Origin: Nitrospirota bacterium
GTDB lineage: Bacteria; Nitrospirota; Leptospirillia; Leptospirillales; Leptospirillaceae
Assembly (NCBI GenBank): GCA_021828375.1
Contig: JAKARS010000004.1
Span: 1-64,000, forward strand
Direction of reading: 5' to 3'
DNA: 64,000 nt
Positions 1 through 64,000 of this stretch are shown here, piece after piece. Every line of letters starts with the position of its first letter. Position 1 is the first letter of the stretch. A program made the translations under genes and the position numbers. The notes below the pieces were generated by a model. It was not told where the DNA came from, made no database searches, and worked only from the letters and a program-made list of their open reading frames with translations.

Positions 1-532
1 GAATCTCTTCCGGGCAGGTAGGGGCCCAATCGACATGGCCTCCCTCGGTCGGGAGGGGAAGGGGAGTCCCGTCGTGCATTCCGATGATCGCCTCTCCCAG
101 CCCTGTCCCCGGGGCCACCACAACCCGAGTTCCTTGGGGATTCCTGACTCCCTCGTTGATCGTCTTCAAGGATTCCGGAAGGGCAATCGTGATCCCCCAG
201 GCGATGGAGACGAGGTCATTGGCCAGTGCCACCGACTTGGGGGAAAGCCTGAGAGTCTTGGCGAGGGAACCTGTCTCGATGATCCAAGGGAGGTTTGTGG
301 TCTGACATCGGCCGGAAATAACGGGGCCGGCGACACCGAAGGCCGCCGATTCAAGGGGGCTTTTAGTGAGAAGAGGTCCAACTTCTTCCATGAACCGGGC
401 AAGAATCGACTCAAGGGAAGGATAATCGCGTGAGGGATAGGAGTGGAGGCTTGGGGGGGTATGAACCCCGGAGTGGGAATCAAAGAATCCAAGGAGTGTT
501 TTTGTTCCTCCGATGTCTCCGGCCAGAATCAC
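1..532 (-). CDS. glk: Glucokinase, C-terminal part cut off by window edge
   Basis: The minus strand carries an open frame that leaves the window at base 1 and is absent from the ORF track. Its translation begins VILAGDIGGTKTLLGFF, the phosphate-binding loop of the ASKHA sugar kinases. It later shows ANDL, VVAPGTGLGEA and TEGGH, in the order and spacing of bacterial glucokinase (PF02685 type). The enzyme phosphorylates glucose to glucose-6-phosphate with ATP in the cytoplasm. The GTG start at 532 follows a GGAG-rich stretch. About 177 residues are visible, roughly half a normal glucokinase; the C-terminal part lies outside. It is divergent from hpnH. A related hexokinase of the same fold cannot be fully excluded. 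Confidence 0.85.
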   Translation of the reverse strand, partial: MILAGDIGGTKTLLGFFDSHSGVHTPPSLHSYPSRDYPSLESILARFMEEVGPLLTKSPLESAAFGVAGPVISGRCQTTNLPWIIETGSLAKTLRLSPKSVALANDLVSIAWGITIALPESLKTINEGVRNPQGTRVVVAPGTGLGEAIIGMHDGTPLPLPTEGGHVDWAPTCPEEI

Positions 533-604
533 GAAATCCTCCCCTCTCCTTGATGTAAAGTCAATGTTTTTGATGACTTGATGGGCAGATATCCTCGTGG
601 TTCC

Positions 605-634
605 TTGACAGAAATGCCTACCTCTCCGTATGAT
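605..634 (+). promoter_or_regulatory. Sigma70-type promoter for hpnH
   Basis: A perfect TTGACA (605-610) is followed after 18 bases by TATGAT (629-634). Transcription would start near 641, leaving a leader of about 100 bases before the hpnH ATG at 743. The promoter lies inside the longer ORF-track reading that starts at 578, which argues that the hpnH start is the later ATG. Confidence 0.65.
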
Positions 635-742
635 CTTAAAGTGTCGATGATTTTTTGTCATCCTTTCAATCGTTCTTTTTGCCATTTTTCGGATATTTTT
701 CTTCGGGTGGCGGCCCCCCTCCGCCATGAAAGGGCGTTTCCC

Positions 743-1759
743 ATGTCCATTCCCGTTCAGCAGGCCTTGAAGGTCGGATCTTACGTCATGAAAAAGAAAT
801 GGTCAGGGGATAAGCGCTATCCCCTGGTTCTCATGCTTGAGCCACTTTTTCGGTGCAATCTTGAGTGTGCCGGTTGTGGCAAGATCCAATACCCCGAGGA
901 GATCCTCAAGAAAAGGCTCTCTCCGGAACAGTGCATTCAGGCGGTGGAAGAGTGTGGTGCTCCCGTTGTCACCATTGCGGGAGGCGAGCCCCTCATTCAT
1001 CCTGAAATCGGCGAAATCGTTTCGGCAATGATCGCCCGGAAAAAGTTCGTTTATCTCTGCACGAATGGCATTCTCCTCGAACGGGGGCTTGAGACCATCT
1101 CCCCCTCTCCTTATCTGACATTTAGTGTTCATCTCGATGGCCTGAGGGAGACCCATGACCGGCTTGTCTGTCGGGAGGGCGTTTTCGACATTGCCGTTCG
1201 GGCGATCAAGACGGCCCTTTCAAAGGGATTCCGTGTGACGACCAATACAACGGTCTTTGAAGGTGAGGATCCCGAAGAGCTCCGACGCTTTTTCGACTTT
1301 GCCCGAGATCTTGGGGTCAACGGAATGATGATTTCTCCCGGCTACCCCTATGCCTGGGCACCGGATCAGGACCATTTTCTGAGACGGGAGAGGACCAAGG
1401 ATCTTTTCCGCGCCATTTTGGCGGATCGGGCAGGGAAGGGATGGAACTTCAACCACAGCCCCTTCTATCTCGACTTTCTTGAAGGGGAGAAAGACTACGA
1501 CTGCACCCCGTGGGGGAGCCCCAACTATTCGGTTCTAGGGTGGCAGCGACCCTGTTACCTTCAAAACGAAGGCTATGCCGCAACCTATCGTGATCTCATG
1601 GAGGAGACCGATTGGAGCAAGTATGGACCCTCGTCCGGAAATCCCAAGTGCCGTGATTGCATGGTACACTCCGGATTCGAACCTTCGGCGGTGGGAGATG
1701 CGACGTCGTCACTCCGGAATACTTTCCGGTCCATTTCGAGCCTTCTTCCGGCCGGCTGA
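743..1759 (+). CDS. hpnH: Radical SAM adenosyl-hopene transferase HpnH
   Basis: HpnH joins the adenosyl group of SAM to diploptene, the first step in making side-chain-extended hopanoids for the membrane. The protein starts [19 protein letters not shown], typical of HpnH, and has the radical-SAM CX3CX2C cluster (Cys 38, 42, 45: CNLECAGC), then GGEP and the C-terminal cysteines of the HpnH/SPASM-like tail (CRDC). Length is 338 residues, normal for the family. The ORF track extends to 578, but the ATG at 743 gives the family N terminus, has GAAAGGG upstream, and lies downstream of a clear promoter. No other hopanoid gene is visible nearby. Identification is firm. Confidence 0.93.
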
Positions 1760-1777
1760 CGGCAGGCGGGCCGCTTT

Positions 1778-2452
1778 ATGGCCACCTATGTGGTGGGAGA
1801 TCTTCACGGGCAGCTTCCTCTTTTTGAAAATCTCCTAAAAAAAATCAATTTTCACCCCAAAGATGATCGCCTGATTGCCACGGGAGATGTGATAGACCGT
1901 GGCCGCTTGGTGGGAGAACTTCTTGAGCGCCTTTACCAGGGAGCGAGGGAAGGATGGTTTCTCCCTGTGGCGGGTAACCACGAGGAGGCCTATCTACGTT
2001 TTAGGGAGGGAGATCCCGTTTCCTTTTACAGGGATCCGGAGTTTGGGGGAGAGCAGACCCTCGAATCCATGAGCCGACTGGGGCATACGCGGAGCCGACT
2101 GCTGGACTCGTGGCTCAGTTCTTGGCCACTTTCTTGGTCTGACTCCCGCCATATTGTGGTCCATGGAGGTCTCCCTTCGGTTCCCGGGACTCGTTTTGGG
2201 GATGTGGGCCTCTGTGACACACGGCTCTCTTCTTCCGGCATTTTCCATGAATGCGTCGACCTGCGTCCTCCCCACATCCTTCCCTCTTGGGACGGACGCC
2301 TTGTTGTCTCAGGGCATACCATTGTGCGCAAGGCCAAGTTTTATCACGAGGCGCTCGTCATGGTGGATACCGGAGCCTACCGTACGGGGCGTCTGTCGGC
2401 CTATTGCCTCGAATCAGGACAGTTTCACTCTGTAGAGGGCCTTCCCTGTTAA
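1778..2452 (+). CDS. PPP-family metallophosphoesterase (Ser/Thr phosphatase or ApaH-like)
   Basis: The 224-residue protein has the di-metal PPP signature in order: GDLHG (7-11), GDVIDRG (36-42), GNHE (66-69), then VVHGG and a late SGH histidine. These residues bind two metals and hydrolyse phosphoesters. The family includes bacterial PrpA/PrpB-type protein phosphatases and the diadenosine-tetraphosphatase ApaH; at this length and without ApaH-specific features I can see, the substrate is open. It follows hpnH by 18 bases and is probably co-transcribed, although no functional link to hopanoids is known. There is no signal peptide, so it is cytoplasmic. Confidence 0.85.
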   Translation: MATYVVGDLHGQLPLFENLLKKINFHPKDDRLIATGDVIDRGRLVGELLERLYQGAREGWFLPVAGNHEEAYLRFREGDPVSFYRDPEFGGEQTLESMSRLGHTRSRLLDSWLSSWPLSWSDSRHIVVHGGLPSVPGTRFGDVGLCDTRLSSSGIFHECVDLRPPHILPSWDGRLVVSGHTIVRKAKFYHEALVMVDTGAYRTGRLSAYCLESGQFHSVEGLPC

Positions 2453-2497
2453 GGGAAGGAAGGTTTCGCTGAAGTGGATCGCGGCGACTTCGGTGGG

Positions 2498-3889
2498 TCA
2501 GTCCGGAGATTGGGCGAGAATTCTCTCTGCCGCTCGAATGCCTGAGGAAAAGGTTTGGGAAACCGAGACCCCCGAAAGATAGGATCCGGCCAAATGGAGT
2601 CCGAAAGGCAGAGCAGACTCGATGGACCGGATCCTTTCTCCATGTCCCGGGACGGATTGAGGAATGGCTCCTGCCCAGCGCTGAATTCTCACATAGGAGG
2701 GAGCTCCTACCACTCCAAGCATGGATCCGATTTCTTTTGTCACCATCGGCAAGAGATCTTCATCGAATGCCTGCGCAAGTTTTGGCTGGACCATTCCCCC
2801 GACAAAGACGGTGAGGAGAACGTGTCCGTCGGGAGATCGCCCGGGAAAGAGGGATGATGAGAAAAGAGCCCCCAGAATCTTGCGGCGCTCCCGTGAAGGG
2901 ACGAGCAGTCCGAATCCGTCAAGCGGGTGGGAAATGCGGTCCCGGGGGTATCCGAGATAGACGACGGCAATCGGTGCATAGGGGATCTGTTCAAGCAGAG
3001 GCGGGATGCCCGGTGCCATCGGCGCGATGAGTTCTGCCGTCTGGGCAGCCGGAAGGGCCAGCACGAGGTGTTTCGAACGAATATAGTAAGTCTCCTCTTC
3101 AAAGAGAAGGGCGGTCCGAAACCCGCTCTCCGAAGGGGCGCACCCGATGACCTCGGCACTGGTTCCCGCGTCGTCATCGAGAATGTTGGCGAGAGATTCA
3201 GGAAGCGTCCCCATTCCCTCGGAAAAGGAAAGAATCTCCCGGGCAAAAGGAGGAGCCGGGCTCTTTTTTTGTCTTGCCAAGGCCAGTCCTCCCTTAATCA
3301 GCGACCCATAGGATCTTTCCATTTCGACAAGCCGGGGAAAGGTGTCGGCCATGGAGAGAAGGTGGGGGTCCGAGGCATAAACACCTTTGACAAAAGGATC
3401 GATCAGAGATTCGAGGAACTCGCTTCCGAGACGTCGCCGGACGAAATCGGCCACGGTTTCTTTTTCGGGATCGACTCCATCCGCTCCACCCGCAGGGGGA
3501 ATGAAGGGTTCTTTCAAGAGTCGCATCTTGGCCGGGAGAGAAAGAATCGGAGTGAAGACCCCCTCCGAGAGGCTCATGGGAAGGGCGACGGGACGACCAT
3601 TTTTCAGTATGAATCTCTTTTTCCCTGTTCTTCCCGCCAGTTGGATCTTTTCTGCGATCTCTGGGCGGGAGAGGTATTTGAGAAGAGGCTCTTCGGCTCT
3701 TACCAGAAGGCTATTCGGTCCGGTCTCGATACGATAGCCACTATCGGAAAGGGTACGGATCACCCCCCCTAGGTAGTCATTTCGTTCCACAAGACGGACG
3801 GTGCGGCCGGCAAGCTTGAGATGGGTGGCGCATGCCAGACCGGCAATCCCTCCTCCGATGACAAGTGTTTCGACATCTTCTGTTGCCAA
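2498..3889 (-). CDS. hemG: Protoporphyrinogen oxidase, FAD-dependent HemY/PPO type
   Basis: The 463-residue flavoprotein opens with a Rossmann FAD-binding motif (VIGGGIAGLACATHL) followed by ERNDYLGGVIRT and GPNSL, the characteristic N terminus of oxygen-dependent protoporphyrinogen oxidase. It ends with HLAGSYLSGVSVSQTFSSG, the usual C-terminal FAD contact. It oxidises protoporphyrinogen IX to protoporphyrin IX, the penultimate step of heme synthesis. The start is TTG, with AGGAG 8 bases before it. It is convergent with the phosphatase upstream on the map. Heme is required by the cytochrome b/c complex encoded near 60 kb. Some genomes call this form hemY. Confidence 0.93.
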   Translation of the reverse strand: MATEDVETLVIGGGIAGLACATHLKLAGRTVRLVERNDYLGGVIRTLSDSGYRIETGPNSLLVRAEEPLLKYLSRPEIAEKIQLAGRTGKKRFILKNGRPVALPMSLSEGVFTPILSLPAKMRLLKEPFIPPAGGADGVDPEKETVADFVRRRLGSEFLESLIDPFVKGVYASDPHLLSMADTFPRLVEMERSYGSLIKGGLALARQKKSPAPPFAREILSFSEGMGTLPESLANILDDDAGTSAEVIGCAPSESGFRTALLFEEETYYIRSKHLVLALPAAQTAELIAPMAPGIPPLLEQIPYAPIAVVYLGYPRDRISHPLDGFGLLVPSRERRKILGALFSSSLFPGRSPDGHVLLTVFVGGMVQPKLAQAFDEDLLPMVTKEIGSMLGVVGAPSYVRIQRWAGAIPQSVPGHGERIRSIESALPFGLHLAGSYLSGVSVSQTFSSGIRAAERILAQSPD

Positions 3890-5170
3890 AGTGAATCTCC
3901 TGGAAGGTCAAGTCAGAGCAAGGTCATGGGAGAGGCATCCCCGAAAACTTTATCATGAAAAGCGCCGCAGAACCTCATCCTTCAGGGTGGGGCTGCAAGG
4001 CGTGATGGTCAATGTTTGAAGCGGTGTACGACCCTCGATATATTGCCTAATATGAGCTGCACGTTCAAGTAACGGCTGTGTCGGACCAAAAACAGAAAAC
4101 TCTCCACCCCCGGCAACGGGAAGAGGGCTGTTGGCCCCGGAACCATTTCCCAGCGCACAGCAAGAATGCATGGGAGTGATATGGGGGGGCTATCCCTTCG
4201 AGCAGGTTGGAGTGACTCCCTCCCTGAAAAATCCCGACCGATTCTCGATAGGGTCGACTCCCAATCCCTCTAGAACGAGTTCGGATGGGTCGATCCCGCA
4301 TTGCAGACCTTTATTTCCACGAGGAAAAGCGGGAGGAATGGCGGCAACGTATTGGCCCCCTCTCCTTTATGTCGACCCCATTGCCCTCTCTGGCGTCGAC
4401 CTGGCTTCTCTTCGGACGTGGGGTGGGCTGATCGGGCTTATGGCGGTCGGGAAAATGATGCCCCTTGGAACCATGAGAGAAGCTTCGTTCGTTGGAATAT
4501 CCCCAAACGGGTCTCCTGCGCAGGAGGATCCCGTTTTTGTGGCGGGGCAGGGACACCTTTGGGCCGAGTCTGAATCATGTGGTCTCCCCCCTCTCGCTTC
4601 GCCGGGAACCGAGTCAGAAACGGATTTTCTTTTCCCGGTTCCCCAATCATTTCAATTCTGTCAAGAAGATCGTTCGAGACTGGGGCCAATTTTCAGAAGG
4701 TTCGACAGGCTCTCTTTTCTCAGAACCATTCTCCTGAACAAGGATGAGAGTGGCGATCAGGAGTATCGGAAGGTGAACTCATCCTCGGCATCCCCAAGCT
4801 GTTCTTCCTCCCGGGCCACGGCTGAAAATGCTCCTGTCCGACCAGGCATGAGCCTCGTCGGACAGCGGGAGGGAAAAGGACCCGGACCACAAAGCCTTTC
4901 TGAATATTTTGAGGCTCGGGCTTAATCCCCGGCAGCTCCGGCGGTTACTCCAGGGAGCAGTCATCCTCATTTTCCGGAAAGGTCAGTATCATCGAATTTT
5001 TTCTCCGAAATGATTTTTCAGGGCCGAGGTTTCTGATAGAATAAAAAGATGATCTTTTAAGGAGATCCTGAAGCCGGGGCATCGCCAAAGTCGATCTGCG
5101 AGGCTGCGATTCCCTACGTCGGCGGGCAGGCCCGTGTCATGTCATTTCCACACTATGCCAGGAAGGAAAC
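3890..5170. other. 1.3-kb stretch without a convincing gene; possibly decayed coding sequence
   Basis: Between hemG and tig no frame gives a recognisable protein. The longest ORF (4131-4925 plus, 264 codons, TTG start without a good ribosome site) has biased, low-information composition rich in Ser, Pro and Gly. A different frame from the ATG at 4285 reads like a real protein start (MGRSRIADLYFHEEKREEW) but stops after about 48 codons. Another protein-like run (DPDHKAFLNILRLGLNPRQL) appears near 4880 in the same frame after several stops. This pattern suggests a gene broken by frameshifts and stops, but I cannot name the parent. An intact orphan gene at 4131-4925 is the alternative. Confidence 0.35.
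5014..5042 (+). promoter_or_regulatory. Extended -10 promoter for tig-clpP-clpX
   Basis: TGATAGAAT at 5034-5042 fits an extended -10 element (TGn before TAGAAT). The -35 at correct spacing is weak (TTTTTC, 5014-5019). The leader to the tig start would be about 120 bases. There is no recognisable heat-shock operator. Confidence 0.4.
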
Positions 5171-6577
5171 GTGTCCATGAGTTTGAAAATTGAGCCGGGT
5201 GATGGCGCAAAGAGAAAGTTTCAGCGGGGCTATTCTCCCGAGGAGGTCCGGACCCGGGTCGACAGGACAATCCAGGAGTTTCTGCGAGATGTAAAGGTTC
5301 CCGGTTATCGGCCTGGTCGTGTTCCCGCCTCTTATGTCCGTAGCCGCCCCTCCCATATGGCTTCCATTCATGAGGAAGTCACGAAGGGCATCCACTCGGA
5401 AGTTGTCGGAGATCTGATCAAGGGAGCCACTGAGACAGTCGTTTTTCTTGATCCTGAGGATTTTTCCGTCACGGAAGAGAATGAAAAGTCGGGATTGACG
5501 GTCACGGGAACCATTGAGGTCTTCTCCCTTCCTGAAAACTTCGTCTACGAAAAAATCGGGCTCTCTCCCGAATCCCTTCCCGCTGTCAGCAAGGAAGAAG
5601 TCGAATCGGCGATCACCCTCCTTGCGAAGCAAGGCGCCACTCAGTTTGTTCAGGATCTGCCTGAGGACACTCCGGCTGAGGACGGGGATTTGGTCGGCTT
5701 TACCTTCTCTTTCGTTGATCCCGCCACGGGCCTTGCCAGGGACGGACGCCAGACCGTGACGGTCGGCGACCCTCGAGTTCCGGAGATTCTGACCCGCTCC
5801 CTGATTGGGAAGAAATCCGGTGAGAGCTTTACCGGAAAAATTCCCTTCAATATCCCTGGTGAAAAAAAGGGCGAGCGCAGCCGCAACGAAACGCATGAAG
5901 CCACGATCGGAATCCTCTCGGTCCGTCGCCTGAAGCCCTTGACACGAGAAGAGCTTTTCAGCTCTCTTCTCGGTGGCAAGGAGCCCGAGGAGGGCCAGAC
6001 TCTTGAGAGCGTTGTTGAACTGAAGGTCCTCGAGCAAAAGCTGACGGAGATCCTCAATCGAAAGATGGAGGAGTTGGTGGTAGAGGTTCTTTCACGGAAT
6101 GCCCTGCCGGTTCCCGAGGGTCGGATCGATCTTGAGATTGCGCGGATGAAGCAGGCCGGGATGTCTGATGCGGAAATCGACCGGGAGAGAGTCAAGAAGG
6201 ACACCATGTGGTGGTTTATTCTTGATGAGCTCGCGGCAAAGATCCCTGTTGCCCCCGGAGTCCAGAGGGTCGAGCAGGAATTCTACGCCCTGATTCAGCG
6301 TGCCGGGAGCCCAGGAAAAAATGAAGAGCGTCGCAACGAATACATTGAACAGGCCGTAGTCTCAGCTCGTAGACGCCTGACGGAAGAATATCTCTTGAGG
6401 CATTCTTCCTTTTCCGGATGGGACGACTTCTTTGCCCCCGGAGGGGTTCTTGAAAAACTGAATTGGGGATCGTTTGGTGTCATTCCCCCGCAATCAGAGC
6501 AAATAGGCCAGGCGCACGATCATGACCACGATCACGACCATGATCACGATCATGACCATGCAGGGCATAACCACTAG
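5171..6577 (+). CDS. tig: Trigger factor with histidine-rich C-terminal tail
   Basis: Trigger factor binds the ribosome exit tunnel and chaperones nascent chains. The N-terminal domain shows the pattern of the ribosome-binding region ([15 protein letters not shown], the counterpart of the family GFRxGxxP loop). A central FKBP-like part ([12 protein letters not shown]) and a helical C-terminal domain follow. At 468 residues it is slightly long because the last 20 or so residues are alternating His and Asp ([20 protein letters not shown]). The start is GTG at 5171 or ATG two codons later; GGAAGG precedes both. It leads the tig-clpP-clpX cluster, a widespread order. The tail could bind Ni, Co or Zn like the tail of SlyD, but this is inference. 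Confidence 0.93.
6515..6577 (+). repeat. Imperfect 6-base tandem repeat coding for (His-Asp)n in tig
   Basis: The end of tig is a run of GATCAT, GACCAC, GATCAC and GACCAT units, all reading Asp-His. The codons differ from unit to unit (both GAT/GAC and CAT/CAC), so the repeat is kept at the protein level while the DNA has diverged. Confidence 0.85.
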
Positions 6578-6639
6578 GGTTGATCTTTCAGGAGAGGGAC
6601 TTGTCCCTCTCCCTCACCATATTCCGGGAGATTTTTTCA

Positions 6640-7245
6640 ATGCTTATTCCGATGGTTGTGGAGCAAACGAACAGGGGCGAGCGGGCCTACGACATCTATT
6701 CGCGTCTGCTTCGCGACAGGATCATTATTTTGGGGACCCCCATTGACGATACGGTGGCGAATCTTGTCATTGCCCAGATGCTTTTTCTTGAGTCAGAAGA
6801 CTCTTCAAAGGATATCAATCTCTACATCAACTCGCCGGGGGGCATTGTGACGGCGGGGCTAGCAATCTACGATACGATCAAATTCATCAAGCCGGATGTG
6901 TCCACCATATGTATCGGACAGGCTGCCAGCATGGGAGCTTTTCTTCTCTCAGCAGGTGCCAAGGGGAAACGCTATGCGCTTCCGAATGCCCGCATTATGA
7001 TCCATCAACCGATGGGGGGCTTTCAGGGCCAGGCCACCGATATCGAGATCCATGCCCGGGAAATCCTGAAACTCAAGGCAGATCTCAACCGAATGATGTC
7101 GGAGCATTGTGGGCAGCCGGTGGAAAAGGTGGCCCAGGATACGGATCGGGATTATTTCATGTCAGCCAAGGAAGCGAAAGATTATGGACTGATTGACTCC
7201 GTGATCACGTCACACAGGATCGACACAGAAAAGACGTCAAAGTAG
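6640..7245 (+). CDS. clpP: ATP-dependent Clp protease proteolytic subunit
   Basis: ClpP is the barrel serine protease that partners ClpX. The chosen ATG at 6640 gives [20 protein letters not shown], the classical mature N terminus, and has CGGGAG 9 bases upstream; the ORF-track start at 6580 adds 20 unsupported residues. The catalytic triad is visible as Ser97 (GQAASMGA), His122 (MIHQP) and Asp171 (DTDRDYFM). Length is 202 residues, normal. It lies 62 bases after tig and 37 bases before clpX, so one transcript is likely. Confidence 0.96.
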
Positions 7246-7282
7246 GGCCTGTCACTCAAGGCTCAAAGATACAGGGGGTATC

Positions 7283-8587
7283 ATGGCCAGAGAACGGAAA
7301 GATAAGAATGGAACGGGTGAATCGGAGATTGCCTGCTCATTCTGCGGAAAAAGACGGGAGGACGTGCGTCGGCTGGTTTCTGGTCCGGGTGTGTACATCT
7401 GCGATGAATGTATTGAGCAATGCTCAGCGATAATCGCCGAGGCATGGGATGCTGAGCCCGAAAAGGTGGCGGTTCCTAATCTGATGAAGCCATCCGAGAT
7501 CAAGCGGGCACTCGACCAATACATTATCGGTCAGGAAAGAGCAAAAAAAATTCTCTCGGTAGCTGTTTATAACCACTACAAACGGGCCCGGGCGAACAAG
7601 ATCTCCGAAGATGTGGAGCTTCAGAAGGGCAATATCATTATGCTTGGTCCCACCGGGACCGGGAAGACCCTGCTCGCACAGACCCTCGCACGAATCCTCG
7701 ATGTTCCTTTCGCGATCGCCGATGCCACGACGCTCACGGAGGCCGGATATGTTGGAGAGGACGTAGAAAACATCATTCTCAAGCTTCTTCAGGCCGCGGA
7801 TTATGATGTGGAAAAGGCCGAGTGGGGAATCATCTACATTGACGAAATCGACAAAATTAGTCGAAAGTCTGAGAATCCTTCAATCACAAGGGATGTCTCT
7901 GGCGAAGGCGTGCAGCAGGCCCTTCTCAAGCTCGTGGAGGGGACGGTCGCCAATGTTCCACCCCAGGGAGGACGCAAGCATCCTCATCAGGAGTTCATTC
8001 AGGTCGATACGACGAATATCCTCTTCATCTGTGGAGGAGCCTTCGTGGGGCTTGACTCGATCATCTCCCAACGTCTTGCCCGGAAAACAATGGGCTTTGG
8101 GGCCGAGGCCAAGCCGGCCCAGGACCGAATCCTGTCAGGGAAGCTGTTTATGGAGGCCCGTCCGGACGATCTTCTCAAATATGGAATCATCCCCGAGTTT
8201 ATCGGCCGCTTTCCGGTGATGGCGATTCTCGAGGATCTTGACGAAGAGGCTTTCCTCCAGATCCTGACCCAACCGAAAAATGCGCTGGTAAAGCAGTTTG
8301 AAAAGCTTTTCGCCATCGAGAAGGTCAAGCTTCGCTTTACGGAAGAAGCGCTTCGCGCCGTTGCTCACAAGGCCTATACGCAGAAGACAGGTGCCCGGGG
8401 GCTTCGGGCCATTTTGGAGGAGGTCATGCTCGACCTGATGTATGACATCCCCTCCCTGTCCAATCTCTCGGAGGTGGTCATTACCGAAGGCGCGATCACG
8501 GCGAAAGAGCCTCCGACGTTGATCTGGGGGGAGAAGAAGAAAGAGTCAGCGGCATCTGGGGAAGATCCGGGCTCCCTGTCGGCCTGA
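7283..8587 (+). CDS. clpX: ClpX, AAA+ unfoldase of ClpXP
   Basis: ClpX unfolds tagged proteins and feeds them to ClpP. The 434-residue protein has the N-terminal zinc-binding domain (Cys 18, 21, 40, 43), Walker A GPTGTGKT (123-130), Walker [10 protein letters not shown], and the ClpX hallmarks GYVGEDVE, the RKH pore loop (GGRKHPHQE) and IPEFIGRFP with its arginine. All catalytic residues are intact, unlike the AAA+ protein at 25-28 kb. It is the last gene of the tig-clpP-clpX cluster and is followed by a G/C hairpin. Confidence 0.97.
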
Positions 8588-8599
8588 GGCCGGTAATCT

Positions 8600-9235
8600 T
8601 TAGGGGGTCTTTGCCGGAGAGAGGGGGGGCGATGCCCCCCTTTTGTTCGGCCGCCCGAAGTGAAAAGTGATATCGGGAAAGTCGCCGGATTTTTGGGTCA
8701 TGTGGGCGAATCTGACGGTAAAATGCTCAGGGCTGTTAATAAATCGAGGAAAGACAAGAATACCCTTTCGCTCGTACCCCGGGAAGAGTCTGGCGGAAGG
8801 AATGTATGTCATTCCGACAAGCTTTTTTGCAATTCGGATCGGCTTGGCCGACCCCAGAAAACCGTTTGACAGGCCCTCCTCCACTTCATCGGCACTCATT
8901 GCCCGATCGACCTTCTTTGGTCCCCTCTCCAGAAAAAAATTCATTGGATCGTAGTCAATGTAGGTCGTTCCTCCATTTTTGATTGTGACGAGGAATGCAT
9001 TGAATTCAGCAGCCAGAAGGGAATTATAGTAGGGGGAGTCTTTCGGGATGTAGGAGATCGTAAAGGTAACCCCATTCACGGCTTGGGTTCCGGGAATGAC
9101 CTCGTAAGCTGTATCAACGAGATGGAAGCCTTTAATGTAATACATGCTTGTCATGATCCGATTCCCAATGGAAACAACGATAATGATGAGAATTAATGCG
9201 ATGAGTGCGAGGGTATAATTGAACTTGAACTTCAA
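8600..9235 (-). CDS. Membrane-anchored protein of unknown function
   Basis: I do not recognise this protein. From the TTG at 9235 (AAGGAAGG 9 bases upstream) it reads MKFKFNYTLALIALILIIIVV, a short positive N terminus and one strong membrane segment. An extracytoplasmic domain of about 185 residues follows, containing VNGVTFTISYIPKDS and NGGTTYIDYDPMNFF. The ORF-track start 17 codons earlier adds a segment without membrane character. It is divergent from the lipoprotein gene at 9336, with about 100 bases between starts. The domain resembles a beta-rich fold binding something outside the membrane, but nothing specific can be said. Confidence 0.7.
   Translation of the reverse strand: MKFKFNYTLALIALILIIIVVSIGNRIMTSMYYIKGFHLVDTAYEVIPGTQAVNGVTFTISYIPKDSPYYNSLLAAEFNAFLVTIKNGGTTYIDYDPMNFFLERGPKKVDRAMSADEVEEGLSNGFLGSAKPIRIAKKLVGMTYIPSARLFPGYERKGILVFPRFINSPEHFTVRFAHMTQKSGDFPDITFHFGRPNKRGASPPLSPAKTP
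8624..8644 (+). terminator. Hairpin terminator after clpX
   Basis: GGGGGGC, a 3-base loop and GCCCCCC are followed by TTTT. It lies 37 bases after the clpX stop, inside the 3' end of the convergent gene 8600-9235. The T tract is short, so termination may be partial. Confidence 0.6.
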
Positions 9236-9335
9236 TGGGAGTGTCCTTCCTTTTTGGGAGGGGAGGGATGGGGCTCGATTCCTCAATGATCCCTCTTCGT
9301 CTCTAGGTCCTGGCTTCCAAGGAGAGTGGCGACGC

Positions 9336-10700
9336 TTGAAGACTCTCCAAGGTATAACGTCTCGGGTGAGACGATCTTTTCGGGGCCTTCTGGTCGCAGG
9401 AATGATTGTTTCTTCTTTCCTGTCCGGGTGTGCCGGAGGAGGCGGTCTCCATCCCCACCGGGGAGAAAAGGGAGTTCTTGTCCCTGTCGAGGATCCTCAG
9501 GGACTTCTCTCTGACCGTCATGCCCTGACGCTCTATTTGGCCGATGCCTATAATGCCCGGAAAAATGGAGGTCAGGTTCTCTTTGGCAAGGCCTTGGAGA
9601 AGAAGCTTTTGAAGTTTCAGGGAGCCCAAGTCTCTGAGGTATGCCGAAGCCTGTCGTGCTATGCTCGGGCCGCTCAGAGCTGGAACAAGCAATTTCTTCT
9701 GGAGGCCCGCATCAAGCGGGACGAAGACATGTCCCATCCAGAAGGGATTCTTGTTTTGAGCCGGTGGTCGGTTTCTCCACTTTTCCCGGAGACCTCCGTT
9801 CCCGTTTCCTTTTCTCTTGATCGAGTCGGATCGGGGGGGCTTGAACCCGTTTTTGATCAGGCGGTGAAGCTCATGATGCTTCGGTTGAAGCCTCATCAAA
9901 ACCATGGGAAACTCTCCGACCCCACCGACGAGATCGCAGCCCTTTTGGCCAAGGGGAAGACCGACCTTGCCATGAGAAAGGGTGAGGAGGCTTTTTTGTC
10001 TGGAGCTCCTCAATCTCCCTCATTCTACGCTTCATTGTACCGTCTTGAAATGAATGCTGGCAAACTGAAGATGGCGCGTGAGGTTGGAGAGAGAGCCCTG
10101 ACCCTTAAAAAGGCATCCCCCCCACTCCTTAACGATATGATTCGGGATTCTCGTGATGCCGGAGACTCTGGACAGGAAAGGAATCTTCTGTTTCAAGGCA
10201 TTTCGCTTTATCCCAATGATGAATCCTTTTGGACTGGACTCATTCATCAGGATCTTCGGGAGGGGCGATATGAAAAGGCTTTAGCCACCATTCGTCTCTA
10301 TGAGCGCCGCATTCCCCCCCGAATGGGACACCCTTCCTTCCCCCAGGAAAAGTATGCGGCACTTGTGGGGCTTGGACGTGGTGATGAAGCCGATCAGTGG
10401 CTCGAAAAGACGATCAGCAAAAATTGGATGGAGGCTCCGCACCCCTCACTTCTTCTGGCCCACGCGGTCATCGTGCGAGAGTTGCAGAAAGGACAATGGC
10501 GAAAAGCGGAAAAGGTTGCCCGCATTTTGTCCGCTCGCGGCATTCGCTCCAAGGAGCTTTATCGAGATTGGATGACAGCCCTTGGTGCCATGGGAAATTC
10601 GATTATGGAGGCCCATGTAGGTCGACAGGCCATGGCTGGAGGGTACACTTCCGTGTGGATCCGTAATCAGGTGGCCTTTCTCGCACAAAAGGGGTACTGA
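9336..10700 (+). CDS. Lipoprotein with TPR-like helical domain
   Basis: The TTG start at 9336 follows GGAGAG by 9 bases and gives MKTLQGITSRVRRSFRGLLVAGMIVSSFLSGC, a basic N region, hydrophobic core and lipobox LSGC with the lipidated Cys at 32. The ORF-track start at 9219 would bury this signal. The C-terminal half is made of helical pairs (EAFLSGAPQSPSFYASLYRLEMNAGKL, ALTLKKASPPLLNDMI, GRYEKALATIRLYERR) like tetratricopeptide repeats. The role is unknown; lipid-anchored TPR proteins usually scaffold envelope complexes. It precedes pgsA by 5 bases. Confidence 0.75.
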   Translation: MKTLQGITSRVRRSFRGLLVAGMIVSSFLSGCAGGGGLHPHRGEKGVLVPVEDPQGLLSDRHALTLYLADAYNARKNGGQVLFGKALEKKLLKFQGAQVSEVCRSLSCYARAAQSWNKQFLLEARIKRDEDMSHPEGILVLSRWSVSPLFPETSVPVSFSLDRVGSGGLEPVFDQAVKLMMLRLKPHQNHGKLSDPTDEIAALLAKGKTDLAMRKGEEAFLSGAPQSPSFYASLYRLEMNAGKLKMAREVGERALTLKKASPPLLNDMIRDSRDAGDSGQERNLLFQGISLYPNDESFWTGLIHQDLREGRYEKALATIRLYERRIPPRMGHPSFPQEKYAALVGLGRGDEADQWLEKTISKNWMEAPHPSLLLAHAVIVRELQKGQWRKAEKVARILSARGIRSKELYRDWMTALGAMGNSIMEAHVGRQAMAGGYTSVWIRNQVAFLAQKGY

Positions 10701-10705
10701 TCCGG

Positions 10706-11251
10706 GTGACGATTCCGAATCTTTTATCCGTCATCAGAATTTTGCTCGCACCGGTTTTTTTTGGTCTGGTGGCCTATCGGCATATGACATGGGCCTTCTG
10801 GGTTTTTTTTGTGGGGGGGCTGACCGATGGCCTCGATGGATTTCTGGCACGAATTCTCGATCAGAGAAGCGAGCTGGGAACCATCCTCGATCCGGTGGCC
10901 GACAAGGTTTTCCTTTCCTTGTCCTCTCTGACCTTGGGGATCTATGGAATTATTCCCCGGTGGGTGGTCATTCTTTTCGTCGCTCGGGACATTGTCCTGA
11001 TCTCCGGGGTCATCTTGCTGAAACTTATTGATTCTCCCATTCCGGTCCGTCCTCACTTTTTAGGAAAGATGACGACTGGTTTTCAGGTGTTTTATTTGGG
11101 ACTCTCGGCGTTGGCCCTTGTGGGCGTGATGATCCCGGGAATCATTCACCTGCTGGAGGTTGGGGCAGTGATTATGTCGGTTGTATCTGGTATTTACTAT
11201 ATCCATCGGGGACTGAACTGGGTCCAGAGGGGAAAACATGGAGTCGGCTGA
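10706..11251 (+). CDS. pgsA: CDP-diacylglycerol-glycerol-3-phosphate 3-phosphatidyltransferase
   Basis: PgsA makes phosphatidylglycerol phosphate, the committed step to phosphatidylglycerol and cardiolipin. The CDP-alcohol phosphatidyltransferase signature is complete: DGLDGFLARILDQRSELGTILDPVADK (D-G-x2-[DA]-G...A-R-x8-G-x3-D-x3-D). The 181-residue protein has several membrane helices, beginning IPNLLSVIRILLAPVFFG as in PgsA. The start is GTG. It overlaps the next gene by 14 bases. Confidence 0.93.
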   Translation: MTIPNLLSVIRILLAPVFFGLVAYRHMTWAFWVFFVGGLTDGLDGFLARILDQRSELGTILDPVADKVFLSLSSLTLGIYGIIPRWVVILFVARDIVLISGVILLKLIDSPIPVRPHFLGKMTTGFQVFYLGLSALALVGVMIPGIIHLLEVGAVIMSVVSGIYYIHRGLNWVQRGKHGVG

Positions 11252-12632
11252 GACAACAGAAGAGGCAGTCTCTGAAGGAGGAAGGTCTGAGCGGTCCGGA
11301 TTGACAATCCGAGACGTTCTTGAGGGGAGCCCCGCGTGGAAGGCGGGGCTTCGCCTGGGGGACAGCCTTCTCTCTCTGAATGGAACGGCACTGAGAGACC
11401 TGATCGATCTCGAGTTTTTCCAGGCAGATGCCCGGATCTCCCTTGAATATCGAAGAGAGGGAAAGACTCGACAGGTTCGGATCAGGAAGGACCCTGACCT
11501 GTCTCTGGGGATTGTCGTGGATCCCCCACCAATTCGACGTTGTCCCAATGATTGTGCATTTTGTTTCGTCGACCAGATGCCTGCAGGAGCCCGAAAGACT
11601 CTCTATATTCGGGATGAGGATTACCGCTACAGCTTCCTGTACGGAAACTTCATCACGCTGACGAATCTCACGGAAAAGGATTATCTTCGGATTCTTGAAC
11701 AGCGCCTCTCTCCCCTTTACATCTCTGTCCATGCCACCGAGCCTGCGCTGCGACGGCAGATCTTGAAAAATGACAGGGCGCAAGACGTTCTTCCCCTCCT
11801 TCAGCGTCTGTGCAATGGAGGTATCACTCTGCATACCCAGGTGGTCCTGATGCCGGGTGTCAACGATGGAGAGGCCCTTTTGCGCACATGGAAAGATCTT
11901 TCGGCACTTTACCCCAGAGTCGCCTCCCTGGCCGTTGTTCCTGTGGGGCTGACCTCCCATAGGGAAGGACTTCCTCCCGTGCCTTCGATTGATGCCGCGT
12001 TTGCCAAACACATGATTCGGGAGATTGTCTCCCTACAGAAGCAGGGAATGGATCGTTGGGGAGACCCTTTCATCTATCCTTCGGATGAATGGTACGTCCT
12101 GGCAAAAAGCTCTTTTCCCTCTCTTTCCCGGTATGGGGACCTCCCACAGCTCGGGAATGGTGTGGGTCTTGTCCCCCTTTTCCGCAAGCAATGGTTGTCG
12201 GGGATACGTCGTCTGAACGGTCATGTTCCTCGACCTCTTGCTCTCGTGACGGGTGTGGGCTTTCTTCCTTACCTGAAGGAGTATGTCGCGTCCTGGGTGT
12301 CTTCAGGGGATCCGGACGCCAGAAAGGTCAGTGTCCTTGGCGTGGAGAACCGATCTATGGGGAAGTCGGTGACCGTCGCTGGATTGCTGGGGGCAAAAGA
12401 CATTATTGCCAGGGTCTTGGAGGCAGACCTGCCAGCGGAAACACTTCTCCTTGTTCCCGACATTGCATTGAAGGAAGGAAGCGAGACCTTGATTGACGAT
12501 GGGACCATTGGAGAGATCTCCCACGGCTCGGGCCTGGAAACCGTTGCGGTTCCGTCGACGGCCCGAGAGTTCTGTCTGTGGTTGGGAGAGAAGTTTCCGT
12601 CGCTGTTGAAAAAGAAGGAGAAGACCGCATGA
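11238..12632 (+). CDS. PDZ plus radical-SAM (DUF512) protein
   Basis: The 464-residue protein has an N-terminal PDZ-like segment (about 20-85, GLTIRDVLEGSPAWKAGLRLGD). A radical-SAM-like cluster follows (Cys 102, 106, 109: CPNDCAFCFVDQMP), then a DUF512 domain with YRYSFLYGNFITLTNL. This architecture is conserved in cyanobacteria, Firmicutes and Nitrospirota, and its reaction is not known to me. ATG 11238 has GAGGGG upstream and overlaps the end of pgsA. The stop overlaps the ispE start (ATGA), so translation is probably coupled. Only the family can be assigned. Confidence 0.88.
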   Translation: MESAETTEEAVSEGGRSERSGLTIRDVLEGSPAWKAGLRLGDSLLSLNGTALRDLIDLEFFQADARISLEYRREGKTRQVRIRKDPDLSLGIVVDPPPIRRCPNDCAFCFVDQMPAGARKTLYIRDEDYRYSFLYGNFITLTNLTEKDYLRILEQRLSPLYISVHATEPALRRQILKNDRAQDVLPLLQRLCNGGITLHTQVVLMPGVNDGEALLRTWKDLSALYPRVASLAVVPVGLTSHREGLPPVPSIDAAFAKHMIREIVSLQKQGMDRWGDPFIYPSDEWYVLAKSSFPSLSRYGDLPQLGNGVGLVPLFRKQWLSGIRRLNGHVPRPLALVTGVGFLPYLKEYVASWVSSGDPDARKVSVLGVENRSMGKSVTVAGLLGAKDIIARVLEADLPAETLLLVPDIALKEGSETLIDDGTIGEISHGSGLETVAVPSTAREFCLWLGEKFPSLLKKKEKTA

Positions 12633-13534
12633 AAATGGGGACCATCTACTTGCGGAGCCCTGCAAAGATCAATCTCTCGCTCCTGATCCTGGGACGACGT
12701 GCCGATGGATTTCATGAGCTTCTTACCGAAATGGCGATGATTGATCTTTTCGACAATATCAAGCTTGAACGGACACGCCAAGAGGGGATTCATCTGTCGC
12801 TCTCTGGTCGCACCATTGATGGTGATCCGCAAAAAAACCTTGTGGTCAGGGCCCTGGAATCTCTGATGGAGCGGGTGAGGCAAAAGGACGGATCGCTTGT
12901 TGGGGGATTTGCCGTCGACCTCGAGAAGAATATTCCCGTGGGAGCGGGACTGGGGGGAGGGTCGTCGAATGCCGCGATCGTGCTCTGGGGGGGGAACCGA
13001 CTGCTTGGATCCCCTTTGGGCTTCAATGAACTCGATGCGATTTGCCGGAGACTGGGATCTGATGTGCCCTTCTTTCTTGGGGGCCCCAGAGCATTGGGAA
13101 TAGGGAGAGGCGAAGTATTGCGTCCTCTTTCTCCCCCCTTGTCAGGGGATGTCCTTTTGTGGAATCCCGGGGTACCGCTTCCCACGGCAGCCGTCTACAA
13201 GGCCCTTGACCCTTCAACCTACCCGGTGCAGGGAGTCTGCGAATTGACAGAGGAAGACCGTTCTATTAAAATTGGTAGTCTTTTGAAGTCCGGAAAACTT
13301 TTTAATAGTCTTGAGGCTCCGGCGCTTTCCCTTTGTCCGCAAATCGGCAAGGGGATCGATTTTCTCGAGACTTTGCGTCCGGGAAACGTGCGGATGACGG
13401 GGTCCGGCCCCACCGTCTTTGCCCGATGCATGAATCAGGAGGAAGGTCACGATCTCAGTCGAAGGATCGTTGCGGACCTTGGAGGCTGGGCGGGCGTCTT
13501 TAAATTTCTTGAAGCTCCCCCTGTTTCCTTTTGA
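12629..13534 (+). CDS. ispE: 4-diphosphocytidyl-2-C-methyl-D-erythritol kinase
   Basis: IspE phosphorylates CDP-methylerythritol in the MEP isoprenoid pathway, which also supplies hopanoid precursors for HpnH. GHMP-kinase motifs are present: SPAKINLSLLILGRRADGFHEL, the ATP loop IPVGAGLGGGSSNAA, and MTGSGPTVFA near the C terminus. The ATG at 12629 overlaps the preceding stop and has AAGGAG upstream; the earlier start of the ORF track would run into the previous gene. Length is 301 residues. Confidence 0.95.
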   Translation: MKMGTIYLRSPAKINLSLLILGRRADGFHELLTEMAMIDLFDNIKLERTRQEGIHLSLSGRTIDGDPQKNLVVRALESLMERVRQKDGSLVGGFAVDLEKNIPVGAGLGGGSSNAAIVLWGGNRLLGSPLGFNELDAICRRLGSDVPFFLGGPRALGIGRGEVLRPLSPPLSGDVLLWNPGVPLPTAAVYKALDPSTYPVQGVCELTEEDRSIKIGSLLKSGKLFNSLEAPALSLCPQIGKGIDFLETLRPGNVRMTGSGPTVFARCMNQEEGHDLSRRIVADLGGWAGVFKFLEAPPVSF

Positions 13535-13562
13535 GAGATAAGGCAGTCGTTCACCATGAGAC

Positions 13563-13637
13563 TGGGGCGTCGACAAGCGGCAAGTCACGAGATTTTGGAT
13601 CTCGCATTCCCAGGTTCGAATCCTGGCGCCCCAACCA
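13563..13637 (+). tRNA. tRNA-Gln (anticodon TTG)
   Basis: The acceptor arm TGGGGCG pairs with CGCCCCA, the anticodon arm ACGAG/CTCGC encloses TTTTGGA with anticodon TTG, and the T arm is CAGGTTCGAATCCTG. The CCA end is encoded. It lies between ispE and prs. Confidence 0.95.
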
Positions 13638-13691
13638 TAATCCCTGCCGAAGGGACGAGAAAATCGCCGATCGGGAGGATGGGAATCAGTC

Positions 13692-14633
13692 GTGAGAGAA
13701 ATTAAGATATTTTCTGGAAATGCCAATATCCCTCTGGCTGAGGAGATTGTCCGTTATCTTGGAATCTCTCTGTCGACCTCCACTGTCTCTTCTTTTTCTG
13801 ATGGTGAAATTCGGGTCAGGATTGATGAGAATGTCCGTGGAAACGATGTTTTTCTCATACAGTCGCTCTCGCATCCTGTGAATAATCACCTGATGGAGCT
13901 TCTTGTGATGACCGATGCCGTGAAGCGTGCATCGGCGCAGAGAATAACGGCGGTGATCCCCTATTATGCCTATGCTCGCCAGGACAGAAAGGATCAGCCG
14001 AGAGTTCCGATCACGGCCAAGCTTGTTGCCGATCTGATCACCACGGCCGGAGCCTCGCGAATTCTTACCCTCGATCTCCATACGGGCCAGCTTCAGGGGT
14101 TTTTCAACATTCCGGTGGATCATCTCCATGGAACTCCGGTATTGATTGAACCGCTTCGAACGATTGCCAGCCGGGAAAGCATTGTCATCCTGTCTCCTGA
14201 TGCGGGTGGCGTCGAGAGATCCCGGGTTTTTGCGAAGCGCCTGCAGGCCCCCTTGGCAATTATCGACAAGAGACGAGAGGGGCCAAACCAGTCACAGGTC
14301 ATGAACATCATTGGTGATGTCGTGGGCAAAACCGCTGTCATTCTTGATGACATGATCGATACGGCCGGTACGATCACACAGGGGGCTCAGGCGGCAATCG
14401 ATGCGGGCGCCAAAAGGGTTGTGGCTGCGGCGACCCATCCGGTTCTTTCCGGAAAGGCGCTTGAGCGTCTGAATGCCTCCGTCATTGACGAGGTGATCGT
14501 CACAAATTCCATCCCCATGATGGGCAAGGACGAGCAATGCCGTAAAATCCGGGTGCACTCCATCGCCCCTCTTCTCGGAGAGGCGATCCGGAGGATCCAT
14601 GATGATGAATCGGTCAGCTCTCTTTTTATCTGA
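13692..14633 (+). CDS. prs: Ribose-phosphate pyrophosphokinase (PRPP synthase)
   Basis: Prs makes PRPP from ribose-5-phosphate and ATP for nucleotide, His and Trp synthesis. The 313-residue protein shows IKIFSGNANIPLAEEI, the ATP flexible-loop region YARQDRKDQPR, the metal-binding TLDLHTGQLQGFF, and the PRPP loop ILDDMIDTAGTI. The start is GTG at 13692; GGGAGG is a little far upstream. The downstream order prs-rplY-pth-ychF is common in many phyla. Confidence 0.96.
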   Translation: MREIKIFSGNANIPLAEEIVRYLGISLSTSTVSSFSDGEIRVRIDENVRGNDVFLIQSLSHPVNNHLMELLVMTDAVKRASAQRITAVIPYYAYARQDRKDQPRVPITAKLVADLITTAGASRILTLDLHTGQLQGFFNIPVDHLHGTPVLIEPLRTIASRESIVILSPDAGGVERSRVFAKRLQAPLAIIDKRREGPNQSQVMNIIGDVVGKTAVILDDMIDTAGTITQGAQAAIDAGAKRVVAAATHPVLSGKALERLNASVIDEVIVTNSIPMMGKDEQCRKIRVHSIAPLLGEAIRRIHDDESVSSLFI

Positions 14634-14693
14634 AGTCGGGTCCGGGTCAGGTGACCCCATCGAATCGAACCGTAAAAGCCCAAGGAGGAAGTT

Positions 14694-15269
14694 GTGGAGC
14701 ACAGCAAACTGAAAGTTTCGGTCCGTGAGTCAGCGGGCAAGGGAGTTGCCCGGACCTTGCGGCGTTCTGGCCATGTTCCGGCGGTGGTCTATGGCTCAGG
14801 GAAGGCCCAGTCTCTGTCGGCGCCCCTGAAGGATGTGGAAAAGGCAATGCAGGGACATGCCGGCCGAAACGGACTCTTCGACCTCGAGATCTCAGGTGGG
14901 AAGAATTCTCGCACAGCGTTGACCTTGGTTCGCGATATCCAACGCGATCCCATCACAGGAAAGATTCTCCATGTAGACTTTCTTGAGGTGTCGGAGAAGG
15001 CCCGAGTCAAGAATCGCGTTCCCGTCGAAGTTGTCGGCACCTCCCCCGAGGGTGTGAAAAAGGGCGGAATCCTTGATGTTGTGCACCGGGAACTCCATGT
15101 GGAATGTCTTTCCTTTCAGATGCCCGATCATATCCAGGTCGACGCCTCGGCTCTTGACATCAACCAAACGCTCCATCTCCGAGAGATCACGCTTCCTCCT
15201 GGGGTGACGGTTCTGGATGATCCCAATACTGTCATTCTCCATGTCATTCCTCCGAAGGCTGAGGCGTAA
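14694..15269 (+). CDS. rplY: 50S ribosomal protein L25, long CTC form
   Basis: L25 binds 5S rRNA. The protein is 191 residues, the two-domain CTC/TL5 form rather than the short E. coli L25. It contains VRESAGKGVARTLRRSGHVPAVVYG (the RNA-binding start of L25) and a C-terminal beta domain. GTG 14694 is preceded by AGGAGG. It sits between prs and pth in the usual order. Confidence 0.94.
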   Translation: MEHSKLKVSVRESAGKGVARTLRRSGHVPAVVYGSGKAQSLSAPLKDVEKAMQGHAGRNGLFDLEISGGKNSRTALTLVRDIQRDPITGKILHVDFLEVSEKARVKNRVPVEVVGTSPEGVKKGGILDVVHRELHVECLSFQMPDHIQVDASALDINQTLHLREITLPPGVTVLDDPNTVILHVIPPKAEA

Positions 15270-15294
15270 TCGCCCTCCACAGGAGAGATGACGG

Positions 15295-15852
15295 ATGTCC
15301 CTGGCTGTGATTGGCCTGGGAAACCCAGGAAACGACTATGAGGGGACCCGTCATAATGCGGGAAAGATCCTCCTTGACCATGTGTCGGCTCTCTCGGGGA
15401 TCCCTCTTGAGAAAAAACAGGGAGAGATCCGTTTCGGAGAGGGGAGCTGGCGGGGCGAGAGGATATATCTCGTCTTTCCGGAAACCTTCATGAACCTGAG
15501 TGGGCGCGTGGTCCCATGGCTTCGGCTCCGTGGAGTGGAATCACCAGCGGACTGGCTCATTCTGTCGGACGATCTCGATACTCCTTTTGGCATGGTTCGA
15601 TTTCGGGAGAAGGGAGGGAGCGGTGGCCAACGAGGGATCCGCTCCATTCTCCAGGCGGCCGGATCCGAGGCGATAGCCCGGGTCAAGTTTGGCATCGGCC
15701 GACCCATCCAGATTGGCGCTGACATCAGCCAGTACGTTCTTTCTCCCTTCACCCGGGAGGAGAGGCTTCGTATTCCGGAACTTCTCCAGAATGGGGGAGT
15801 TCTGGTCGAGCGCTGGGTTGAGTCACATTCGTTAAAAAAGTCCAAGGGGTGA
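15295..15852 (+). CDS. pth: Peptidyl-tRNA hydrolase
   Basis: Pth recycles peptidyl-tRNA released from stalled ribosomes. The family motif GLGNPGNDYEGTRHNAG with the catalytic His, then FPETFMNLSGRVV, DDLDTPFG and GGSGGQRGIRSI are all visible. Length is 185 residues, normal. It lies 4 bases before ychF. Confidence 0.96.
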   Translation: MSLAVIGLGNPGNDYEGTRHNAGKILLDHVSALSGIPLEKKQGEIRFGEGSWRGERIYLVFPETFMNLSGRVVPWLRLRGVESPADWLILSDDLDTPFGMVRFREKGGSGGQRGIRSILQAAGSEAIARVKFGIGRPIQIGADISQYVLSPFTREERLRIPELLQNGGVLVERWVESHSLKKSKG

Positions 15853-15856
15853 GTTT

Positions 15857-16951
15857 GTGGGTTTGTCTTGCGGTATTGTCGGGCTTCCAAATGTTGGGAA
15901 GTCGACCCTTTTCAATGCCCTGACGGCTTCGGCCGTTCCTGTGGCGAATTACCCCTTTTGCACGATTGACCCGCACTCAGGGATCGTCCCCGTTCCCGAT
16001 CCCCGTCTTGCCCGTCTTTCGGCGATGTACTCCACAAGAAAGACCGTTCCGGCGACCGTCGAGTTTGTGGACATTGCCGGCTTGGTCAAGGGGGCGAGTC
16101 AGGGAGAGGGTCTGGGAAATCAGTTTCTGGGCCATATCCGCTCGGTTGACTTGGTCGTCCATGTCCTTCGGGGATTCGACGATGGAGAGATCACCCATGT
16201 CCATGGAGAAGTCAATCCAGTCTCTGACCTTGAGGTCATTGAGACAGAGCTTCTTTTGGCAGATCTTTCTTCCCTGTCAGGTCGTGTTCAGAAGCTTGAA
16301 AAACAATGGAAAACGGCCACCAAGGAAGCGGAAATCCAACGTCCGGCCTTTTTGGCGATACTCTCAGGACTTGAGGCGGGGAAGCCTGCGAGAGCCATCG
16401 CTACGGATCCTCTGGCCAACGCCTTTCGAAAGGGGCTAGGGCTGTTGACAGACAAACCCGCCCTCTATGTTGCGAACGTGGCAGAGACAGAGCTCCGGTC
16501 ACCTTCCGAGAGGGTACGGAGCCTTGAGAAAGCCATCACGGGAAGAGGCGGTGTGCTGATCCCCATATGTGCCAAGTGGGAAGCCGAAATCGCAGAGCTT
16601 CCGGAAGAGGAGCGAGCCACCTTTCTTCAGGAGCTTGGCCTTGACCGCTCGGGATTGGATCGTCTTGTGACTGAAGGATATCGCTCTCTCGGTCTGGTGA
16701 CATTTTTGACGGCTGGAGAAGTGGAAGTGCGGGCGTGGCCGGTTCCCCAAGGGACGACAGCCCCGAAGGCGGCCGCTGAGATCCATTCGGACATTGAACG
16801 GGGATTTATCAGGGCGGAGGTTATGCGTTACGAGGATCTCGATCGGCTCGGTTCGGAAAAGGCTGTCAAGGAGAAGGGACTTCTTCGCCTCGAAGGCAAG
16901 GAGTATATCATTCAGGACGGAGATGTCGTTTATTTCCGCTTTAACGTATAG
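15857..16951 (+). CDS. ychF: Redox-responsive P-loop ATPase/GTPase YchF
   Basis: YchF is an Obg-family P-loop protein that binds ribosomes and prefers ATP. The 364-residue protein has G1 GLPNVGKSTLFNAL, DIAGLVKGASQGEGLGNQFL, the altered specificity motif NVAE in place of NKxD, and a C-terminal TGS domain (EVMRYEDLDRLGSEKAVKEK, ending GDVVYFRFNV). The GTG start lies just after the pth stop. Confidence 0.96.
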   Translation: MGLSCGIVGLPNVGKSTLFNALTASAVPVANYPFCTIDPHSGIVPVPDPRLARLSAMYSTRKTVPATVEFVDIAGLVKGASQGEGLGNQFLGHIRSVDLVVHVLRGFDDGEITHVHGEVNPVSDLEVIETELLLADLSSLSGRVQKLEKQWKTATKEAEIQRPAFLAILSGLEAGKPARAIATDPLANAFRKGLGLLTDKPALYVANVAETELRSPSERVRSLEKAITGRGGVLIPICAKWEAEIAELPEEERATFLQELGLDRSGLDRLVTEGYRSLGLVTFLTAGEVEVRAWPVPQGTTAPKAAAEIHSDIERGFIRAEVMRYEDLDRLGSEKAVKEKGLLRLEGKEYIIQDGDVVYFRFNV

Positions 16952-16971
16952 AAAATAGGGAGGTTCCATCC

Positions 16972-17361
16972 ATGTACTTCTACGAATGTGTGCTTCTTCT
17001 GAAGCCGACCTTGTCCGATGAAGAGGCTCAGGCGACAATCTCCCGTTATGAGAAGATTGTTGAGGACAAAGGCGGACGTCTCCATGCCACCCAGCGTCTG
17101 GGAAAGAAGCGGTTGGCCTATGAACTCCGCAAAGAGAAGAAAGCTGATTATGTTATACTCTATGCAGAATTCAAGAACCCATCTGACCAGATCGAACTCG
17201 AACGTGTAGCCCGTCTTGACGAGCGCATTATCAAGAGCATGAATCTTCGCCGCAAGACCCTTGTTCTTCCCACCGTGGAGTCTTCTTCCGATTCGACCTC
17301 AGGATCGTCAGGTGCGGAAGGGGAGATGGCCCCCCATGATGTTGAAGGAGAAGCCATTTGA
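16972..17361 (+). CDS. rpsF: 30S ribosomal protein S6
   Basis: The 129-residue protein begins MYFYECVLLLKPTLSDEEA and contains GKKRLAYELRKEKKADYVI and ERVARLDERIIKSM, the core of S6, followed by an acidic Ser-rich tail. It pairs with S18 in the 30S platform, whose gene lies 489 bases downstream. Its stop overlaps the ssb TTG start. Confidence 0.95.
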   Translation: MYFYECVLLLKPTLSDEEAQATISRYEKIVEDKGGRLHATQRLGKKRLAYELRKEKKADYVILYAEFKNPSDQIELERVARLDERIIKSMNLRRKTLVLPTVESSSDSTSGSSGAEGEMAPHDVEGEAI

Positions 17362-17780
17362 GCAGTTTTAACAAGGTGATATTGATGGGAAACCTGACTC
17401 GGGACCCGGAAATCCGGGTGACCGGTGGAGGGATGCCTGTCGGCTCCTTTAGCTTGGCCATCAACAACAATCGGGGCAAGGCTGGGGATGATAAGGATGA
17501 TGTCAGCTATATCGATTGCGTGACCTTTGGCAAGCAGGCTGATTTTGTCCGGGATTACCTTGCGAAAGGAATGCCGATCCTTGTCGAGGGGCGTCTTCAA
17601 CAGAACCGATGGGAGCAGGAAGGTCAAAAGCGCTCAAAGGTAGAAGTTATCGTGTCGACGCTCACCTTTGTCGGCCCGCCGAAACGATCGGGGGGAGGGC
17701 CGGAGTCAGGTGGCCGTCAAGACTCCTATCCGGATCCAGGCGTCGGTTTTCAGGGACAGGAATCGGATATCCCGTTCTAA
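17358..17780 (+). CDS. ssb: Single-stranded DNA-binding protein
   Basis: SSB coats single-stranded DNA in replication and repair. The OB fold is visible (MSSFNKVILMGNLTRDPEIR, VSYIDCVTFGKQADF, GMPILVEGRLQQNRW). A flexible Gly-rich linker follows, ending in the acidic tip SDIPF that recruits partner proteins. Length is 140 residues. The start is TTG, overlapping the rpsF stop, in the usual rpsF-ssb-rpsR order. Confidence 0.96.
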   Translation: MSSFNKVILMGNLTRDPEIRVTGGGMPVGSFSLAINNNRGKAGDDKDDVSYIDCVTFGKQADFVRDYLAKGMPILVEGRLQQNRWEQEGQKRSKVEVIVSTLTFVGPPKRSGGGPESGGRQDSYPDPGVGFQGQESDIPF

Positions 17781-17849
17781 CTCCACAAGGGTGCTTTCGC
17801 ACTCAAAAACGTCCGGTGTGTCCGGATAGAAAAGAAAGGATCATCCTTC

Positions 17850-18080
17850 ATGGCAGGTCAGGCCCGTTCATTTCAAAGAAAGAAAGTTTGTCGTTTTTGC
17901 ACAGAATCCCTGGCAATCGACTACAAGGATCAGACAACCCTCCACTCCTATCTGACGGAGAGAGGCAAGATTCTTCCTCGTCGCCTGACCGGGACATGCT
18001 CACATCATCAGCGCGCGGTTTCCAAGGCAATCAAGCAGTCCAGGAATGTGGCCTTCCTCGCATTTGCCGAGGAAAGCTGA
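17850..18080 (+). CDS. rpsR: 30S ribosomal protein S18
   Basis: The 76-residue protein contains [10 protein letters not shown], the core [23 protein letters not shown] and the end [26 protein letters not shown]. The pair CRFC plus CSHH suggests the zinc-binding (C+) form of S18. It ends 7 bases before the DUF2232 gene. Confidence 0.96.
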
Positions 18081-18087
18081 TCTGACG

Positions 18088-19341
18088 ATGCCTTTTCCCG
18101 CCGCGCCGTTCTTGTCGGCGGTTTCCTTTTCATCGGCACTCTTCCTTTCCCTGCTTGCCTTGCCCCGCTTGGGTGTTTTTGTGGCAATGTTTGCAGGTGT
18201 TCCGATCATCATGGCCCAGCTTCGCTACCCGGCCGTTCTTTTGGGGACAGGGGCCATGGTGACCTCCGGCGGCGTGATCTTTCTCTTTGCCTCCCTTCTC
18301 AAGACCACCATGCCCGGGCTTGCCGTTCTCCTCTATATCGGACTGTGTGGGCTTCCTGCACTCGTCGTGGCATCCCTGATCAGGCGTGGCTCTCCTCCTC
18401 TGATGATTATTTTGTCCGGGGCCTTCCAGATTGTCTTTTTTCTGGGGGGAATCGCCTTCCTTCTTTATGAAAAAACGAGCGGAGAGCTGTGGACCGCTCT
18501 ATCCAAATCCCTTCATCAAGCCGTTTTGATTGTGATGAATACCGCAATCCAGAATGCCCAGACGACACTGACTCCGGATGAAAAGACCCGTCTGATGGCA
18601 TTAGAGCCCATGATTTTCCGGACAGTGGTCTCGATCATTCCTGGCATGCTTGCAAGCTATGGCCTGTTGACCGCGATGGCCTTGTGGGGGGTGCCGGCCG
18701 CTCTCCGCAAAGAGGAGACGCCGACTCTATCGGAGAAAGGGCCGGAGGACTTTCTTCTCCCAGACCCGGTTATTTTTCTCCTGATTGCCTCGTTGGCCCT
18801 CTTTCTTGTTCCGACCCTGTCCGTTCGTATCATCGGGACGAATCTCGTGATGGTTCTTGGGGCGCTTTATGCAGGACAGGGAGTGGCCATTCTGGTACAC
18901 TATGTCAAGAAACGAAAGATAGGGCGCTGGTTTTGGGGGGTTGCCGCACTGTTTGTCGCTCTCCAGCCCTTGTTTTTTCTCCTCTTTTCCATTATCGGTG
19001 TGCTTGATATCTGGGTCGATTTTCGAAACCTAAGAGGGGCCGCCGGGGGAGGGCGAAGTTCGGGGAAGACAGTCGATCAGGGAGGAAATTCAAAGGATGT
19101 ATCGACTCCGACGAATGACAGCCATTGCGATGCTCTGCCTGCTTCCCTCGTGCGCATCGGAGATCGGAAAACCCATCTCCTGGGGGAGCTCGGGCGGAGA
19201 TTCCGCAACGATTTCCCGATTTGGCTCACAGGATACGTCCATCATGTCCGCAACCCCGGGAATGACAGAGGTGGGGCGGGCCTCATGGTACGGACCGACC
19301 TTCTATGGGAAAAAGACAGCCAGTGGAGCCATTTTTCATAA
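18088..19341 (+). CDS. DUF2232 polytopic membrane protein, with long overlap into rlpA
   Basis: The first 320 or so residues form about eight hydrophobic segments with the DUF2232 (YybS-like) pattern, ending in IGVLDIWVDFRNLRG as family members do. Position after rpsR fits the family. The frame then continues for another hundred or so residues without hydrophobic character (GGGRSSGKTVDQGGNSKDV and onward), overlapping the first 245 bases of rlpA in another frame. Either the tail is real or a frameshift near 19050 removed the natural stop. The ATG at 18088 is preferred over the ORF-track start. The function of DUF2232 is unknown. Confidence 0.82.
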   Translation: MPFPAAPFLSAVSFSSALFLSLLALPRLGVFVAMFAGVPIIMAQLRYPAVLLGTGAMVTSGGVIFLFASLLKTTMPGLAVLLYIGLCGLPALVVASLIRRGSPPLMIILSGAFQIVFFLGGIAFLLYEKTSGELWTALSKSLHQAVLIVMNTAIQNAQTTLTPDEKTRLMALEPMIFRTVVSIIPGMLASYGLLTAMALWGVPAALRKEETPTLSEKGPEDFLLPDPVIFLLIASLALFLVPTLSVRIIGTNLVMVLGALYAGQGVAILVHYVKKRKIGRWFWGVAALFVALQPLFFLLFSIIGVLDIWVDFRNLRGAAGGGRSSGKTVDQGGNSKDVSTPTNDSHCDALPASLVRIGDRKTHLLGELGRRFRNDFPIWLTGYVHHVRNPGNDRGGAGLMVRTDLLWEKDSQWSHFS

Positions 19342-19810
19342 GCATGACCTGACGGCTGCCCATCGAACGCTCCCGCTGGGGACAGAAGTTCGTGTGACAA
19401 ACTTGGCCAATGACCGCTCCGTGGATGTTCTGGTGAATGACCGAGGTCCCTTCGTTTCCGGGCGCATCATCGATCTTTCCTGGGAGGCGGCCAACAGGAT
19501 CGGGATTATCGGTCCCGGAACGGGGCTTGTGAAGATCACGGTTCTCAGCTCTCCTGGGGGACGAAGGCTGTCTCCTTCGAATTATGTGGTTCAAGTTGCC
19601 TCCTTCTCGGGGTATCAAGAGGCCATGATCTATGCCAGGAGTTTGAGGCACTATCCGGGAGCCGAGGTGCGCAAGGCCAGGGTAGGGAATCGACGTGTCT
19701 ATCGTGTTTATGTCGGAAGGTTCCAGAATCCCGACAGAGCCCGGAGCTTTGCCCGGCGCGTTAAAAGCGAGCTCGGACACGCCTTCGTCGTGGAGGCCGA
19801 TGCACGCTAG
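19097..19810 (+). CDS. rlpA: RlpA-family lipoprotein with DPBB and SPOR domains
   Basis: RlpA proteins act on septal peptidoglycan. This 237-residue protein has a lipoprotein signal (MYRLRRMTAIAMLCLLPSC) and a double-psi beta-barrel (GRASWYGPTFYGKKTASG, LTAAHRTLPLGTEVRVTNL, VNDRGPFVSGRIIDLS). A C-terminal SPOR domain (NYVVQVASFSGYQEAMIYAR) targets denuded glycans at the septum. GGAGG precedes the ATG. The acidic pattern SGE-x-FD normal in the catalytic part of the barrel reads SGAIFH here, while TAAH is kept, so lytic transglycosylase activity may be lost. Confidence 0.9.
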   Translation: MYRLRRMTAIAMLCLLPSCASEIGKPISWGSSGGDSATISRFGSQDTSIMSATPGMTEVGRASWYGPTFYGKKTASGAIFHKHDLTAAHRTLPLGTEVRVTNLANDRSVDVLVNDRGPFVSGRIIDLSWEAANRIGIIGPGTGLVKITVLSSPGGRRLSPSNYVVQVASFSGYQEAMIYARSLRHYPGAEVRKARVGNRRVYRVYVGRFQNPDRARSFARRVKSELGHAFVVEADAR

Positions 19811-19828
19811 TTTTTAAGAGACATTGAA

Positions 19829-19844
19829 TTTGATGGACATCAAA
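19829..19844. promoter_or_regulatory. Perfect palindrome before the 67-residue basic protein gene
   Basis: TTTGATG, two bases, CATCAAA: a perfect 7-2-7 inverted repeat 21 bases before the ATG at 19865. It could be an operator for a dimeric repressor or a small hairpin. No cognate regulator is visible in the window. Confidence 0.35.
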
Positions 19845-19864
19845 CAGAATCTCAGGAGGATGAA

Positions 19865-20068
19865 ATGGGAAAGCCGGTTGCTGAAAAATTGGAAAAACGA
19901 CTCAATGTCACGAAGGAAATGATTCAAAAGCGAAAGGCTGAGGTTGCTCCCGGGGAACGCAAGGCGGATACTGAGCTTCGTCGCCTCAAAAAAATCGTTC
20001 GACGGGCTTCTTCAAAGAAAAGACGTCAGGCGGGTCCTGCTGCCGGAGCTCCTGCCAAGGAGGGCTAG
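19865..20068 (+). CDS. Small, highly basic protein of unknown function
   Basis: The 67-residue protein is unusually Lys/Arg-rich (KLEKRLNVTKEMIQKRKAEV, RLKKIVRRASSKKRRQ), probably a helix followed by an Ala/Gly/Pro tail. The ATG has CAGGAGG 5 bases upstream, so translation looks genuine. It is not a ribosomal protein that I recognise. RNA or DNA binding is plausible from charge alone. It lies 3 bases before the next small gene. Confidence 0.6.
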   Translation: MGKPVAEKLEKRLNVTKEMIQKRKAEVAPGERKADTELRRLKKIVRRASSKKRRQAGPAAGAPAKEG

Positions 20069-20071
20069 GCT

Positions 20072-20239
20072 GTGTCGATGATCTGGGAGTACAGGGTTGT
20101 CCCTGTGAGCCGCGAGCAGGTCGAGAACCAGTTGAACTTTCTGGGGCTTGAGGGGTGGGAGCTTGTTCAGATTGTTGTAATGAACAGCCCTGAAATTCCT
20201 TATCAGGGATTTTTCAAACGTCTCAAGTCCGGAAGGTGA
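20072..20239 (+). CDS. Small DUF4177-like protein, missing from ORF track
   Basis: From GTG 20072 the frame codes 55 residues: MSMIWEYRVVPVSREQVENQ continuing through LNFLGLEGWELVQIV to a TGA at 20239. The pattern YRVV, LN.LG.EGWELV and FKR is that of DUF4177 domains, which are about 50-60 residues long. The function of these is not known. GGAGGG precedes the start. An ATG two codons in is an equal candidate. Confidence 0.7.
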   Translation: MSMIWEYRVVPVSREQVENQLNFLGLEGWELVQIVVMNSPEIPYQGFFKRLKSGR

Positions 20240-20247
20240 ACGGGGGG

Positions 20248-20703
20248 TCAGGAGGCGTTCTTTGCGATGAGGTCCCTGACCTGTTTTTCGGCATCTGACA
20301 GAGTCTTGAGGGCCTTTCTGTCCAGTGCTTTCAGATCTTGGGAGGCGCTGTCGAGGTTTCCGGCAATGGCTGAAAGATCTTCCGCCGACACCTTTTTCCC
20401 CTCTGCATGTTGAAGATATTTTTTCGCTGATTCGATGGCGACCCGGGCCTCTCCAAAGTTTTGATCGAGAGTGTCGTGGATGGCTGTTTCGATGCTGGTT
20501 TCCGCCATGTGGAGATTGAGAGAGCGGTGGAGCCGATTATAGGATTCTTGAATGTTTTTCCCCTGGCTTCCCAGCTGGGCCTTGAGTGAGTCAATCTGGG
20601 ACTTCATGTCATTGACTTTTGCGTTGTTTTCTTTCGTTCCCATCGAGTAGGCAATCATGACCGTGACAGCGATGGCAGCCACGATGATAAGATTTTTGAT
20701 CAT
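20248..20703 (-). CDS. Membrane-anchored coiled-coil protein
   Basis: From ATG 20703 (AGGAGAAG upstream) the 151-residue protein has one N-terminal membrane segment (MIKNLIIVAAIAVTVMIAYSMG) followed by heptad-rich helices (VNDMKSQIDSLKAQLGSQGK, LDSASQDLKALDRKALKTL). The ORF-track start 19 codons earlier adds Pro/Arg sequence without support. I recognise no family. A periplasmic, inner-membrane-tethered coiled coil is the most that can be said. It is convergent with the DUF4177-like gene. Confidence 0.65.
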   Translation of the reverse strand: MIKNLIIVAAIAVTVMIAYSMGTKENNAKVNDMKSQIDSLKAQLGSQGKNIQESYNRLHRSLNLHMAETSIETAIHDTLDQNFGEARVAIESAKKYLQHAEGKKVSAEDLSAIAGNLDSASQDLKALDRKALKTLSDAEKQVRDLIAKNAS

Positions 20704-20812
20704 TGCTCTCTGACTTCTCCTGTCGTGTCCGATCGTCGATGGGCCAAGTGCGGGGGGCAAGGAAGACCCATTTTACTGCCAATTGCTGTCGATTGTAACA
20801 TGATTGTGGATA

Positions 20813-22183
20813 ATGATGAAAAAGAAGATCACCTGGAACGAAAAAACGGTGGGAATTGTCAGCTTGGGGTGTCCGAAGAACTCTTCTGACACCGAGAGGA
20901 TGATCAGCGACCTTTCCTCGCGTGGATATAAGGTTGTTCCCGATCTCGAAGAAGCTGAGATCCTTCTGGTCAATACCTGCAGCTTCGTCACGGATGCCCG
21001 AAGGGAGTCTGTCGATACCCTGCTTGAACTCTCCCGTTACAAGGAGGAGGGGAAGGCCCGTTATTTGGTCGGTGCAGGATGCCTTGTGTCCCGCTACCGT
21101 GATCAGATGGGGGAGCTCATTCCCGAGGTCGACCTGGCCCTGACCACCTTCGAGGAGCATCGTCTGGGAGAAATCCTCGACCAGGTGGGGGGAAACACCA
21201 CCTCCTCCCTCTCGATTCGCCCCGCGCTCTTTCCCCTTCCGGGAGCCCGTCTGACCCCCCCCCATCGAGCCTACGTGAAGGTGTCCGAAGGGTGTGACCA
21301 CCCGTGCACCTTTTGCTCCATCCCTCTCTCCCGGGGAGGTCAGGTCAGCCGGACGCCGGAGAGTGTTCTGGCAGAGGTTCGTGACCTGGCCATACGTGGA
21401 ACCCGAGAAATCACCCTGATTGCCCAGGATCTGACGCGCTATGGTCAGGATCTGGGGCTGACCGACGGGTTGTCGGAGCTCCTGGAGCGAATCGATGCGG
21501 AGGGGGGAGTTCCTTGGGTCCGTCTTCTCTATGCCTATCCGACGCTTGTGACCGATCGCCTTCTCTCCGTCATGGCAAAGTCCCGGACAGTTCTTCCCTA
21601 TCTCGATATACCACTCCAGCATGTGGAGGCCAGTGTCCTGACTGCCATGAAGCGCCCAGGAAATGTCGAATTCATGAAGCGCCTTGTGGATCGAGTGCGT
21701 TCCGCGATCCCTGGAGTAACGCTCCGTACCACATTCATTACAGGATTCCCGGGAGAAACCGAGCGCGAATTTGAGTCGCTCATGGAGTTCGCGGCATGGG
21801 CCCGCTTTGACCATGTCGGTGTCTTTGCCTTTTCCCGGGAGGAGGGAACTCCGTCCTATTCTTTGCCGGATCAGGTTCCGCATCGGATCAGGATGCGCCG
21901 GAGAAAGGATCTTATGGCGCTGTGCGCCGGGATCTCCCTGGAAAAGAACAAGGCTCTTGAAGGTACAGTTCAGCCGATCCTCATTGAAGGGCTCTCCGAG
22001 CAGTCGGACCTTGTCCTCTCCGGACGGACGCGAGGAATGGCCCCGGATGGGATTGACGGAGAGGTCCTTGTCCTTTCTGGGCAAGGAAGTCCGGGAGAGA
22101 TTGTTGACTGCCGGATCGTCAAGGCTCGTCCCTTCGACCTTGAGGCCTGGGAGATCGGTGTCCCCGAGATCCCCGAAGCTTGA
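20813..22183 (+). CDS. rimO: Ribosomal protein S12 methylthiotransferase RimO
   Basis: RimO is a radical-SAM enzyme that methylthiolates an Asp of S12. The N-terminal MTTase domain has its three cluster cysteines (VSLGCPKNSSDTERM, VNTCSFV, GAGCLVSRY), then the radical-SAM motif GCDHPCTFCSIPLSRG, and a C-terminal TRAM domain that binds S12. GCPKNSSDTE and the length of about 457 residues favour RimO over MiaB. ATG codons at 20813 and 20816 are both possible, neither with a strong ribosome site. Confidence 0.94.
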   Translation: MMKKKITWNEKTVGIVSLGCPKNSSDTERMISDLSSRGYKVVPDLEEAEILLVNTCSFVTDARRESVDTLLELSRYKEEGKARYLVGAGCLVSRYRDQMGELIPEVDLALTTFEEHRLGEILDQVGGNTTSSLSIRPALFPLPGARLTPPHRAYVKVSEGCDHPCTFCSIPLSRGGQVSRTPESVLAEVRDLAIRGTREITLIAQDLTRYGQDLGLTDGLSELLERIDAEGGVPWVRLLYAYPTLVTDRLLSVMAKSRTVLPYLDIPLQHVEASVLTAMKRPGNVEFMKRLVDRVRSAIPGVTLRTTFITGFPGETEREFESLMEFAAWARFDHVGVFAFSREEGTPSYSLPDQVPHRIRMRRRKDLMALCAGISLEKNKALEGTVQPILIEGLSEQSDLVLSGRTRGMAPDGIDGEVLVLSGQGSPGEIVDCRIVKARPFDLEAWEIGVPEIPEA

Positions 22184-22258
22184 GGAGGGGAAAGGAAGGC
22201 CTGTGGCGCAGTCGTTCTTCTCGGGCGGACCTCATCTCGTTGGAAGACAGAAAAACAG

Positions 22259-23335
22259 ATGAGCCGAATCCCACCAGAACCTCTTCGGGGAAGAGGGGCC
22301 CTCTCCCTTCCCGACAACCGTTTCGACCGGGAAATCCGGGAGCTCGTCTCTGACGACGGAGTTCCGCCTGCACTCGACAATGTCACGCGCCTCATTCCTG
22401 AGACGGCGCGAACAATCATCACGGAAAATGACTCCCCCGACGTGGGATTCTCCCGATCCGTGAACCCCTATCGAGGGTGTGAACATGGATGCATTTACTG
22501 CTTTGCTCGTCCATCCCACGCCACGGTGGGATATTCTCCGGGGCTGGACTTCGAACGGAGGATTCTGTTCAAAAAGGACGCCCCGGCCCTTCTGGAAAAG
22601 GAACTGTCAAAAAAGGGCTATGCCGTTGAGCCTTTGGCGCTGGGCATCAACACGGATGCCTACCAGCCGGCAGAGGATGCCCTTGGTCTGACGCGAGCGA
22701 TTCTGGGTGTTCTGGACAGATTCAACCATCCTGTGGTTCTCATCACGAAATCGTCCCTCATCGAGCGGGATCTGGACATTCTGTCTTCGATGGCGGGGCG
22801 GCACCTTGTCCATGTTCATCTCTCCCTCCCCACCCTCGATGAGGCTCTCTCCCGCCATCTCGAACCTCGGGCCACGACCCCGTCCCGCCGAATTGAAACG
22901 CTTCGCCGTCTCTCCTCGGCACATGTTCCCACCGGGGTTCTCGTCGCTCCCGTGATCCCAGGGTTGACCTGCCATGAGCTTGAGTCGATCCTCTCGATCT
23001 CAAGGGAGGCCGGAGGGGTCTCGGCAGAGTATATCCTTCTGCGACTCCCCCTGGAGGTTCGGGGCCTCTTTTCCGAATGGCTCGAACGGCATTACCCTGA
23101 CAAGGCCCAGGCGGTTCTCTCCCGGCTCCGGGAATACCATGGAGGAAAGCTCTATGATGACCGTTTTGGGGTTCGGATGCGGGGAGAAGGAATGATGGCC
23201 GATCTCCTCTCCAAGCGGATGGAGGTGGCCACAAGAAGGCTTGCCTTCCCGGGGCTCCCTCCTTTTGAAACGGGATTGTTCCGGCCTCCCTATCGTCCGT
23301 CTTCTTCTCGCCTGTTTCCAAACTTCATTCCCTAA
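22259..23335 (+). CDS. PA0069-family radical SAM protein
   Basis: The 358-residue protein has the cluster motif NPYRGCEHGCIYCFARPSH and the sequence style of the PA0069 / spore-photoproduct-lyase-like family (TDAYQPAEDALGLTRAIL, ITKSSLIERDLDIL). Family members are widespread, but no reaction is established that I know of. It follows rimO by 75 bases in the same direction. It is the fourth radical-SAM gene in the window after hpnH, the DUF512 protein and rimO. Confidence 0.88.
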   Translation: MSRIPPEPLRGRGALSLPDNRFDREIRELVSDDGVPPALDNVTRLIPETARTIITENDSPDVGFSRSVNPYRGCEHGCIYCFARPSHATVGYSPGLDFERRILFKKDAPALLEKELSKKGYAVEPLALGINTDAYQPAEDALGLTRAILGVLDRFNHPVVLITKSSLIERDLDILSSMAGRHLVHVHLSLPTLDEALSRHLEPRATTPSRRIETLRRLSSAHVPTGVLVAPVIPGLTCHELESILSISREAGGVSAEYILLRLPLEVRGLFSEWLERHYPDKAQAVLSRLREYHGGKLYDDRFGVRMRGEGMMADLLSKRMEVATRRLAFPGLPPFETGLFRPPYRPSSSRLFPNFIP

Positions 23336-23350
23336 TATCTCGGAGACTCA

Positions 23351-24250
23351 TTGAAAGATCTCAAACTCTATCCGGCTCTCGCCCTTTTTTTTCTTTCCCT
23401 GATCTGGGGCTACAATTGGGTCGTCATGAAGGGGGCGCTGGCAGACTGTCCTCCGCTCCTCTTTGCCGCCCTCCGTGTCTTGGGAGGAGCGGTCGTTCTC
23501 TTTGCCATCCTGAGGGCCATGGGGCGCCCTCTGAGGATGCCTCCATTGAGGTATGTCTTTCCGTTGGGGCTTCTTCAGTCGACAGGATTTGTCGGGTGTA
23601 CCCTTTGGGCGCTGGAGTATGGCTCCGCGGGTAAAACGGCTATTCTCGTCTATATGATGCCAATTTGGCTTGTTCTTCTCTCCTCTGTCTTTCTCGGGGA
23701 GAGAATTCGGGGACTGGAAAAGCCGGCTCTGGGCCTGTCTCTTGTGGGCCTTCTTCTCATTCTGGACCCGCTGAACATAAAGGGAGGAACAGGACTCCTT
23801 CTGGCAGTTCTTTCGGGGATTTTCTGAGCCCTTTCAGCTGTTTGGCAAAAACGGTTCGGATCACCCGCCTTTGACATTCTTGATGTCACGGCCTGGCAAA
23901 TGGTCCTGGGAGGGGTCGTCATCTTGGGATTGGCGCTCCTCGTCGATCCCTGGTCAATTCACTGGACGACCGGCCTGACCTTGGCACTCCTTTATAATGC
24001 GGTGCCGGGAAATGCGCTGGCCTGGATACTTTGGGCCTATGCCCTCCATCGCCTTCCCTCCGGCGTCGCCGGTATGGGAACTCTTCTTGCTCCGGCCGTG
24101 GGAATTCTGGCCTCATGGGGCCAATTGGGGGAACGGCCGGATTGGCTGGAGGGAAGCGGTATGACCCTGATCTTTGTCTCGATGGCTCTTGTGATTGCCG
24201 AGCACATGAGGGACCATGAGACAATCGAATTTTCTGAGGCCCAGGAGTGA
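23351..24250 (+). pseudogene. EamA/DMT-family transporter interrupted by one in-frame TGA
   Basis: Two ORFs (23351-23827 and 23900-24250) lie in the same frame and together make one normal EamA protein of about 300 residues and ten membrane helices. The first half begins LYPALALFFLSLIWGYNWVVMKGA. The halves join as SGIF-stop-ALSAVWQKRF, where family members usually have Trp-Ala. TGG to TGA is a single base change. No indel is seen and both sides read cleanly, so the mutation is recent, or it is a sequencing error. If real, only a five-helix half protein would be made. The substrate is unknown (the family includes amino acid and metabolite exporters). Confidence 0.8.
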
Positions 24251-24316
24251 GTTTCTGAAAGAATTCCAGAAGAAGCAGAAAGGTTGAGGTAAAGAGAACG
24301 CCATGATCAGGAAAAA

Positions 24317-24400
24317 TGGTGCGAGAGGGGGGACTTGAACCCCCACGGGTTGCCCCGCCAGATCCTAAGTCTGGTGCGTCTGCCGTTTCGCCACTCTCGC
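24317..24400 (-). tRNA. tRNA-Leu (anticodon TAG)
   Basis: Read on the minus strand: acceptor GCGAGAG pairs with CTCTCGC, the anticodon arm CCAGA/TCTGG holds CTTAGGA with anticodon TAG, there is a long variable arm, then T arm GGGGGTTCAAGTCCCCC and an encoded CCA. The 84-base length with a class II variable arm fits Leu. Confidence 0.95.
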
Positions 24401-24437
24401 GGGTCGGAGTTTCTTATTTTATGAGGATTGGACCGCG

Positions 24438-25295
24438 TTGACAATCTCCGGGAGCCCAAGATTTTTGCAGGGAGTCAGGATCTATTCCCTCATCAACCTC
24501 CTTCTCTCTGCCATGATGGCGCTCGTCGCGCATCCCCGACTCTCGACTCCGCTTTTTGAGTTTCCCCTTTTGGCCATTCTCCATCTTCTTGTCCTGGGAG
24601 GAATCCTTCCCCTTCTGATGATCCGCTGGCTTGAATTCTCCCTCCATCTGCGGCTCGGGCTGGCCTTTACGCAGGCGGGAGCCGCTGTCCTGGTCGTGGG
24701 TTTTCTTCTTCATCCACGATCAGCCCTTCCCATGGAGGGAGGTCTCCTCGTGGCCGCAGGGATCCTTCTTGCCATGCTGTCCCTTCCTTGGACCCATCGT
24801 TCTTTTCGGTTCTGGTTTTTTCTTTGGTCGTCCGCGGTTTTCGGTGTTTACCTGGGAGGGGTTTTGGCCCGACCTGTCGTTGATCCGATTCCCTTTAGCG
24901 CGATTGCCGTTCATGCCCTGCTTGGGGGCGGACTGGGTCTCTTCTCGCTGGGATGGCTTCGCCGGGAAGGACCCCGATATCCCCTGTGGGAGGCTGCCTC
25001 TTTGCTCCTCATGATTGTGGGGGTGGGGCTGGTTTTACAGAGGACATTGTTGAATGGAACGATGGTTTTTCTGGTGGCGGGAGCCTTTGTGATTTTGCTG
25101 GAGGGAGTGAGCTTCCGGGGCCGTCTTCTCTCCATGGTTCTTTCCGGGGTGTGTGTGCTGGGCGGTGTTCGGGGATGGTTTCTTCCGGGAGAGTGGATCT
25201 CTGCGCTGGCAGGATCCTTTGTTCTCGGAGGGCTTGCGGGGCTTATTGGTGGTGCTAGGCCCCTGCCGTCACGACCGTCGGCTCTTTTTCCGTAA
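24438..25295 (+). CDS. Polytopic membrane protein of unknown function
   Basis: The 285-residue protein consists almost entirely of hydrophobic segments, about ten, such as FPLLAILHLLVLGGILPLLMI and AIAVHALLGGGLGLFSLGWL, with several histidines at helix ends. This recalls NnrS or heme-copper-related membrane proteins, but no diagnostic motif is present. The TTG start at 24438 is uncertain; a TTG at 24465 is also possible. Its 3' end overlaps the convergent AAA+ gene by 41 bases. Confidence 0.65.
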   Translation: MTISGSPRFLQGVRIYSLINLLLSAMMALVAHPRLSTPLFEFPLLAILHLLVLGGILPLLMIRWLEFSLHLRLGLAFTQAGAAVLVVGFLLHPRSALPMEGGLLVAAGILLAMLSLPWTHRSFRFWFFLWSSAVFGVYLGGVLARPVVDPIPFSAIAVHALLGGGLGLFSLGWLRREGPRYPLWEAASLLLMIVGVGLVLQRTLLNGTMVFLVAGAFVILLEGVSFRGRLLSMVLSGVCVLGGVRGWFLPGEWISALAGSFVLGGLAGLIGGARPLPSRPSALFP

Positions 25296-28200
25296 CGACA
25301 GGCGCTCCTTCGGTGAGCTGGATCTGATTGTCCACGATTCCGATGCGGAGGGAGCTCTCCGGCGTCAGGGTGGATGCCGCATTGTCGAGGGACTTCAGTG
25401 CGGGGAGAAGAAGGGACTGGACCTTTCTCTGAAGCTGGGGAAGGGTCACCAGAGTCGGGTCAAGTTGAAAGGCGATGAAGGCGGGGACCTCCGGGTCGAT
25501 GTCGAGAACGCCTTTCATGGGGTGACCCTTGATGTAGGAGACCATGGTTTCGTAAACCGTTCTTCGGGCCATATCGATCAGGTCGGCATCGGTGTAGGTC
25601 GGGAACGGGACGATCAGGTCGAGAGTGTTCAGAAGCTCTCTCCCAAAGACGGGCAGGAAGGAGAGTCGGCCGTTCTTTTCTCCCAGTCTTTCGAGGATCA
25701 TTGCCGCGCGGTTGCCGCCTTTCAATTCTTCCATTTCGTCCCCCGAAAAGAGACTTGTGGAAAGGATGAGGGTGCTTTTGGGAACTGCGAGCCGTTTCTT
25801 GCCATTGGAGATGGTCCCGTCGGTCACATATTCCATCAGGAAGTCCCAGGCCGAAGGATGAGCCTGTTCGATATTGTCCAGGAAAAGCACAGAATCGGGG
25901 CGTTCCTCGAGAACGGTATGGATTCCCACCGGAAGCGGACTTTGGGCCGTTGACCCCAGGGGGCGCTGGAGGAGCATGCTGGCAAAGAGACGATCGGAAT
26001 AGAGCCCCATATCCCGAACCACCAGAGAGGGCTTTTCCGGGTCGAGATAGTGGGCCACCGCCCGGGCCGCCTCGAGCTTTCCTGTTCCCCGGGGCCCCGC
26101 AAAGAGAAAGGCCCCGAGAAGCCCGGAGCCGCCTTTCTTGATGCCATATTTCCCCGCCTCGAGAACCGAACGGACTTCCATCTGGATATCCTGTCTCCCC
26201 GGATAGCCCGGGAGGGCTTCAGCGAGAGGTTCAGGCATAAGAAGATGAAGGCTGCCGGCTTGCTCTTCGGCGCCTTCCGGGGCGGAGTCGCCTGAGGCGG
26301 CCTCCTCTGTGTGATCAAACTCGGCAAAGTTGATTTTGTCGGGATCGATCCCTTCAAGGATTTTGCCCAAGGCAAACTCTTCAAGTTCAGAGAAAAGGGA
26401 TCGGCCGAGCTCGGCCAAATCGAGGACCGAGGCAAAACGTCGGGCAATAAAAGGATCAATCTTGTTGACATCATCGGCCCCGCCGATCAGCCAGATATTC
26501 TTGTCCTCATTGGCTTGTGAGATTTCCATGACCTTCTGGTTGTAGAGCTCTCCGTGATATCCATAATTCGAGAGCTGAACCTTGGGAAAAAGCTCTTCGA
26601 CGGGATCAACAAAAATCGTTGACGGACGATGCTTCCTTGCCCGGAGGAGAAGGTTTCTGAATTCATTCCCGTCGAGGCGCTTCTCGTCCGAGGTCGTCAT
26701 GAAGCTGTAGCTGACCAGCTCGGAGAGGCGCATGGCGATTTGGCGGCGAATGCTCCGATTGCGACCGATGATCAGGATGGATTCATGAGACTTCTTCTGG
26801 CGATTGGAGAAGAGCTCGCTGGTCCGGTGGATGATGAAGGGGGCCATCGTCTCGTCGGTGAGTCGGGCCCGGACCCTTTCCATGGGGCCCGCGGTCGGAT
26901 CCTTCCAGTTTTGAGCCTTTCTTCGGATGGAAACATCGATGTCGAGCTGACGGAGAGACCGGCGAAGCTTTTGGGCATAGTCGGAGCTGTGGAGGACGAC
27001 TTCCCGAATGTCCTCCGCCGTGAATCCTTCCATCAGGGCTGAAAGCTTTCCCAAGTCAAAGCCCTGAACCATCTCGACGGTGAGGAGGGGGACATTGCCC
27101 GGGAGAAGCTCATTCTTTTTGGCTTCCTCCATCAGAAATCGTCCCAAAAGAGTCTTTCTCATCTCGAAGTCCGGCATTGGAATGGGAATGATCCAGTTGA
27201 TGATGGGGGGGGAGATGAAGAACTTGGGAAGGTCATCGGTCTTGTCGGCGGAGGCGATCAGAAGATGGGTCCTGTTTTTTGCCATTCTGGTCAGGAACGT
27301 CTGAACATTATGAAGACCTTGAGGATTTCCCTGAATTCCCCGGATGAAATTTCCGTAGTTCTCAATATAGATGATCAGGGGATTGAAGGGTTTGATCTTG
27401 AAAAGAAATCCCTTCCAATGATTTTCAAAGGTCTGGGAGTCCACGGTCAGCAAGGAGTCGAGAGAGAGGTTGAAGAGGGGGCGCTTGTATTCGCCGGCCA
27501 AGGCGCGCGCCATGATCGTTCGGCCGACCGAAGAGGATCCTGTCAACAGGATGCCGTTGGGAGCGGACCCCACACCCTTTTGGGCATTGGTGACCTGATA
27601 GAGGATCTGGGCCATCTCCGATTTGATCTCGGGGTTTCCCGCAATTTGGCTAAAATCCTCCGAAGGAACAAGAAGATTGGTCTTGGTGGTCTGGTGTTCC
27701 TCGTCGGAGATGCCCATTCGAAACAGTGCGACGAGCGAGAGAATTGTTGCCCCCAGCAGCCATCCCGCCCCTGTGCCCATGCTGATGAGGGAGACCATTC
27801 CCGAGGTGTTGCTCACCGTGGCTCCGGAGATCAGAAAGAAGCCTCCATAGATAATCGCCGAGGTCCAGAAGTAGATCGCTTTGGGCGCCATCCGGACCGG
27901 ATTGGGCTTGAAGATGATTTCTCCTTCGGCATTCTCCGAGTGAACCTGTGAGGGAATGAGAAGGAAGCAGAGGGAGGCAAGAAGCGTGACACCTCCAAGG
28001 ATCCAGAGCGACAGGGAGAGCGACCCTGGATCAGACCGGAAGGCAAAGCCGGCCAGCATGGCCGAAAGCCCGATAAAGCTCCAGATGGCAACAAAGGAAA
28101 AGGAGGGGGGAGGAATTCCCCGGGAAGACTTTTTCTTCCCTTTTCGCGACAGATAGGGGCGTCCGAGATTGCGTCCGATCCCTCCAAGGACGATGGCGTG

Positions 28201-28338
28201 GAGAAGAAGGACCAGAAGGATGACAAGGCTGGCCATGAGAGGCATCTGGGCATAGAGGGGATCGATCTCGTGGCGGAAGAAGAGCGCGGCGGAGACCCAG
28301 GAAAGCCCGACCAGCATGATGATGATCGGCTGGATCAT
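25255..28338 (-). CDS. Membrane-anchored protein with three degenerate AAA+ modules
   Basis: This 1027-residue protein has about six membrane segments (roughly 1-21, 33-53, 82-101, 109-128, 156-172, 185-207) and then three AAA+-like modules. Module 1 (about 228-475) is FtsH-like, but its P loop is GSSSVGRT (Lys to Arg) and its Walker B reads LIIYIEN rather than DE. Module 2 (about 520-645) has only traces (LIIGRNRSIRR, STIFVDPVEELF). Module 3 (about 710-980) follows the ClpB D2 plan (LFAGPRGTGKLEAARAVA, VLFLDNIEQAHPSAWDFLM). There the P-loop Thr is Leu754+1, Walker B Glu is Asn822, and the arginine-finger segment reads LLNTLD instead of the usual FINRID. ATP hydrolysis therefore looks lost in all three, although module 3 may still bind nucleotide. 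Its ATG overlaps the uvrC stop. Function is unknown; a membrane scaffold or partner of an active AAA+ protein is a guess. Confidence 0.8.
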   Translation of the reverse strand: MIQPIIIMLVGLSWVSAALFFRHEIDPLYAQMPLMASLVILLVLLLHAIVLGGIGRNLGRPYLSRKGKKKSSRGIPPPSFSFVAIWSFIGLSAMLAGFAFRSDPGSLSLSLWILGGVTLLASLCFLLIPSQVHSENAEGEIIFKPNPVRMAPKAIYFWTSAIIYGGFFLISGATVSNTSGMVSLISMGTGAGWLLGATILSLVALFRMGISDEEHQTTKTNLLVPSEDFSQIAGNPEIKSEMAQILYQVTNAQKGVGSAPNGILLTGSSSVGRTIMARALAGEYKRPLFNLSLDSLLTVDSQTFENHWKGFLFKIKPFNPLIIYIENYGNFIRGIQGNPQGLHNVQTFLTRMAKNRTHLLIASADKTDDLPKFFISPPIINWIIPIPMPDFEMRKTLLGRFLMEEAKKNELLPGNVPLLTVEMVQGFDLGKLSALMEGFTAEDIREVVLHSSDYAQKLRRSLRQLDIDVSIRRKAQNWKDPTAGPMERVRARLTDETMAPFIIHRTSELFSNRQKKSHESILIIGRNRSIRRQIAMRLSELVSYSFMTTSDEKRLDGNEFRNLLLRARKHRPSTIFVDPVEELFPKVQLSNYGYHGELYNQKVMEISQANEDKNIWLIGGADDVNKIDPFIARRFASVLDLAELGRSLFSELEEFALGKILEGIDPDKINFAEFDHTEEAASGDSAPEGAEEQAGSLHLLMPEPLAEALPGYPGRQDIQMEVRSVLEAGKYGIKKGGSGLLGAFLFAGPRGTGKLEAARAVAHYLDPEKPSLVVRDMGLYSDRLFASMLLQRPLGSTAQSPLPVGIHTVLEERPDSVLFLDNIEQAHPSAWDFLMEYVTDGTISNGKKRLAVPKSTLILSTSLFSGDEMEELKGGNRAAMILERLGEKNGRLSFLPVFGRELLNTLDLIVPFPTYTDADLIDMARRTVYETMVSYIKGHPMKGVLDIDPEVPAFIAFQLDPTLVTLPQLQRKVQSLLLPALKSLDNAASTLTPESSLRIGIVDNQIQLTEGAPVVTEKEPTVVTAGA

Positions 28339-30203
28339 CGGTCATCCTCCTTGGACGTTCCGGGAGACGGCCCTCCAGAAAGATGTTCGGAGATCCGCCG
28401 GGCCAGGGAGGCAGGAAGTCCCCCTTCGCGGGCGATTCTTTCGGGGCCCGCGGATTTGAGTTCTTCCACCGATCCGAAGGTCAGGAGCAGCTGTTTCTCT
28501 CGGGAGGGGCCTATGCCCGGGATATCCAGAAGTCGAGAGTGGGTCAAAGCTTCCTCCCGAAGCTTTCGGTGGTAGGTAATGGCAAACCGGTGGGCCTCGT
28601 CCCGGACCCTCATCAGCAGGTGCGTTGCCGGCCGGTGCGGGGGAAGAATCAGGGGGGAGTCGAACTCGGGAGAGACGAGTCGCTCGAGGTGACCAGTGCG
28701 GCTTCGCTCCTTGGCGATTCCCATGACCTGTTTGGGGAGTGGCGCTTTGCCGATCTGGTGGAGGGCGGCCAGTGCGGCCCTGAGCTGCGGCTCTCCGCCG
28801 TCGATGAGCAGAAGGTCGGGCAAGGGGCGCTCGTCGAAATGACGGGAGAGAACCTCGGCCAGCATCCGAAAGTCATCCTGCCCCCGGTCGTACCGGATCC
28901 GAAATCTTCGGTAGAGAGACTTTTCAGGGAGACCATCGACAAAGACGACCAGGGAGGCGACGGGAAAGGAGTCTCCGGTATTCGAGATGTCCACGCAGCC
29001 AATGCTGGCGGGAGCTTGTTCAAGACCAAGCATCTCGCGAACCTCTTCGAGGGCCTGCCGAAGATCGGACTGGCTCTTTCCGCGTTCTTTCAGGGAGGCC
29101 CGGGCATTGTTTTGCGCGAGTTCGACCACGGTCTTCTTTTCTCCTCGCCGGGGGTGGGTAACGATGACCTTTCCACCTTTCTTTTCGGACATCCACTCGA
29201 GGTTCATGAGGGCTTCATGGGTCAGGGGATGGGAGAGAAGGATCTCCTCCGGAAGTGCCGTTGTCTCCTGGGAGTAATGCTGTTCGAGAAAGGCCATGAG
29301 AAGGTCGTCAGGGCTGTCCTGGTCGAAGTTTCTGATATGGACCTCCCGTCGCCCGGCGATACGTCCGTTTCGGACAGAGAGGAGTTCGATCTGCGCGGAG
29401 CCTTCGTCTGTCTCGACAGCGACGGCATCCACCGCGGAAGAAATCCGAAATTCGACGGTTTGACGCTCAAGGATGGTCCGAATGCTCTCGAGTCGGTGCT
29501 TGGCCTTGGCCGCTTTTTCGAACTCTAGATTTTTGGCATGGCGAACCATTTCATTGTGGAGAAGGGTCTCGAGGTCGCTGTTCTTGCCTTCAAGAAAGAG
29601 TCGGACGCCATCGGCCATCCTGCGGTATTCCTCCCGGGTGACAAGTCCGGCGCAGGGTCCCATGCAACGGCCGATCTGGTATTCAATGCAGGGGCGATCG
29701 ATCGTTTTTCCCAGGTCGAGGCTGCATGTGGCCAGCGGAAAGATCCGGGAGATGGATCCGAGGGTTTCCCGGAGGGCGCCGGGATTGGCGTAGGGGCCAA
29801 AGGTCAGATCGGGGCTTCGGGACACCCTGCGTGTGACCGAGAGCCTCGGGAAGTCTTCAGACCAGGAAAAGCGGAGATAAGGGTAGGTCTTGTCATCGCG
29901 AAAGAGCACGTTGAAACGTGGCCGGTATTTCTTGATGAGGGTATTTTCGAGAATAAGGGCGTCGAGCTCGCTTCGGGTCACCAGTGTTTCAATGTTTGCA
30001 ACCCGTTCGGTCATTTTCCGGATGCGTGGGGAGGTGGGGCGGGTCTTCTGGAAGTAGGAGCGTACCCGATCCTTGAGGCATTTGGATTTTCCGACATAGA
30101 GAACCTCTCCCTTGTCGTCCTTCATGAGGTAGACTCCCGGCGAGTCGGGCAAAAGCCGAAGCTTTTCCTCTAGCCGAAGAGGTGTCTGTTTGCCCTCGTC
30201 CAT
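28335..30203 (-). CDS. uvrC: UvrABC excinuclease subunit C
   Basis: UvrC makes both incisions around DNA lesions in nucleotide excision repair. The 622-residue protein has the N-terminal GIY-YIG nuclease (GVYLMKDDKGEVLYVGKSK), an UVR motif (LLHNEMVRHAKNLEFEKAAK) and the RNase H-like UvrC domain (GCVDISNTGDSFPVASLVVF, LLLIDGGEPQL). C-terminal helix-hairpin-helix repeats follow (LLDIPGIGPSREKQLLLTF). It is followed with a 4-base overlap by the pseudo-AAA+ gene, which is an unusual partner. Confidence 0.96.
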   Translation of the reverse strand: MDEGKQTPLRLEEKLRLLPDSPGVYLMKDDKGEVLYVGKSKCLKDRVRSYFQKTRPTSPRIRKMTERVANIETLVTRSELDALILENTLIKKYRPRFNVLFRDDKTYPYLRFSWSEDFPRLSVTRRVSRSPDLTFGPYANPGALRETLGSISRIFPLATCSLDLGKTIDRPCIEYQIGRCMGPCAGLVTREEYRRMADGVRLFLEGKNSDLETLLHNEMVRHAKNLEFEKAAKAKHRLESIRTILERQTVEFRISSAVDAVAVETDEGSAQIELLSVRNGRIAGRREVHIRNFDQDSPDDLLMAFLEQHYSQETTALPEEILLSHPLTHEALMNLEWMSEKKGGKVIVTHPRRGEKKTVVELAQNNARASLKERGKSQSDLRQALEEVREMLGLEQAPASIGCVDISNTGDSFPVASLVVFVDGLPEKSLYRRFRIRYDRGQDDFRMLAEVLSRHFDERPLPDLLLIDGGEPQLRAALAALHQIGKAPLPKQVMGIAKERSRTGHLERLVSPEFDSPLILPPHRPATHLLMRVRDEAHRFAITYHRKLREEALTHSRLLDIPGIGPSREKQLLLTFGSVEELKSAGPERIAREGGLPASLARRISEHLSGGPSPGTSKEDDR

Positions 30204-30372
30204 GAAGGAACCCCCAAGTGAGCGGTTGTCGGATGATTGTCGCCTCTCCTATAATCAAAGAGAAGAAGACCCCAATCCTTTCCGGAGGAAACGGAAGAGA
30301 CATTCATTCTTTGTCTCCACCTGCTTTCTCATTGTATCATGGCATTTTTACAGGGTAAGGAGGCAACACACC

Positions 30373-30642
30373 ATGGCTTCCAATCAGGAGGATCCGCCAC
30401 GGGAGACACACTCCGACGCGAATCATGAGGAGGACGATCCGGCCCCGCTTCTCTCTGAGCCCATCACCTCCAAGGAGTGGTGGGGGCTCGTCCGATACTT
30501 CTTGGGGGGGCTGGCCGTTGCCCTGTTCTTTTTCTTTATGATGGCCAACGGTCCCAAGGGAGTTCTCGCGGGAGGAACAGCTCTTCTGGCGGGTTTGCTG
30601 GTCTGGCTCGTCTACCGGTTCGTTTTTCGATCGGATGAGTGA
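30373..30642 (+). CDS. Small two-helix membrane protein
   Basis: ATG 30373 (AAGGAGG 6-7 bases upstream) codes 89 residues. An acidic N terminus of about 40 residues is followed by two membrane segments (YFLGGLAVALFFFFMMA and GVLAGGTALLAGLLVWLVYRF). The ORF-track version beginning at 30190 would run antisense through the uvrC start and lacks support. I do not recognise the family; AtpI-like or YggT-like small membrane proteins look similar only in size. It is divergent from uvrC and convergent with ftsY. Confidence 0.65.
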   Translation: MASNQEDPPRETHSDANHEEDDPAPLLSEPITSKEWWGLVRYFLGGLAVALFFFFMMANGPKGVLAGGTALLAGLLVWLVYRFVFRSDE

Positions 30643-30659
30643 CGGGGAAGAGAAGGCTT

Positions 30660-31574
30660 TCAGCTGGTTCGAAGGATCGACCGAACAAAGGTTGACGGGT
30701 CGAAGGGGAGAAGATCATCGGTCTTTTCTCCCACGCCAATGAATCGGACGGGGATCTGGTGGCGGCGCGCCAGCGCGATGACCACCCCGCCTCGGGACGT
30801 GCCGTCGAGCTTGGTGAGGATGAGTCCTGAAACCGGCGCGATCTTGACGAATTCGTCAAGTTGGGAAAGGGCATTCTGGCCGATGGTTGCATCGAGGACG
30901 AGCCAGACCTCGACGGGAGAGTCCGGGGCCTCCCGGCTGATGATCGCCCCAATTTTCCTGAGCTCATTCATCAGGTTTTGCTTGTTCTGGAGCCTTCCCG
31001 CCGTGTCGATGATGGCCATATCGATCCCCCGGGCCCGGGCGGCCCTGACGGTATCGAAGGCGACGGAGGCCGGATCGGCTCCGGGTTTCTGATGGACAAC
31101 GGGGACATCGAGGCGCTCTCCCCATTTTCGAAGCTGCTCGATCGCCGCCGCACGGAAGGTGTCGGCGGCCCCGAGGATGACGGAATTTCCTGCATCCCTG
31201 AATCGGGCGGCAAGCTTGCCGGCGGTTGTCGTCTTTCCGACGCCGTTGACTCCCACAAGGAGAACCACCATGGGGGATTTGCGGGGAGAGAACTCCTCCC
31301 AAGGGGTGGGGGAGGGGAAAATTTCTGTCAGGGACCGCTCAAGGTGGGCCAGGCTCTCTTCGGAGGTGGCTCCGGGATTCTTTTTTTCCCAGGCCTTCAG
31401 TTCCTCGACGATTTCCTTCGAGACTACGGGACCAACATCGGCAGTGATCAGGATTTCTTCGAGCTCCTGATAAAATCCGGGATCTCGCCGGTTGAAGACC
31501 GATTCGATCGACCGTGCGACCTTGTCCCGGGTTTTTTGAAGCCCCTCCCTGATTTTGTCAAAAAATCCCATCAA
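30660..31574 (-). CDS. ftsY: Signal recognition particle receptor FtsY
   Basis: FtsY is the SRP receptor GTPase for co-translational membrane insertion. The NG domain is complete: G1 VGVNGVGKTTT, GAADTFRAAA, DTAGRLQNKQNLM, LTKLDGTSRGG, and FIGVGEKTDDLLPF. At 304 residues it lacks the long acidic A domain of E. coli FtsY, as in many phyla. It leads on, with a 4-base overlap on the map, to ybeY upstream in the same transcript. Confidence 0.97.
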   Translation of the reverse strand: MMGFFDKIREGLQKTRDKVARSIESVFNRRDPGFYQELEEILITADVGPVVSKEIVEELKAWEKKNPGATSEESLAHLERSLTEIFPSPTPWEEFSPRKSPMVVLLVGVNGVGKTTTAGKLAARFRDAGNSVILGAADTFRAAAIEQLRKWGERLDVPVVHQKPGADPASVAFDTVRAARARGIDMAIIDTAGRLQNKQNLMNELRKIGAIISREAPDSPVEVWLVLDATIGQNALSQLDEFVKIAPVSGLILTKLDGTSRGGVVIALARRHQIPVRFIGVGEKTDDLLPFDPSTFVRSILRTS

Positions 31575-32113
31575 GACATCCCCTTGCGGCCTTGTGCCAC
31601 TCTTTTCCTGTCAGATGGATCAATGTCCCCTGTCCCTTCCGGGATCTTTCCGGTGATTCCCTCGCCCCCTTGTCCTTCTTTTCGCCGGATGTGACGGGCG
31701 ATCTTTTCTTCTTCGGCCTTCATGATCCGCTGATCTTCTTCCCCTCTCTCATGGTCAAATCCCAGAAGATGGCAGACTCCGTGGATCAGGAGATTTGAGA
31801 GCTCGTCCTCAGGAGAGAGACCGGCTGTCATGGCCTGGCGATGGGCCCGAGGGACGGAGATCACGATCTCTCCGAGAAAACGAGGCATTCGAGGGGGAGA
31901 ACCCGGGGGACCTTCAAAGGAGAGAACATCGGTGGTGGAAGCCTTTCCCCGATAGGTGCGGTTCAGTTCGCGCATCCTTTTGTCATTGACCAGGACAAGG
32001 GAGAGGTCACAGTGGTCTTGGCCCACGGCTTCCAGGGCGAGTCGGGCGTGTCGATGAAGTCGTTCGGTGTCCACGGGAAGGGCTCGTTGCAACGAGAGGA
32101 TCTCAATCGACAT
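31571..32113 (-). CDS. ybeY: Endoribonuclease YbeY, rRNA maturation factor
   Basis: YbeY is a zinc-dependent RNase in 16S rRNA 3'-end maturation and ribosome quality control. The zinc motif HGVCHLLGFDHERGEED and the upstream FLGEIVIS are clear. From ATG 32113 (MSIEILSLQRALPVD) the protein has 180 residues with an extra basic C-terminal tail of about 35. The ORF-track start at 32260 lies inside phoH and adds a Pro-rich N terminus; I reject it. The order phoH-ybeY is conserved widely. Confidence 0.93.
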   Translation of the reverse strand: MSIEILSLQRALPVDTERLHRHARLALEAVGQDHCDLSLVLVNDKRMRELNRTYRGKASTTDVLSFEGPPGSPPRMPRFLGEIVISVPRAHRQAMTAGLSPEDELSNLLIHGVCHLLGFDHERGEEDQRIMKAEEEKIARHIRRKEGQGGEGITGKIPEGTGDIDPSDRKRVAQGRKGMS

Positions 32114-32120
32114 GGGGGCC

Positions 32121-33146
32121 TCAGGATGTCTTGCGGGGAGGTCGTGACCGCTTTTCTGAGGCATTCTGGGTCCGGGGGGCGGGGGAGGGCTTGGAGGCTT
32201 CATAGCGTTCGTAGGCCTTGACGATTTCCATGACAAGGCGATGGCGAACAACATCGACATCGGAAAAGAAGGTGAAGGAGATGCCTTCGATTCCCTTCAG
32301 CACCTCCTGGGCTTCGAGCAATCCGCTGTAGCGATCCTGGGGGAGGTCGATCTGGGTTGTGTCCCCTGTGATGATGGCCTTGGAGTTGAAGCCGATGCGC
32401 GTGAGGAACATTTTCATCTGCTCGACGGTGGCATTCTGGGCCTCGTCCAAAATGACAAAGGAGTCGTTGAGGGTTCTCCCCCGCATGAAGGCCAACGGAG
32501 CGATCTCGATTTCCCGGCGCTCCATCATCCGGTTGACCTTTTCCACATCGATCATATCGAAGAGGGCGTCATAGAGGGGGCGCAGATAGGGGTTGATCTT
32601 TTCGGCAATGTCTCCCGGAAGGAATCCCAGCCGTTCTCCTGCCTCGACAGCCGGACGAACCAAGATAATCCGGCGGAACGAGCCCTTCAGGAGATGGTGG
32701 ACGGCCAGGGCGACGGCCAAGTAGGTTTTGCCTGTTCCGGCCGGCCCGATTCCAAAGACAATATCCTTGGTCTTCATGGCACGGATGTACTCCAGCTGGT
32801 GGAGGGATTTGGGAAAGATCACCCGCTTTTTGCTGTTGATCGGCACATACTCCGAAAGCAGATCCTTGAGAGAGATGTGGGGAGAGTTTCGGGAGACCGA
32901 GATGGCCTGTCGGATCTCTTCTTCGCGGATGGAGTAGCCTGCCGCCATCAGGGACGTCAGGTCATCGATGACGCGGGATCCCTGGCGAACGGCCTCTTCC
33001 TCTCCTACCATCGTCAACACCGGTCCATTCACGGAAATCCGGAGCCCGAAAGCCTCTTCAAAGAGATGAATGTGCCGGTTCATCTCTCCAAGAAAGCTGG
33101 CGGTATCGAGATTCGGAGGGAGGTCGAGGTTCTGTCGGATGGCCAT
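32121..33146 (-). CDS. phoH: PhoH-like ATPase
   Basis: The 341-residue protein has a KH-like N-terminal part and a P-loop ATPase core with GPAGTGKTYLAVALAVHHLL, Walker B FVILDEAQNATVEQM, and the conserved GFLPGDIAEKINPYLRPLYD and TGDTTQIDLP. PhoH proteins of this type (PhoL/YbeZ) act with YbeY in RNA processing. The gene lies 7 bases before ybeY, which supports that role. Its start overlaps the stop of the UspA gene. Confidence 0.95.
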   Translation of the reverse strand: MAIRQNLDLPPNLDTASFLGEMNRHIHLFEEAFGLRISVNGPVLTMVGEEEAVRQGSRVIDDLTSLMAAGYSIREEEIRQAISVSRNSPHISLKDLLSEYVPINSKKRVIFPKSLHQLEYIRAMKTKDIVFGIGPAGTGKTYLAVALAVHHLLKGSFRRIILVRPAVEAGERLGFLPGDIAEKINPYLRPLYDALFDMIDVEKVNRMMERREIEIAPLAFMRGRTLNDSFVILDEAQNATVEQMKMFLTRIGFNSKAIITGDTTQIDLPQDRYSGLLEAQEVLKGIEGISFTFFSDVDVVRHRLVMEIVKAYERYEASKPSPAPRTQNASEKRSRPPRKTS

Positions 33147-33688
33147 TATTTGTCTGTCACTCCGTTAGATTGTGCCAGAGGTTTCAGGATCTCCGCGGGA
33201 AGATGGGCCAGAAGGGTTCGGGAGAGTTCGTCGCTCCGGGTTTGATCCTTGATGACAAGAACCGGGACGGGGGAAATGTGGACAAGGGATCCGGGAAGAG
33301 AGCCGGTCATCAAACGGCTGATCAGGGGTCTCCCGTGAGAGACGACAAGAATCAGGTCGAATCTCAGGACCGCTGCCAGGGAGGCCAGGATTTTGTCGGC
33401 CTTTCCATGGTAGACCCCCGTTGAAATTCTGGTAGGCATGGATCCGAGGTCCCGGGCGATCTGGTTCAACCGCCTCAGGGCTTCCTCGGCCACAGGCAAG
33501 AGGTTGAGGCCGGCCATAGGAAGGTCGATGGGAATATCCTGGAGTGCTTCGAGAACAAAGGCCAGATGAATTTCTTCAGGAAAGATCGAATCCCCATGGG
33601 CTGCCAGCTTCCGGATTTCCTCGATGACATCGGCAGGAAAGGGCGAGAGATCTGATCCTATGAGAATGCGGCGATAGCCTGTGGGCAT
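33146..33688 (-). CDS. Universal stress protein (UspA family)
   Basis: The 180-residue protein follows the Usp fold: RILIGSDLSPFP at the first strand, VVSHGRPLISRLMTGSLPGSLVHISPVPVLVI as the ATP-type nucleotide loop (G-x2-G-x9-G-S pattern, slightly altered) and last strand, plus a C-terminal extension of about 30 residues. It probably binds ATP or AMP; its role is not specified. The stop overlaps the phoH start (TAATG), placing it first in a usp-phoH-ybeY-ftsY transcript. Confidence 0.82.
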   Translation of the reverse strand: MPTGYRRILIGSDLSPFPADVIEEIRKLAAHGDSIFPEEIHLAFVLEALQDIPIDLPMAGLNLLPVAEEALRRLNQIARDLGSMPTRISTGVYHGKADKILASLAAVLRFDLILVVSHGRPLISRLMTGSLPGSLVHISPVPVLVIKDQTRSDELSRTLLAHLPAEILKPLAQSNGVTDK

Positions 33689-33853
33689 AAAGAATTCAAT
33701 CCTCAGAGATTTTTTGCAGTGAAAATCGAAGAAGACATGAACAAGGTATCACATGGAATTCAAGGTGAAACTTCAAGAGAAAGTCTCAAGCCTAACCTAA
33801 TTTTAATCCTACCACAGGGTCCCGTTGAAAACATCTTGACGAGCGATCAGCTC

Positions 33854-34741
33854 TTAACGCTTTTCATCGAGCCCGGCCCGCTCGTAGTGAGAAAGAACGA
33901 TGGCTGACCAGTCGAGAGGCTGACGTCCTCGGGCCAGGCCGGCCAAAAGGGAGTCCCGGGCGATGGAGGCCAACGGGAGCGGCACGCGAAGAGACTCGGC
34001 CGCCTCAAGAATGAGGTGCAGATCCTTGAGCCCCAGATCCATCGTAAACCCCGCCTTGTCATAACGTTTCTCTGCCATGATCTTTCCATAGTTTTCATAG
34101 AGAGGAGAGCGAAAAAGGGAGTCATTGAGAATTTCGAGAAAGAGGGCAGGGTCAACGCCAGCTCGGCGAACGAGGGCAAAGGACTCGCCAAGAGCCTCGA
34201 GTGCCGCAGCAATCATGAAATTTCCCGAGAGCTTCACGAGATTGGCCACGGAAGGGGAGTCTCCCAATCGGAAAACTTTGGCCCCCAAGGTTTCAAGAAT
34301 GGGCATGACCGAGGCGACAGAGTCCGGATCTCCGGCACAAAGAACGCGAAGCCGACCTTCGACAACGGCGTCGGGGCGCCCGAAGACGGGGGCCGAAACA
34401 AAACCTTGTCCCCTTTTTCTGTGTTCAGCGTCAATCTTTCTGGAAAGCTCGACGCTGATGGTTGACAGCGATAAATGAACCGAGCCTTCCGGTAGGGCAT
34501 CCAGAACCCCCGCCCCGTATAGAAGAGACTCGAGGGCCTCGTCATTTGAAAGGATGGTGGCAAAGATGCTGGCTTCTTTTGCCGCCTCTGCCGGAGAGGC
34601 GGCCCACAGGGCTCCTTTTTCAAGAAGGGGGAGCGCTTTTTCTTTTGTCCGATTTGTCACCGTCAAAGGGTACGGCCTGGCAAGGAGTCTTTCTGCCATG
34701 GGAAATCCCATATTTCCAAGGCCTGCAAGGGCAATTTTCAT
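33854..34741 (-). CDS. NAD(P)-dependent beta-hydroxyacid dehydrogenase
   Basis: The 295-residue protein starts with a Rossmann loop (IALAGLGNMGFPMAERL). It continues with the beta-hydroxyacid dehydrogenase features SLSTIS, SAPVFGRPDAVVEGRL and the catalytic-Lys helix ANLVKLSGNFMIAAALEALGE. The FGRPDA version of the substrate loop is seen in succinic-semialdehyde or glyoxylate-reductase-like members rather than true 3-hydroxyisobutyrate dehydrogenase, so the substrate is open. It overlaps the prepilin peptidase gene by 4 bases. Confidence 0.85.
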   Translation of the reverse strand: MKIALAGLGNMGFPMAERLLARPYPLTVTNRTKEKALPLLEKGALWAASPAEAAKEASIFATILSNDEALESLLYGAGVLDALPEGSVHLSLSTISVELSRKIDAEHRKRGQGFVSAPVFGRPDAVVEGRLRVLCAGDPDSVASVMPILETLGAKVFRLGDSPSVANLVKLSGNFMIAAALEALGESFALVRRAGVDPALFLEILNDSLFRSPLYENYGKIMAEKRYDKAGFTMDLGLKDLHLILEAAESLRVPLPLASIARDSLLAGLARGRQPLDWSAIVLSHYERAGLDEKR

Positions 34742-35529
34742 GACAGTGTCTCCAGAAGCGTTGCGTTAAAGAGGTGAGAAATTCCGGGAATCATCAGAGT
34801 GAGAATCCCTCCGAGAGAGAGAAAGGGGCCAAAGGGCATCGCCAGGGAAAAAAGGGAGAGGCCAGAATTCCGATGCTTCGTCAGATAGACGACAAGTGTG
34901 GCGACGATTCCCGTTGACGAAGCGACAAGGAGAACAAGCGTCAGGGCTCCGGGTCCTGTAAATGACCCAATGGCCGAGAGCCAGAATGCGTCTCCCATCC
35001 CGATTCCCCGGGGGTAGGCAGTGGCAATGAGTGCAACGGGAATGAATCCTGCCAGAGCGCCAAAGAGGGCTTCGAGCAGTCCGTGAGAGCCGTGGACCAT
35101 TCCCCCCAGAAGGATTCCGGATGCCATGCAGGGAATTGTCAGGATATGGGGAAGCCTCTTGTACCGACTGTCAATGAGGGTCAAGGGAAGGGCAAAGGAG
35201 AAAAAAATCAAATCGCGCATCCCCGAGAGAGGGGAGGGGGAAAACTCGAGGAGCAAAAGAAAAAAAAGAGCGGTGGCGACTTCAGCAAAAGGAATGTCCA
35301 TCAAGATTCTGTGGTGGCAGGCTCGACAGCGTCCCTGGAGGTAAATCCAGGAAAGGAAAGGAATGAGCTCGGATACGGAAAGAGGATGGCCGCAGTGGTC
35401 ACACCGCGACCCTGGCCAGAAAATGGAGATCTTCTGGGGGATGCGAATGGCCAGGACTCCAAGAAAGCTGCCCCAGATTCCTCCCCCCAGAATCGCCAGG
35501 GGAATTGTCAGGAGATGAGACAACCACAC
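34738..35529 (-). CDS. pilD: Prepilin peptidase / N-methyltransferase (PilD type)
   Basis: PilD cleaves and methylates type IV prepilins and type II secretion pseudopilins. The N-terminal domain has two CxxC pairs (CDHCGH and CRACHH) after GSFLGVLAIRIPQK. The aspartyl protease part has LTLIDSRYKRLPH and GMGDAFWLSAIGSF, a variant of the usual GGGD-x-K motif with Ala for Lys. Eight or so membrane segments are visible in 263 residues. No pilin gene is in the window. Confidence 0.92.
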   Translation of the reverse strand: MWLSHLLTIPLAILGGGIWGSFLGVLAIRIPQKISIFWPGSRCDHCGHPLSVSELIPFLSWIYLQGRCRACHHRILMDIPFAEVATALFFLLLLEFSPSPLSGMRDLIFFSFALPLTLIDSRYKRLPHILTIPCMASGILLGGMVHGSHGLLEALFGALAGFIPVALIATAYPRGIGMGDAFWLSAIGSFTGPGALTLVLLVASSTGIVATLVVYLTKHRNSGLSLFSLAMPFGPFLSLGGILTLMIPGISHLFNATLLETLS

Positions 35530-35556
35530 TCCGGTGCATTATAGGCGGTTTCGGCG

Positions 35557-35856
35557 TTAGCCCTTGGCTTCGACTTCTTCCGTGGGAGCTCCGGACTGGG
35601 CCATGGCAGGGTCTTTAAGGCGTATCTGAAATCCCAGCCGAAGCAAAATGTTGATCCGCTCTTTTGTGATACGGTCACGATCTTCCTTTGTGGCTTTCTT
35701 CTTCTCCAGGAAGGTAAGGGAGTTCTTGATGGTGGAAATGGCGTCCTTGACTGCATCCTTGTTGAGGTCGTTTGAAATCGTGCCTGACTGCTCAACGATA
35801 TAGTCAAGGTCGATATCGGTCCAGCGATCGATGTCGGTCCAGGTTCGAAATCCCAC
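35557..35856 (-). CDS. 99-residue hypothetical protein with own promoter
   Basis: The protein begins MGFRTWTDIDRWTDIDLDYI from a GTG preceded by AAAGGAG, and is mostly charged and helical (KDAISTIKNSLTFLEKKKATK), without signal or membrane segment. I do not recognise it. A near-consensus promoter at 35990-36018 lies about 130 bases upstream, so it is likely expressed on its own. The short near-repeat TDIDRWTDIDLDY at the N terminus is a visible oddity. Confidence 0.6.
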   Translation of the reverse strand: MGFRTWTDIDRWTDIDLDYIVEQSGTISNDLNKDAVKDAISTIKNSLTFLEKKKATKEDRDRITKERINILLRLGFQIRLKDPAMAQSGAPTEEVEAKG

Positions 35857-35989
35857 GTTGGCTCCACTCCTTTAAAGTGAGTTATACGGGAAGAGGGTCT
35901 TCTCCAATGCCGGCAGACGCTGAGTTCAGACGATTGGCCAAACCAAACGAAAGATGAGATCTGTCCGTTTTCTGTTTCGTTACCGGATC

Positions 35990-36018
35990 ATTTTATCCTT
36001 CAGCGATCTTGGACTCAA
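35990..36018 (-). promoter_or_regulatory. Promoter for the 99-residue protein gene
   Basis: On the minus strand TTGAGT (36018-36013), a 17-base spacer, then TAAAAT (35995-35990). The -35 overlaps the end of the upstream Dsb-like gene. The leader would be about 125 bases. Confidence 0.55.
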
Positions 36019-37052
36019 GGATTCGCTGTGGCAACAGGAGTCTTAGGCATAGACATGGCTTGCTTGATCTGGGCGTAGGTCATATACCCTTCCTTGACCT
36101 GACCATCGATAAGGAAGATGGGGGGGGAGGGGACACCGATCTTGGCCCCGAGCTCATTGCCTGCCTTTGAAATGGCTTCAAGGGGACGGCTTTCATCCAT
36201 GCACTTCTTTACCTTTGCCGTCGGCACCCCGGCCTGGATCATGAACCCTGAAAAGATCGGCGTCAGGCCGGCCTTGTCAATGTTTTTCATCTCAACCCGA
36301 CGATCAATCTGATCGTGGATTGTCCAAAAGGAGGAGGGTTTCTCCTGAAAGGCACACATTTCAAAAATGGCGGCAGTCAGGGCATTCTTGTGGATTGTGA
36401 CTTGCGGGTAGGGAATATAAACAAAGCGGATCGATGGATCCTTCCTGACTGACTCTTCTTCCTGCCGGTTCCATCGACGGCAGGCTCCACACTGTTCATC
36501 GCCAAACATGATGAGAATGTGTGGGGCATCCTTCTTTCCGGTGGAGGGAAAGCTGTCAATGTCAAAGTCCGTTGACGGGAGCGCCAAGGCAATGGGCTGG
36601 GGAGGGGGGATGCTGGGAACGACCGAATAGTGTCTCGTAATGTCGAGAAGGGGAGTTGTGACGAGGTAGCGGTGGTTGATGACATAGACCGGCAGAACGA
36701 TCTTCTGGGCTCCCACATCCACCGAGAATGGAAGGGCAAGAATGGCATTGTCAACGGCTTTTGGGGTCAGCCAGACAAAATTCTTGTAAGGAATTCTCTG
36801 TCGGGAGAGGGAGTCGAGAATGACTTTCTTGAGTCTGGCCTGCAGGGAAGCCGGATCGGTTCCCACCTCTTGGGTTGGATCCTTGGCCGGTGCAGCCTGG
36901 TTGGCTTTGGGTGTTTCTGCGGCATTCACGACATTCGCATCGGAAGGAAAGATTGCAGAAGATATCATGGATCCAGCCTGAAAGAAGACAAGAGCCGCTG
37001 TGGCTGTTCCGATGAAGTGCTTTGAAAATTGTCGACTGGGTGGGAAGATCAT
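36015..37052 (-). CDS. Exported DsbA/DsbG-like thiol-disulfide protein
   Basis: The 345-residue protein has an N-terminal membrane or signal segment (IGTATAALVFFQAGSMI) and an N-terminal domain of about 110 residues. A thioredoxin fold follows with active site CGAC (188-191, in FGDEQCGACRRW) and a late cis-Pro region VPSPPIFLIDG. Further cysteines (FEMCAFQ, VKKCMDES) may form a second disulfide. The layout with an N-terminal domain before the thioredoxin fold resembles DsbC/DsbG isomerases, which use CGYC or similar. It would act in the periplasm. In an acidophile, exported cytochromes would be natural clients, but this is inference. Confidence 0.82.
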   Translation of the reverse strand: MIFPPSRQFSKHFIGTATAALVFFQAGSMISSAIFPSDANVVNAAETPKANQAAPAKDPTQEVGTDPASLQARLKKVILDSLSRQRIPYKNFVWLTPKAVDNAILALPFSVDVGAQKIVLPVYVINHRYLVTTPLLDITRHYSVVPSIPPPQPIALALPSTDFDIDSFPSTGKKDAPHILIMFGDEQCGACRRWNRQEEESVRKDPSIRFVYIPYPQVTIHKNALTAAIFEMCAFQEKPSSFWTIHDQIDRRVEMKNIDKAGLTPIFSGFMIQAGVPTAKVKKCMDESRPLEAISKAGNELGAKIGVPSPPIFLIDGQVKEGYMTYAQIKQAMSMPKTPVATANP

Positions 37053-37338
37053 GCGATTTTGTCTTTCTCTGGGTTAGAGGGCACTTGACCAATGGCAAGG
37101 AGATCCATCTTCGTCCGGCACTCTAAGCGGCTGAGGAGATCAAGGGTTTCATTCGCCAAAAATACAATCTAGCTAAAGGAAAGGAACGGTGTTCCACCTC
37201 TGATGGATTCAAAAGGAAGTCATTACTTTATAATCCATCAGAAAGGAAAAGACAAGCGGGAGAAAGGCTTCCCGAGGTGTGTTGAAATTTATCCTGTCAA
37301 TGGGTTAGCCTCTATATCCTGCACCAAGTTGTCACGAT

Positions 37339-37414
37339 GCTCCTGTAGCTCAATTGGCAGAGCACCCGCCTTGTAAGCGGAAGGTTATCGGTTCAATTCC
37401 GATCAGGAGCTCCA
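37339..37414 (+). tRNA. tRNA-Thr (anticodon TGT)
   Basis: Acceptor GCTCCTG pairs with CAGGAGC, D arm AGCTCAATTGGCAGAGC, anticodon arm CCGCC/GGCGG-type (CCGCCTTGTAAGCGG) with anticodon TGT, T arm ATCGGTTCAATTCCGAT, and an encoded CCA. It stands alone, about 290 bases from the Dsb-like gene; I see nothing else in that spacer. Confidence 0.95.
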
Positions 37415-37566
37415 CCCCTAATTTTCGCCTCATGTAAACCTCCTTGTCTGCCTCTTTATTTCTGTGAGTCGCCCAACTCGCTTCAATCTGGTAAAATTTA
37501 AATTCAGGATATATTGAGTCAGCATTCTGTTTTGACGATCGATGATCGACAGGAAAGGACTGTAAG

Positions 37567-38172
37567 GTGAGTCAGGAATCTCTTGAAGCCCATGAGTTGA
37601 TGGAGTCGCTAAGCGAATCCATCGAAAAGCGGGAAGAGAAGCGGGATCAATGGAATATCCGGGTTGCTCTTACCACGTCGATCCTCGCCGTTTTTGCCGC
37701 TCTGTCGAACTTGGAGTCAGAGCAAAAAACCTCCGAGGCGATCATGTTGAAAAACTCGGCAATCTTTTACCAGGCAAAGGCGTCCGATCAGTGGTCGTTC
37801 TACCAGGCGAAGAAAATAAAGCTCCACATGTCCTCGAACCAGGCACACCTTGTGGAATTCTTTAAATCGTCACCCAAAGAAAAGGCTCGCCTTGCCTCCC
37901 TCGTGGAAAAGTACAAGGGGCAGGTTGGGAAGATCAAGGCAAAGGCTCTCGAGTTCGAAAAAGAGCGTGATAAGATGAATCTTCTCTCTGACAAGGCATT
38001 GGAGCATCACCACGCATTCGCCCTTAGCGTGGTCTGCTTTCAGATAAGCATCGTCCTCTCCTCCATGGCAGTGATGCTCAGGAGAAACTCCCTCTGGTAT
38101 GTCAGTATGTCCTTGGGAGGGGTCGGTGCTCTCGCGTTTCTTAATGGTTTTCTCATGTTCTTTCATTTTTGA
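37567..38172 (+). CDS. DUF4337 membrane protein
   Basis: The 201-residue protein matches the DUF4337 plan: a charged N terminus (SLSESIEKREEKRDQWNIRVA), a first membrane helix (ALTTSILAVFAALSNLES), the conserved SDQWSFYQAKKIK, a coiled-coil region, and two C-terminal membrane helices ending FLNGFLMFFHF. The function of the family is unknown. The start is GTG. A small lipoprotein gene follows by 18 bases, so the two are probably co-transcribed. Confidence 0.82.
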   Translation: MSQESLEAHELMESLSESIEKREEKRDQWNIRVALTTSILAVFAALSNLESEQKTSEAIMLKNSAIFYQAKASDQWSFYQAKKIKLHMSSNQAHLVEFFKSSPKEKARLASLVEKYKGQVGKIKAKALEFEKERDKMNLLSDKALEHHHAFALSVVCFQISIVLSSMAVMLRRNSLWYVSMSLGGVGALAFLNGFLMFFHF

Positions 38173-38190
38173 CAGGCAGGAGCTGCGGTG

Positions 38191-38406
38191 ATGGAATCAC
38201 ATTATGTTCGAGCCTCCGGTGTTCTTGTGGTCGCCCTTTTGGCGCTGACGGGATGTCATTCAACTCCCAAAGAGTCATCCCAAAGTGGAAAGCCTGCAAC
38301 ACCTCCGGTGAAGCTCGCCTCCCCGACCCCGATCGATGGGGGAGCCCACTCCTTTATTCCCTATGCGGACAAGCCACCCCTGGGGACTCCAGTGGAGACC
38401 CACTAA
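38191..38406 (+). CDS. Small lipoprotein
   Basis: From ATG 38191 (GGAG 9 bases upstream) the 71-residue protein reads MESHYVRASGVLVVALLALTGC, a lipoprotein signal with lipobox LTGC, then a short Ser/Pro/Thr-rich mature part. A GTG one codon earlier is equivalent. I recognise no domain. Such short lipoproteins are often structural or entericidin-like. It follows the DUF4337 gene. Confidence 0.65.
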   Translation: MESHYVRASGVLVVALLALTGCHSTPKESSQSGKPATPPVKLASPTPIDGGAHSFIPYADKPPLGTPVETH

Positions 38407-38477
38407 AGAGATTCGTCGGTCGTCAGGTATGAATTGGGTCGATCGCTTCTTGATTTTTTATTGGAGAGTAGTAGAAT

Positions 38478-38993
38478 ATGTCTGATAACCCCGCAACACC
38501 CCCCTCCGAGCGTTTGACTGAAGAGATCACTCTTCTCCTTGATTCAATGGGACTGACACTTTACGATCTTGTCCTCCCCAAGAAAAGCGGTGGGGTTCTG
38601 CGGGTTTTTGTCGACGGCCCCGAGGGTGTGACGATCGATCAGATCGAAAGCGTCAGTCGTCGTGTCAGCGTCTTGCTCGACGTTCTTGACCCGTTTCCGG
38701 GACGCTACCATCTCGAGGTAAGTTCGCCTGGTCTCGACCGACTCCTCAAAATTCCAGAGGATCTTCGGAAGAACGAGGGAAAGTGGGTGAGTCTGAAGCT
38801 CGTTGATGCCATTGAAGGACAGAAAGTCCTCAAGGGGCGGATCGGTTCCGTCGGGGATGCGGGATTTTTCCTCCATGTGGATGCTGGAAAGAAATCCCGC
38901 ATCCTTGAAGTTCCATTTCTTCAGCTTCGGAGCGTTCAGGCAGAGTTCTGGCGCCCTGTTCCGGTAGCTCAAGAAAAAGTGGACAAAAAGTAG
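38478..38993 (+). CDS. rimP: Ribosome maturation factor RimP
   Basis: RimP assists 30S assembly. The 171-residue protein has LLDSMGLTLYDLVLPKKSGG and LRVFVDGPEGVTIDQIESVSR, followed by the signature YHLEVSSPGLDRLLKIPEDLRK and a C-terminal Sm-like domain. It opens the classical rimP-nusA-infB-rbfA-truB-rpsO-pnp cluster. Confidence 0.95.
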   Translation: MSDNPATPPSERLTEEITLLLDSMGLTLYDLVLPKKSGGVLRVFVDGPEGVTIDQIESVSRRVSVLLDVLDPFPGRYHLEVSSPGLDRLLKIPEDLRKNEGKWVSLKLVDAIEGQKVLKGRIGSVGDAGFFLHVDAGKKSRILEVPFLQLRSVQAEFWRPVPVAQEKVDKK

Positions 38994-39109
38994 CTCAATG
39001 GGTAAGGACTTGGCGGCTGAGGATTGAGAAGAGCCAATGGGACGATTAAGGACATTTCCGGGGATTCTGCCGGTTTTAGGAAGCATCTCTACCTGTTTGG
39101 GAGACATGA

Positions 39110-40441
39110 ATGGTTAATCAGGAGCTTTTAAGTGTTATCGACCAGCTTCACCGGGAAAAGGGAATCCCTCAGGAGACCCTGATCGAGGCGCTGCAATCTG
39201 CGATTCTGACCGCTGCAAAGAAACGTTATGGCGGCGGGGATAACTTTCAGGTGGAGATCGATCCTCGAACAGGGGAGATACAGGTTCTGCACCTGAGGCG
39301 GATTGTCGAGGATGTTGTCTCCCCCATGGAAGAGGTCTCTCTCGCCGAGGCAAAAGAGTCGGATCCCGAGGCCGAGGTGGGGGATGAGATTGGTGCCTAT
39401 CTCGAGATTGATGACTTTGGCCGAGTGGCAGCTCAGGCGGCCAAACAGGTGATTTTCCAGAAGGTTCGAGAAGCTGAATGGTCAGTTGTGGCCAAGGAGT
39501 TTGGTGGCCGTAAGGGCAATGTTGTTGCCGGTGTCTATATTGGCCAAGAAAAGCGAAACTTCATCATCGATCTGGGGAAGACCGAAGCGGTGCTTCCTTT
39601 CAAAGAGCAGATTCCCCGCGAGTCATTTCATCGGGGGGATCGGGTCAAGGCCCTTCTTCTGGATATCCGAACCACCACGCGAGGTCCTCAACTGATTCTG
39701 AGTCGGACTCATCCGGATTTCCTGGCGCGACTTTTTGAGAAGGAGGTTCCGGAAATCAGTGAGGGCTTGATCGAAATCAAGGGGGTTGTGAGGGACCCGG
39801 GGGAGCGTGCCAAAGTGGCGGTTCTGTCTCGGGATCCTAACATCGATCCTGTCGGATCTTGTGTCGGAGTGAAGGGATCCCGTGTGCAGGCCATTGTTCG
39901 GGAAATCCATGGGGAAAAGATTGATATAATCGACTGGAGCCCCGATCCAGGAACATTCATTGCCCGGGCACTCTCTCCGGCAAAGGTTCTTCGGGTGGCC
40001 ACACGAGACTCTGAATTTGACAAGGTGGCGACGGTGGTTGTTGCCAACCAGCAACTCTCGCTCTCGATTGGTCGACGTGGACAGAATGTTCGTCTCGCGG
40101 CGAAGCTGACAGGATGGAAGATCGACATCTTTAGTGAGCAGCAGTATGAGGCTGATCGTCAGGCTCGTGCCGGTGGCGACGGGGCCGAAGAGGAACATTC
40201 GGATGCGGCTCCCTTGCTTCTGGGAATCGAAGACCTTCCCGGCATGGGGGGAAATGTGGCCGATGCCCTCAAGGCGGCAGGTTACGATACAGTGGAAAAG
40301 ATTGCCGAAGCCAATATTGACGACATTGCCATTTTGCCTCGCTTGGGTCCAAAGACCGCCGCAAAACTCGTGGAAACGGCGCGGGATTTTCTGGGATATC
40401 CCAAGCCGGCGGGAGTTTCTTCTGAGGAACCTGCCTCCTGA
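39110..40441 (+). CDS. nusA: Transcription termination/antitermination protein NusA
   Basis: NusA binds RNA polymerase and modulates pausing and termination. The 443-residue protein has the N-terminal RNAP-binding domain (VIDQLHREKGIPQETLIEAL), an S1 domain (VAGVYIGQEKRNFIIDLGKTEAVLP) and two KH domains (DPVGSCVGVKGSRVQAIV, LSIGRRGQNVRLAAKLTGW). A C-terminal helix-hairpin-helix segment (IEDLPGMGGNVADALKAAGY, LPRLGPKTAAKLV) follows, in place of the E. coli acidic repeats. Confidence 0.96.
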   Translation: MVNQELLSVIDQLHREKGIPQETLIEALQSAILTAAKKRYGGGDNFQVEIDPRTGEIQVLHLRRIVEDVVSPMEEVSLAEAKESDPEAEVGDEIGAYLEIDDFGRVAAQAAKQVIFQKVREAEWSVVAKEFGGRKGNVVAGVYIGQEKRNFIIDLGKTEAVLPFKEQIPRESFHRGDRVKALLLDIRTTTRGPQLILSRTHPDFLARLFEKEVPEISEGLIEIKGVVRDPGERAKVAVLSRDPNIDPVGSCVGVKGSRVQAIVREIHGEKIDIIDWSPDPGTFIARALSPAKVLRVATRDSEFDKVATVVVANQQLSLSIGRRGQNVRLAAKLTGWKIDIFSEQQYEADRQARAGGDGAEEEHSDAAPLLLGIEDLPGMGGNVADALKAAGYDTVEKIAEANIDDIAILPRLGPKTAAKLVETARDFLGYPKPAGVSSEEPAS

Positions 40442-40514
40442 GAGGAAAACAGAAGATCCTTCGGGCAAGCATTTTTGATAATGAGATGTTTTGGATAGAT
40501 GAGGGGGAGTTTCA

Positions 40515-43133
40515 TTGAAAGTCTATGAACTGGCGCGCGAGCTCAAAATGGAAAGCAAGGCACTCCTGGCCAAGCTCAATCTCTGGGGGATCCATGCGCC
40601 TTCGCACATGGCCACTCTGGATGAACGGGCAGTCGCGACTGTTCGACAAAAAATGAAAAAAGGGAGCGAGTCTCCCGAACCCCCAAAGAAGCCGATTCTT
40701 ATTAAAAAGAAATCATCATCGGCTCCTGCAGAGGAGCCTGTGGCAACTCCTCAGACTCAAGAGACTGCCGTTGAGGAATCTCCCGCCTCTTCCCTCCCCG
40801 TGGAGGAGGAGAGCGATGAAGAAAAGATTGTAGCGAAGCCTTCGGTTCCCAAGGAGACGCCGTCACAGGAAGAGCCGATTAAGGTGCAGACTCCTCCGGC
40901 TTCGACCGTGCCGCCCGACCTCCTTCCCAGAATTCCTGTGGAGACATGGACGGAGCCACTCGAGGTAGAAAAGTCGGCACGTCCCTCCGGGGCACCCCTT
41001 ACCGCTGCAGAAAAAGAAAAAGCCTTGAAGGAGCGTGCTGGGGCTTCTGAGAAAAAAGGGAAGCCTGTTAAAGGGGCCAAGGAAAAAAATCAGAAGCTGG
41101 ATCGCCTCCACCTTCTCAGGGAAGAGGATTTTGTCGACCTTGACGAGACGGGTGAAAGGGATGTCGCCACTCGGCAGGCTTCTCCTGCAGCTCCTGCCAT
41201 CAAAACGGTAGCGCCAGGACTTCCCCCTGAGGTGCCGCCAACTTCCCGTCCCTCGTTTCCTCGACCGGCCTTCAAAAAAGCAACACCTTTCAAGAAGAAA
41301 GGGAAGGGGGGGGCTGATTCTCGCAAGGGAGGGGCCGCCGCTCTCGACGGAACAAAGGCTCGCAAGAAGTCCATTCGTATCGATGCCGGCATCAGTGTCA
41401 AAGAGTTTGCCGATCGCATGGGTGTCAAGGTTCAGGATGTCATCATGCGATTGATGTCCATGGGAGTGATGACCACGATTACGGAACCGGTCGATCCCGA
41501 TGCGGCTCTTCTTGTGGCCGAACAAATGGGGATTGCCGTCGAGATACAGCAGGAAGAACCCGAGGATGCCATCCTTGGAGAAACTGAAGACTCCGAAGAG
41601 GACCTCGTGCCACGTCCGCCTGTGGTGACCATCATGGGCCATACCGACCACGGAAAAACTTCGCTTCTTGATGCCATCAGAAAAAGTAAGGTGGCGGAAG
41701 GTGAAGCGGGGGGAATCACTCAGCATATCGGAGCCTACACGGTCTCCATTAATGGGCGGGACATCACCTTTCTTGACACTCCTGGCCATGAGGCCTTTAC
41801 GGCGATGCGTGCTCGCGGGGCGAAGGCCACCGATGTGGTGGTTCTTGTGGTCGCAGCCGATGACGGGGTGATGCCGCAGACTCTCGAGGCTATCAATCAT
41901 GCCAAGGCGGCAGACGTTCCGATCGTGGTGGCGCTTAACAAGATCGACAAGCCCGAAGCCAATCCGGATCGGGTGAAGCAGGCATTGGCTGAGCATGGCT
42001 TGTCTCCAGAAGAGTGGGGCGGCTCGACGATCTATTGCCCTGTATCGGCAAAAAAACGGACGGGCTTGGATCACCTTCTCGAAATGATTCTTCTGCAGGC
42101 CGATGTTCTTGATCTCAAGGCCAATCCGAACCGTCGGGCCCGCGGACTTGTCATTGAGTCCCGACTTGATCGCGGGAGGGGAATTGTGGCGTCGGTTCTG
42201 GTTCAGAAGGGGACACTGAGGGTGGGAAACTTTCTCGTTCTCGGAGCTCAGGTTGGCCGGGTGAGAAGTCTGAACGATGCCTATGGCCACAAGGTCAATG
42301 AAGTGACTCCTTCGCACTCCGCCGAGGTTGTAGGTCTCGATGGGATGCCGCAGCCGGGCGATGTTTTTGTGGCCGTTGAAGACGAAAAGCTTGGTCGGCA
42401 GGTTGCCATGGCCCGTCAGGCACGCCACAGGGCTGCCCAGCTCCTCCAGACAAAGAAGGTGACGCTCGAAGATCTCTACAATCAGATTGAAGAGGGAGTC
42501 ATCAAGGACCTGAACCTTATCCTCAAGGTGGACGTTCAGGGTTCGATCGAGCCGATCCGTCAGGCCATTGGCAAGCTAGAAAATTCGAAGGTCCGGGTTC
42601 GCTTCATCCATGAAGGCGTGGGGGGAATCCGGGAGACGGATGTTCTCCTCGCTCAAGCCTCCAACGCCGTCATATTTGGCTTCAATGTTCGTCCGGAACC
42701 GAAGGCCTTGGCCCTTGCGGAAAGGGAGAAGGTCGAGATGAAGTTCTACTCGGTCATCTACGATGCCGTTGAGGATGTGCGGAAGGCAATGGAAGGGATG
42801 CTCTCTCCCATTATCCGCGAGAAATTCCTGGGACGTGCCGAAGTTCGTCAGGTTTACAACATCAGCCGCGTTGGGACAGTGGCCGGATGTTATGTCTCCG
42901 AGGGGATGATCCAGCGTGCCGGGACCATTGTGAAACTGATCCGGGACGGGGTTGTCATCTACGAAGGGAAGATCGAGGCCCTCAAAAGATTCAAGGATGA
43001 TGTGAAGGAAGTGGCCGCCGGGTACGAATGCGGAATCTCCATTGAGAATTATCGGGATATCAAGACAGGTGACATGATCGAGTGCTTTGTCCAGGAAAAA
43101 GTGGCCGGAAAGCTTGAAACGATATCCTCATGA
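40515..43133 (+). CDS. infB: Translation initiation factor IF-2
   Basis: IF-2 brings initiator tRNA to the 30S and promotes subunit joining. The 872-residue protein has an N-terminal IF2_N motif ([19 protein letters not shown]), a long Pro/Lys/Glu-rich linker, a second IF2_N segment, and the G domain. Its motifs are [13 protein letters not shown] (Thr where GHVDHGKT is usual), DTPGHEAF and ALNKIDKPE. Domains II-IV follow ([34 protein letters not shown]). The TTG start at 40515 has GGGGGAG upstream. Its end overlaps the DUF503 frame. Confidence 0.96.
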
Positions 43134-43434
43134 CAGGAATCCTGAGAAGCGCTCGGCCATCGGACACCTTATCCTCGTTCTCTTCATCCCTGATGCCCGT
43201 TCGCTGAAAGACAAGCGGCAGGTTCTCCAGAGCCTGCTCTCCCGTGTCAGGGAACGGTTTCCCGTTTCTGTGGCAGAAACGGGCTATCAGGATCTATGGC
43301 AACGGTCGGTTGTCGAGGCCGTCATGATCAGTGCGGATTCTGATCTTCATGCCAGGATCTTCGAAAAGGTCATCGACCTTTTTCGCTCCGATCCCTTTGT
43401 TGAACTTCAGGATGTTCATCAGGAGGTCCTGTGA
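43087..43434 (+). CDS. DUF503 protein with unclear start
   Basis: The core [24 protein letters not shown] and [19 protein letters not shown] are plain DUF503, a small ribosome-associated-operon protein usually starting M-x-GVL just before this core. In this frame the only starts are TTG at 43087 or 43114, inside infB. An ATG at 43130, coupled to the infB stop as ATGA, gives [10 protein letters not shown], the expected N terminus, but in another frame. A one-base frameshift around 43145-43165 would explain this. Function unknown; DUF503 lies between infB and rbfA in many genomes. Confidence 0.75.
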
Positions 43435-43793
43435 GAAAGGACTACGGCTTTCGCCGGGCCGACAGGGTGGCCTCCGAAATCCGGGAAATTATGGCGACCG
43501 TCGTGGCCCGCTACTTCCGGGAGCCCCGTATTGCCAGCGTGACCATTACAAGGGTGCGCCTCTCTGATGATCTTCGGAATGCCACGGTGTTTTTTGCCGT
43601 CTTTCCCGGAGAAGATCCTCAGTCCATGGGAGAGATTTTGGAGCGCCATTCTCCGATCCTTCGGAAGGAGATGGCCCGTCAGCTCCGGATTAAATATATC
43701 CCCCGTCTTTCCTTCGTCCATGATAATGGAAACGACGAGGAAGGAAGAATAGAGTCTCTGTTTGATCAAATCTCCGGGGAAGATGTTCCGTGA
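43431..43793 (+). CDS. rbfA: Ribosome-binding factor A
   Basis: RbfA binds the 30S near helix 1 of 16S rRNA during late maturation. The 120-residue protein shows RRADRVASEIREIMATVVAR, ASVTITRVRLSDDLRNATVFF and LRKEMARQLRIKYIPRLSFVHD, the KH-type fold of the family. The start is GTG, overlapping the DUF503 stop by 4 bases. The stop overlaps truB in the same way. Confidence 0.95.
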   Translation: MRKDYGFRRADRVASEIREIMATVVARYFREPRIASVTITRVRLSDDLRNATVFFAVFPGEDPQSMGEILERHSPILRKEMARQLRIKYIPRLSFVHDNGNDEEGRIESLFDQISGEDVP

Positions 43794-44752
43794 GTTTTTT
43801 TGATCCGGAGAATCCGGTGAAGGTTTCGGGGATGCTCCTCGTTGACAAACCGGCTGGGCCAACCTCCCACGACATCGTTCATCGGGTCAGAAAGCTTTCT
43901 GGCATTGATAAGGTCGGACACGGTGGAACTCTGGATCCGATGGCATCGGGGCTCCTTCCCCTTCTCGTGGGAGAGGCGACGAAAATGTCGTCGTTTATTC
44001 TGGCCGATGACAAGTCCTACGAGTTTGATCTGACCCTCGGGGCCACAACCGATACGGATGACAGTACGGGAGTGGTCGTCTCAACCTCTTCTGTTCCGGA
44101 GGATCTTTCCTCTTCGCGATTGAGGGCGATCACGAGAGATTTCGAGGGAGAGAGGTTGCAACAGCCTCCCATGTACTCGGCTGTAAAACAACAAGGAGTT
44201 CCTCTCTACAAGCTCGCCAGAAAAGGCGTCACGGTTCCCAGGGAATCCCGAAGGATTGAAATCTATTCGCTGGAACTCCTTGCAGTGGAGCCTCCGGTCC
44301 TGACCTTTCGGGTTCATTGTTCGAAAGGAACATATATTCGGGTTCTGGCGCGAGAGATAGGTGAGGCACTGTCCACGGGTGCCCATCTTAGCCGGCTTCG
44401 GCGACTGTCAGTGGGAACCTTTTCGCTGGGCGAGGCGACGGCTCTTGCTGTCATGGAAAAAGAGTGGAAGGCCCCTGACTTCACCAGGAACCTGCTGGGG
44501 CCGGATCGGGTTTTTGATGCTTTGCCGGGAGTGCGTCTTCTCGGAGAAGCCTCCACACGCCTTCTGAAGGGCGCTCTTTTGCCGGCGACGGCAATTTTTC
44601 GCCGAGAAGGATTGTTTCACATGAAGGATATGATTAGAATACTCGGACAGGATGGAAAAATCCGGGCGATTGCAGAAGCCCTGCGCGAGGGTGAGAGCTT
44701 GGGAGATTTTCCATTGGGAATCCCCTTTGCGAGGGTCTCGCTCGTATTCTAG
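43790..44752 (+). CDS. truB: tRNA pseudouridine-55 synthase
   Basis: TruB makes pseudouridine 55 in tRNA T loops. Motif I and the catalytic Asp are plain (GMLLVDKPAGPTSHDIV, KVGHGGTLDPMASGLLPLLVG). The family also shows YEFDLTLGATTDTDDSTG, QQPPMYSAVKQQGVPLYKLAR and SKGTYIRVLAREIG. It has 320 residues with a C-terminal PUA-like region. The start is GTG, overlapping rbfA. Confidence 0.96.
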   Translation: MSFFDPENPVKVSGMLLVDKPAGPTSHDIVHRVRKLSGIDKVGHGGTLDPMASGLLPLLVGEATKMSSFILADDKSYEFDLTLGATTDTDDSTGVVVSTSSVPEDLSSSRLRAITRDFEGERLQQPPMYSAVKQQGVPLYKLARKGVTVPRESRRIEIYSLELLAVEPPVLTFRVHCSKGTYIRVLAREIGEALSTGAHLSRLRRLSVGTFSLGEATALAVMEKEWKAPDFTRNLLGPDRVFDALPGVRLLGEASTRLLKGALLPATAIFRREGLFHMKDMIRILGQDGKIRAIAEALREGESLGDFPLGIPFARVSLVF

Positions 44753-44779
44753 GGAGCAGGGTTCCGGAGAGGGATTTAC

Positions 44780-44840
44780 TGGCCCGGACGTGTGTCGCGG
44801 GGTGCCGGGACCATGACAAATCACGGGCTCATTCGGGCCA
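44780..44840 (+). promoter_or_regulatory. Structured rpsO leader, candidate S15 autoregulatory element
   Basis: The spacer before rpsO holds a perfect inverted repeat TGGCCCG (44780-44786) and CGGGCCA (44834-44840). It encloses further G/C-rich, self-complementary sequence, giving a branched fold ending 31 bases before the rpsO ATG. S15 represses its own translation through such leaders in several phyla, with unrelated structures; the assignment here is inferred from position. Confidence 0.4.
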
Positions 44841-44871
44841 AAAGTTCGTTTTTAACTAGGGAGTTTTTCTC

Positions 44872-45141
44872 ATGGCATTAAGCAAGGAAAAAAAGCAGGA
44901 AGTTATCGAATCTTTTAAAATTTCTGGCAATGACACCGGATCTGTTGAGGTTCAGGTTGCCATACTGACGGAGCGTATCAACCAGCTGGGAGAGCACTTC
45001 AAGAAGTTCCCTAAGGATGTCCATTCCCGAAGGGGTCTCCTTTTGATGGTGAGCCGCAGGAGACGCCATCTCAAATACCTTCAGTCAAATAACCCGGCCA
45101 AGTACCAGGAAATCATCAGCCGCTTGGGTCTCCGCCGCTAG
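44872..45141 (+). CDS. rpsO: 30S ribosomal protein S15
   Basis: The 89-residue protein contains [21 protein letters not shown] and [22 protein letters not shown], the rRNA-binding core of S15, at normal length. It nucleates the 30S platform. It lies before pnp as in E. coli. Confidence 0.97.
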
Positions 45142-45186
45142 GCGCTAGGCCAGACAGTATTCCCGAATGGACAATCTGTAAAGCCT

Positions 45187-45215
45187 CCCTCAACGACCTC
45201 AGGGTTCATTGAGGG
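45187..45215 (+). promoter_or_regulatory. Hairpin in the rpsO-pnp spacer
   Basis: CCCTCAA (45187-45193) pairs perfectly with TTGAGGG (45209-45215) across a 15-base loop, in the 166-base spacer between rpsO and pnp. There is no T tract, so it is not a terminator. It may be a processing or PNPase-autoregulation site as known for E. coli pnp leaders; this is inference. Confidence 0.4.
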
Positions 45216-45307
45216 CCTGCCCGGGGACTCCCTGAAGCAGTCGGCTCAAACGTCTTTCAATCAATGATGTCTCGTGACACAAGAACACGGAAAGGATCCC
45301 CCCCAGA

Positions 45308-47437
45308 ATGAAGCCAGTTACAGTTGAAGTTGCCGTCGGAGGAAAGACGGTCAGGATCGAGACAGGACGTATGGCTCGCCAGGCCGACGGAGCCGCGGTT
45401 CTCTGGGTCGAGGGGACAGTGATTATCGCCACAGCTGTTGCGGCAAAGACCGTCAAGCCGGGAACCGATTTTCTTCCTCTGACAGTGGACTACCAGGAGC
45501 GGGCCTATGCCGCGGGAAAAATCCCGGGAGGATTCTTCAAGAGAGAAGGAAAGCCGTCTGAGCGAGAGATATTGAACAGCCGCCTCGTCGACCGTCCTCT
45601 GCGTCCGCTCTTTCCTGAAGGGTTCTACTACGACACCCAAGTGATCGCCTCCGTGGTCTCCGCAGACCGGAGCGGGGTCACTGATGTGATGGCCGTTGTG
45701 GCGGCATCCACTGCGTTGACCATTTCCGACATTCCTTTTAATGATCCTCTTGGCGCTGTTCGTGTGGGCTATGTGAATGGCCAGTTTGTGATCAACCCCG
45801 ACATTGAGGCCCAGGAGCAATCCAGCCTCGATCTCGTGGTGGCAGGAACGGCTGATGCCATCATGATGGTGGAAGGCAAGGCGGACGAGGTTTCCGAAGA
45901 GCTCTTCCTCGAGGCGATCCGGACAGCCCACGCTGCCTGCCAGCCGATCATTGCCGCCCAGCGCGAACTTCAGCAGAAAATTGGAAAGGCCAAGCGGGCT
46001 CTTCCCAAAGTTCCCGTGCGTCCCGAGCTCATGGAGAAAATCCGATCAGGGGGGCGTGATGCCCTTTCGGGAATCCTTGTTGTTTCGGACAAGAAGGTTC
46101 GGGAGGAGAAAACTGCCGAGATTCGGAGCTCTCTTGCCAAGGAGCTATTTCCCGAAGGATTTGCCGACCCCATGCAGGAAAAGGAGTTCTCCAACGGATT
46201 CCATGAGCTCGAGCGAGAGCTCCTGCGTGCCATGGTTCTCGATCGCGGGATCCGTGCCGATGGTCGCTCCACGACGGAGATCCGTCCCATCACAATCGAG
46301 GTAGGAATCCTTCCCCGAACCCATGGATCGGCCCTCTTTACCCGAGGAGAGACCCAGAGCCTTTCCGTGGCGACTCTCGGAACTTCCGATGACGAACAAC
46401 GGATCGACTCCCTGGAGGGAGAATCCCACAAGCGGTTCATGCTTCACTATAACTTTCCGGCCTTCTCGGTTGGGGAAGTCAAGCCGATGCGGGGGCCGGG
46501 GCGTCGGGAGATTGGCCATGGAAATCTTGCAGAGAGAGCCCTCATCCCGGTTCTGCCGTCGAAGGACGACTTTCCCTATTCGATCCGGCTTGTGTCCGAC
46601 ATTCTGGAATCGAATGGTTCGACCTCCATGGCCACCGTCTGTGGCGGAACTCTGGCCATGATGGATGCCGGCATTCCCATCAAGGCCCCCGTCGCCGGAA
46701 TCGCCATGGGTCTGATCAAGGAAGGAGACAGAATCGCAATTCTGTCAGATATTCTGGGGATCGAGGATCATCTTGGTGATATGGATTTCAAGGTGACCGG
46801 AACGGATGTCGGTGTCACTGCGGTTCAGATGGACATCAAGATCAAGGGCATTACCCTTGAGATCATGAAGAAATCTCTCGAACAGGCCCGTGTCGGTCGG
46901 ATTCACATCATGGGAAAGATGAAGGAGGCCTTGCCGTCCGTTCGCTCCCAGATGTCTCCCTATGCGCCTCGCATCATGACCATCCAGATCAAGCAAGACA
47001 AAATCAGGGAGGTCATTGGGCCCGGCGGAAAGATGATTCGCAGTATCACCGAACGGACGGGTGCCAAGATCGAAATCGAGGATTCTGGTGTGATCCATGT
47101 GGCCTCCGCCGATGAGGAAGCCGCAAAGAAGGCCATCGAAATCATTCATCAGATCGTTGCCGAGGCGGAAGTGGGCAAGATCTATCTTGGCAAGGTCAAG
47201 ACCGTTGCCGAATATGGGGCTTTTGTGGAAATCATGCCTGGCACCACCGGTCTTTGCCATGTATCCCAACTTGAACCCCGTCGCGTCGAGAAGGTGACCG
47301 ATGTGGTCAACGAGGGGGACGAGATTGTCGTGAAGGTTCTGGAAGTGGACCGTCAGGGAAAAATTCGCCTTTCCCGGAAGGAAGCCATCGCCGAGGAAGG
47401 GGAGGGACGCGAAACGCGGGCCTCTGCCACCCACTAG
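45308..47437 (+). CDS. pnp: Polyribonucleotide nucleotidyltransferase (PNPase)
   Basis: PNPase degrades RNA 3' to 5' phosphorolytically. The 709-residue protein has two RNase PH domains (YQERAYAAGKIPGGFFKREGK, LVDRPLRPLFPEGF; MATVCGGTLAMMDAGIP, GDRIAILSDILGIEDHLGDM). A KH domain (VIGPGGKMIRSITERTGAKI) and an S1 domain (GKVKTVAEYGAFVEIMPGTTG) follow. All are intact. It ends the rimP-to-pnp cluster. Confidence 0.97.
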   Translation: MKPVTVEVAVGGKTVRIETGRMARQADGAAVLWVEGTVIIATAVAAKTVKPGTDFLPLTVDYQERAYAAGKIPGGFFKREGKPSEREILNSRLVDRPLRPLFPEGFYYDTQVIASVVSADRSGVTDVMAVVAASTALTISDIPFNDPLGAVRVGYVNGQFVINPDIEAQEQSSLDLVVAGTADAIMMVEGKADEVSEELFLEAIRTAHAACQPIIAAQRELQQKIGKAKRALPKVPVRPELMEKIRSGGRDALSGILVVSDKKVREEKTAEIRSSLAKELFPEGFADPMQEKEFSNGFHELERELLRAMVLDRGIRADGRSTTEIRPITIEVGILPRTHGSALFTRGETQSLSVATLGTSDDEQRIDSLEGESHKRFMLHYNFPAFSVGEVKPMRGPGRREIGHGNLAERALIPVLPSKDDFPYSIRLVSDILESNGSTSMATVCGGTLAMMDAGIPIKAPVAGIAMGLIKEGDRIAILSDILGIEDHLGDMDFKVTGTDVGVTAVQMDIKIKGITLEIMKKSLEQARVGRIHIMGKMKEALPSVRSQMSPYAPRIMTIQIKQDKIREVIGPGGKMIRSITERTGAKIEIEDSGVIHVASADEEAAKKAIEIIHQIVAEAEVGKIYLGKVKTVAEYGAFVEIMPGTTGLCHVSQLEPRRVEKVTDVVNEGDEIVVKVLEVDRQGKIRLSRKEAIAEEGEGRETRASATH

Positions 47438-47456
47438 ATCGTTCTCGGGTCCGTTC

Positions 47457-47485
47457 TTGTTTTTTTGAATGGGGTTTGCCATAAT
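47457..47485 (+). promoter_or_regulatory. Promoter for the 40-residue membrane protein gene
   Basis: TTGTTT (47457-47462), a 17-base spacer, then CATAAT (47480-47485). The expected start near 47492 gives a leader of about 150 bases carrying several hairpins. Confidence 0.55.
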
Positions 47486-47511
47486 GCTTCCTGTCTTATC
47501 AGTCTGGTGAT

Positions 47512-47613
47512 TTGGCAGGGGATGTGGATCCGCAAGGATCTTTAGCCAAGGCCTGCCCCCCAAAGGGAAAGGGCAGGAGTCATTCGCATTCGTCCCAGAT
47601 TTTTTCTGGGACG
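47512..47613 (+). promoter_or_regulatory. Structured 5' leader with competing hairpins
   Basis: Arms TTGGC (47512-47516) and GCCAA (47545-47549) enclose a hairpin GATCC-GCAA-GGATC (47527-47540) with a GNRA tetraloop. CCTGCCC (47552-47558) can pair either with GGCAGG (47514-47519) or with GGGCAGG (47571-47577), so two folds exclude each other. A perfect 9-base stem CGTCCCAGA/TCTGGGACG (47591-47613) with a T5 loop follows, about 20 bases before the AGGAGG of the 40-residue gene. I match it to no known riboswitch class. Confidence 0.5.
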
Positions 47614-47644
47614 GGCGCGAGACAATCATCGAGGAGGTCTGTCA

Positions 47645-47767
47645 ATGGATGTGAACAAAGGTGCTACAGGGCTTGTGGTCGTGGCCATCATCATGGCGGT
47701 TGTCTGGGGCGGACTCTCTATGTATGTCGGGGTGAATCCCTTCTTCCTTCCGACCGGAGTTCATTAA
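47645..47767 (+). CDS. 40-residue single-span membrane protein, missing from ORF track
   Basis: From ATG 47645 the frame reads MDVNKGATGLVVVAIIMAVV and then WGGLSMYVGVNPFFLPTGVH to a TAA at 47767. One hydrophobic helix is flanked by a short N terminus and an aromatic C terminus. AGGAGG lies 7 bases upstream, the best ribosome site in this part of the window, and there is a promoter and a structured leader before it and a strong terminator after it. That makes it a self-contained transcription unit. Small spans like this often serve as accessory subunits of respiratory oxidases (CydX, CcoQ types), but no such identity can be claimed from the sequence. Confidence 0.7.
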   Translation: MDVNKGATGLVVVAIIMAVVWGGLSMYVGVNPFFLPTGVH

Positions 47768-47845
47768 TCCCCGAGACGTTTGCTTTGTCTTCCGGAGTTC
47801 CCTCCGGATATCTTTTTCGGCCTTTATTCTTATCTTCCTTTGCAG

Positions 47846-47876
47846 GGTGCCTGCCTTCGGGTGGGCACCTTTTTTT
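47846..47876 (+). terminator. Strong intrinsic terminator with UUCG loop
   Basis: GGTGCCTGCC, TTCG, GGTGGGCACC form a 10-pair stem (two G-U pairs) with a UUCG tetraloop, followed by seven T. It closes the small membrane protein unit and separates it from the M16 peptidase run. Confidence 0.9.
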
Positions 47877-47900
47877 GCATGGATGTCTCTGTCGGGAGTC

Positions 47901-47931
47901 TTGCGCATCCCCTTTCCCCTAACGGCATAAA
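47901..47931 (+). promoter_or_regulatory. Weak promoter candidate before the M16 peptidase
   Basis: TTGCGC (47901-47906) and CATAAA (47926-47931) are 19 bases apart, longer than ideal. A promoter is needed here because a strong terminator precedes the 48012 gene, but this site is only the best candidate seen. Confidence 0.3.
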
Positions 47932-48011
47932 CACGTTCTTCTCCCTGTCCGAGGATTCGGACCCGGGACTCTCCGACTCTTGGGTCGAGGGACTATCAAG
48001 AAAGAGCCGCG

Positions 48012-49247
48012 ATGCCCTACATAAAGCACACTCTCTCAAATGGGCTTGCCGTTTACAGCGATCCCGTCACCTCCTCCCGCTCAGCCGCCATTGGTGTCTG
48101 GGTGCGGGCCGGCTCCCGTTACGAGTCTCCCAAGGAGGCCGGTATGACCCATTTTCTGGAGCACATGTGCTTTAAGGGGACCCCCTCCCGCAATGCCCAG
48201 GAGATTGCCAACGAGATGGACTTCCTGGGAGGGGAGATGAACGCCTTTACCTCCCAGGAGATGACCTGCTTCTATGCCCATCTTCTGACAGAAAATGTCT
48301 CCCGGGCCGCCCTTCTCCTGGGGGATCTCCTCACCCGATCAACCTTTGATGGAGAGGAGCTCGATCGGGAGAGGGGGGTTGTGATCGAGGAGATTGCAGA
48401 GTCCCGCGACGACCCGGACGATCTTGTGACCCAGAACCTCTATGAGGCCCACTTTGGGGCCCATCCCCTGTCCCGCCCGATTCTGGGAACGGAAGAGTCC
48501 CTCTCCTCTTTCTCCCGCGAGGATGTTCAGAGTTACTTCCGGCGGAACTACCATTCCGGTTCGATGTTTGTGACCGTTTCCGGTCGATTTTCCTGGCCCT
48601 CCCTCCGGGAGTCCCTCGAGCAGGCCTTCTCCGATCTTCCCTTGGCACCTAGCCAAAGGACGGAAGACGGATCCGCGTTTCTCCCGGCCTATGGAAAGAC
48701 GCAAAAGGAGAAAAAGCTGGAGCAGGTCCATGTGGCCATCGGGATGCCGGGCCTTCCTGTGGCCCACCCGGATCAGACGCTCCTTCGTCTTTTGAATGTC
48801 CATCTTGGGGGAGGAATGAGCTCGCGTCTTTTCCAGGAGGTTCGGGAGAAGAGAGGGCTCGCCTATTCGGTCTATTCCACCGGGCAATCCTTTGCCGATG
48901 GGGGGCTGGTCAGGATTTCGGCCTCGACGCGTCCCTCCAAGAAGCGGGAGCTTTTGGAGATTCTCGGAGAGGAAATTGCCCGCCTTGAATCGGTTCCCTT
49001 GACGGACGAGGAGCTCTCCCGAGCGAAGAATCAGGTGAAATCCTCACTTCTTTTGGGGCTTGAGTCCATTGGAACCCGGATGAACAAGATGGGCCGGGAT
49101 ATCCTTTATTGGGGGGAAGAGGTTCCGGTGGAAACCATTGAGGCGAGGATCGATTCCGCCACCCCGGAGGATATCCTTCGTCTGGCGCGGGCGCAGGGCT
49201 TTTCCGCGTCCCGTTCCCTTTCCGTTCTGGGTCCGGAGAAGGAATAA
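48012..49247 (+). CDS. M16-family zinc peptidase
   Basis: The 411-residue protein is a one-chain M16B peptidase. It has the inverted zinc motif HFLEHMCFKGT (HxxEH) near residue 45, EMNAFTSQEMTCFYAHLL, the third ligand region RGVVIEEIAES, and the C-terminal half with VREKRGLAYSVYS. It resembles processing-peptidase-like PqqL/YmxG proteins found after pnp in many genomes. It degrades peptides, in the cytoplasm since no signal is seen. Its stop shares a base with the pdxJ start. Confidence 0.93.
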   Translation: MPYIKHTLSNGLAVYSDPVTSSRSAAIGVWVRAGSRYESPKEAGMTHFLEHMCFKGTPSRNAQEIANEMDFLGGEMNAFTSQEMTCFYAHLLTENVSRAALLLGDLLTRSTFDGEELDRERGVVIEEIAESRDDPDDLVTQNLYEAHFGAHPLSRPILGTEESLSSFSREDVQSYFRRNYHSGSMFVTVSGRFSWPSLRESLEQAFSDLPLAPSQRTEDGSAFLPAYGKTQKEKKLEQVHVAIGMPGLPVAHPDQTLLRLLNVHLGGGMSSRLFQEVREKRGLAYSVYSTGQSFADGGLVRISASTRPSKKRELLEILGEEIARLESVPLTDEELSRAKNQVKSSLLLGLESIGTRMNKMGRDILYWGEEVPVETIEARIDSATPEDILRLARAQGFSASRSLSVLGPEKE

Positions 49248-50008
49248 TGCTCGGAAAGCCTGCCCTTCCCATTCGCCTGGGTGTCAACATTGACCATGTT
49301 GCCACCTTGCGTCAGGCTCGGGGCGAGTTTGATCCGGACCCCCTCTTTGCGGCTCATCTTGCCCGTCTGGCAGGCGCCGATCAAATCGTTCTTCATGTTC
49401 GTGAAGATCGTCGGCATGCCAATGAGAGCGATCTTCGCCGCCTTCGGGAAACATCCTCCCTTCCCCTCAATCTCGAGATGGCGCTCTCCCCCGAGATGGA
49501 GCTTATGGCCATTTCCCATCGCCCTGAACGGGTGACTCTCGTGCCAGAAAAACGCCAGGAGCGGACCACCGAAGGAGGCCTTGTTTTGGACGAGAGTTTT
49601 CTCGGCCGATTGCGTCCCTTTGTTGCCCGCTGTCGGGACGCAGGGATCCGGGTCTCCCTTTTCATGGACCCTGATCCTGAGATGGTTGCCCGTGCGGAGG
49701 GAACCGGAGTGGATCAGGTGGAGATCCATACGGGTCCCTATGCCCGGGCCTTCGGCGGAGCGGGGGAGGGAGGGGCCCTGCAGGATCTTGTCCGCACCGC
49801 TGAGGTCCTCCATCGTATGGGGCTTCTGGTGGCGGCGGGACACGGCCTCACCGTCCACAATCTTCCGGCTGTTCTAGCTCTTCCCCATCTTTCGGAAGTG
49901 AACATTGGCCACAGTATCGTGGCCCGGGCCGTTCTTCTGGGAATGCCGGAGGCCGTGGGAGAAGTCAGAAGACTGCTCCTTCCCTCCTGGCAAGGAGAGA
50001 GGCCATGA
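49247..50008 (+). CDS. pdxJ: Pyridoxine 5'-phosphate synthase
   Basis: PdxJ closes the pyridine ring in the DXP-dependent vitamin B6 pathway. The 253-residue barrel shows IRLGVNIDHVATLRQARG, HVREDRRHANESDLRRLR, PLNLEMA, VTLVPEKRQERTTEGG, AAGHGLTVHNLP and EVNIGHSIVARAV. It overlaps acpS by 4 bases; the pdxJ-acpS pairing is common. Confidence 0.97.
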   Translation: MLGKPALPIRLGVNIDHVATLRQARGEFDPDPLFAAHLARLAGADQIVLHVREDRRHANESDLRRLRETSSLPLNLEMALSPEMELMAISHRPERVTLVPEKRQERTTEGGLVLDESFLGRLRPFVARCRDAGIRVSLFMDPDPEMVARAEGTGVDQVEIHTGPYARAFGGAGEGGALQDLVRTAEVLHRMGLLVAAGHGLTVHNLPAVLALPHLSEVNIGHSIVARAVLLGMPEAVGEVRRLLLPSWQGERP

Positions 50009-50391
50009 TTGTGGGCGTGGGGGTCGATCTTGTGCGCATTGACCGGATTGGCCGCCTTCTTGATCGCTACGGATCACGCTTTGCCAGGAAGGTCTTCACG
50101 CCCACAGAGTGGACGGAGTCAGGGGGAAGGGCGTCTCACCTGGCGGGACGATTTGCCGTCAAGGAGGCCGTTCTCAAGGCCTTGGGGACCGGCCTCTCCG
50201 GAGGGATCGCCTGGCATGATGTGGAGACTCTCTCCCGAGAATCCGGGGCTCCCGAGGTGCGGACCTCCGGCGTCGTCCGATCACTCCTGGAAAGAAAGGG
50301 ACCCGTTTGCATCTGGGCCTCCATTAGCCATGAGCGGGAGAATGCGGTCGCAATGGTCATACTCGAAGGAGGGGACCGGTGCGTGTCGTAA
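50005..50391 (+). CDS. acpS: Holo-[acyl-carrier-protein] synthase
   Basis: AcpS transfers phosphopantetheine from CoA to acyl carrier protein. The 128-residue protein has IVGVGVDLVRIDRIGRLLDR (the Mg-binding GVDLV.I) and LAGRFAVKEAVLKALGTGL, the FAxKEA catalytic motif. It overlaps nnr by 13 bases. It works in fatty acid synthesis together with FabI, encoded later in the same run. Confidence 0.95.
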   Translation: MIVGVGVDLVRIDRIGRLLDRYGSRFARKVFTPTEWTESGGRASHLAGRFAVKEAVLKALGTGLSGGIAWHDVETLSRESGAPEVRTSGVVRSLLERKGPVCIWASISHERENAVAMVILEGGDRCVS

Positions 50392-52010
50392 CGCCCGAGG
50401 AGATGCGTGAGCTTGACGGGCGAGCCACCCGGGAGTTTGGGATTCCGGAAGAGATCCTGATGGAACGGGCGGGTATGGCCGTGGCAATTGCCTGCCGGGA
50501 GATTCTGGGGGCTCCGGCGGAGGTCTCCCGCCACATCGTTGCGGTGGTGGGCGGGGGCCACAATGGAGGAGATGCCCTTGTGGCCCTTCGTGATCTGGTT
50601 TCTCGGGGATACCCCGCCGCCATCGTCCTGATGGGATCCGAAAAGCCTCCATCCCAGGCGGTCAGCCGGGAGCTGGACCGTCTGGCCCGAATGGGGGTTG
50701 TTCCCACCCAGGGTGTCGACTCCTCCTTCCGTCACCGGATCTCTCACGCCGCTCTCCTAGTCGACGGCCTCTTCGGAACGGGATTTCGGGGGGGATCGCT
50801 GAGCCGGGAGGCTCGGGAGCTGATCGTTGCCATGAATCGGGCGGCGGACAGCGGGATTCCCGTCGTCTGCGTCGATATCCCGTCGGGTGTCAATGGGACG
50901 ACCGGCGCCGTCTCGGATGTGGCGGTCCGAGGAAGAAGGACGGTGACCTTCGGCGCTCCGAAATGGGGTCTGCTGTGCGATCCGGGCACCCGGTATGCCG
51001 GCGACATCTATCTCTCTCCCATTGGCTTTCCCCGAAATCTTCGGGACGGAGGTCAGCTTTCCTGTCTCCTTCCCCATGAAGCCAACGAGCTCCTTCCTGT
51101 CCGTCCTCCCGCAGTCCACAAGGGAGAGGCCGGCCACGTTCTCGTTGCCGGAGGGTCTCCCGGAAAATCGGGATCGGTTCTGCTGGCCGCCCGAGGAGCC
51201 CTTCGCTCGGGGGCGGGGCTTGTCACGGTCCTCTGGGACCGCTCCTTTGGGGAGGCCGCCGCCTCTCTTCCCGAAATCATGACGTTTCCGGTCGATTTCG
51301 CCACCCTCTCTCCCCGGGAGGTTTTTCGCTTCCTCCCCCGGATGGATGCCGTGGCCTGTGGACCCGGCGTGGAGGAAGCCTTTGGGGGACGGGCCCTCGT
51401 GGAATCCCTGCTTACTGACTATCCGGGACCTCTGGTGGGCGATGCCGGAGTCTTCGATCTCTTTGCCGGGAATCCCGAAAAGATGGCCTCATCAAGACGT
51501 GGTCCCCTGGTCTTGACTCCCCATCCGGGAGAGATGGGGCGGCTTCTTGGCCGGGACACGGCCACCATTGTCTCCGATCCTCTTGGATCTGTCCGGGAGG
51601 CGGCCGCGCGAACCGGGGCCGTGGTTCTTCTTAAGGGAGCCCGGACGCATGTTGCCCATCCCGACGGCAGGGTCTCGATCAACCTGACAGGGGATCCTGT
51701 GATGGCCGGGGCCGGGATGGGCGATGTCCTGACCGGGATCATTGCCACATTCCTGGGGCAGGGGCTCGCTCCTTTCGACGCTGCCCGCCTTGGCGCCTTT
51801 TTCCATGGACGGGCCGGAGAGCTTCTGGGGACCACGTCGACCCGAGGAAGGCTGGCTTCGGAGCTGGCAGATCTTCTTCCCGTGATCCTCTCCCCGGTCG
51901 GCGGAACAGCCCATCAGACCCCCGGGTTCAATCGATCCCAGGATCCTGCGCTTTTCTGGCCCTTTCCCGCACCCTGTCCGCCCTCGGCCTCTTTCGGAGG
52001 GCGGCAGTGA
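50379..52010 (+). CDS. nnr: Bifunctional NAD(P)HX epimerase / dehydratase
   Basis: Nnr repairs hydrated NADH and NADPH. The N-terminal YjeF epimerase domain (about 1-215) has MERAGMAVA, VVGGGHNGGDALVALRDL and VDGLFGTGFRG. The C-terminal ADP-dependent dehydratase domain (ribokinase-like) has HKGEAGHVLVAGGSPGKSGS, LTPHPGEMGRLLG, LLKGARTHVAHPDG and GAGMGDVLTGIIATFLGQG. At 543 residues it is slightly long because of a Pro-rich C terminus. The start is GTG. Confidence 0.95.
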   Translation: MRVVTPEEMRELDGRATREFGIPEEILMERAGMAVAIACREILGAPAEVSRHIVAVVGGGHNGGDALVALRDLVSRGYPAAIVLMGSEKPPSQAVSRELDRLARMGVVPTQGVDSSFRHRISHAALLVDGLFGTGFRGGSLSREARELIVAMNRAADSGIPVVCVDIPSGVNGTTGAVSDVAVRGRRTVTFGAPKWGLLCDPGTRYAGDIYLSPIGFPRNLRDGGQLSCLLPHEANELLPVRPPAVHKGEAGHVLVAGGSPGKSGSVLLAARGALRSGAGLVTVLWDRSFGEAAASLPEIMTFPVDFATLSPREVFRFLPRMDAVACGPGVEEAFGGRALVESLLTDYPGPLVGDAGVFDLFAGNPEKMASSRRGPLVLTPHPGEMGRLLGRDTATIVSDPLGSVREAAARTGAVVLLKGARTHVAHPDGRVSINLTGDPVMAGAGMGDVLTGIIATFLGQGLAPFDAARLGAFFHGRAGELLGTTSTRGRLASELADLLPVILSPVGGTAHQTPGFNRSQDPALFWPFPAPCPPSASFGGRQ

Positions 52011-52762
52011 AAGAGGGGCATCCCCTTGATGGACCGGAAGGTCTGGCCGTTTATCTCCGCTACCTCCAGGAAACGGTGCCGGACCTGGCATTGCTGCGCC
52101 CTTCCGCTGAAACGGGCGAAATCCGAATGGCCGGTGGACCGAGGCCCGGAATCCCTCCTTCCTCATCCTTGTCGGGGGGATCTCCTCTGGGGGAGTCCGG
52201 GTCGTTGGAGTCCCTTGCCAAGGTAGTTTCGGAGTGTCGCCTCTGTGTTCTCTCCTCCACCCGAACCTTCGCTGTGTTTGGCGAAGGGAACCCCGATGCC
52301 CGTCTCATGTTCGTGGGGGAGGGTCCGGGAGCTGACGAAGATGCTTCAGGACGCCCCTTCGTCGGACGGGCGGGAGAGCTTCTGACTCGGATGATTGCGG
52401 CCATGGGGTATCGGCGAGAGGATGTATATATTGCCAATGTGGTGAAATGCCGTCCTCCGGGAAACCGGGTTCCGGAGGAGAGTGAACGCGCCTCCTGTCT
52501 CCCGTATCTCAAGCGCCAGATCGGACTGATTTCGCCCAAGGCCATGGTTCTGCTCGGTCAGACGGCCGCCGTCTCCCTTCTCTCCCGAAATGAAGGCATC
52601 TCTCGCTTGAGGGGGCGGGAGACGAGCCTTCCGGAGTTCCCGGGGATTCGGGTGATGCCGACCTATCATCCGGCCTATCTTCTTCGCAATCCGGCGGCCA
52701 AGGCACAGGTATGGGAGGACTTGCAGCAGGTCATGGGGTGGCTGGGGAAGGAGAGGGGATGA
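52007..52762 (+). CDS. udg: Uracil-DNA glycosylase, family 4 (iron-sulfur type)
   Basis: This enzyme removes uracil from DNA. The 251-residue protein has an N-terminal extension of about 70 residues, then the family-4 cluster cysteines (CRLC, VVKCRPPGNR, RASCLPYL), the catalytic loop MFVGEGPGADEDASGRPFVG, and the second motif TYHPAYLLR. It overlaps both neighbours by 4 bases and lies close to mutS, so this run carries two DNA-repair genes. Confidence 0.93.
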   Translation: MKEGHPLDGPEGLAVYLRYLQETVPDLALLRPSAETGEIRMAGGPRPGIPPSSSLSGGSPLGESGSLESLAKVVSECRLCVLSSTRTFAVFGEGNPDARLMFVGEGPGADEDASGRPFVGRAGELLTRMIAAMGYRREDVYIANVVKCRPPGNRVPEESERASCLPYLKRQIGLISPKAMVLLGQTAAVSLLSRNEGISRLRGRETSLPEFPGIRVMPTYHPAYLLRNPAAKAQVWEDLQQVMGWLGKERG

Positions 52763-53031
52763 ATCTGGCATTCTTGATCATAGTGGGTGTGTTGGGCTGG
52801 ATTTTCATGATGGAAAACGACCAGCAGCACATCATGATCGTGCTCCCTGGCTCGGGGCAGGTCGGCCCCTTTTCTGTGGGTGTCGTGATTCTGGGGGCAT
52901 TTTTGGCAGGGGTTCTCCTGTGCTATCTGGGGGGAGGACTTTCGCGCCTCCTCTCCCGCGCCAAGGCCAAAAAGCCGCCTTCTGCGGGTCGAGGCGGGGG
53001 GCACTCCGATGGTGGCCATGACGGCCACTGA
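52759..53031 (+). CDS. LapA-like (DUF1049) small membrane protein
   Basis: From ATG 52759 (overlapping the udg stop) the 90-residue protein has two membrane helices (LAFLIIVGVLGWIFMM and GVVILGAFLAGVLLCYLGGG) and a short basic, Gly/His-rich tail (GRGGGHSDGGHDGH). This is the layout of LapA/DUF1049 proteins, which help lipopolysaccharide assembly in enterobacteria; the assignment is by topology. It overlaps mutS by 23 bases. Confidence 0.65.
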   Translation: MNLAFLIIVGVLGWIFMMENDQQHIMIVLPGSGQVGPFSVGVVILGAFLAGVLLCYLGGGLSRLLSRAKAKKPPSAGRGGGHSDGGHDGH

Positions 53032-55588
53032 CGGAGGAACCGAGGCCGCTCCCTCGGCCTTTACCTATCCCGATACCCCGCTCTTCCGGCAGTATCTGGG
53101 ACTTCGGAAGGAAGCCGGGGAGGCGATTCTTTTTTTTCGGCTGGGCGATTTCTTCGAGCTCTTCGGAGAGCAGGCCGAACTCGCCTCCCGATTGTTGGGG
53201 GTGACCCTCACAAGCCGTGACAAGAGCCGTCCGGATCCTCTGCCCATGTGCGGCATCCCGGCCAAGAGCCTCGACATGTACCTCCCGAAGCTCATTCATG
53301 CCGGCTATTCCGTGGCCATCGCCGAGCAGGCGACCCAGGAATCGGACCCCTCCGGTCTTTTCCCTCGAAAGATTGTCAGAACAGTGACCCGCTTTACCCT
53401 TCTCGAGGACCCCTCCCGGGAGGAGGGGGCTCCTCAGAATGGTGTGGCCGTTGTTCGGCGAGGAGAGGCCTGGGGAGCGGCGGTCCTCGACCTCACAAGT
53501 GGCCGGATTGCGGTCTGGGCCTCTGAAAACCCCTCCGACCGGGACCTTCTTCTGGATTTTCTGGGACGCAAGGAGGCGCGACAGCTGGTTGTCGAATCCA
53601 GTGAAATCGCCGCAGAGTTTCCGGGAATTCCCTCACTGGTTCACTCAAGGCTGGCCCCTTTCGACCTCTCCGGATCCCTTCCCCCCTCCTACCGTCTTCC
53701 CGAGCTTCCCGAGGTCTCCCGGGATGCCGTCAGACTTCTCTTCGGTTTTCTGTCCGACTACGAAAAAACTGTCCTGGGCCACCTTCGGGGGGTTGTCCTT
53801 GAAGGGGCCGGCAATTCTCTGGCCCTCGATCGCTGGACGATCCGCCACCTCGACATCCTTCCCCGGGAGGGGATGGGGCAGGAAAGAGGAAGGGCAGCGA
53901 GCCTCGTCTCCCTCCTCGATCGCTGCCGGACTCCTCCGGGGAGCCGGATGCTCCGCTCCTGGCTCCTCGCCCCTGAGGCCGATGTTAACGAGGTCCTTTC
54001 GCGGCACCGGGTAATCCGGGGCTTTGACGAAAGACCTCGCCTTTCGGATCGGGTGGATAAGGTCCTGGGAGGGGTGGGAGACCTTGAGCGCATTCTCGCC
54101 CGGATTGCCATGGGCAACCGTCTTCACCGGGATCTCCCCGAGTTTCGCCAATCCTTTTTCTCGGCCCTTGATCTTCTCGATGTGGAGGGGCTCGAAGAGC
54201 TCTTTCCCGGCTATGGGCGGGAGTTCGGACTGAGGCTCCACACCGCCCCCCTTCGGGATCTCCTGGCCCGGGCCATCGTCGACGATCCTCCCCCCGTGCT
54301 GGGGGAGGGGCCCATCATCCGGGACGAGTTCGACGAGGCTCTCTCAGGTTACCGCCGGATCGAATCCGAAGGAGACCGCTTCATCTCCTCCCTCGAGGAG
54401 CGGGAGCGTTCCCGGACAGGGGTGGAGACTCTCCGGATCCGCTACAACCAGGTGGCCGGATACTATATCGAGGTGTCGAAGGCTCAGGCCCAGAAGATGC
54501 CGGCCGACTACCTTCGAAAGCAGACCCTGACAAATTCCGAGCGGTTCACTCTCCCCGAACTGGTCTCCTTCGAAGGCAGCCTCCGGGAGGCCCGATCCAG
54601 AGTCCTGGCACGGGAGGCCGAAATCCTTGGGGAGCTTGGGCGGGAGGTCCTCGCCCAGAGAGAGGGCATCCATCTTCTCTCCGACTTCGTCGCCCGGGTT
54701 GATGTCCTGCTCTCCTTTTTCGAAATTGGCCGAAAGATGCGCTATGCCCTTCCCGATTTCGTTCCGGAGGGAGAGCCTCTGGTGATCAGGAATGGCCGCC
54801 ATCCCGTCCTTGAGGCTCGCATGGCCCCCGAGCCGTTCATGCCCAACGATACCGATCTGATGGCGGGTGAATTCATCGTCCTGACCGGTCCAAACATGGC
54901 CGGAAAATCCACCTACATGCGGCAGGTGGCCCTCATTGTTCTCATGGCCCATGCCGGCGCTCCTGTGCCGGCAGACGAGGCACGGATCCCTCGCACCGAC
55001 CGGATCATCGCCCGGGTGGGAGCCCAGGACAACATTCTTGAGGGTGCCTCAACCTTCATGGTCGAAATGCAGGAAGTCGCCAGAATCCTGAGCTCGGCGA
55101 CCCCCCAAAGCCTCGTTCTTCTTGATGAGGTGGGACGAGGAACCGCCACCTTCGACGGAATGGCCATTGCCTGGGCGGTAAGCGAGTTCATTCATGACAG
55201 GATCCAGAGCCGGACTTTCTTTGCCACCCATTATCACGAGCTCTCCGAGCTGGCAAGGCGCCGGGAAAGGGTCAGAAACCAGACTGTTCGCGTCTCCATC
55301 CGACAGGGGAGGCCCCTCTTTGAGCATCGCATCGTCGATGGGCGCGCGGAGCAGTCTTACGGGATCGAGGTGGCGAGGCTCGCGGGGCTCCCGGAAGAGG
55401 TGGTGGGACGGGCCTCCGAGATCCTCGGTTTTTGGGAGGGAGGGCCCAAGAAGACGGTCCTCCCGAAGGAGAGGACCCTTCCTCCCGATCGGGATTTTTC
55501 CATGCCGCTCTTTTCCTGGAAGCGGCGACTGGAACAAAAAAAAGGGGAGGAAATGACCGAAGTGAATGAGAGGGAGGGGGAAGAGTGA
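53009..55588 (+). CDS. mutS: DNA mismatch repair protein MutS
   Basis: MutS recognises mismatches. The 859-residue protein has the mismatch-binding domain (ILFFRLGDFFELFGEQAELA, with Phe-Phe-Glu in place of Phe-Tyr-Glu), connector and core (YYIEVSKAQAQKMPADYLRK). The ATPase has TGPNMAGKSTYMRQVA, STFMVEMQEVARIL, LVLLDEVGRGTATFDG and FFATHYHELSEL. The start ATG at 53009 lies inside the previous gene; an ATG at 53018 is equally possible. No mutL is visible. Confidence 0.96.
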   Translation: MVAMTATDGGTEAAPSAFTYPDTPLFRQYLGLRKEAGEAILFFRLGDFFELFGEQAELASRLLGVTLTSRDKSRPDPLPMCGIPAKSLDMYLPKLIHAGYSVAIAEQATQESDPSGLFPRKIVRTVTRFTLLEDPSREEGAPQNGVAVVRRGEAWGAAVLDLTSGRIAVWASENPSDRDLLLDFLGRKEARQLVVESSEIAAEFPGIPSLVHSRLAPFDLSGSLPPSYRLPELPEVSRDAVRLLFGFLSDYEKTVLGHLRGVVLEGAGNSLALDRWTIRHLDILPREGMGQERGRAASLVSLLDRCRTPPGSRMLRSWLLAPEADVNEVLSRHRVIRGFDERPRLSDRVDKVLGGVGDLERILARIAMGNRLHRDLPEFRQSFFSALDLLDVEGLEELFPGYGREFGLRLHTAPLRDLLARAIVDDPPPVLGEGPIIRDEFDEALSGYRRIESEGDRFISSLEERERSRTGVETLRIRYNQVAGYYIEVSKAQAQKMPADYLRKQTLTNSERFTLPELVSFEGSLREARSRVLAREAEILGELGREVLAQREGIHLLSDFVARVDVLLSFFEIGRKMRYALPDFVPEGEPLVIRNGRHPVLEARMAPEPFMPNDTDLMAGEFIVLTGPNMAGKSTYMRQVALIVLMAHAGAPVPADEARIPRTDRIIARVGAQDNILEGASTFMVEMQEVARILSSATPQSLVLLDEVGRGTATFDGMAIAWAVSEFIHDRIQSRTFFATHYHELSELARRRERVRNQTVRVSIRQGRPLFEHRIVDGRAEQSYGIEVARLAGLPEEVVGRASEILGFWEGGPKKTVLPKERTLPPDRDFSMPLFSWKRRLEQKKGEEMTEVNEREGEE

Positions 55589-56763
55589 TCCAAGAGGAAC
55601 CAAGCATGAGCGAAGGGGGAGCCGATCCTCTGGAGAGCCTCGAGGCGATTCTCCGATCGGGGACTCCCGATCAGGTTCTTGCCGAAGGGATGAAGATCAA
55701 TCAGCTTCCCGACATTCTCGACTTTCTTGCCGAAGAGGGCGAGCTTTCCTCTTTGGCGGATCTTCCGGCCATGACCCCCGCCTGGTCCCTTTTTATTCGG
55801 AACTATCTGGAGATGTCCCACGACCGGTTCGATCTGGAGAGTGAGGGGGAGGATCCTTCCCAGGAGAAGGCTGTCTTTGGCTTGGGAATCATTCTTGATC
55901 TCGACCGCCCTCTTCCGCCCCGCATGACCCTCGAGGCGTTGGCGCCGCTGGCCCGGCTGGTGGAGACGATCCTCTCCCCTGAGGGTTCGGGAGCGGAGGT
56001 CTTTCTCCACCCCCGGATACTGTCGTTTGCAGATCTTTATACTTTTTCGTATGATTCAAGGCGCGGGTTTGTGGACGAACGCATGACCTTCGGCTTCTCC
56101 ATGGATTCCTCCGGATCTCTTGACCGAGTTCCCCTGATGAACGGGGATGCGCCCTTCGGGGACTGGGACGAGCCGGCAGAGAGTCTCCTGGCTCCGAATG
56201 ATCCGATCCGACGCGCCTTCGGGAAGACTCTCGACAATGGACGGGGGGCGATTGTGGGGCTGGTCCGGATGACTCCTCCCGAAGAAGAGGAGTGGGGCGA
56301 TTTCATTGATCGTCGTTTTTCCTCGGAAATTGGAGAGGCGATGGGAACCCTTGTGGCTCAGATCTTCGACCTCTCCGCGCCGTTTGCCGGGGAGGATGAG
56401 GGGGGGGAGGGGGGCCAGGTCTCCCTTGTTCCCTGGTCGATCCTTCTTCCGATGGGGGTGACCATCGAGATGGGCGCCTTCCTTTCGGAGGTTGTTGAAA
56501 ATCAGAAAGATTCCGGGAAAAAGGGCAAGGATGTCCGGAAGAGCCTGGATATTACCCCGGTTTGGCGTGACGGGACGCTCATGGCCGAGCTGGATGTCTC
56601 TGTCCCGGGCAAGGGACCGGCAAAGTTTCCTGTGGTTGATGACTATGTGGCTGGCTTCATGGAAAACTACGTTCCGGAAATTGTGCAGTCGATGATGGGG
56701 CTGACGGTTCGATGGAACAAGAAAAAAGGCGGGGGGAGATTCCTCTCGCTGGGAGTGCTCTGA
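55585..56763 (+). CDS. Acidic protein of unknown function
   Basis: The 392-residue protein is acidic, without signal peptide or membrane segment, and I recognise no domain. Its N-terminal 60 residues are helical (LESLEAILRSGTPDQVLAEG). The middle has FSYDSRRGFVDERMTFGFSM and the C-terminal part LDITPVWRDGTLMAELDVSVPG. It overlaps mutS by 4 bases and the next gene by 52, so it is a fixed part of the run. It may be lineage-specific. Confidence 0.65.
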   Translation: MIQEEPSMSEGGADPLESLEAILRSGTPDQVLAEGMKINQLPDILDFLAEEGELSSLADLPAMTPAWSLFIRNYLEMSHDRFDLESEGEDPSQEKAVFGLGIILDLDRPLPPRMTLEALAPLARLVETILSPEGSGAEVFLHPRILSFADLYTFSYDSRRGFVDERMTFGFSMDSSGSLDRVPLMNGDAPFGDWDEPAESLLAPNDPIRRAFGKTLDNGRGAIVGLVRMTPPEEEEWGDFIDRRFSSEIGEAMGTLVAQIFDLSAPFAGEDEGGEGGQVSLVPWSILLPMGVTIEMGAFLSEVVENQKDSGKKGKDVRKSLDITPVWRDGTLMAELDVSVPGKGPAKFPVVDDYVAGFMENYVPEIVQSMMGLTVRWNKKKGGGRFLSLGVL

Positions 56764-57872
56764 TCTTTTCCCTTCGTTCCTTTTGCTCCCTACGTTCAGT
56801 TGTCTTCTCTGCCCTGGGGGGCCTCCTTTTTTTCTCGGGTCCCCCTTCGGCGGAGCCCGCCAATCTTCCTGCTCCCCTTTTTGTCCTTTCTTATCCCCAT
56901 GGGCGCCTGACATTGGCCAGTGGAGGGGATCCTCCTCTGCTCTTTGTTCTCTCCAAGCCTTCCGGCTCGCTCTTTCGCCTCAATATGGAAAATGGGCAGG
57001 AGTCCCTTCGGCTGGGCGGGATTCCCCGCCCTGAGGACCTGGCTGTCGACGCCGGGGGCCGCAGGGTCCTGGTCTCTCTTGACTCAAGTCGGAGTCTCTG
57101 GGTTCTTCCTGTCTCTTCGGGGCCTCCTGTCAGCATGACGGTGGGGCTCAATCCAGGACAGATCATTCGAACCCCCACCGGAGATCTCTATCTTGCCGCT
57201 CGGGCCGTCCATATCATCTACCACTTGAATCCCGTGACGGACCGACCGGATGGCTGGAGTGCGATGGGTGACGTCTTTCCCCTGATCGCTTCCGACGGCA
57301 AGGGGGATCTTTGGCTTCCCCTGTCCCGGGGTGAGCAGGTGGCCGACCTGTCTCCCCGAACCCTTGAAACTCGCAAGCTCTTCGATATCGACTCCTGCCG
57401 GGAGCCTTCCCGGGTGATTCCCCTGCCCTCGGGAGGCTTTGTTGTGGGGTGCCGTAATGCCCTTCTTCTGGAAGGGCCGAACGGGGAGGAGACCGCCCGC
57501 CTCCGTCTCCGGGGACCGCTTTCCCGGGGAGTCCAGGACATGGTTCTTCTTCCGGGAGACACTCGTCTTCTCGTCTCCTTTCGAAAATGCAAAACTCTGA
57601 ATCTTTATCATCTTCCTGATCTTTCAAGGATTTCCTCGTTTCGTCTCCCCTATCTCCCTGTGCGCTTGTATTATTTTGAAAAATGGCCTACTCTTTTTAT
57701 TGTGATGGACGACCCGGGAAATGACAGGACAAGGCTTTCTGACTATCCCCTCTCCGCTTTCGGAACTCCTCCCCTGTCGACTCAGACTGTCCGGAAATCC
57801 CCTGCTCTTTTGCCGACAAAGCCTTTGCCTCCTGCTGTTCCCTCACCCTCCAGCCCAAGGACCCATTCATGA
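56712..57872 (+). CDS. Exported protein, probably beta-propeller
   Basis: The 386-residue protein has an N-terminal signal-like segment (SVVFSALGGLLFFSGPPSAEPA). Short repeated beta motifs follow (PLLFVLSKPSGSLFRLNMEN, EDLAVDAGGRRVLVSLDSSR, GQIIRTPTGDLYLAARAVH, FPLIASDGKGDLWLPLSRGE), each about 45 residues, in the style of SMP-30/YVTN beta-propellers. It ends in a Pro/Ser-rich tail. Function unknown. It overlaps the preceding gene by 52 bases and fabI by 4, an odd site for an exported protein. Confidence 0.68.
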   Translation: MEQEKRRGEIPLAGSALIFSLRSFCSLRSVVFSALGGLLFFSGPPSAEPANLPAPLFVLSYPHGRLTLASGGDPPLLFVLSKPSGSLFRLNMENGQESLRLGGIPRPEDLAVDAGGRRVLVSLDSSRSLWVLPVSSGPPVSMTVGLNPGQIIRTPTGDLYLAARAVHIIYHLNPVTDRPDGWSAMGDVFPLIASDGKGDLWLPLSRGEQVADLSPRTLETRKLFDIDSCREPSRVIPLPSGGFVVGCRNALLLEGPNGEETARLRLRGPLSRGVQDMVLLPGDTRLLVSFRKCKTLNLYHLPDLSRISSFRLPYLPVRLYYFEKWPTLFIVMDDPGNDRTRLSDYPLSAFGTPPLSTQTVRKSPALLPTKPLPPAVPSPSSPRTHS

Positions 57873-58678
57873 CCGATACTCCTTCCCCGGCCTCCTCATT
57901 GCTTGCCTCCCGGCATATTCTTGTGACGGGGGTCGCCAACCGGTGGTCCATTGCCTGGGCTGTGGCCCAGTCCATTGTCAAGGCGGGAGGACGCGTCACC
58001 TTCACCTATCAGGGCGAGTCGCAGCGGTCCACCCTGGAAAAGCTCCTCTCCGAGCTTCCCTCCGTGGGGCCGGCGCCCCTTCTCCTTTCCCTCGATGTGA
58101 AAAATGATGAGGAGATCGCCGCCGTGGCCGATCGCCTGGCGAAGGAGAATCTGCGGCTCGATGGCCTTGTTCACAGCATCGCCTTTGCAAAACGGGAGGA
58201 GCTCGACGGTGCCTTTGTCGATACCAGCCGCGAAGGATTCATCCTGGCCCAGGAGATCAGTGCCTTTTCCCTTGTGGCGCTTTGCCGGGCCTTTCTCCCT
58301 CTCCTGAATCCCCAGGCCTCCATCGTTGCCATGACTTATCTGGGGTCGGAGCGGATCGTTCCCCACTACAACGTGATGGGGGCGGCCAAGGCCTCTCTTG
58401 AGGCGTCGGTCCGATACCTTGCCCATGACCTCGGGGGGAGGGGAATACGGGTCAACGCCCTCAGTGCCGGTCCCATCAAGACGGCCTCGGGACGGGCCAT
58501 CAAGGGCTTTGTCGACATGCAGAAGGCCGTCGCCGATCGGGCTCCCCTCAAGGGCCAGGAGCTCACGTCGGATGAGGTGGCGGATGCCACGGTGGCTCTG
58601 CTTTCCCCCCTGATGAGGGCGGTGACGGGCGAGGTTCTCTTCGTCGACCTGGGCTATCGCCAGATGGGGATGTTCTGA
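57869..58678 (+). CDS. fabI: Enoyl-[acyl-carrier-protein] reductase (NADH) FabI
   Basis: FabI performs the last reduction in fatty acid elongation. The 269-residue SDR protein has the FabI-type N terminus ILVTGVANRWSIAWAVAQ, SIAFAKREELDGAFVDTSRE, TYLGSERIVPHYNVMGAAKASLE (Tyr-x6-Lys), and VNALSAGPIKTASGRAIKGF. This is the NADH-dependent, triclosan-class enzyme. It overlaps the preceding gene by 4 bases. Confidence 0.96.
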   Translation: MTDTPSPASSLLASRHILVTGVANRWSIAWAVAQSIVKAGGRVTFTYQGESQRSTLEKLLSELPSVGPAPLLLSLDVKNDEEIAAVADRLAKENLRLDGLVHSIAFAKREELDGAFVDTSREGFILAQEISAFSLVALCRAFLPLLNPQASIVAMTYLGSERIVPHYNVMGAAKASLEASVRYLAHDLGGRGIRVNALSAGPIKTASGRAIKGFVDMQKAVADRAPLKGQELTSDEVADATVALLSPLMRAVTGEVLFVDLGYRQMGMF

Positions 58679-58742
58679 GAAGTTCGGGAATGGGAGAAGT
58701 CTTTCTCTCATCCCGTCCAACCTTCCTTTGAAGGAGAGTTCC

Positions 58743-59675
58743 ATGGACAAAGAGGTCACCTACCGTGTCGGAATTCCCGTGATGGGAGTCCGGGGAGAAT
58801 CGCTCGGTCGGCTGGAAAAGGTTCTCTTGATGGAGTCGCGCCATCAGGTGACGGCGCTGGTTGTCCGCTCGCTCGACTCCATGCATATCCTTCCCCTCGA
58901 CCGGGTTACAGAGCTCACTGCCGCGGAGATTCGGACAAATGTCTCTCCCGAGGAGCTTCATGGCTTTCCCGTCTTCGACCCCACCCAGTATGAGGAGGTT
59001 CCCCCCTGGTTTTTTCCTCCGGGCCACCACATCGAGCTGGGAGCCCTGGTGACAATCAAGCCGCTTGACGTTCGGGAGCAGGGCGAGGAAGATGCCATGA
59101 CCCGACGTGCCTTCATGGGACGCTCAGTGGCCATTCTTGCGGCGGCGATCGGAGTTTCCCTTTTGGTTCCCATCGGGGGGTATATCATGGCCGCGGCCAC
59201 CACCCCCGTGAAGGACTCCTGGCGTGAGTTGGGGGTCAAGCTGCAGGACCTTCCGATGGACGAACCCGTCTCTCACTCCTTCCGGGCCTTCTCCGTCAGC
59301 GGGTGGATGCGTGTTCCCGAAGAGCGGTCGGTCTGGCTCATTCGCCATTCGGGAGCTTCCGATCCCCAGTCGGAGCCCGAGGACAAGATTCTGGGCCTCG
59401 ATTCTCCCCTTGAACTGGCCGACTCGGATCCTCGTCTGACCGTTCTCTCCCCCATCTGTCCCCATCTGGGATGCGAGCCCCAGTGGCACAAGGGCCAGAA
59501 GCTTTTCATCTGCCCCTGCCATCACTCCATCTACCAGTTGAACGGGAAACGCATAGGGGGGCCGGCTCCCCGTCCGATGGACCAGCTTCCGGTCCGCATT
59601 GCTTCCGATGGTTCCATCTCGGTCATCTACGAGCAGTTTGCCATCGGTATCGCTGCCAAAAAACGTCTGGCCTGA
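58743..59675 (+). CDS. Rieske iron-sulfur protein with N-terminal PRC-barrel-like domain
   Basis: The 310-residue protein joins two parts. Residues 1-110 look like a PRC-barrel (VGIPVMGVRGESLGRLEKVL, HQVTALVVRS, LPLDRVTEL). Then comes a Tat-type signal anchor (TRRAFMGRSVAILAAAIGVSLLV, from 120), and a Rieske domain with CPHLGC (239-244) and CPCHHS (257-262) binding the 2Fe-2S cluster. The anchor implies that the PRC part stays in the cytoplasm while the Rieske head is outside. It lies 16 bases before the cytochrome b-c gene and forms the bc-type complex with it. ATG 58743 has AAGGAGAG upstream. Confidence 0.9.
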   Translation: MDKEVTYRVGIPVMGVRGESLGRLEKVLLMESRHQVTALVVRSLDSMHILPLDRVTELTAAEIRTNVSPEELHGFPVFDPTQYEEVPPWFFPPGHHIELGALVTIKPLDVREQGEEDAMTRRAFMGRSVAILAAAIGVSLLVPIGGYIMAAATTPVKDSWRELGVKLQDLPMDEPVSHSFRAFSVSGWMRVPEERSVWLIRHSGASDPQSEPEDKILGLDSPLELADSDPRLTVLSPICPHLGCEPQWHKGQKLFICPCHHSIYQLNGKRIGGPAPRPMDQLPVRIASDGSISVIYEQFAIGIAAKKRLA

Positions 59676-59691
59676 CAGGAAGGGATAAAAG

Positions 59692-61059
59692 ATGGGACAC
59701 AAAATTTATGCCTATCTCGACGAGCGCATCAGAATCTCGAGTCTGATGGGCTTTCTCCTAAACGAGCCGATGCCTGGCGGATCCCGGTGGGCCTACATTC
59801 CGGGCTCCATGGTGTTCTTTGTCCTGATCCTCCAGTTTGTCACGGGGATGATGCTCGCCTTTTACTACGGCGGGACTCCCGATCACGCCTGGGACAGCGT
59901 CAACTATATCGACCACCTCACCTATAATGGCGTGGGCGTCGGACGGCTGATCCGGGGAATCCATTACTGGGGGTCCTCGATCATGGTGATTGCCGTGGGG
60001 ATCCATCTCCTTCAGGTCTTTCTCTGGGGAGCCTACAAGCGGCCTCGGGAGATCATGTGGCTCGTCGGCGTGGTGCTTCTCGGCCTGACCATGACGGCCT
60101 CCTTCTCAGGATACCTCCTGCCTTGGGATGAGCGGGCCTATTGGGGGACGATCGTCGGAACCAACATGATCGGTCTTGTTCCTTTTGTGGGTGAGGCCAT
60201 CAAGGATGCCATCCGGGGCGGGGTGGGGCTGGGGGCCTTGACCCTTTCGCACTTCTTCACCCTGCATACGATGATCCTTCCCACCCTCTTCATTCTCTTT
60301 GTCATGCTGCACATGGTGATCTTTCGCCGGGTGGGGCCGGCCGGTCCCTTTTCCGGCTCTCCGGAAAAGCTCGAGGCGACGAAGGATACCTTTTACCCGC
60401 GCCAGGTGTTGATGGATGCCTTTGGGATGCTGGGGATCTTCATTTTTATCCTGGCGCTCGCCATCCTTCATCCTCCCGGACTCGAATCCGTTGCCAACCC
60501 GTCCAATGCAGCCTACAATCCGACCCCTGCATGGTACTTCGACTGGATCTTCGAGCTTCTCAAGCTCATTCGTCCGGAGATCGTGGGGGTCGTGGGGCTC
60601 CCTGTCCTGATTGCCGTCGTCCTGGTCTTCTTGCCGTTCATCGACAAAAAGCCGGTGCGCTCCCCATTCCGGAGACCGTTTGCGGTCTTGTCCACCCTCT
60701 TTGTCCTGACCTCCATGCTGGTTCTCTCCCTCATGGCCGAAAACGGGTATAAAAAACTTGTCGATGTCGACAGGGCGGCCATGCTCAGGGGCCAGACGGT
60801 CTTCAACACCGCCGGATGCATGGGATGCCATACGCTCTTTGGGAAGGGCGGCAAGATTGGCCCCGATCTCTCCGAAGAGGGGCTTGTGGGCCATTCGGAG
60901 CATTGGCTGACAGTGCAGTTTGTCAACTCCAAGGCCCACTTTCCGGACTCCATCATGCCGGATTTCACCTATCTCACGCCGCAGCAGCAGCACGATCTTG
61001 CCATGTACATCTCCTCGCTGGGGCGCATGAACTGGCCTGACCCCACAAAGACCCCCTGA
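59692..61059 (+). CDS. Cytochrome b fused to a C-terminal cytochrome c domain
   Basis: The 455-residue protein is the quinol-oxidising core of a bc-type complex. The b part has about eight helices with heme ligands His91/His105 and His192/His207; the second pair is 15 apart, as in b6-type proteins. After helix 8 there is a c-type heme domain (AGCMGCHTLFG, 376-380; probable Met ligand at 422 in SIMPDF) in place of a separate cytochrome c1. The Qo motif normally PEWY reads PAWY (279-282), followed by FDW. With the PRC-Rieske gene it makes a two-gene complex. In an iron oxidiser it could run in reverse to reduce quinone; this is inference. Confidence 0.93.
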   Translation: MGHKIYAYLDERIRISSLMGFLLNEPMPGGSRWAYIPGSMVFFVLILQFVTGMMLAFYYGGTPDHAWDSVNYIDHLTYNGVGVGRLIRGIHYWGSSIMVIAVGIHLLQVFLWGAYKRPREIMWLVGVVLLGLTMTASFSGYLLPWDERAYWGTIVGTNMIGLVPFVGEAIKDAIRGGVGLGALTLSHFFTLHTMILPTLFILFVMLHMVIFRRVGPAGPFSGSPEKLEATKDTFYPRQVLMDAFGMLGIFIFILALAILHPPGLESVANPSNAAYNPTPAWYFDWIFELLKLIRPEIVGVVGLPVLIAVVLVFLPFIDKKPVRSPFRRPFAVLSTLFVLTSMLVLSLMAENGYKKLVDVDRAAMLRGQTVFNTAGCMGCHTLFGKGGKIGPDLSEEGLVGHSEHWLTVQFVNSKAHFPDSIMPDFTYLTPQQQHDLAMYISSLGRMNWPDPTKTP

Positions 61060-61106
61060 GGAGAACTACCGGCGGGGCGGCGTGTCAAAAAAGAGCCTGA
61101 AACGAG

Positions 61107-61132
61107 AAAGGCCCCTTTTCGGGGCCTTTTTT
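61107..61132. terminator. Intrinsic terminator, bidirectional
   Basis: AAAGGCCCC, TTTTC, GGGGCC, then TTTTTT. The flanking A and T runs make it work in both directions, between the cytochrome b-c gene (plus) and the thioredoxin-like gene (minus). Confidence 0.9.
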
Positions 61133-61194
61133 GTTGGGGAAGAAGGGAGTCTCCTTCCCCTCTGGGCGAGTGGTGAAAGTTTTGGAGGAGGAAG

Positions 61195-61446
61195 TTATCG
61201 GGCCGACTTGAGAAGCGAAATCGCCCGCTGCCTGTCGGGAACGCCGACAAAATAGGGCCGATCCCCAACCAGTGTCGTGGGAACGGAGCGAATGCCGAAC
61301 CTCTCCGCCAGCTCCTTTCCTCGGGGGGTATCGATATCGATCTCTTCGTAGCTGAAAGGGATTTCTTGTCGAAGGCGGGTCCAGAAACTCTTGGCGGCAG
61401 GGCAACTGGGACACCAGCTGGCATAGACGAGCCGAACCTTGGCCAT
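61195..61446 (-). CDS. Small thioredoxin/glutaredoxin-like protein
   Basis: From ATG 61446 (AGGAGAAAAG upstream) the 83-residue protein reads MAKVRLVYASWCPSCPAAKSF, with a CPSC active site, then FSYEEIDIDTPRGKELAERF and the cis-Pro segment IRSVPTTLVGDRPYFVG. This is the mini-thioredoxin/NrdH-like fold, cytoplasmic. The ORF-track version from 61608 adds an unsupported 54-residue N terminus. It is convergent with the bc genes across the shared terminator. Confidence 0.88.
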   Translation of the reverse strand: MAKVRLVYASWCPSCPAAKSFWTRLRQEIPFSYEEIDIDTPRGKELAERFGIRSVPTTLVGDRPYFVGVPDRQRAISLLKSAR

Positions 61447-61592
61447 GGATCTTTTCTCCTGGAAAATGGTGACAAGAAAGGCTGTTGTCAGCCCCTCTCT
61501 CTTGTTTCTATAATAATTATAGCACCTGTGGACTGGCTCCGGGAGAGTGAGTTCCCGGAAAAATGGCTTGGTTTGGCAGAAGGAAGAACGCG

Positions 61593-61778
61593 ATGGATTA
61601 TAAGGCAATGGTGGTCGGGGGGGTGGCGGGAGGTCTCTTCGGCTTTCTGGTGAGCGCCATCCTGACGCGAAACGGATGCGGGACGGTGGCCTGCCGAATC
61701 AACCGGAGCCCTCGGATTGCAACTCTCTATTATGCCTTTATCGGGGCCTCGTTGGGGCTGACTCTTCATGCCTTCTGA
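61593..61778 (+). CDS. Small DUF6132-like membrane protein
   Basis: From ATG 61593 (AAGGAAG 6 bases upstream) the 61-residue protein has two membrane helices (MVVGGVAGGLFGFLVSAIL and IATLYYAFIGASLGLTLHAF). They flank a short loop with two Cys and an Asn-Arg-Ser-Pro segment (GCGTVACRINRSPRIATLYY). The pattern fits DUF6132-type proteins, of unknown role. An ATG at 61563 adds ten residues. It overlaps ridA by 11 bases. Confidence 0.65.
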   Translation: MDYKAMVVGGVAGGLFGFLVSAILTRNGCGTVACRINRSPRIATLYYAFIGASLGLTLHAF

Positions 61779-62193
61779 CCGGCCGCCCCTTCCTCCCCCC
61801 ACATTGACACCCCTGGGCGCCCCCGCAGGGTCCCCTCCTCCGGTCGGACCCTATAGCCCCGGCATTCTGGCCGGAGGCTGGCTGTACCTCTCCGGTCAGA
61901 TTGCCCTTCTTGAGGACGGGACGATTGTGTCGGGGGGGGTGAGGGAGGAGGCCCGACTCATTTTCTCCCGTCTGAGAGAGATGCTCTCCCAAGCCCGGGC
62001 CACTCCGTCCCATGTGGTGAAGCTGACACTCTACCTGACGGACATGGAAGGGTTTCAGGGTGTGAACGAGGCCTGTGCCGCCTTCTTTTCTCCGCCCTAT
62101 CCCGCGCGTGTCACGGTTGGAGTGAAAGAGCTTCCCCGGGGGGCGAGCCTTGAGGTCGATGTGGTGGCCTATCTGGGGGAGACTTCTTCCTGA
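61768..62193 (+). CDS. ridA: RidA-family enamine/imine deaminase
   Basis: RidA clears reactive enamines from PLP enzymes. The 141-residue protein has a Pro-rich N terminus, then PVGPYSPGILAGGWLYLSGQI, VVKLTLYLTDMEGFQGVNEA and YPARVTVGVKELPRGASLEVDVVAY with the substrate-binding Arg. It is convergent with rpmB, sharing the downstream hairpins. Confidence 0.92.
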   Translation: MPSDRPPLPPPTLTPLGAPAGSPPPVGPYSPGILAGGWLYLSGQIALLEDGTIVSGGVREEARLIFSRLREMLSQARATPSHVVKLTLYLTDMEGFQGVNEACAAFFSPPYPARVTVGVKELPRGASLEVDVVAYLGETSS

Positions 62194-62258
62194 GGGACGG
62201 CCGCATGTCGGAGGAGGCCACGCAGAGATGAGCGGGCGAGAGAGGGAGGAAGACCCTT

Positions 62259-62303
62259 AAAAAAAAAGTCCGATCGCCTTGGAGTGCTCCTTGGCCATCG
62301 GAC
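62259..62303 (-). terminator. Terminator of rpmB
   Basis: On the minus strand GTCCGAT (62303-62297) and ATCGGAC (62274-62268) close an extended imperfect stem, followed by nine T (62267-62259). A second perfect 9-pair hairpin without a T tract (CCCTGATCC/GGATCAGGG, 62323-62345) lies between it and the rpmB stop. Confidence 0.8.
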
Positions 62304-62353
62304 TATCGTTGCCTTGTCTCTTCCCTGATCCTTGAGGGATCAGGGGAAGGGGA

Positions 62354-62545
62354 TCAGATCGCTTTCTGGACCTTCCCGCTCCGGATGCACCGGGTGCAGA
62401 CGCGGATGCGGCGGGGCTGTCCCTCCACAAGAGCGTGAACTGACTGAAGATTGGGCTTGAAGACCCGCTTGGTGACGCGGTGAGAGTGGCTGATCTGATT
62501 TCCGACCACCTTGGTCTTCCCGCAGACGAAACAGTTGGCTGCCAT
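62354..62545 (-). CDS. rpmB: 50S ribosomal protein L28
   Basis: From ATG 62545 (GGGAGC upstream) the 63-residue protein reads MAANCFVCGKTKVVGNQISH, then TKRVFKPNLQSVHALVEGQ and RIRVCTRCIRSGKVQKAI. CVCG and CTRC make a four-cysteine zinc site, the C+ form of L28. The longer ORF-track version (62779) is not supported. Confidence 0.96.
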   Translation of the reverse strand: MAANCFVCGKTKVVGNQISHSHRVTKRVFKPNLQSVHALVEGQPRRIRVCTRCIRSGKVQKAI

Positions 62546-62886
62546 GATAAGCTCCCGTGTAAGTCGTTCGATCGAAAATTCCTCATAGTCTAATCCATTT
62601 TGTGGGGAGGTTGCAATCCCCCTCCCGCTCTCCGAAGACTCGTTCCTCGGTCTCTTCCGGAAACAGATGATCCTTTCCTGACACCCTCTTCCGAAGAATG
62701 GGGGGGCCGGGGAGGGGCCTTTGGGGTGGAGCTTGGGGTGCCAATTTCTCGGGTTCTTGCGTATGATGGATGTCTGCATGACACACTCCGGCGGGGATTG
62801 TCACATACTCCCTGACCCGGAAGGGCTCCGGATCGACCAATGGGCTCCATAGCCAGGGAGGGGCGTCCCTCCCCGGAAGGAAGGTT
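62546..62886. promoter_or_regulatory. Divergent spacer between rpmB and recG
   Basis: This 341-base stretch has no convincing gene; the ORF at 62600-62815 is Pro/Gly-rich without a ribosome site. For rpmB a weak promoter can be drawn on the minus strand: TTGCAA (62616-62611), 17 bases, TTAGAC (62593-62588). No clear promoter for recG is seen. Confidence 0.35.
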
Positions 62887-64000
62887 GTGGCTTCTCCCCC
62901 TTTTCCCCGACTGAAACTGACCGCTCCCCTCTCGAGCTTCCCCTCGATCGGTCCCCGGCGACAGGCCCGCCTGGAGAGGCGCGGGCTTTCCACGGTTCTC
63001 GACCTTCTTTATTGTTTTCCCTATCGCTATGAAGACCGAAGGATCCGTCTGGTCGTCTCGGAGCTGACGGAAGGAGCCGAGCAGGGATTTGTGGCGACGG
63101 TCCGGTCGATCCGGAAAAAGGTCGTTCCCAAGCTCAAGGCTCCGCTCATCGAGGCGACGGTCTATGATCGCTCGGGGGAGATCCCCGTCGTCTGGTTTGG
63201 CCAGGAATATCTTCTTAAACACCTGCCGGAGGGCTCCCAGGCCTTTTTTTTCGGGAAGGTGGAGTATTCCTCCTACTCCCGGGGTCTGGTTCTCCGCTCT
63301 CCGGTGGTCGAGCCCATCGATCCCGAGCAGGGCCTCAGGCGCTCCTACCATATCGGTCGGATCGTTCCGGTCTACCGGGAGGAGGCCGGTCTCTCCACGG
63401 GAGTGTTTCGCCGCATTGTGGGCGATGTTCTGCGGGCCCTTTGGGGGGAGGCCTTTGATCCCCTCCCCGAATCCGTTCGCCGGGAGGCCCATCTGATGGG
63501 CTGGTTTCCTGCCATTGTGGAGATGCATTTCCCCCGGGAGACCGAACGCCCGATGGAGGAGCTTCTTCTTCCGGGGTATCCGCCCCGGGACCGGATTGTC
63601 TTTGAAGAGTTCTTCCTGCTCGAGTATCTCATGATGCTCCGGCGACAGGGGGTTCATCATTCGGGTCGCATGTGGGTTCCTGCGGACGCAGGGGATGATC
63701 CTGTTTCTTCCTTTGAGCGGCAGGCCCCTTTTGCCCTGACGGGGGCCCAGCAGCGGGCCTGCCGGGAGATTGCCAAGGACCTCGCCCAACCCCATCCGAT
63801 GAATCGCTTTCTCCTGGGAGATGTCGGCTCGGGCAAGACCCTGGTGGCGGCCTTTGCCATGCTCCAGGCCCTTCGGGCAGGCTGCCAGACGGCCTTTCTC
63901 GCTCCGACGGAGATCTTGGCCCAGCAGCACTGCCGGACGCTCGCCGCCCTTCTCAAGGAAGAGCCGCCTGTCCTTCTCTCCCATTCGGTCAAGGGGGCCG
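62887..64000 (+). CDS. recG: ATP-dependent DNA helicase RecG, 5' part
   Basis: The frame is open to the window edge and so is missing from the ORF track. It starts at GTG 62887 with GGAAGGAAGG upstream; an in-frame TGA lies near 62777. The N-terminal wedge is clear: FPSIGPRRQARLERRGLSTV, DLLYCFPYRYEDRRI, then the OB-fold region. The helicase core begins with ALTGAQQRACREIAKDL, Walker A LLGDVGSGKTLVA and FLAPTEILAQQH. RecG rescues stalled replication forks. About 371 residues are visible, roughly half the protein. The antisense ORF of 464 codons here is a shadow. Confidence 0.95.
   Translation, partial: MASPPFPRLKLTAPLSSFPSIGPRRQARLERRGLSTVLDLLYCFPYRYEDRRIRLVVSELTEGAEQGFVATVRSIRKKVVPKLKAPLIEATVYDRSGEIPVVWFGQEYLLKHLPEGSQAFFFGKVEYSSYSRGLVLRSPVVEPIDPEQGLRRSYHIGRIVPVYREEAGLSTGVFRRIVGDVLRALWGEAFDPLPESVRREAHLMGWFPAIVEMHFPRETERPMEELLLPGYPPRDRIVFEEFFLLEYLMMLRRQGVHHSGRMWVPADAGDDPVSSFERQAPFALTGAQQRACREIAKDLAQPHPMNRFLLGDVGSGKTLVAAFAMLQALRAGCQTAFLAPTEILAQQHCRTLAALLKEEPPVLLSHSVKGA

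Follow-up and report, generated by a model that had tools for sequence, protein, structure and literature searches.

A putative metal-binding His-Asp tail on the trigger factors of Leptospirillaceae

Trigger factor, a ribosome-bound chaperone that assists newly made polypeptides in folding, is normally an abundant protein of the cytosol. In its canonical form, represented by E. coli Tig (PF05697, FKBP and PF05698 domains), it lacks a His-Asp tail. Metal-binding tails are already known on three other chaperones: SlyD, the GroES protein HspA and GroEL1. SlyD combines an FKBP-fold domain with a His-rich C-terminal tail, often containing Cys, which binds nickel and other divalent ions (PMC7840056), while Helicobacter HspA and mycobacterial GroEL1 are general chaperones with lineage-specific His-rich tails that bind nickel or copper (PMC7840056, PMC10170517). 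In the open-access literature, we found no report of a metal-binding or His-rich tail on trigger factor. Here we describe a His-Asp tail on the trigger factor of a bacterium from the Leptospirillaceae, an acid-mine-drainage family.

The stretch of DNA analyzed here, 'the window' in the following, comprises 64,000 nucleotides of a Nitrospirota genome (GCA_021828375.1, contig JAKARS010000004.1, positions 1 to 64,000). Its sequence and translation confirm a trigger factor reading frame at 5171–6577 on the + strand, as the initial annotation had described it. The features of the locus are as follows:

5160–5166, + strand: probable ribosome-binding site AGGAAGG for the ATG at 5177, from the sequence; relatives carry comparable GGAAGGA-type sites ahead of this ATG
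5177–6577, + strand: tig, the trigger factor gene, 466 amino acids plus stop; the GTG at 5171 is an alternative start
5177–5617, + strand: N-terminal ribosome-binding domain, residues 1–147 (Pfam Trigger_N)
5618–5935, + strand: FKBP-fold (PPIase) domain, probably inactive (residue comparison, AF2 strands, Foldseek matches to SlyD FKBP domains)
6512–6574, + strand: His-Asp tail, first His codon at 6515 (sequence, AF2 disorder, pN/pS)
6640–7245, + strand: clpP, the immediate downstream gene, assigned by inspection of the translated reading frame
7283–8587, + strand: clpX, assigned by inspection from a zinc-binding motif and the Walker motif GPTGTGKT in the translation

Judged from the sequence, the ATG at 5177 is more likely to be the start than the GTG at 5171, because AGGAAGG lies 10 bases upstream of the former and only 4 upstream of the latter, and because all relatives have an ATG at the same position.

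The encoded protein is an orthologous trigger factor. It matches Pfam Trigger_N with an E-value of 9e-15, and a profile built from 20 trigger factors of the family finds E. coli trigger factor (1w26) as its best match in the PDB (E 2e-14, positions 1–418). Likewise, the top Foldseek matches of an AF2 model based on the family alignment are trigger factors over most of their length, led by the E. coli structure 2vrh (E 1.8e-16) and including 1w26 and other bacterial as well as chloroplast proteins; the FKBP domains of SlyD rank after them. The ribosome-binding loop reads GYRPGRVP (GFRKGKVP in E. coli), and its pattern G-Y-R-x-G-x-V-P is invariant across 20 family members, with Tyr in place of Phe in all 21. 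The protein thus shares the three-domain fold, the ribosome-binding loop and the adjoining clpP and clpX genes with the canonical system. Unlike it, however, it has a His-Asp tail and has lost the aromatic residues of the PPIase site, and its C-terminal chaperone domain, recognizable by Foldseek, falls below the Pfam cut-off for Trigger_C (best value in the family 1.9e-5). It is also distinct from SlyD, which is built from an FKBP domain with an insert-in-flap core, whereas the protein described here is a full-length, ribosome-binding trigger factor with a degenerate FKBP domain. HspA and GroEL1 are different chaperones in unrelated lineages, and their likeness to this protein is therefore one of convergence.

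The initial annotation had described the last 21 residues as nearly all His and Asp, encoded by repeats with diverged codons, and we find both to hold: 10 His and 7 Asp account for 17 of the 21 positions, GAT and GAC as well as CAT and CAC are mixed, and the array has decayed, with Tandem Repeats Finder scoring a match of only 75–76% for a period of 6 and 89% for one of 18. The tail contains no Cys, which sets it apart from many SlyD tails. With pLDDT values below 50 for residues 445–466, it is predicted to be disordered on an otherwise well-predicted trigger factor (mean pLDDT 86). At the DNA level, the pattern (HX)4H is found in only two genes of the same genome (71.6% complete), the trigger factor tail and HypB, and a reversed control pattern occurs nowhere in this assembly, so the tail is not a product of chance. 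The HypB gene (L112, 10470–11330; G000:C35) lies within a [NiFe] hydrogenase cluster and carries its His stretch, HHHHPHDHSHG, at the N-terminus.

To follow the tail among relatives, as had been proposed, we read the trigger factor C-termini in 21 genomes that belong to its GTDB family; one of the proteins is truncated at the end of a contig. Of the 20 complete ones, 19 carry the tail, across four genera and down to 33–36% sequence identity, but one relative does without it: G017, whose genome is 99% complete. The recurrence in 19 genomes rules out an assembly or frame artefact as the origin of the tail, while the tail-less trigger factor of the near-complete G017 implies that it is dispensable in some relatives. 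Outside the family, none of 49 complete Nitrospirota trigger factors has such a tail, in line with the earlier statement that trigger factor normally lacks one. The ending AGHNH is common to the window genome and genus g3, whose trigger factors are only about 34% identical, and the tail is therefore most simply regarded as ancestral and lost once; on these sequence comparisons, it was probably gained a single time in the family. Its length varies, with about 6–13 His per tail. In L002, for instance, it is 4 residues shorter at about 95% identity, and in L017 and L018 the aligned tails are irregular.

This variability raises the question of whether the tail is a neutral low-complexity repeat that arose through slippage of hexanucleotide units in a C-terminus that tolerates them. 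The length difference between close relatives such as L002 would fit, as would the other low-complexity tails seen at alphaproteobacterial trigger factor C-termini. The codons speak against it. In 13 pairwise comparisons of relatives, which are not all independent, the His columns have a pS of 0.91 and a pN of 0.024, and their ratio of 0.026, at saturated synonymous sites, is somewhat optimistic and likely an underestimate, since aligning a periodic tail favors the pairing of His with His. The remainder of the protein has a ratio of 0.129 and the tail as a whole one of 0.127, indicating that the His positions are strictly kept, under strong purifying selection, and the spacer residues are not. 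Independently of any alignment, the family tails contain 95 CAT and 81 CAC codons, no Tyr codon and 3 Arg codons, whereas under neutrality Tyr, Arg and other codons one step away should have accumulated at the His positions in keeping with the change seen at third positions. Moreover, the codons are scrambled, in contrast to the uniform CACGAC or CATGAC units of many Pseudomonadota repeats, and the tail has been kept across four genera. We therefore reject neutral slippage on the codon evidence; it is largely refuted, and we would give it very little chance of being correct. The tail is flexible in length yet selected for histidine. This agrees with the earlier proposal that selection acts on the protein; length, whose free variation had been named as a sign of neutrality, does vary, yet the number of histidines has not evolved neutrally.

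The window protein has no FKBP_C match, and among the 20 trigger factors of the family there is a single weak one (E 0.07), even though the FKBP fold is predicted and resembles FKBP and SlyD structures. The positions corresponding to F198, Y221 and F233 of E. coli trigger factor, which we take to be residues with a role in PPIase catalysis, are all non-aromatic in the window protein. Across the family, the first is Leu in 17 of 21 proteins, the second is non-aromatic in all 21, and the third is Ala or Ser in all 21; at this last position, 44 of the 49 trigger factors from other Nitrospirota families and all 70 alphaproteobacterial ones have an aromatic residue. These substitutions suggest that the PPIase domain of the window protein is probably inactive. 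Furthermore, the 21 family genomes, of which four are at least 95% complete and one of these four is a single contig, yielded no FKBP_C protein and hence no SlyD, while the same search was positive in 13 of 14 control genomes. In a survey of acidophiles, slyD was likewise found only in Pseudomonadota (PMC10490939). Given the loss of the aromatic residues and the absence of FKBP_C proteins, the family may be devoid of FKBP-type prolyl isomerase activity altogether. The analogy to SlyD drawn in the initial annotation is apt, SlyD being missing from the whole family.

We consider it probable that the C-terminus of the family trigger factors is a flexible, selected divalent-metal-binding appendage that buffers metal in the cytosol and may also serve in handing it over. 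By analogy with peptides for which Cu(II) and Zn(II) binding was observed in vitro, namely DHDHHHGHAH from the GroEL1 tail and VDHDHDH (PMC10170517, PMC9472272), we infer that the tail binds divalent metal (Ni, Zn, Cu or Co) and that buffering is its selected function. An (HD)n array could provide Zn(II), Ni(II), Cu(II) or Co(II) with several sites of two or three imidazoles, together with carboxylates, and on a protein as abundant as trigger factor normally is, it would constitute a high-capacity buffer of moderate affinity. It might also hand metal over to metallochaperones. In these roles it would take on a job that falls elsewhere to the His-rich tail of SlyD, missing here. It is consistent with such a role that HypB, the only other protein of the same genome with the (HX)4H pattern, is a nickel GTPase. 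Against it stand the varying length and pattern of the tail (6–13 His), in which no defined site is conserved, the tail-less but near-complete relative G017, and the tolerance of trigger factor C-termini for other tails, such as the Lys/Ala-rich ones of alphaproteobacteria. A metal-binding tail, as originally suggested, therefore seems right in kind; the idea that this trigger factor senses metal is unsupported, as is its supposed fit to the habitat (see below). A further-reaching proposal, that the protein is a ribosome-associated metallochaperone or metal buffer with a dead PPIase domain, carrying the SlyD-type metal tail in a family that has lost SlyD and all other FKBPs, is one we regard as unlikely. 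If it were true, metal status could be coupled to the handling of nascent chains or to the insertion of metal into newly made metalloproteins, for example [NiFe] hydrogenase. In any case, the family may offer a natural case of a metal module on a different chaperone, in a lineage without SlyD and with a tail-less relative for comparison.

A narrower version would make the tail a nickel-specific replacement for SlyD, which stores Ni(II) and passes it on to HypB for the maturation of [NiFe] hydrogenase (and urease). The E. coli SlyD tail works with HypB (PMC7840056), SlyD is missing from the family, and the window genome encodes HypA, a HypB with the stretch HHHHPHDHSHG and a complete large subunit of [NiFe] hydrogenase (E 8e-230); the tail-less G017, in turn, also lacks HypA, HypB and a full-length hydrogenase. 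However, HypB already has a His stretch of its own, and tails are present in genera g2 and g4 (G014, G016, G018), where we found no HypA, HypB or strong hydrogenase match, as well as in several genomes of the same genus that likewise lack them, several of all these genomes being incomplete. Across the 21 genomes, the tail overlaps only partially with HypA, the NiFe large subunit and cobW/HypB, with no clean co-variation, and a single tail absence gives this comparison no statistical power. Nickel delivery to HypB is plausible in a genome with hydrogenase and HypAB, and it is the most specific form of the general metal-binding role that we favor, but we give it a low probability.

Similar runs are found in alphaproteobacterial trigger factors around Parvibaculum, 27 of 70 of which have His-Asp-type runs near the C-terminus, counted as at least 6 His within a 20-residue window in a sample that leans to near relatives of Parvibaculum; L203 was left out of this count, as its histidines are clustered well upstream of the C-terminus. 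In these proteins (L140, L146, L148–L154 and others), as in the window protein, the His-Asp run is located in the C-terminal region. Unlike in the Leptospirillaceae, however, it is usually followed by a Lys/Ala-rich stretch, and the FKBP_C domain has been preserved, with matches at E 5e-20 to 8e-18 in each of three genomes searched, two of which encode a separate FKBP as well. The alphaproteobacterial runs are of independent origin, and their recurrence points to trigger factor as a protein on which His tails have arisen more than once. Two alphaproteobacterial trigger factors, L199 and L204 (G128, G132), share, exactly or nearly so, a Cys-containing ending of 37 residues, which comes nearest to a SlyD tail in appearance.

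Organisms related to Parvibaculum are taken as neither mine-water inhabitants nor acidophiles. The initial annotation had argued that a metal-binding tail would fit a metal-rich habitat, an argument weakened by the frequency of His-Asp runs in these trigger factors (27 of 70) and by the tail of the Leptospirillaceae being probably one ancestral gain in one family. The same comparison bears on a reading of the tail as a pH-responsive or solubility bristle, whose charge shifts with the cytoplasmic pH of an acidophile and thereby tunes ribosome release or aggregation. Histidine has a pKa near 6, the tail is rich in His and Asp and predicted to be disordered, and the family is likely, by inference, to be acidophilic; the runs in Parvibaculum-related organisms speak against such a scheme, and elsewhere such runs mostly sit in metal-handling proteins. 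We regard a pH-responsive role as very improbable.

That (HD)n runs mostly belong to metal-handling families is seen in 29 Pseudomonadota proteins that carry them. They include nine cobW/HypB proteins, four cation efflux proteins (Cation_efflux, CDF), two each of UreE, NicO, ZrgA, SlyD-type FKBP and trigger factor, and one each of ZnuA and nitrile hydratase. In a Pseudomonadota trigger factor (L253:424–2013, G471), a His-Asp run of 19 residues is not terminal, but lies inside the C-terminal chaperone domain. Two further hosts are unusual: the sequence HDHDHDHDH occurs at the N-terminus of a cytochrome oxidase subunit I (L255:1447–3027) and in an RNase E/G (L239:1027–3027).

Follow-up and report, generated by a model that had tools for sequence, protein, structure and literature searches.

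A Conserved Membrane Protein with Three Degenerate AAA+ Modules Encoded next to uvrC in a Single Class of Nitrospirota

Introduction

As a rule, pseudo-AAA+ domains occur as inactive modules or subunits alongside active ones. A gene in a 64,000-nucleotide stretch of DNA from a Nitrospirota bacterium (GCA_021828375.1, JAKARS010000004.1:1-64000; hereafter the window) was predicted to encode a membrane protein with three AAA+ modules, all with altered key residues. Is this gene real and maintained, and what could a membrane protein do with three such modules? In this study, the gene, its distribution, the relationships of each module, and the state of each active site were investigated.

Results and Discussion

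Gene and Genomic Context

The gene occupies 25255–28338 of the window on the minus strand, stop codon included, and encodes 1027 amino acids; the open reading frame agrees with orthologues in 21/21 genomes of the class. The original prediction gave no strand for this interval, and coding on the plus strand was ruled out by stops in that strand.

The uvrC gene (28335–30203, minus strand) lies upstream, and the predicted stop/start overlap is real, with ATGA common to both genes. uvrC directly adjoined the gene in all 10 loci checked, from five genera. In nine of these loci, the two genes either overlap by 4 or 1 nt or are separated by 2 nt; in the tenth, the overlap is about 64 nt if the only nearby in-frame ATG is used. 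Farther upstream were ftsY, ybeY, phoH, a usp-like gene, and a prepilin peptidase gene (neighbor names were assigned by reading translations, not by family search). The overlap had been regarded as odd for such a protein; it is instead a class-wide operon arrangement within the phoH-ybeY-ftsY-uvrC cluster. In L074, an L. ferrooxidans-like locus of another genus, thiC and metH-like genes follow, as they do in L075.

This constant linkage might suggest that the protein anchors nucleotide excision repair to the membrane by retaining UvrC or damaged DNA there. Such a role is barely credible: the cluster also contains phoH, ybeY, and ftsY, and elsewhere pgpH, aroE, thiC, and metH, which are unrelated housekeeping genes; UvrC of other bacteria functions without such a partner; and no DNA-binding domain was found by Pfam. 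Linkage to uvrC need not imply a role in DNA repair. Since the cluster is a housekeeping one, co-translation with uvrC would point to constitutive production more than to repair.

Gene order around the cluster was also compared. Relative to 28338–33146 of the window (minus strand), L074 has pgpH between phoH and ybeY and, on the opposite strand, aroE between ftsY and uvrC; both genes are absent from those places in the window. Extra spacing similar to that of L074 was seen in L075–L077 and L079. At 24438–25295 (plus strand), a gene for a multi-helix membrane protein is convergent with the pseudo-AAA+ gene and shares about 40 bases with its 3′ end; it adjoins the gene in four more same-genus loci (L080–L083) and not in the other genera examined. 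An EamA/DMT-type transporter gene at 23351–24250 (plus strand) has one in-frame stop at 23825–23827, after which the frame resumes to 24250, and could be a pseudogene or carry a recent mutation or an assembly error.

Distribution of the Gene

Orthologues were present as single copies in all 21 genomes of the class (five genera, one family), down to 33% identity, and two of them were split between contigs. The class is believed to be Leptospirillia, and the lineage is taken to be that of Leptospirillum, iron oxidizers of acid mine drainage. Profiles of module 2 and the membrane domain were searched in 296 genomes of the phylum, and no orthologue was found in the approximately 275 genomes outside the class, where these profiles gave one weak generic AAA match and one spurious short match. 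The sole weak membrane-profile match in the phylum, in genome G217, was a 77-amino-acid frame with a stop and was dismissed. The full profile was searched in 118 genomes and, outside the class, matched ordinary AAA+ proteins over one module only. An intact homologue elsewhere in the phylum was rejected, as the outside matches cover one module and resemble ordinary ClpB, ClpC, or FtsH. The closest named records in a single-protein scan, which reaches near relatives only, were Nitrospirae MAGs, with UBA4572, at 97%, among them. No viral carriers of the gene were found.

The original prediction knew of no described family with this architecture, and no end-to-end match was obtained in PDB sequences or in Pfam, NCBIfam, or PADLOC. 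No paper describing the protein was found within the literature that could be searched. Anti-phage defense (IetA in PADLOC) found no support: the AAA matches were weak and generic (E 4e-7), the neighbors have housekeeping functions, and no genome of the class lacks the gene.

Membrane Domain and Structural Model

The N-terminal membrane domain (residues 1–209; 27712–28338, minus strand) has six predicted helices and no database match. The structure was simulated by AlphaFold2 with a 20-sequence alignment of orthologues as input. The model had a mean pLDDT of 73.9 and showed six long N-terminal helices followed by three α/β modules. The helices were predicted at residues 2–31, 33–59, 80–99, 105–126, 154–177, and 180–209, in agreement with the approximately six membrane segments of the original prediction. 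The pTM of the full-length model was 0.37; by these two scores, the fold of each module is credible as modeled and the mutual arrangement of the modules is not. A Foldseek search with the whole model matched ClpC, ClpB, and Hsp104 chains with E down to 4e-21, and the TM-scores were low because the modules were not superposed as one body. The membrane part alone gave no significant or convincing match by sequence or fold (Pfam, PDB sequences, and fold search).

If the Lys/Arg-rich loop 60–79 is cytoplasmic, as the positive-inside rule suggests, loop 127–153 and the C-terminal modules would be cytoplasmic as well. Since both loops and the modules would then lie on the cytoplasmic side, almost nothing would be left in the periplasm, unlike in FtsH.

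Identification of the Three Modules

Module 1 (residues 218–482; 26893–27687, minus strand) is a degenerate classical AAA module of the Cdc48/FtsH type. It matched Pfam AAA and solved AAA structures. As a profile, it matched p97/Cdc48 with E 8.5e-27; the similarity between the FtsH model and the single sequence was weaker (E 3e-9). The module had been called FtsH-like, and the FtsH model was indeed matched, but Cdc48/p97 D2 is at least equally close. Motifs were placed by eye on HMMER alignments; for modules 1 and 2, the placement of the arginine-finger segment is less certain. The Walker A position reads GSSSVGRT (27517–27540, minus strand), with Lys in 0/20 aligned orthologues, and the Walker B position reads LIIYIENYG (27352–27378, minus strand), with the catalytic Glu in 0/20. 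An Asp lies close to the Glu position in seven of the 20, and the active-site motif varies freely from genus to genus.

Module 2 (residues 483–690; 26269–26892, minus strand) is a strongly diverged classical AAA module. It had been described as barely recognizable, and alone it matched Pfam AAA only weakly (E 7.9e-5, above the curated cut-off); it was recovered with profiles. The profile matched p97-type chains with E 3e-11, summed over two stretches, and profile–profile comparison with module 1 by hhalign gave E 1.8e-5 and a probability of 78%. Its likeness to module 3 was not significant. At the Walker A position, IGRNRSIRRQIA (26734–26769, minus strand), Arg531 is invariant (20/20 in the orthologue alignment) where Lys is expected. 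At Walker B, D-P replaces D-E in every aligned orthologue.

Invariant residues are clustered in two blocks. Conservation peaks at residues 578–608 (26515–26607, minus strand), which run from the Walker B remnant of module 2 into the following motif, DPVEELFPKVQLSNYGYHGELYNQKVMEISQ; 21/31 positions are invariant. The linker motif joining modules 1 and 2 (residues 460–490; 26869–26961, minus strand) has 18/31 invariant positions. The maximum in 1000 shuffles was 14, so both blocks are invariant beyond chance. The conserved residues of module 2 may be structural.

Module 3 (residues 700–1005; 25324–26241, minus strand) is a degenerate module of the ClpB/ClpC-D2 type. Its match to the second module of ClpB/ClpC (E 2e-25) bears out the predicted ClpB-D2 likeness. 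The Walker A motif, GPRGTGKLE (26071–26097, minus strand), keeps Lys in 19/20 orthologues, the remaining one having Arg, and has lost the next Ser/Thr in 20/20. The Walker B motif, VLFLDNIEQAHPSAWD (25843–25890, minus strand), keeps Asp in 20/20 and has Asn in place of Glu, likewise in 20/20. In the arginine-finger segment (25603–25647, minus strand), Arg is missing at the corresponding column in all 20. Since the Walker A Lys and the Walker B Asp are kept and the change of Glu to Asn is invariant, nucleotide binding at module 3 is plausible.

This pattern raises the possibility of a nucleotide-controlled switch, in which the ATP/ADP state of module 3 governs partner binding via modules 1 and 2 and no mechanical work is done. 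The kept Lys and Asp with an invariant Asn in place of the catalytic Glu resemble AAA+ mutants that bind but do not hydrolyze nucleotide. However, the magnesium-holding Ser/Thr after the Lys is lost throughout, the Lys itself is Arg in one orthologue, and the arginine finger is absent. A switch is improbable.

Loss of Active Sites and Selection on the Gene

Catalytic residues were absent at all three sites in 20/20 aligned orthologues from five genera, and all the motif changes first quoted were located at the positions given for them. The arginine finger of modules 1 and 2 was not found in the orthologue alignment. By the original prediction's own account, homologues whose Walker A/B motifs are intact at the corresponding alignment positions would speak against it, and none occurred among the 20 aligned orthologues. 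In the same genome, FtsH is intact (GPPGTGKT/IIFIDE), and so are two Clp ATPases (GPTGVGKT/VILLDE or VILFDE). The altered motifs are thus neither a sequencing error nor a habit of the whole lineage. The aromatic pore loops of this genome's FtsH and Clp proteins (FVG and GYVG) were absent at the matching positions of the protein. As judged from the motifs, the three modules decay differently and are not equally dead.

An active but unconventional ATPase with substituted residues was also considered. Migrated catalytic residues are possible in some pseudoenzymes, a point made in general terms in one source (PMC10211241), and half of the site is kept in module 3. Against this, the residues of the module 1 site differ freely from genus to genus, the P-loop Lys is missing from module 2 and the arginine finger from module 3, and the pore loops are lost. 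This explanation is very improbable. Still, calls of pseudo-ATPase from motifs can be wrong, and the Asp near the module 1 Glu position in seven orthologues and the Lys and Asp kept in module 3 are cases in point.

The dN/dS of the whole gene was 0.063–0.104 in seven pairs (Nei–Gojobori). By region, dN/dS was 0.03–0.13 and below 0.14 in every region. Some dS values were near saturation, but the two least diverged pairs, with dS of about 0.23–0.24, gave 0.07 and 0.08. The gene is under strong purifying selection. The low dN/dS and the clustered invariant residues indicate that the protein is maintained and not decaying. An assembly artefact or pseudogene was ruled out by the low dN/dS and the presence of the gene in 21 genomes of the class.

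Comparison with Known Systems

As in FtsH, a classical AAA module comes after a membrane anchor, and module 1 matches the FtsH model. The protein differs in having six helices where FtsH has two, no sizeable periplasmic domain expected, two further modules, and damage to the pore loop and to both Walker motifs (A and B). An FtsH-type zinc metalloprotease domain (HEXXH) was not found: there was no Pfam peptidase match, and AAA modules fill the rest of the chain. The FtsH equivalog model gave 36 bits against a cut-off of 600, and intact Walker A and B, as in FtsH, were seen in 0/20 orthologues. Likeness to Cdc48/p97 lies in two tandem classical AAA modules, and modules 1 and 2 match p97-type chains best; the protein differs in its membrane anchor, its degenerate sites, and a third module of ClpB type, and no Cdc48 N domain was found. 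The Cdc48 subfamily model TIGR01243 gave 31.6 bits against a cut-off of 802, and the active-site motifs are absent. Module 3 can be aligned with ClpB/ClpC D2 over most of its length, but it has lost the Ser/Thr, Glu, Arg finger, and GYVG pore loop, and neither the Clp N domain nor the first Clp module is present in the protein. The ClpB model gave 61 bits against a cut-off of 1232, with module 3 alone matching. In having an AAA+ fold whose catalytic residues are consistently lost, the protein agrees with the functional class of pseudo-AAA+ proteins.

In chloroplasts, FtsH12 and inactive FtsHi proteins form a membrane complex, in which Ycf2 is included in some studies (PMC8042743). FtsH-type membrane proteins there are reported to have lost activity and yet to be kept and needed (PMC8042743; PMC8197885). 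By analogy, these inactive FtsH relatives with FtsH12 are the nearest working parallel, likened at the level of the AAA fold: FtsHi and Ycf2 are plastid proteins of other architecture with no ClpB-type module. EccC/EssC of type VII secretion has domains of FtsK/HerA type, not AAA+ of Cdc48/Clp type. Like the present protein, it combines several ATPase domains in one membrane protein, and at least one of its domains is described as degenerated (PMC11154593).

The same chloroplast complex provides a precedent (PMC8042743) for a regulatory subunit that co-assembles with active FtsH, ClpB, or ClpC, either contributing inactive positions or tethering the machine to the membrane. The types that modules 1 and 3 resemble are precisely FtsH/Cdc48 and ClpB/ClpC, and the genome has the intact FtsH and two Clp ATPases. 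However, no ftsH, clpB, or clpC was among the neighbors in the loci read, and module 3 lacks the arginine finger that would complete a neighbor's site, nor was one located in module 1 or module 2. Co-assembly is possible but unlikely. Replacement of HflK/HflC as FtsH regulator was rejected, since true HflC is rare throughout the phylum sample and its absence is not class-specific. In that sample, HflC exceeded the curated cut-off in a single family, one outside the class; only weaker SPFH relatives were present in class members, and none in some genomes.

Proposed Role

With no intact Walker motifs in the same columns among the 20 aligned orthologues and no described family matching end to end in the collections searched, a pseudo-ATPase is the best reading of the motifs. 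The original prediction of a pseudo-ATPase scaffold or adaptor holds in this part; it needs correction in that the modules are not equally dead, and the scaffold or adaptor role is a proposed one. The family is real, conserved, and apparently undescribed, and three modules from two clades in one membrane protein is an unusual extent of such change.

The preferred explanation, on which our confidence is evenly divided, is an undescribed, class-specific inner-membrane pseudo-AAA+ protein acting as a non-hydrolyzing, non-threading membrane scaffold that holds partners via residues 578–608 and 460–490. The six-helix anchor would be the membrane base for the cytoplasmic modules, which would assemble as a ring or stack without ATP hydrolysis and without substrate threading. 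The module 2 block and the linker would be the working surface for partner proteins. Perhaps the scaffold contains one site that binds but does not hydrolyze: module 3 may hold a static nucleotide without turnover that stabilizes or switches the assembly.

More tentatively, and with some doubt on our part, a class-defining membrane complex may be built on this triple pseudo-AAA+ chain as a permanent, ATP-independent inner-membrane ring or switch. It would then be, maybe, the first bacterial case of three fused, all-inactive AAA+ modules from two clades in one membrane protein. All three modules are altered, each differently, and kept class-wide, which provides a natural test of AAA+ domain function in the absence of hydrolysis. 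For the presumed Leptospirillum lineage, the protein is a conserved membrane component without an assigned role.
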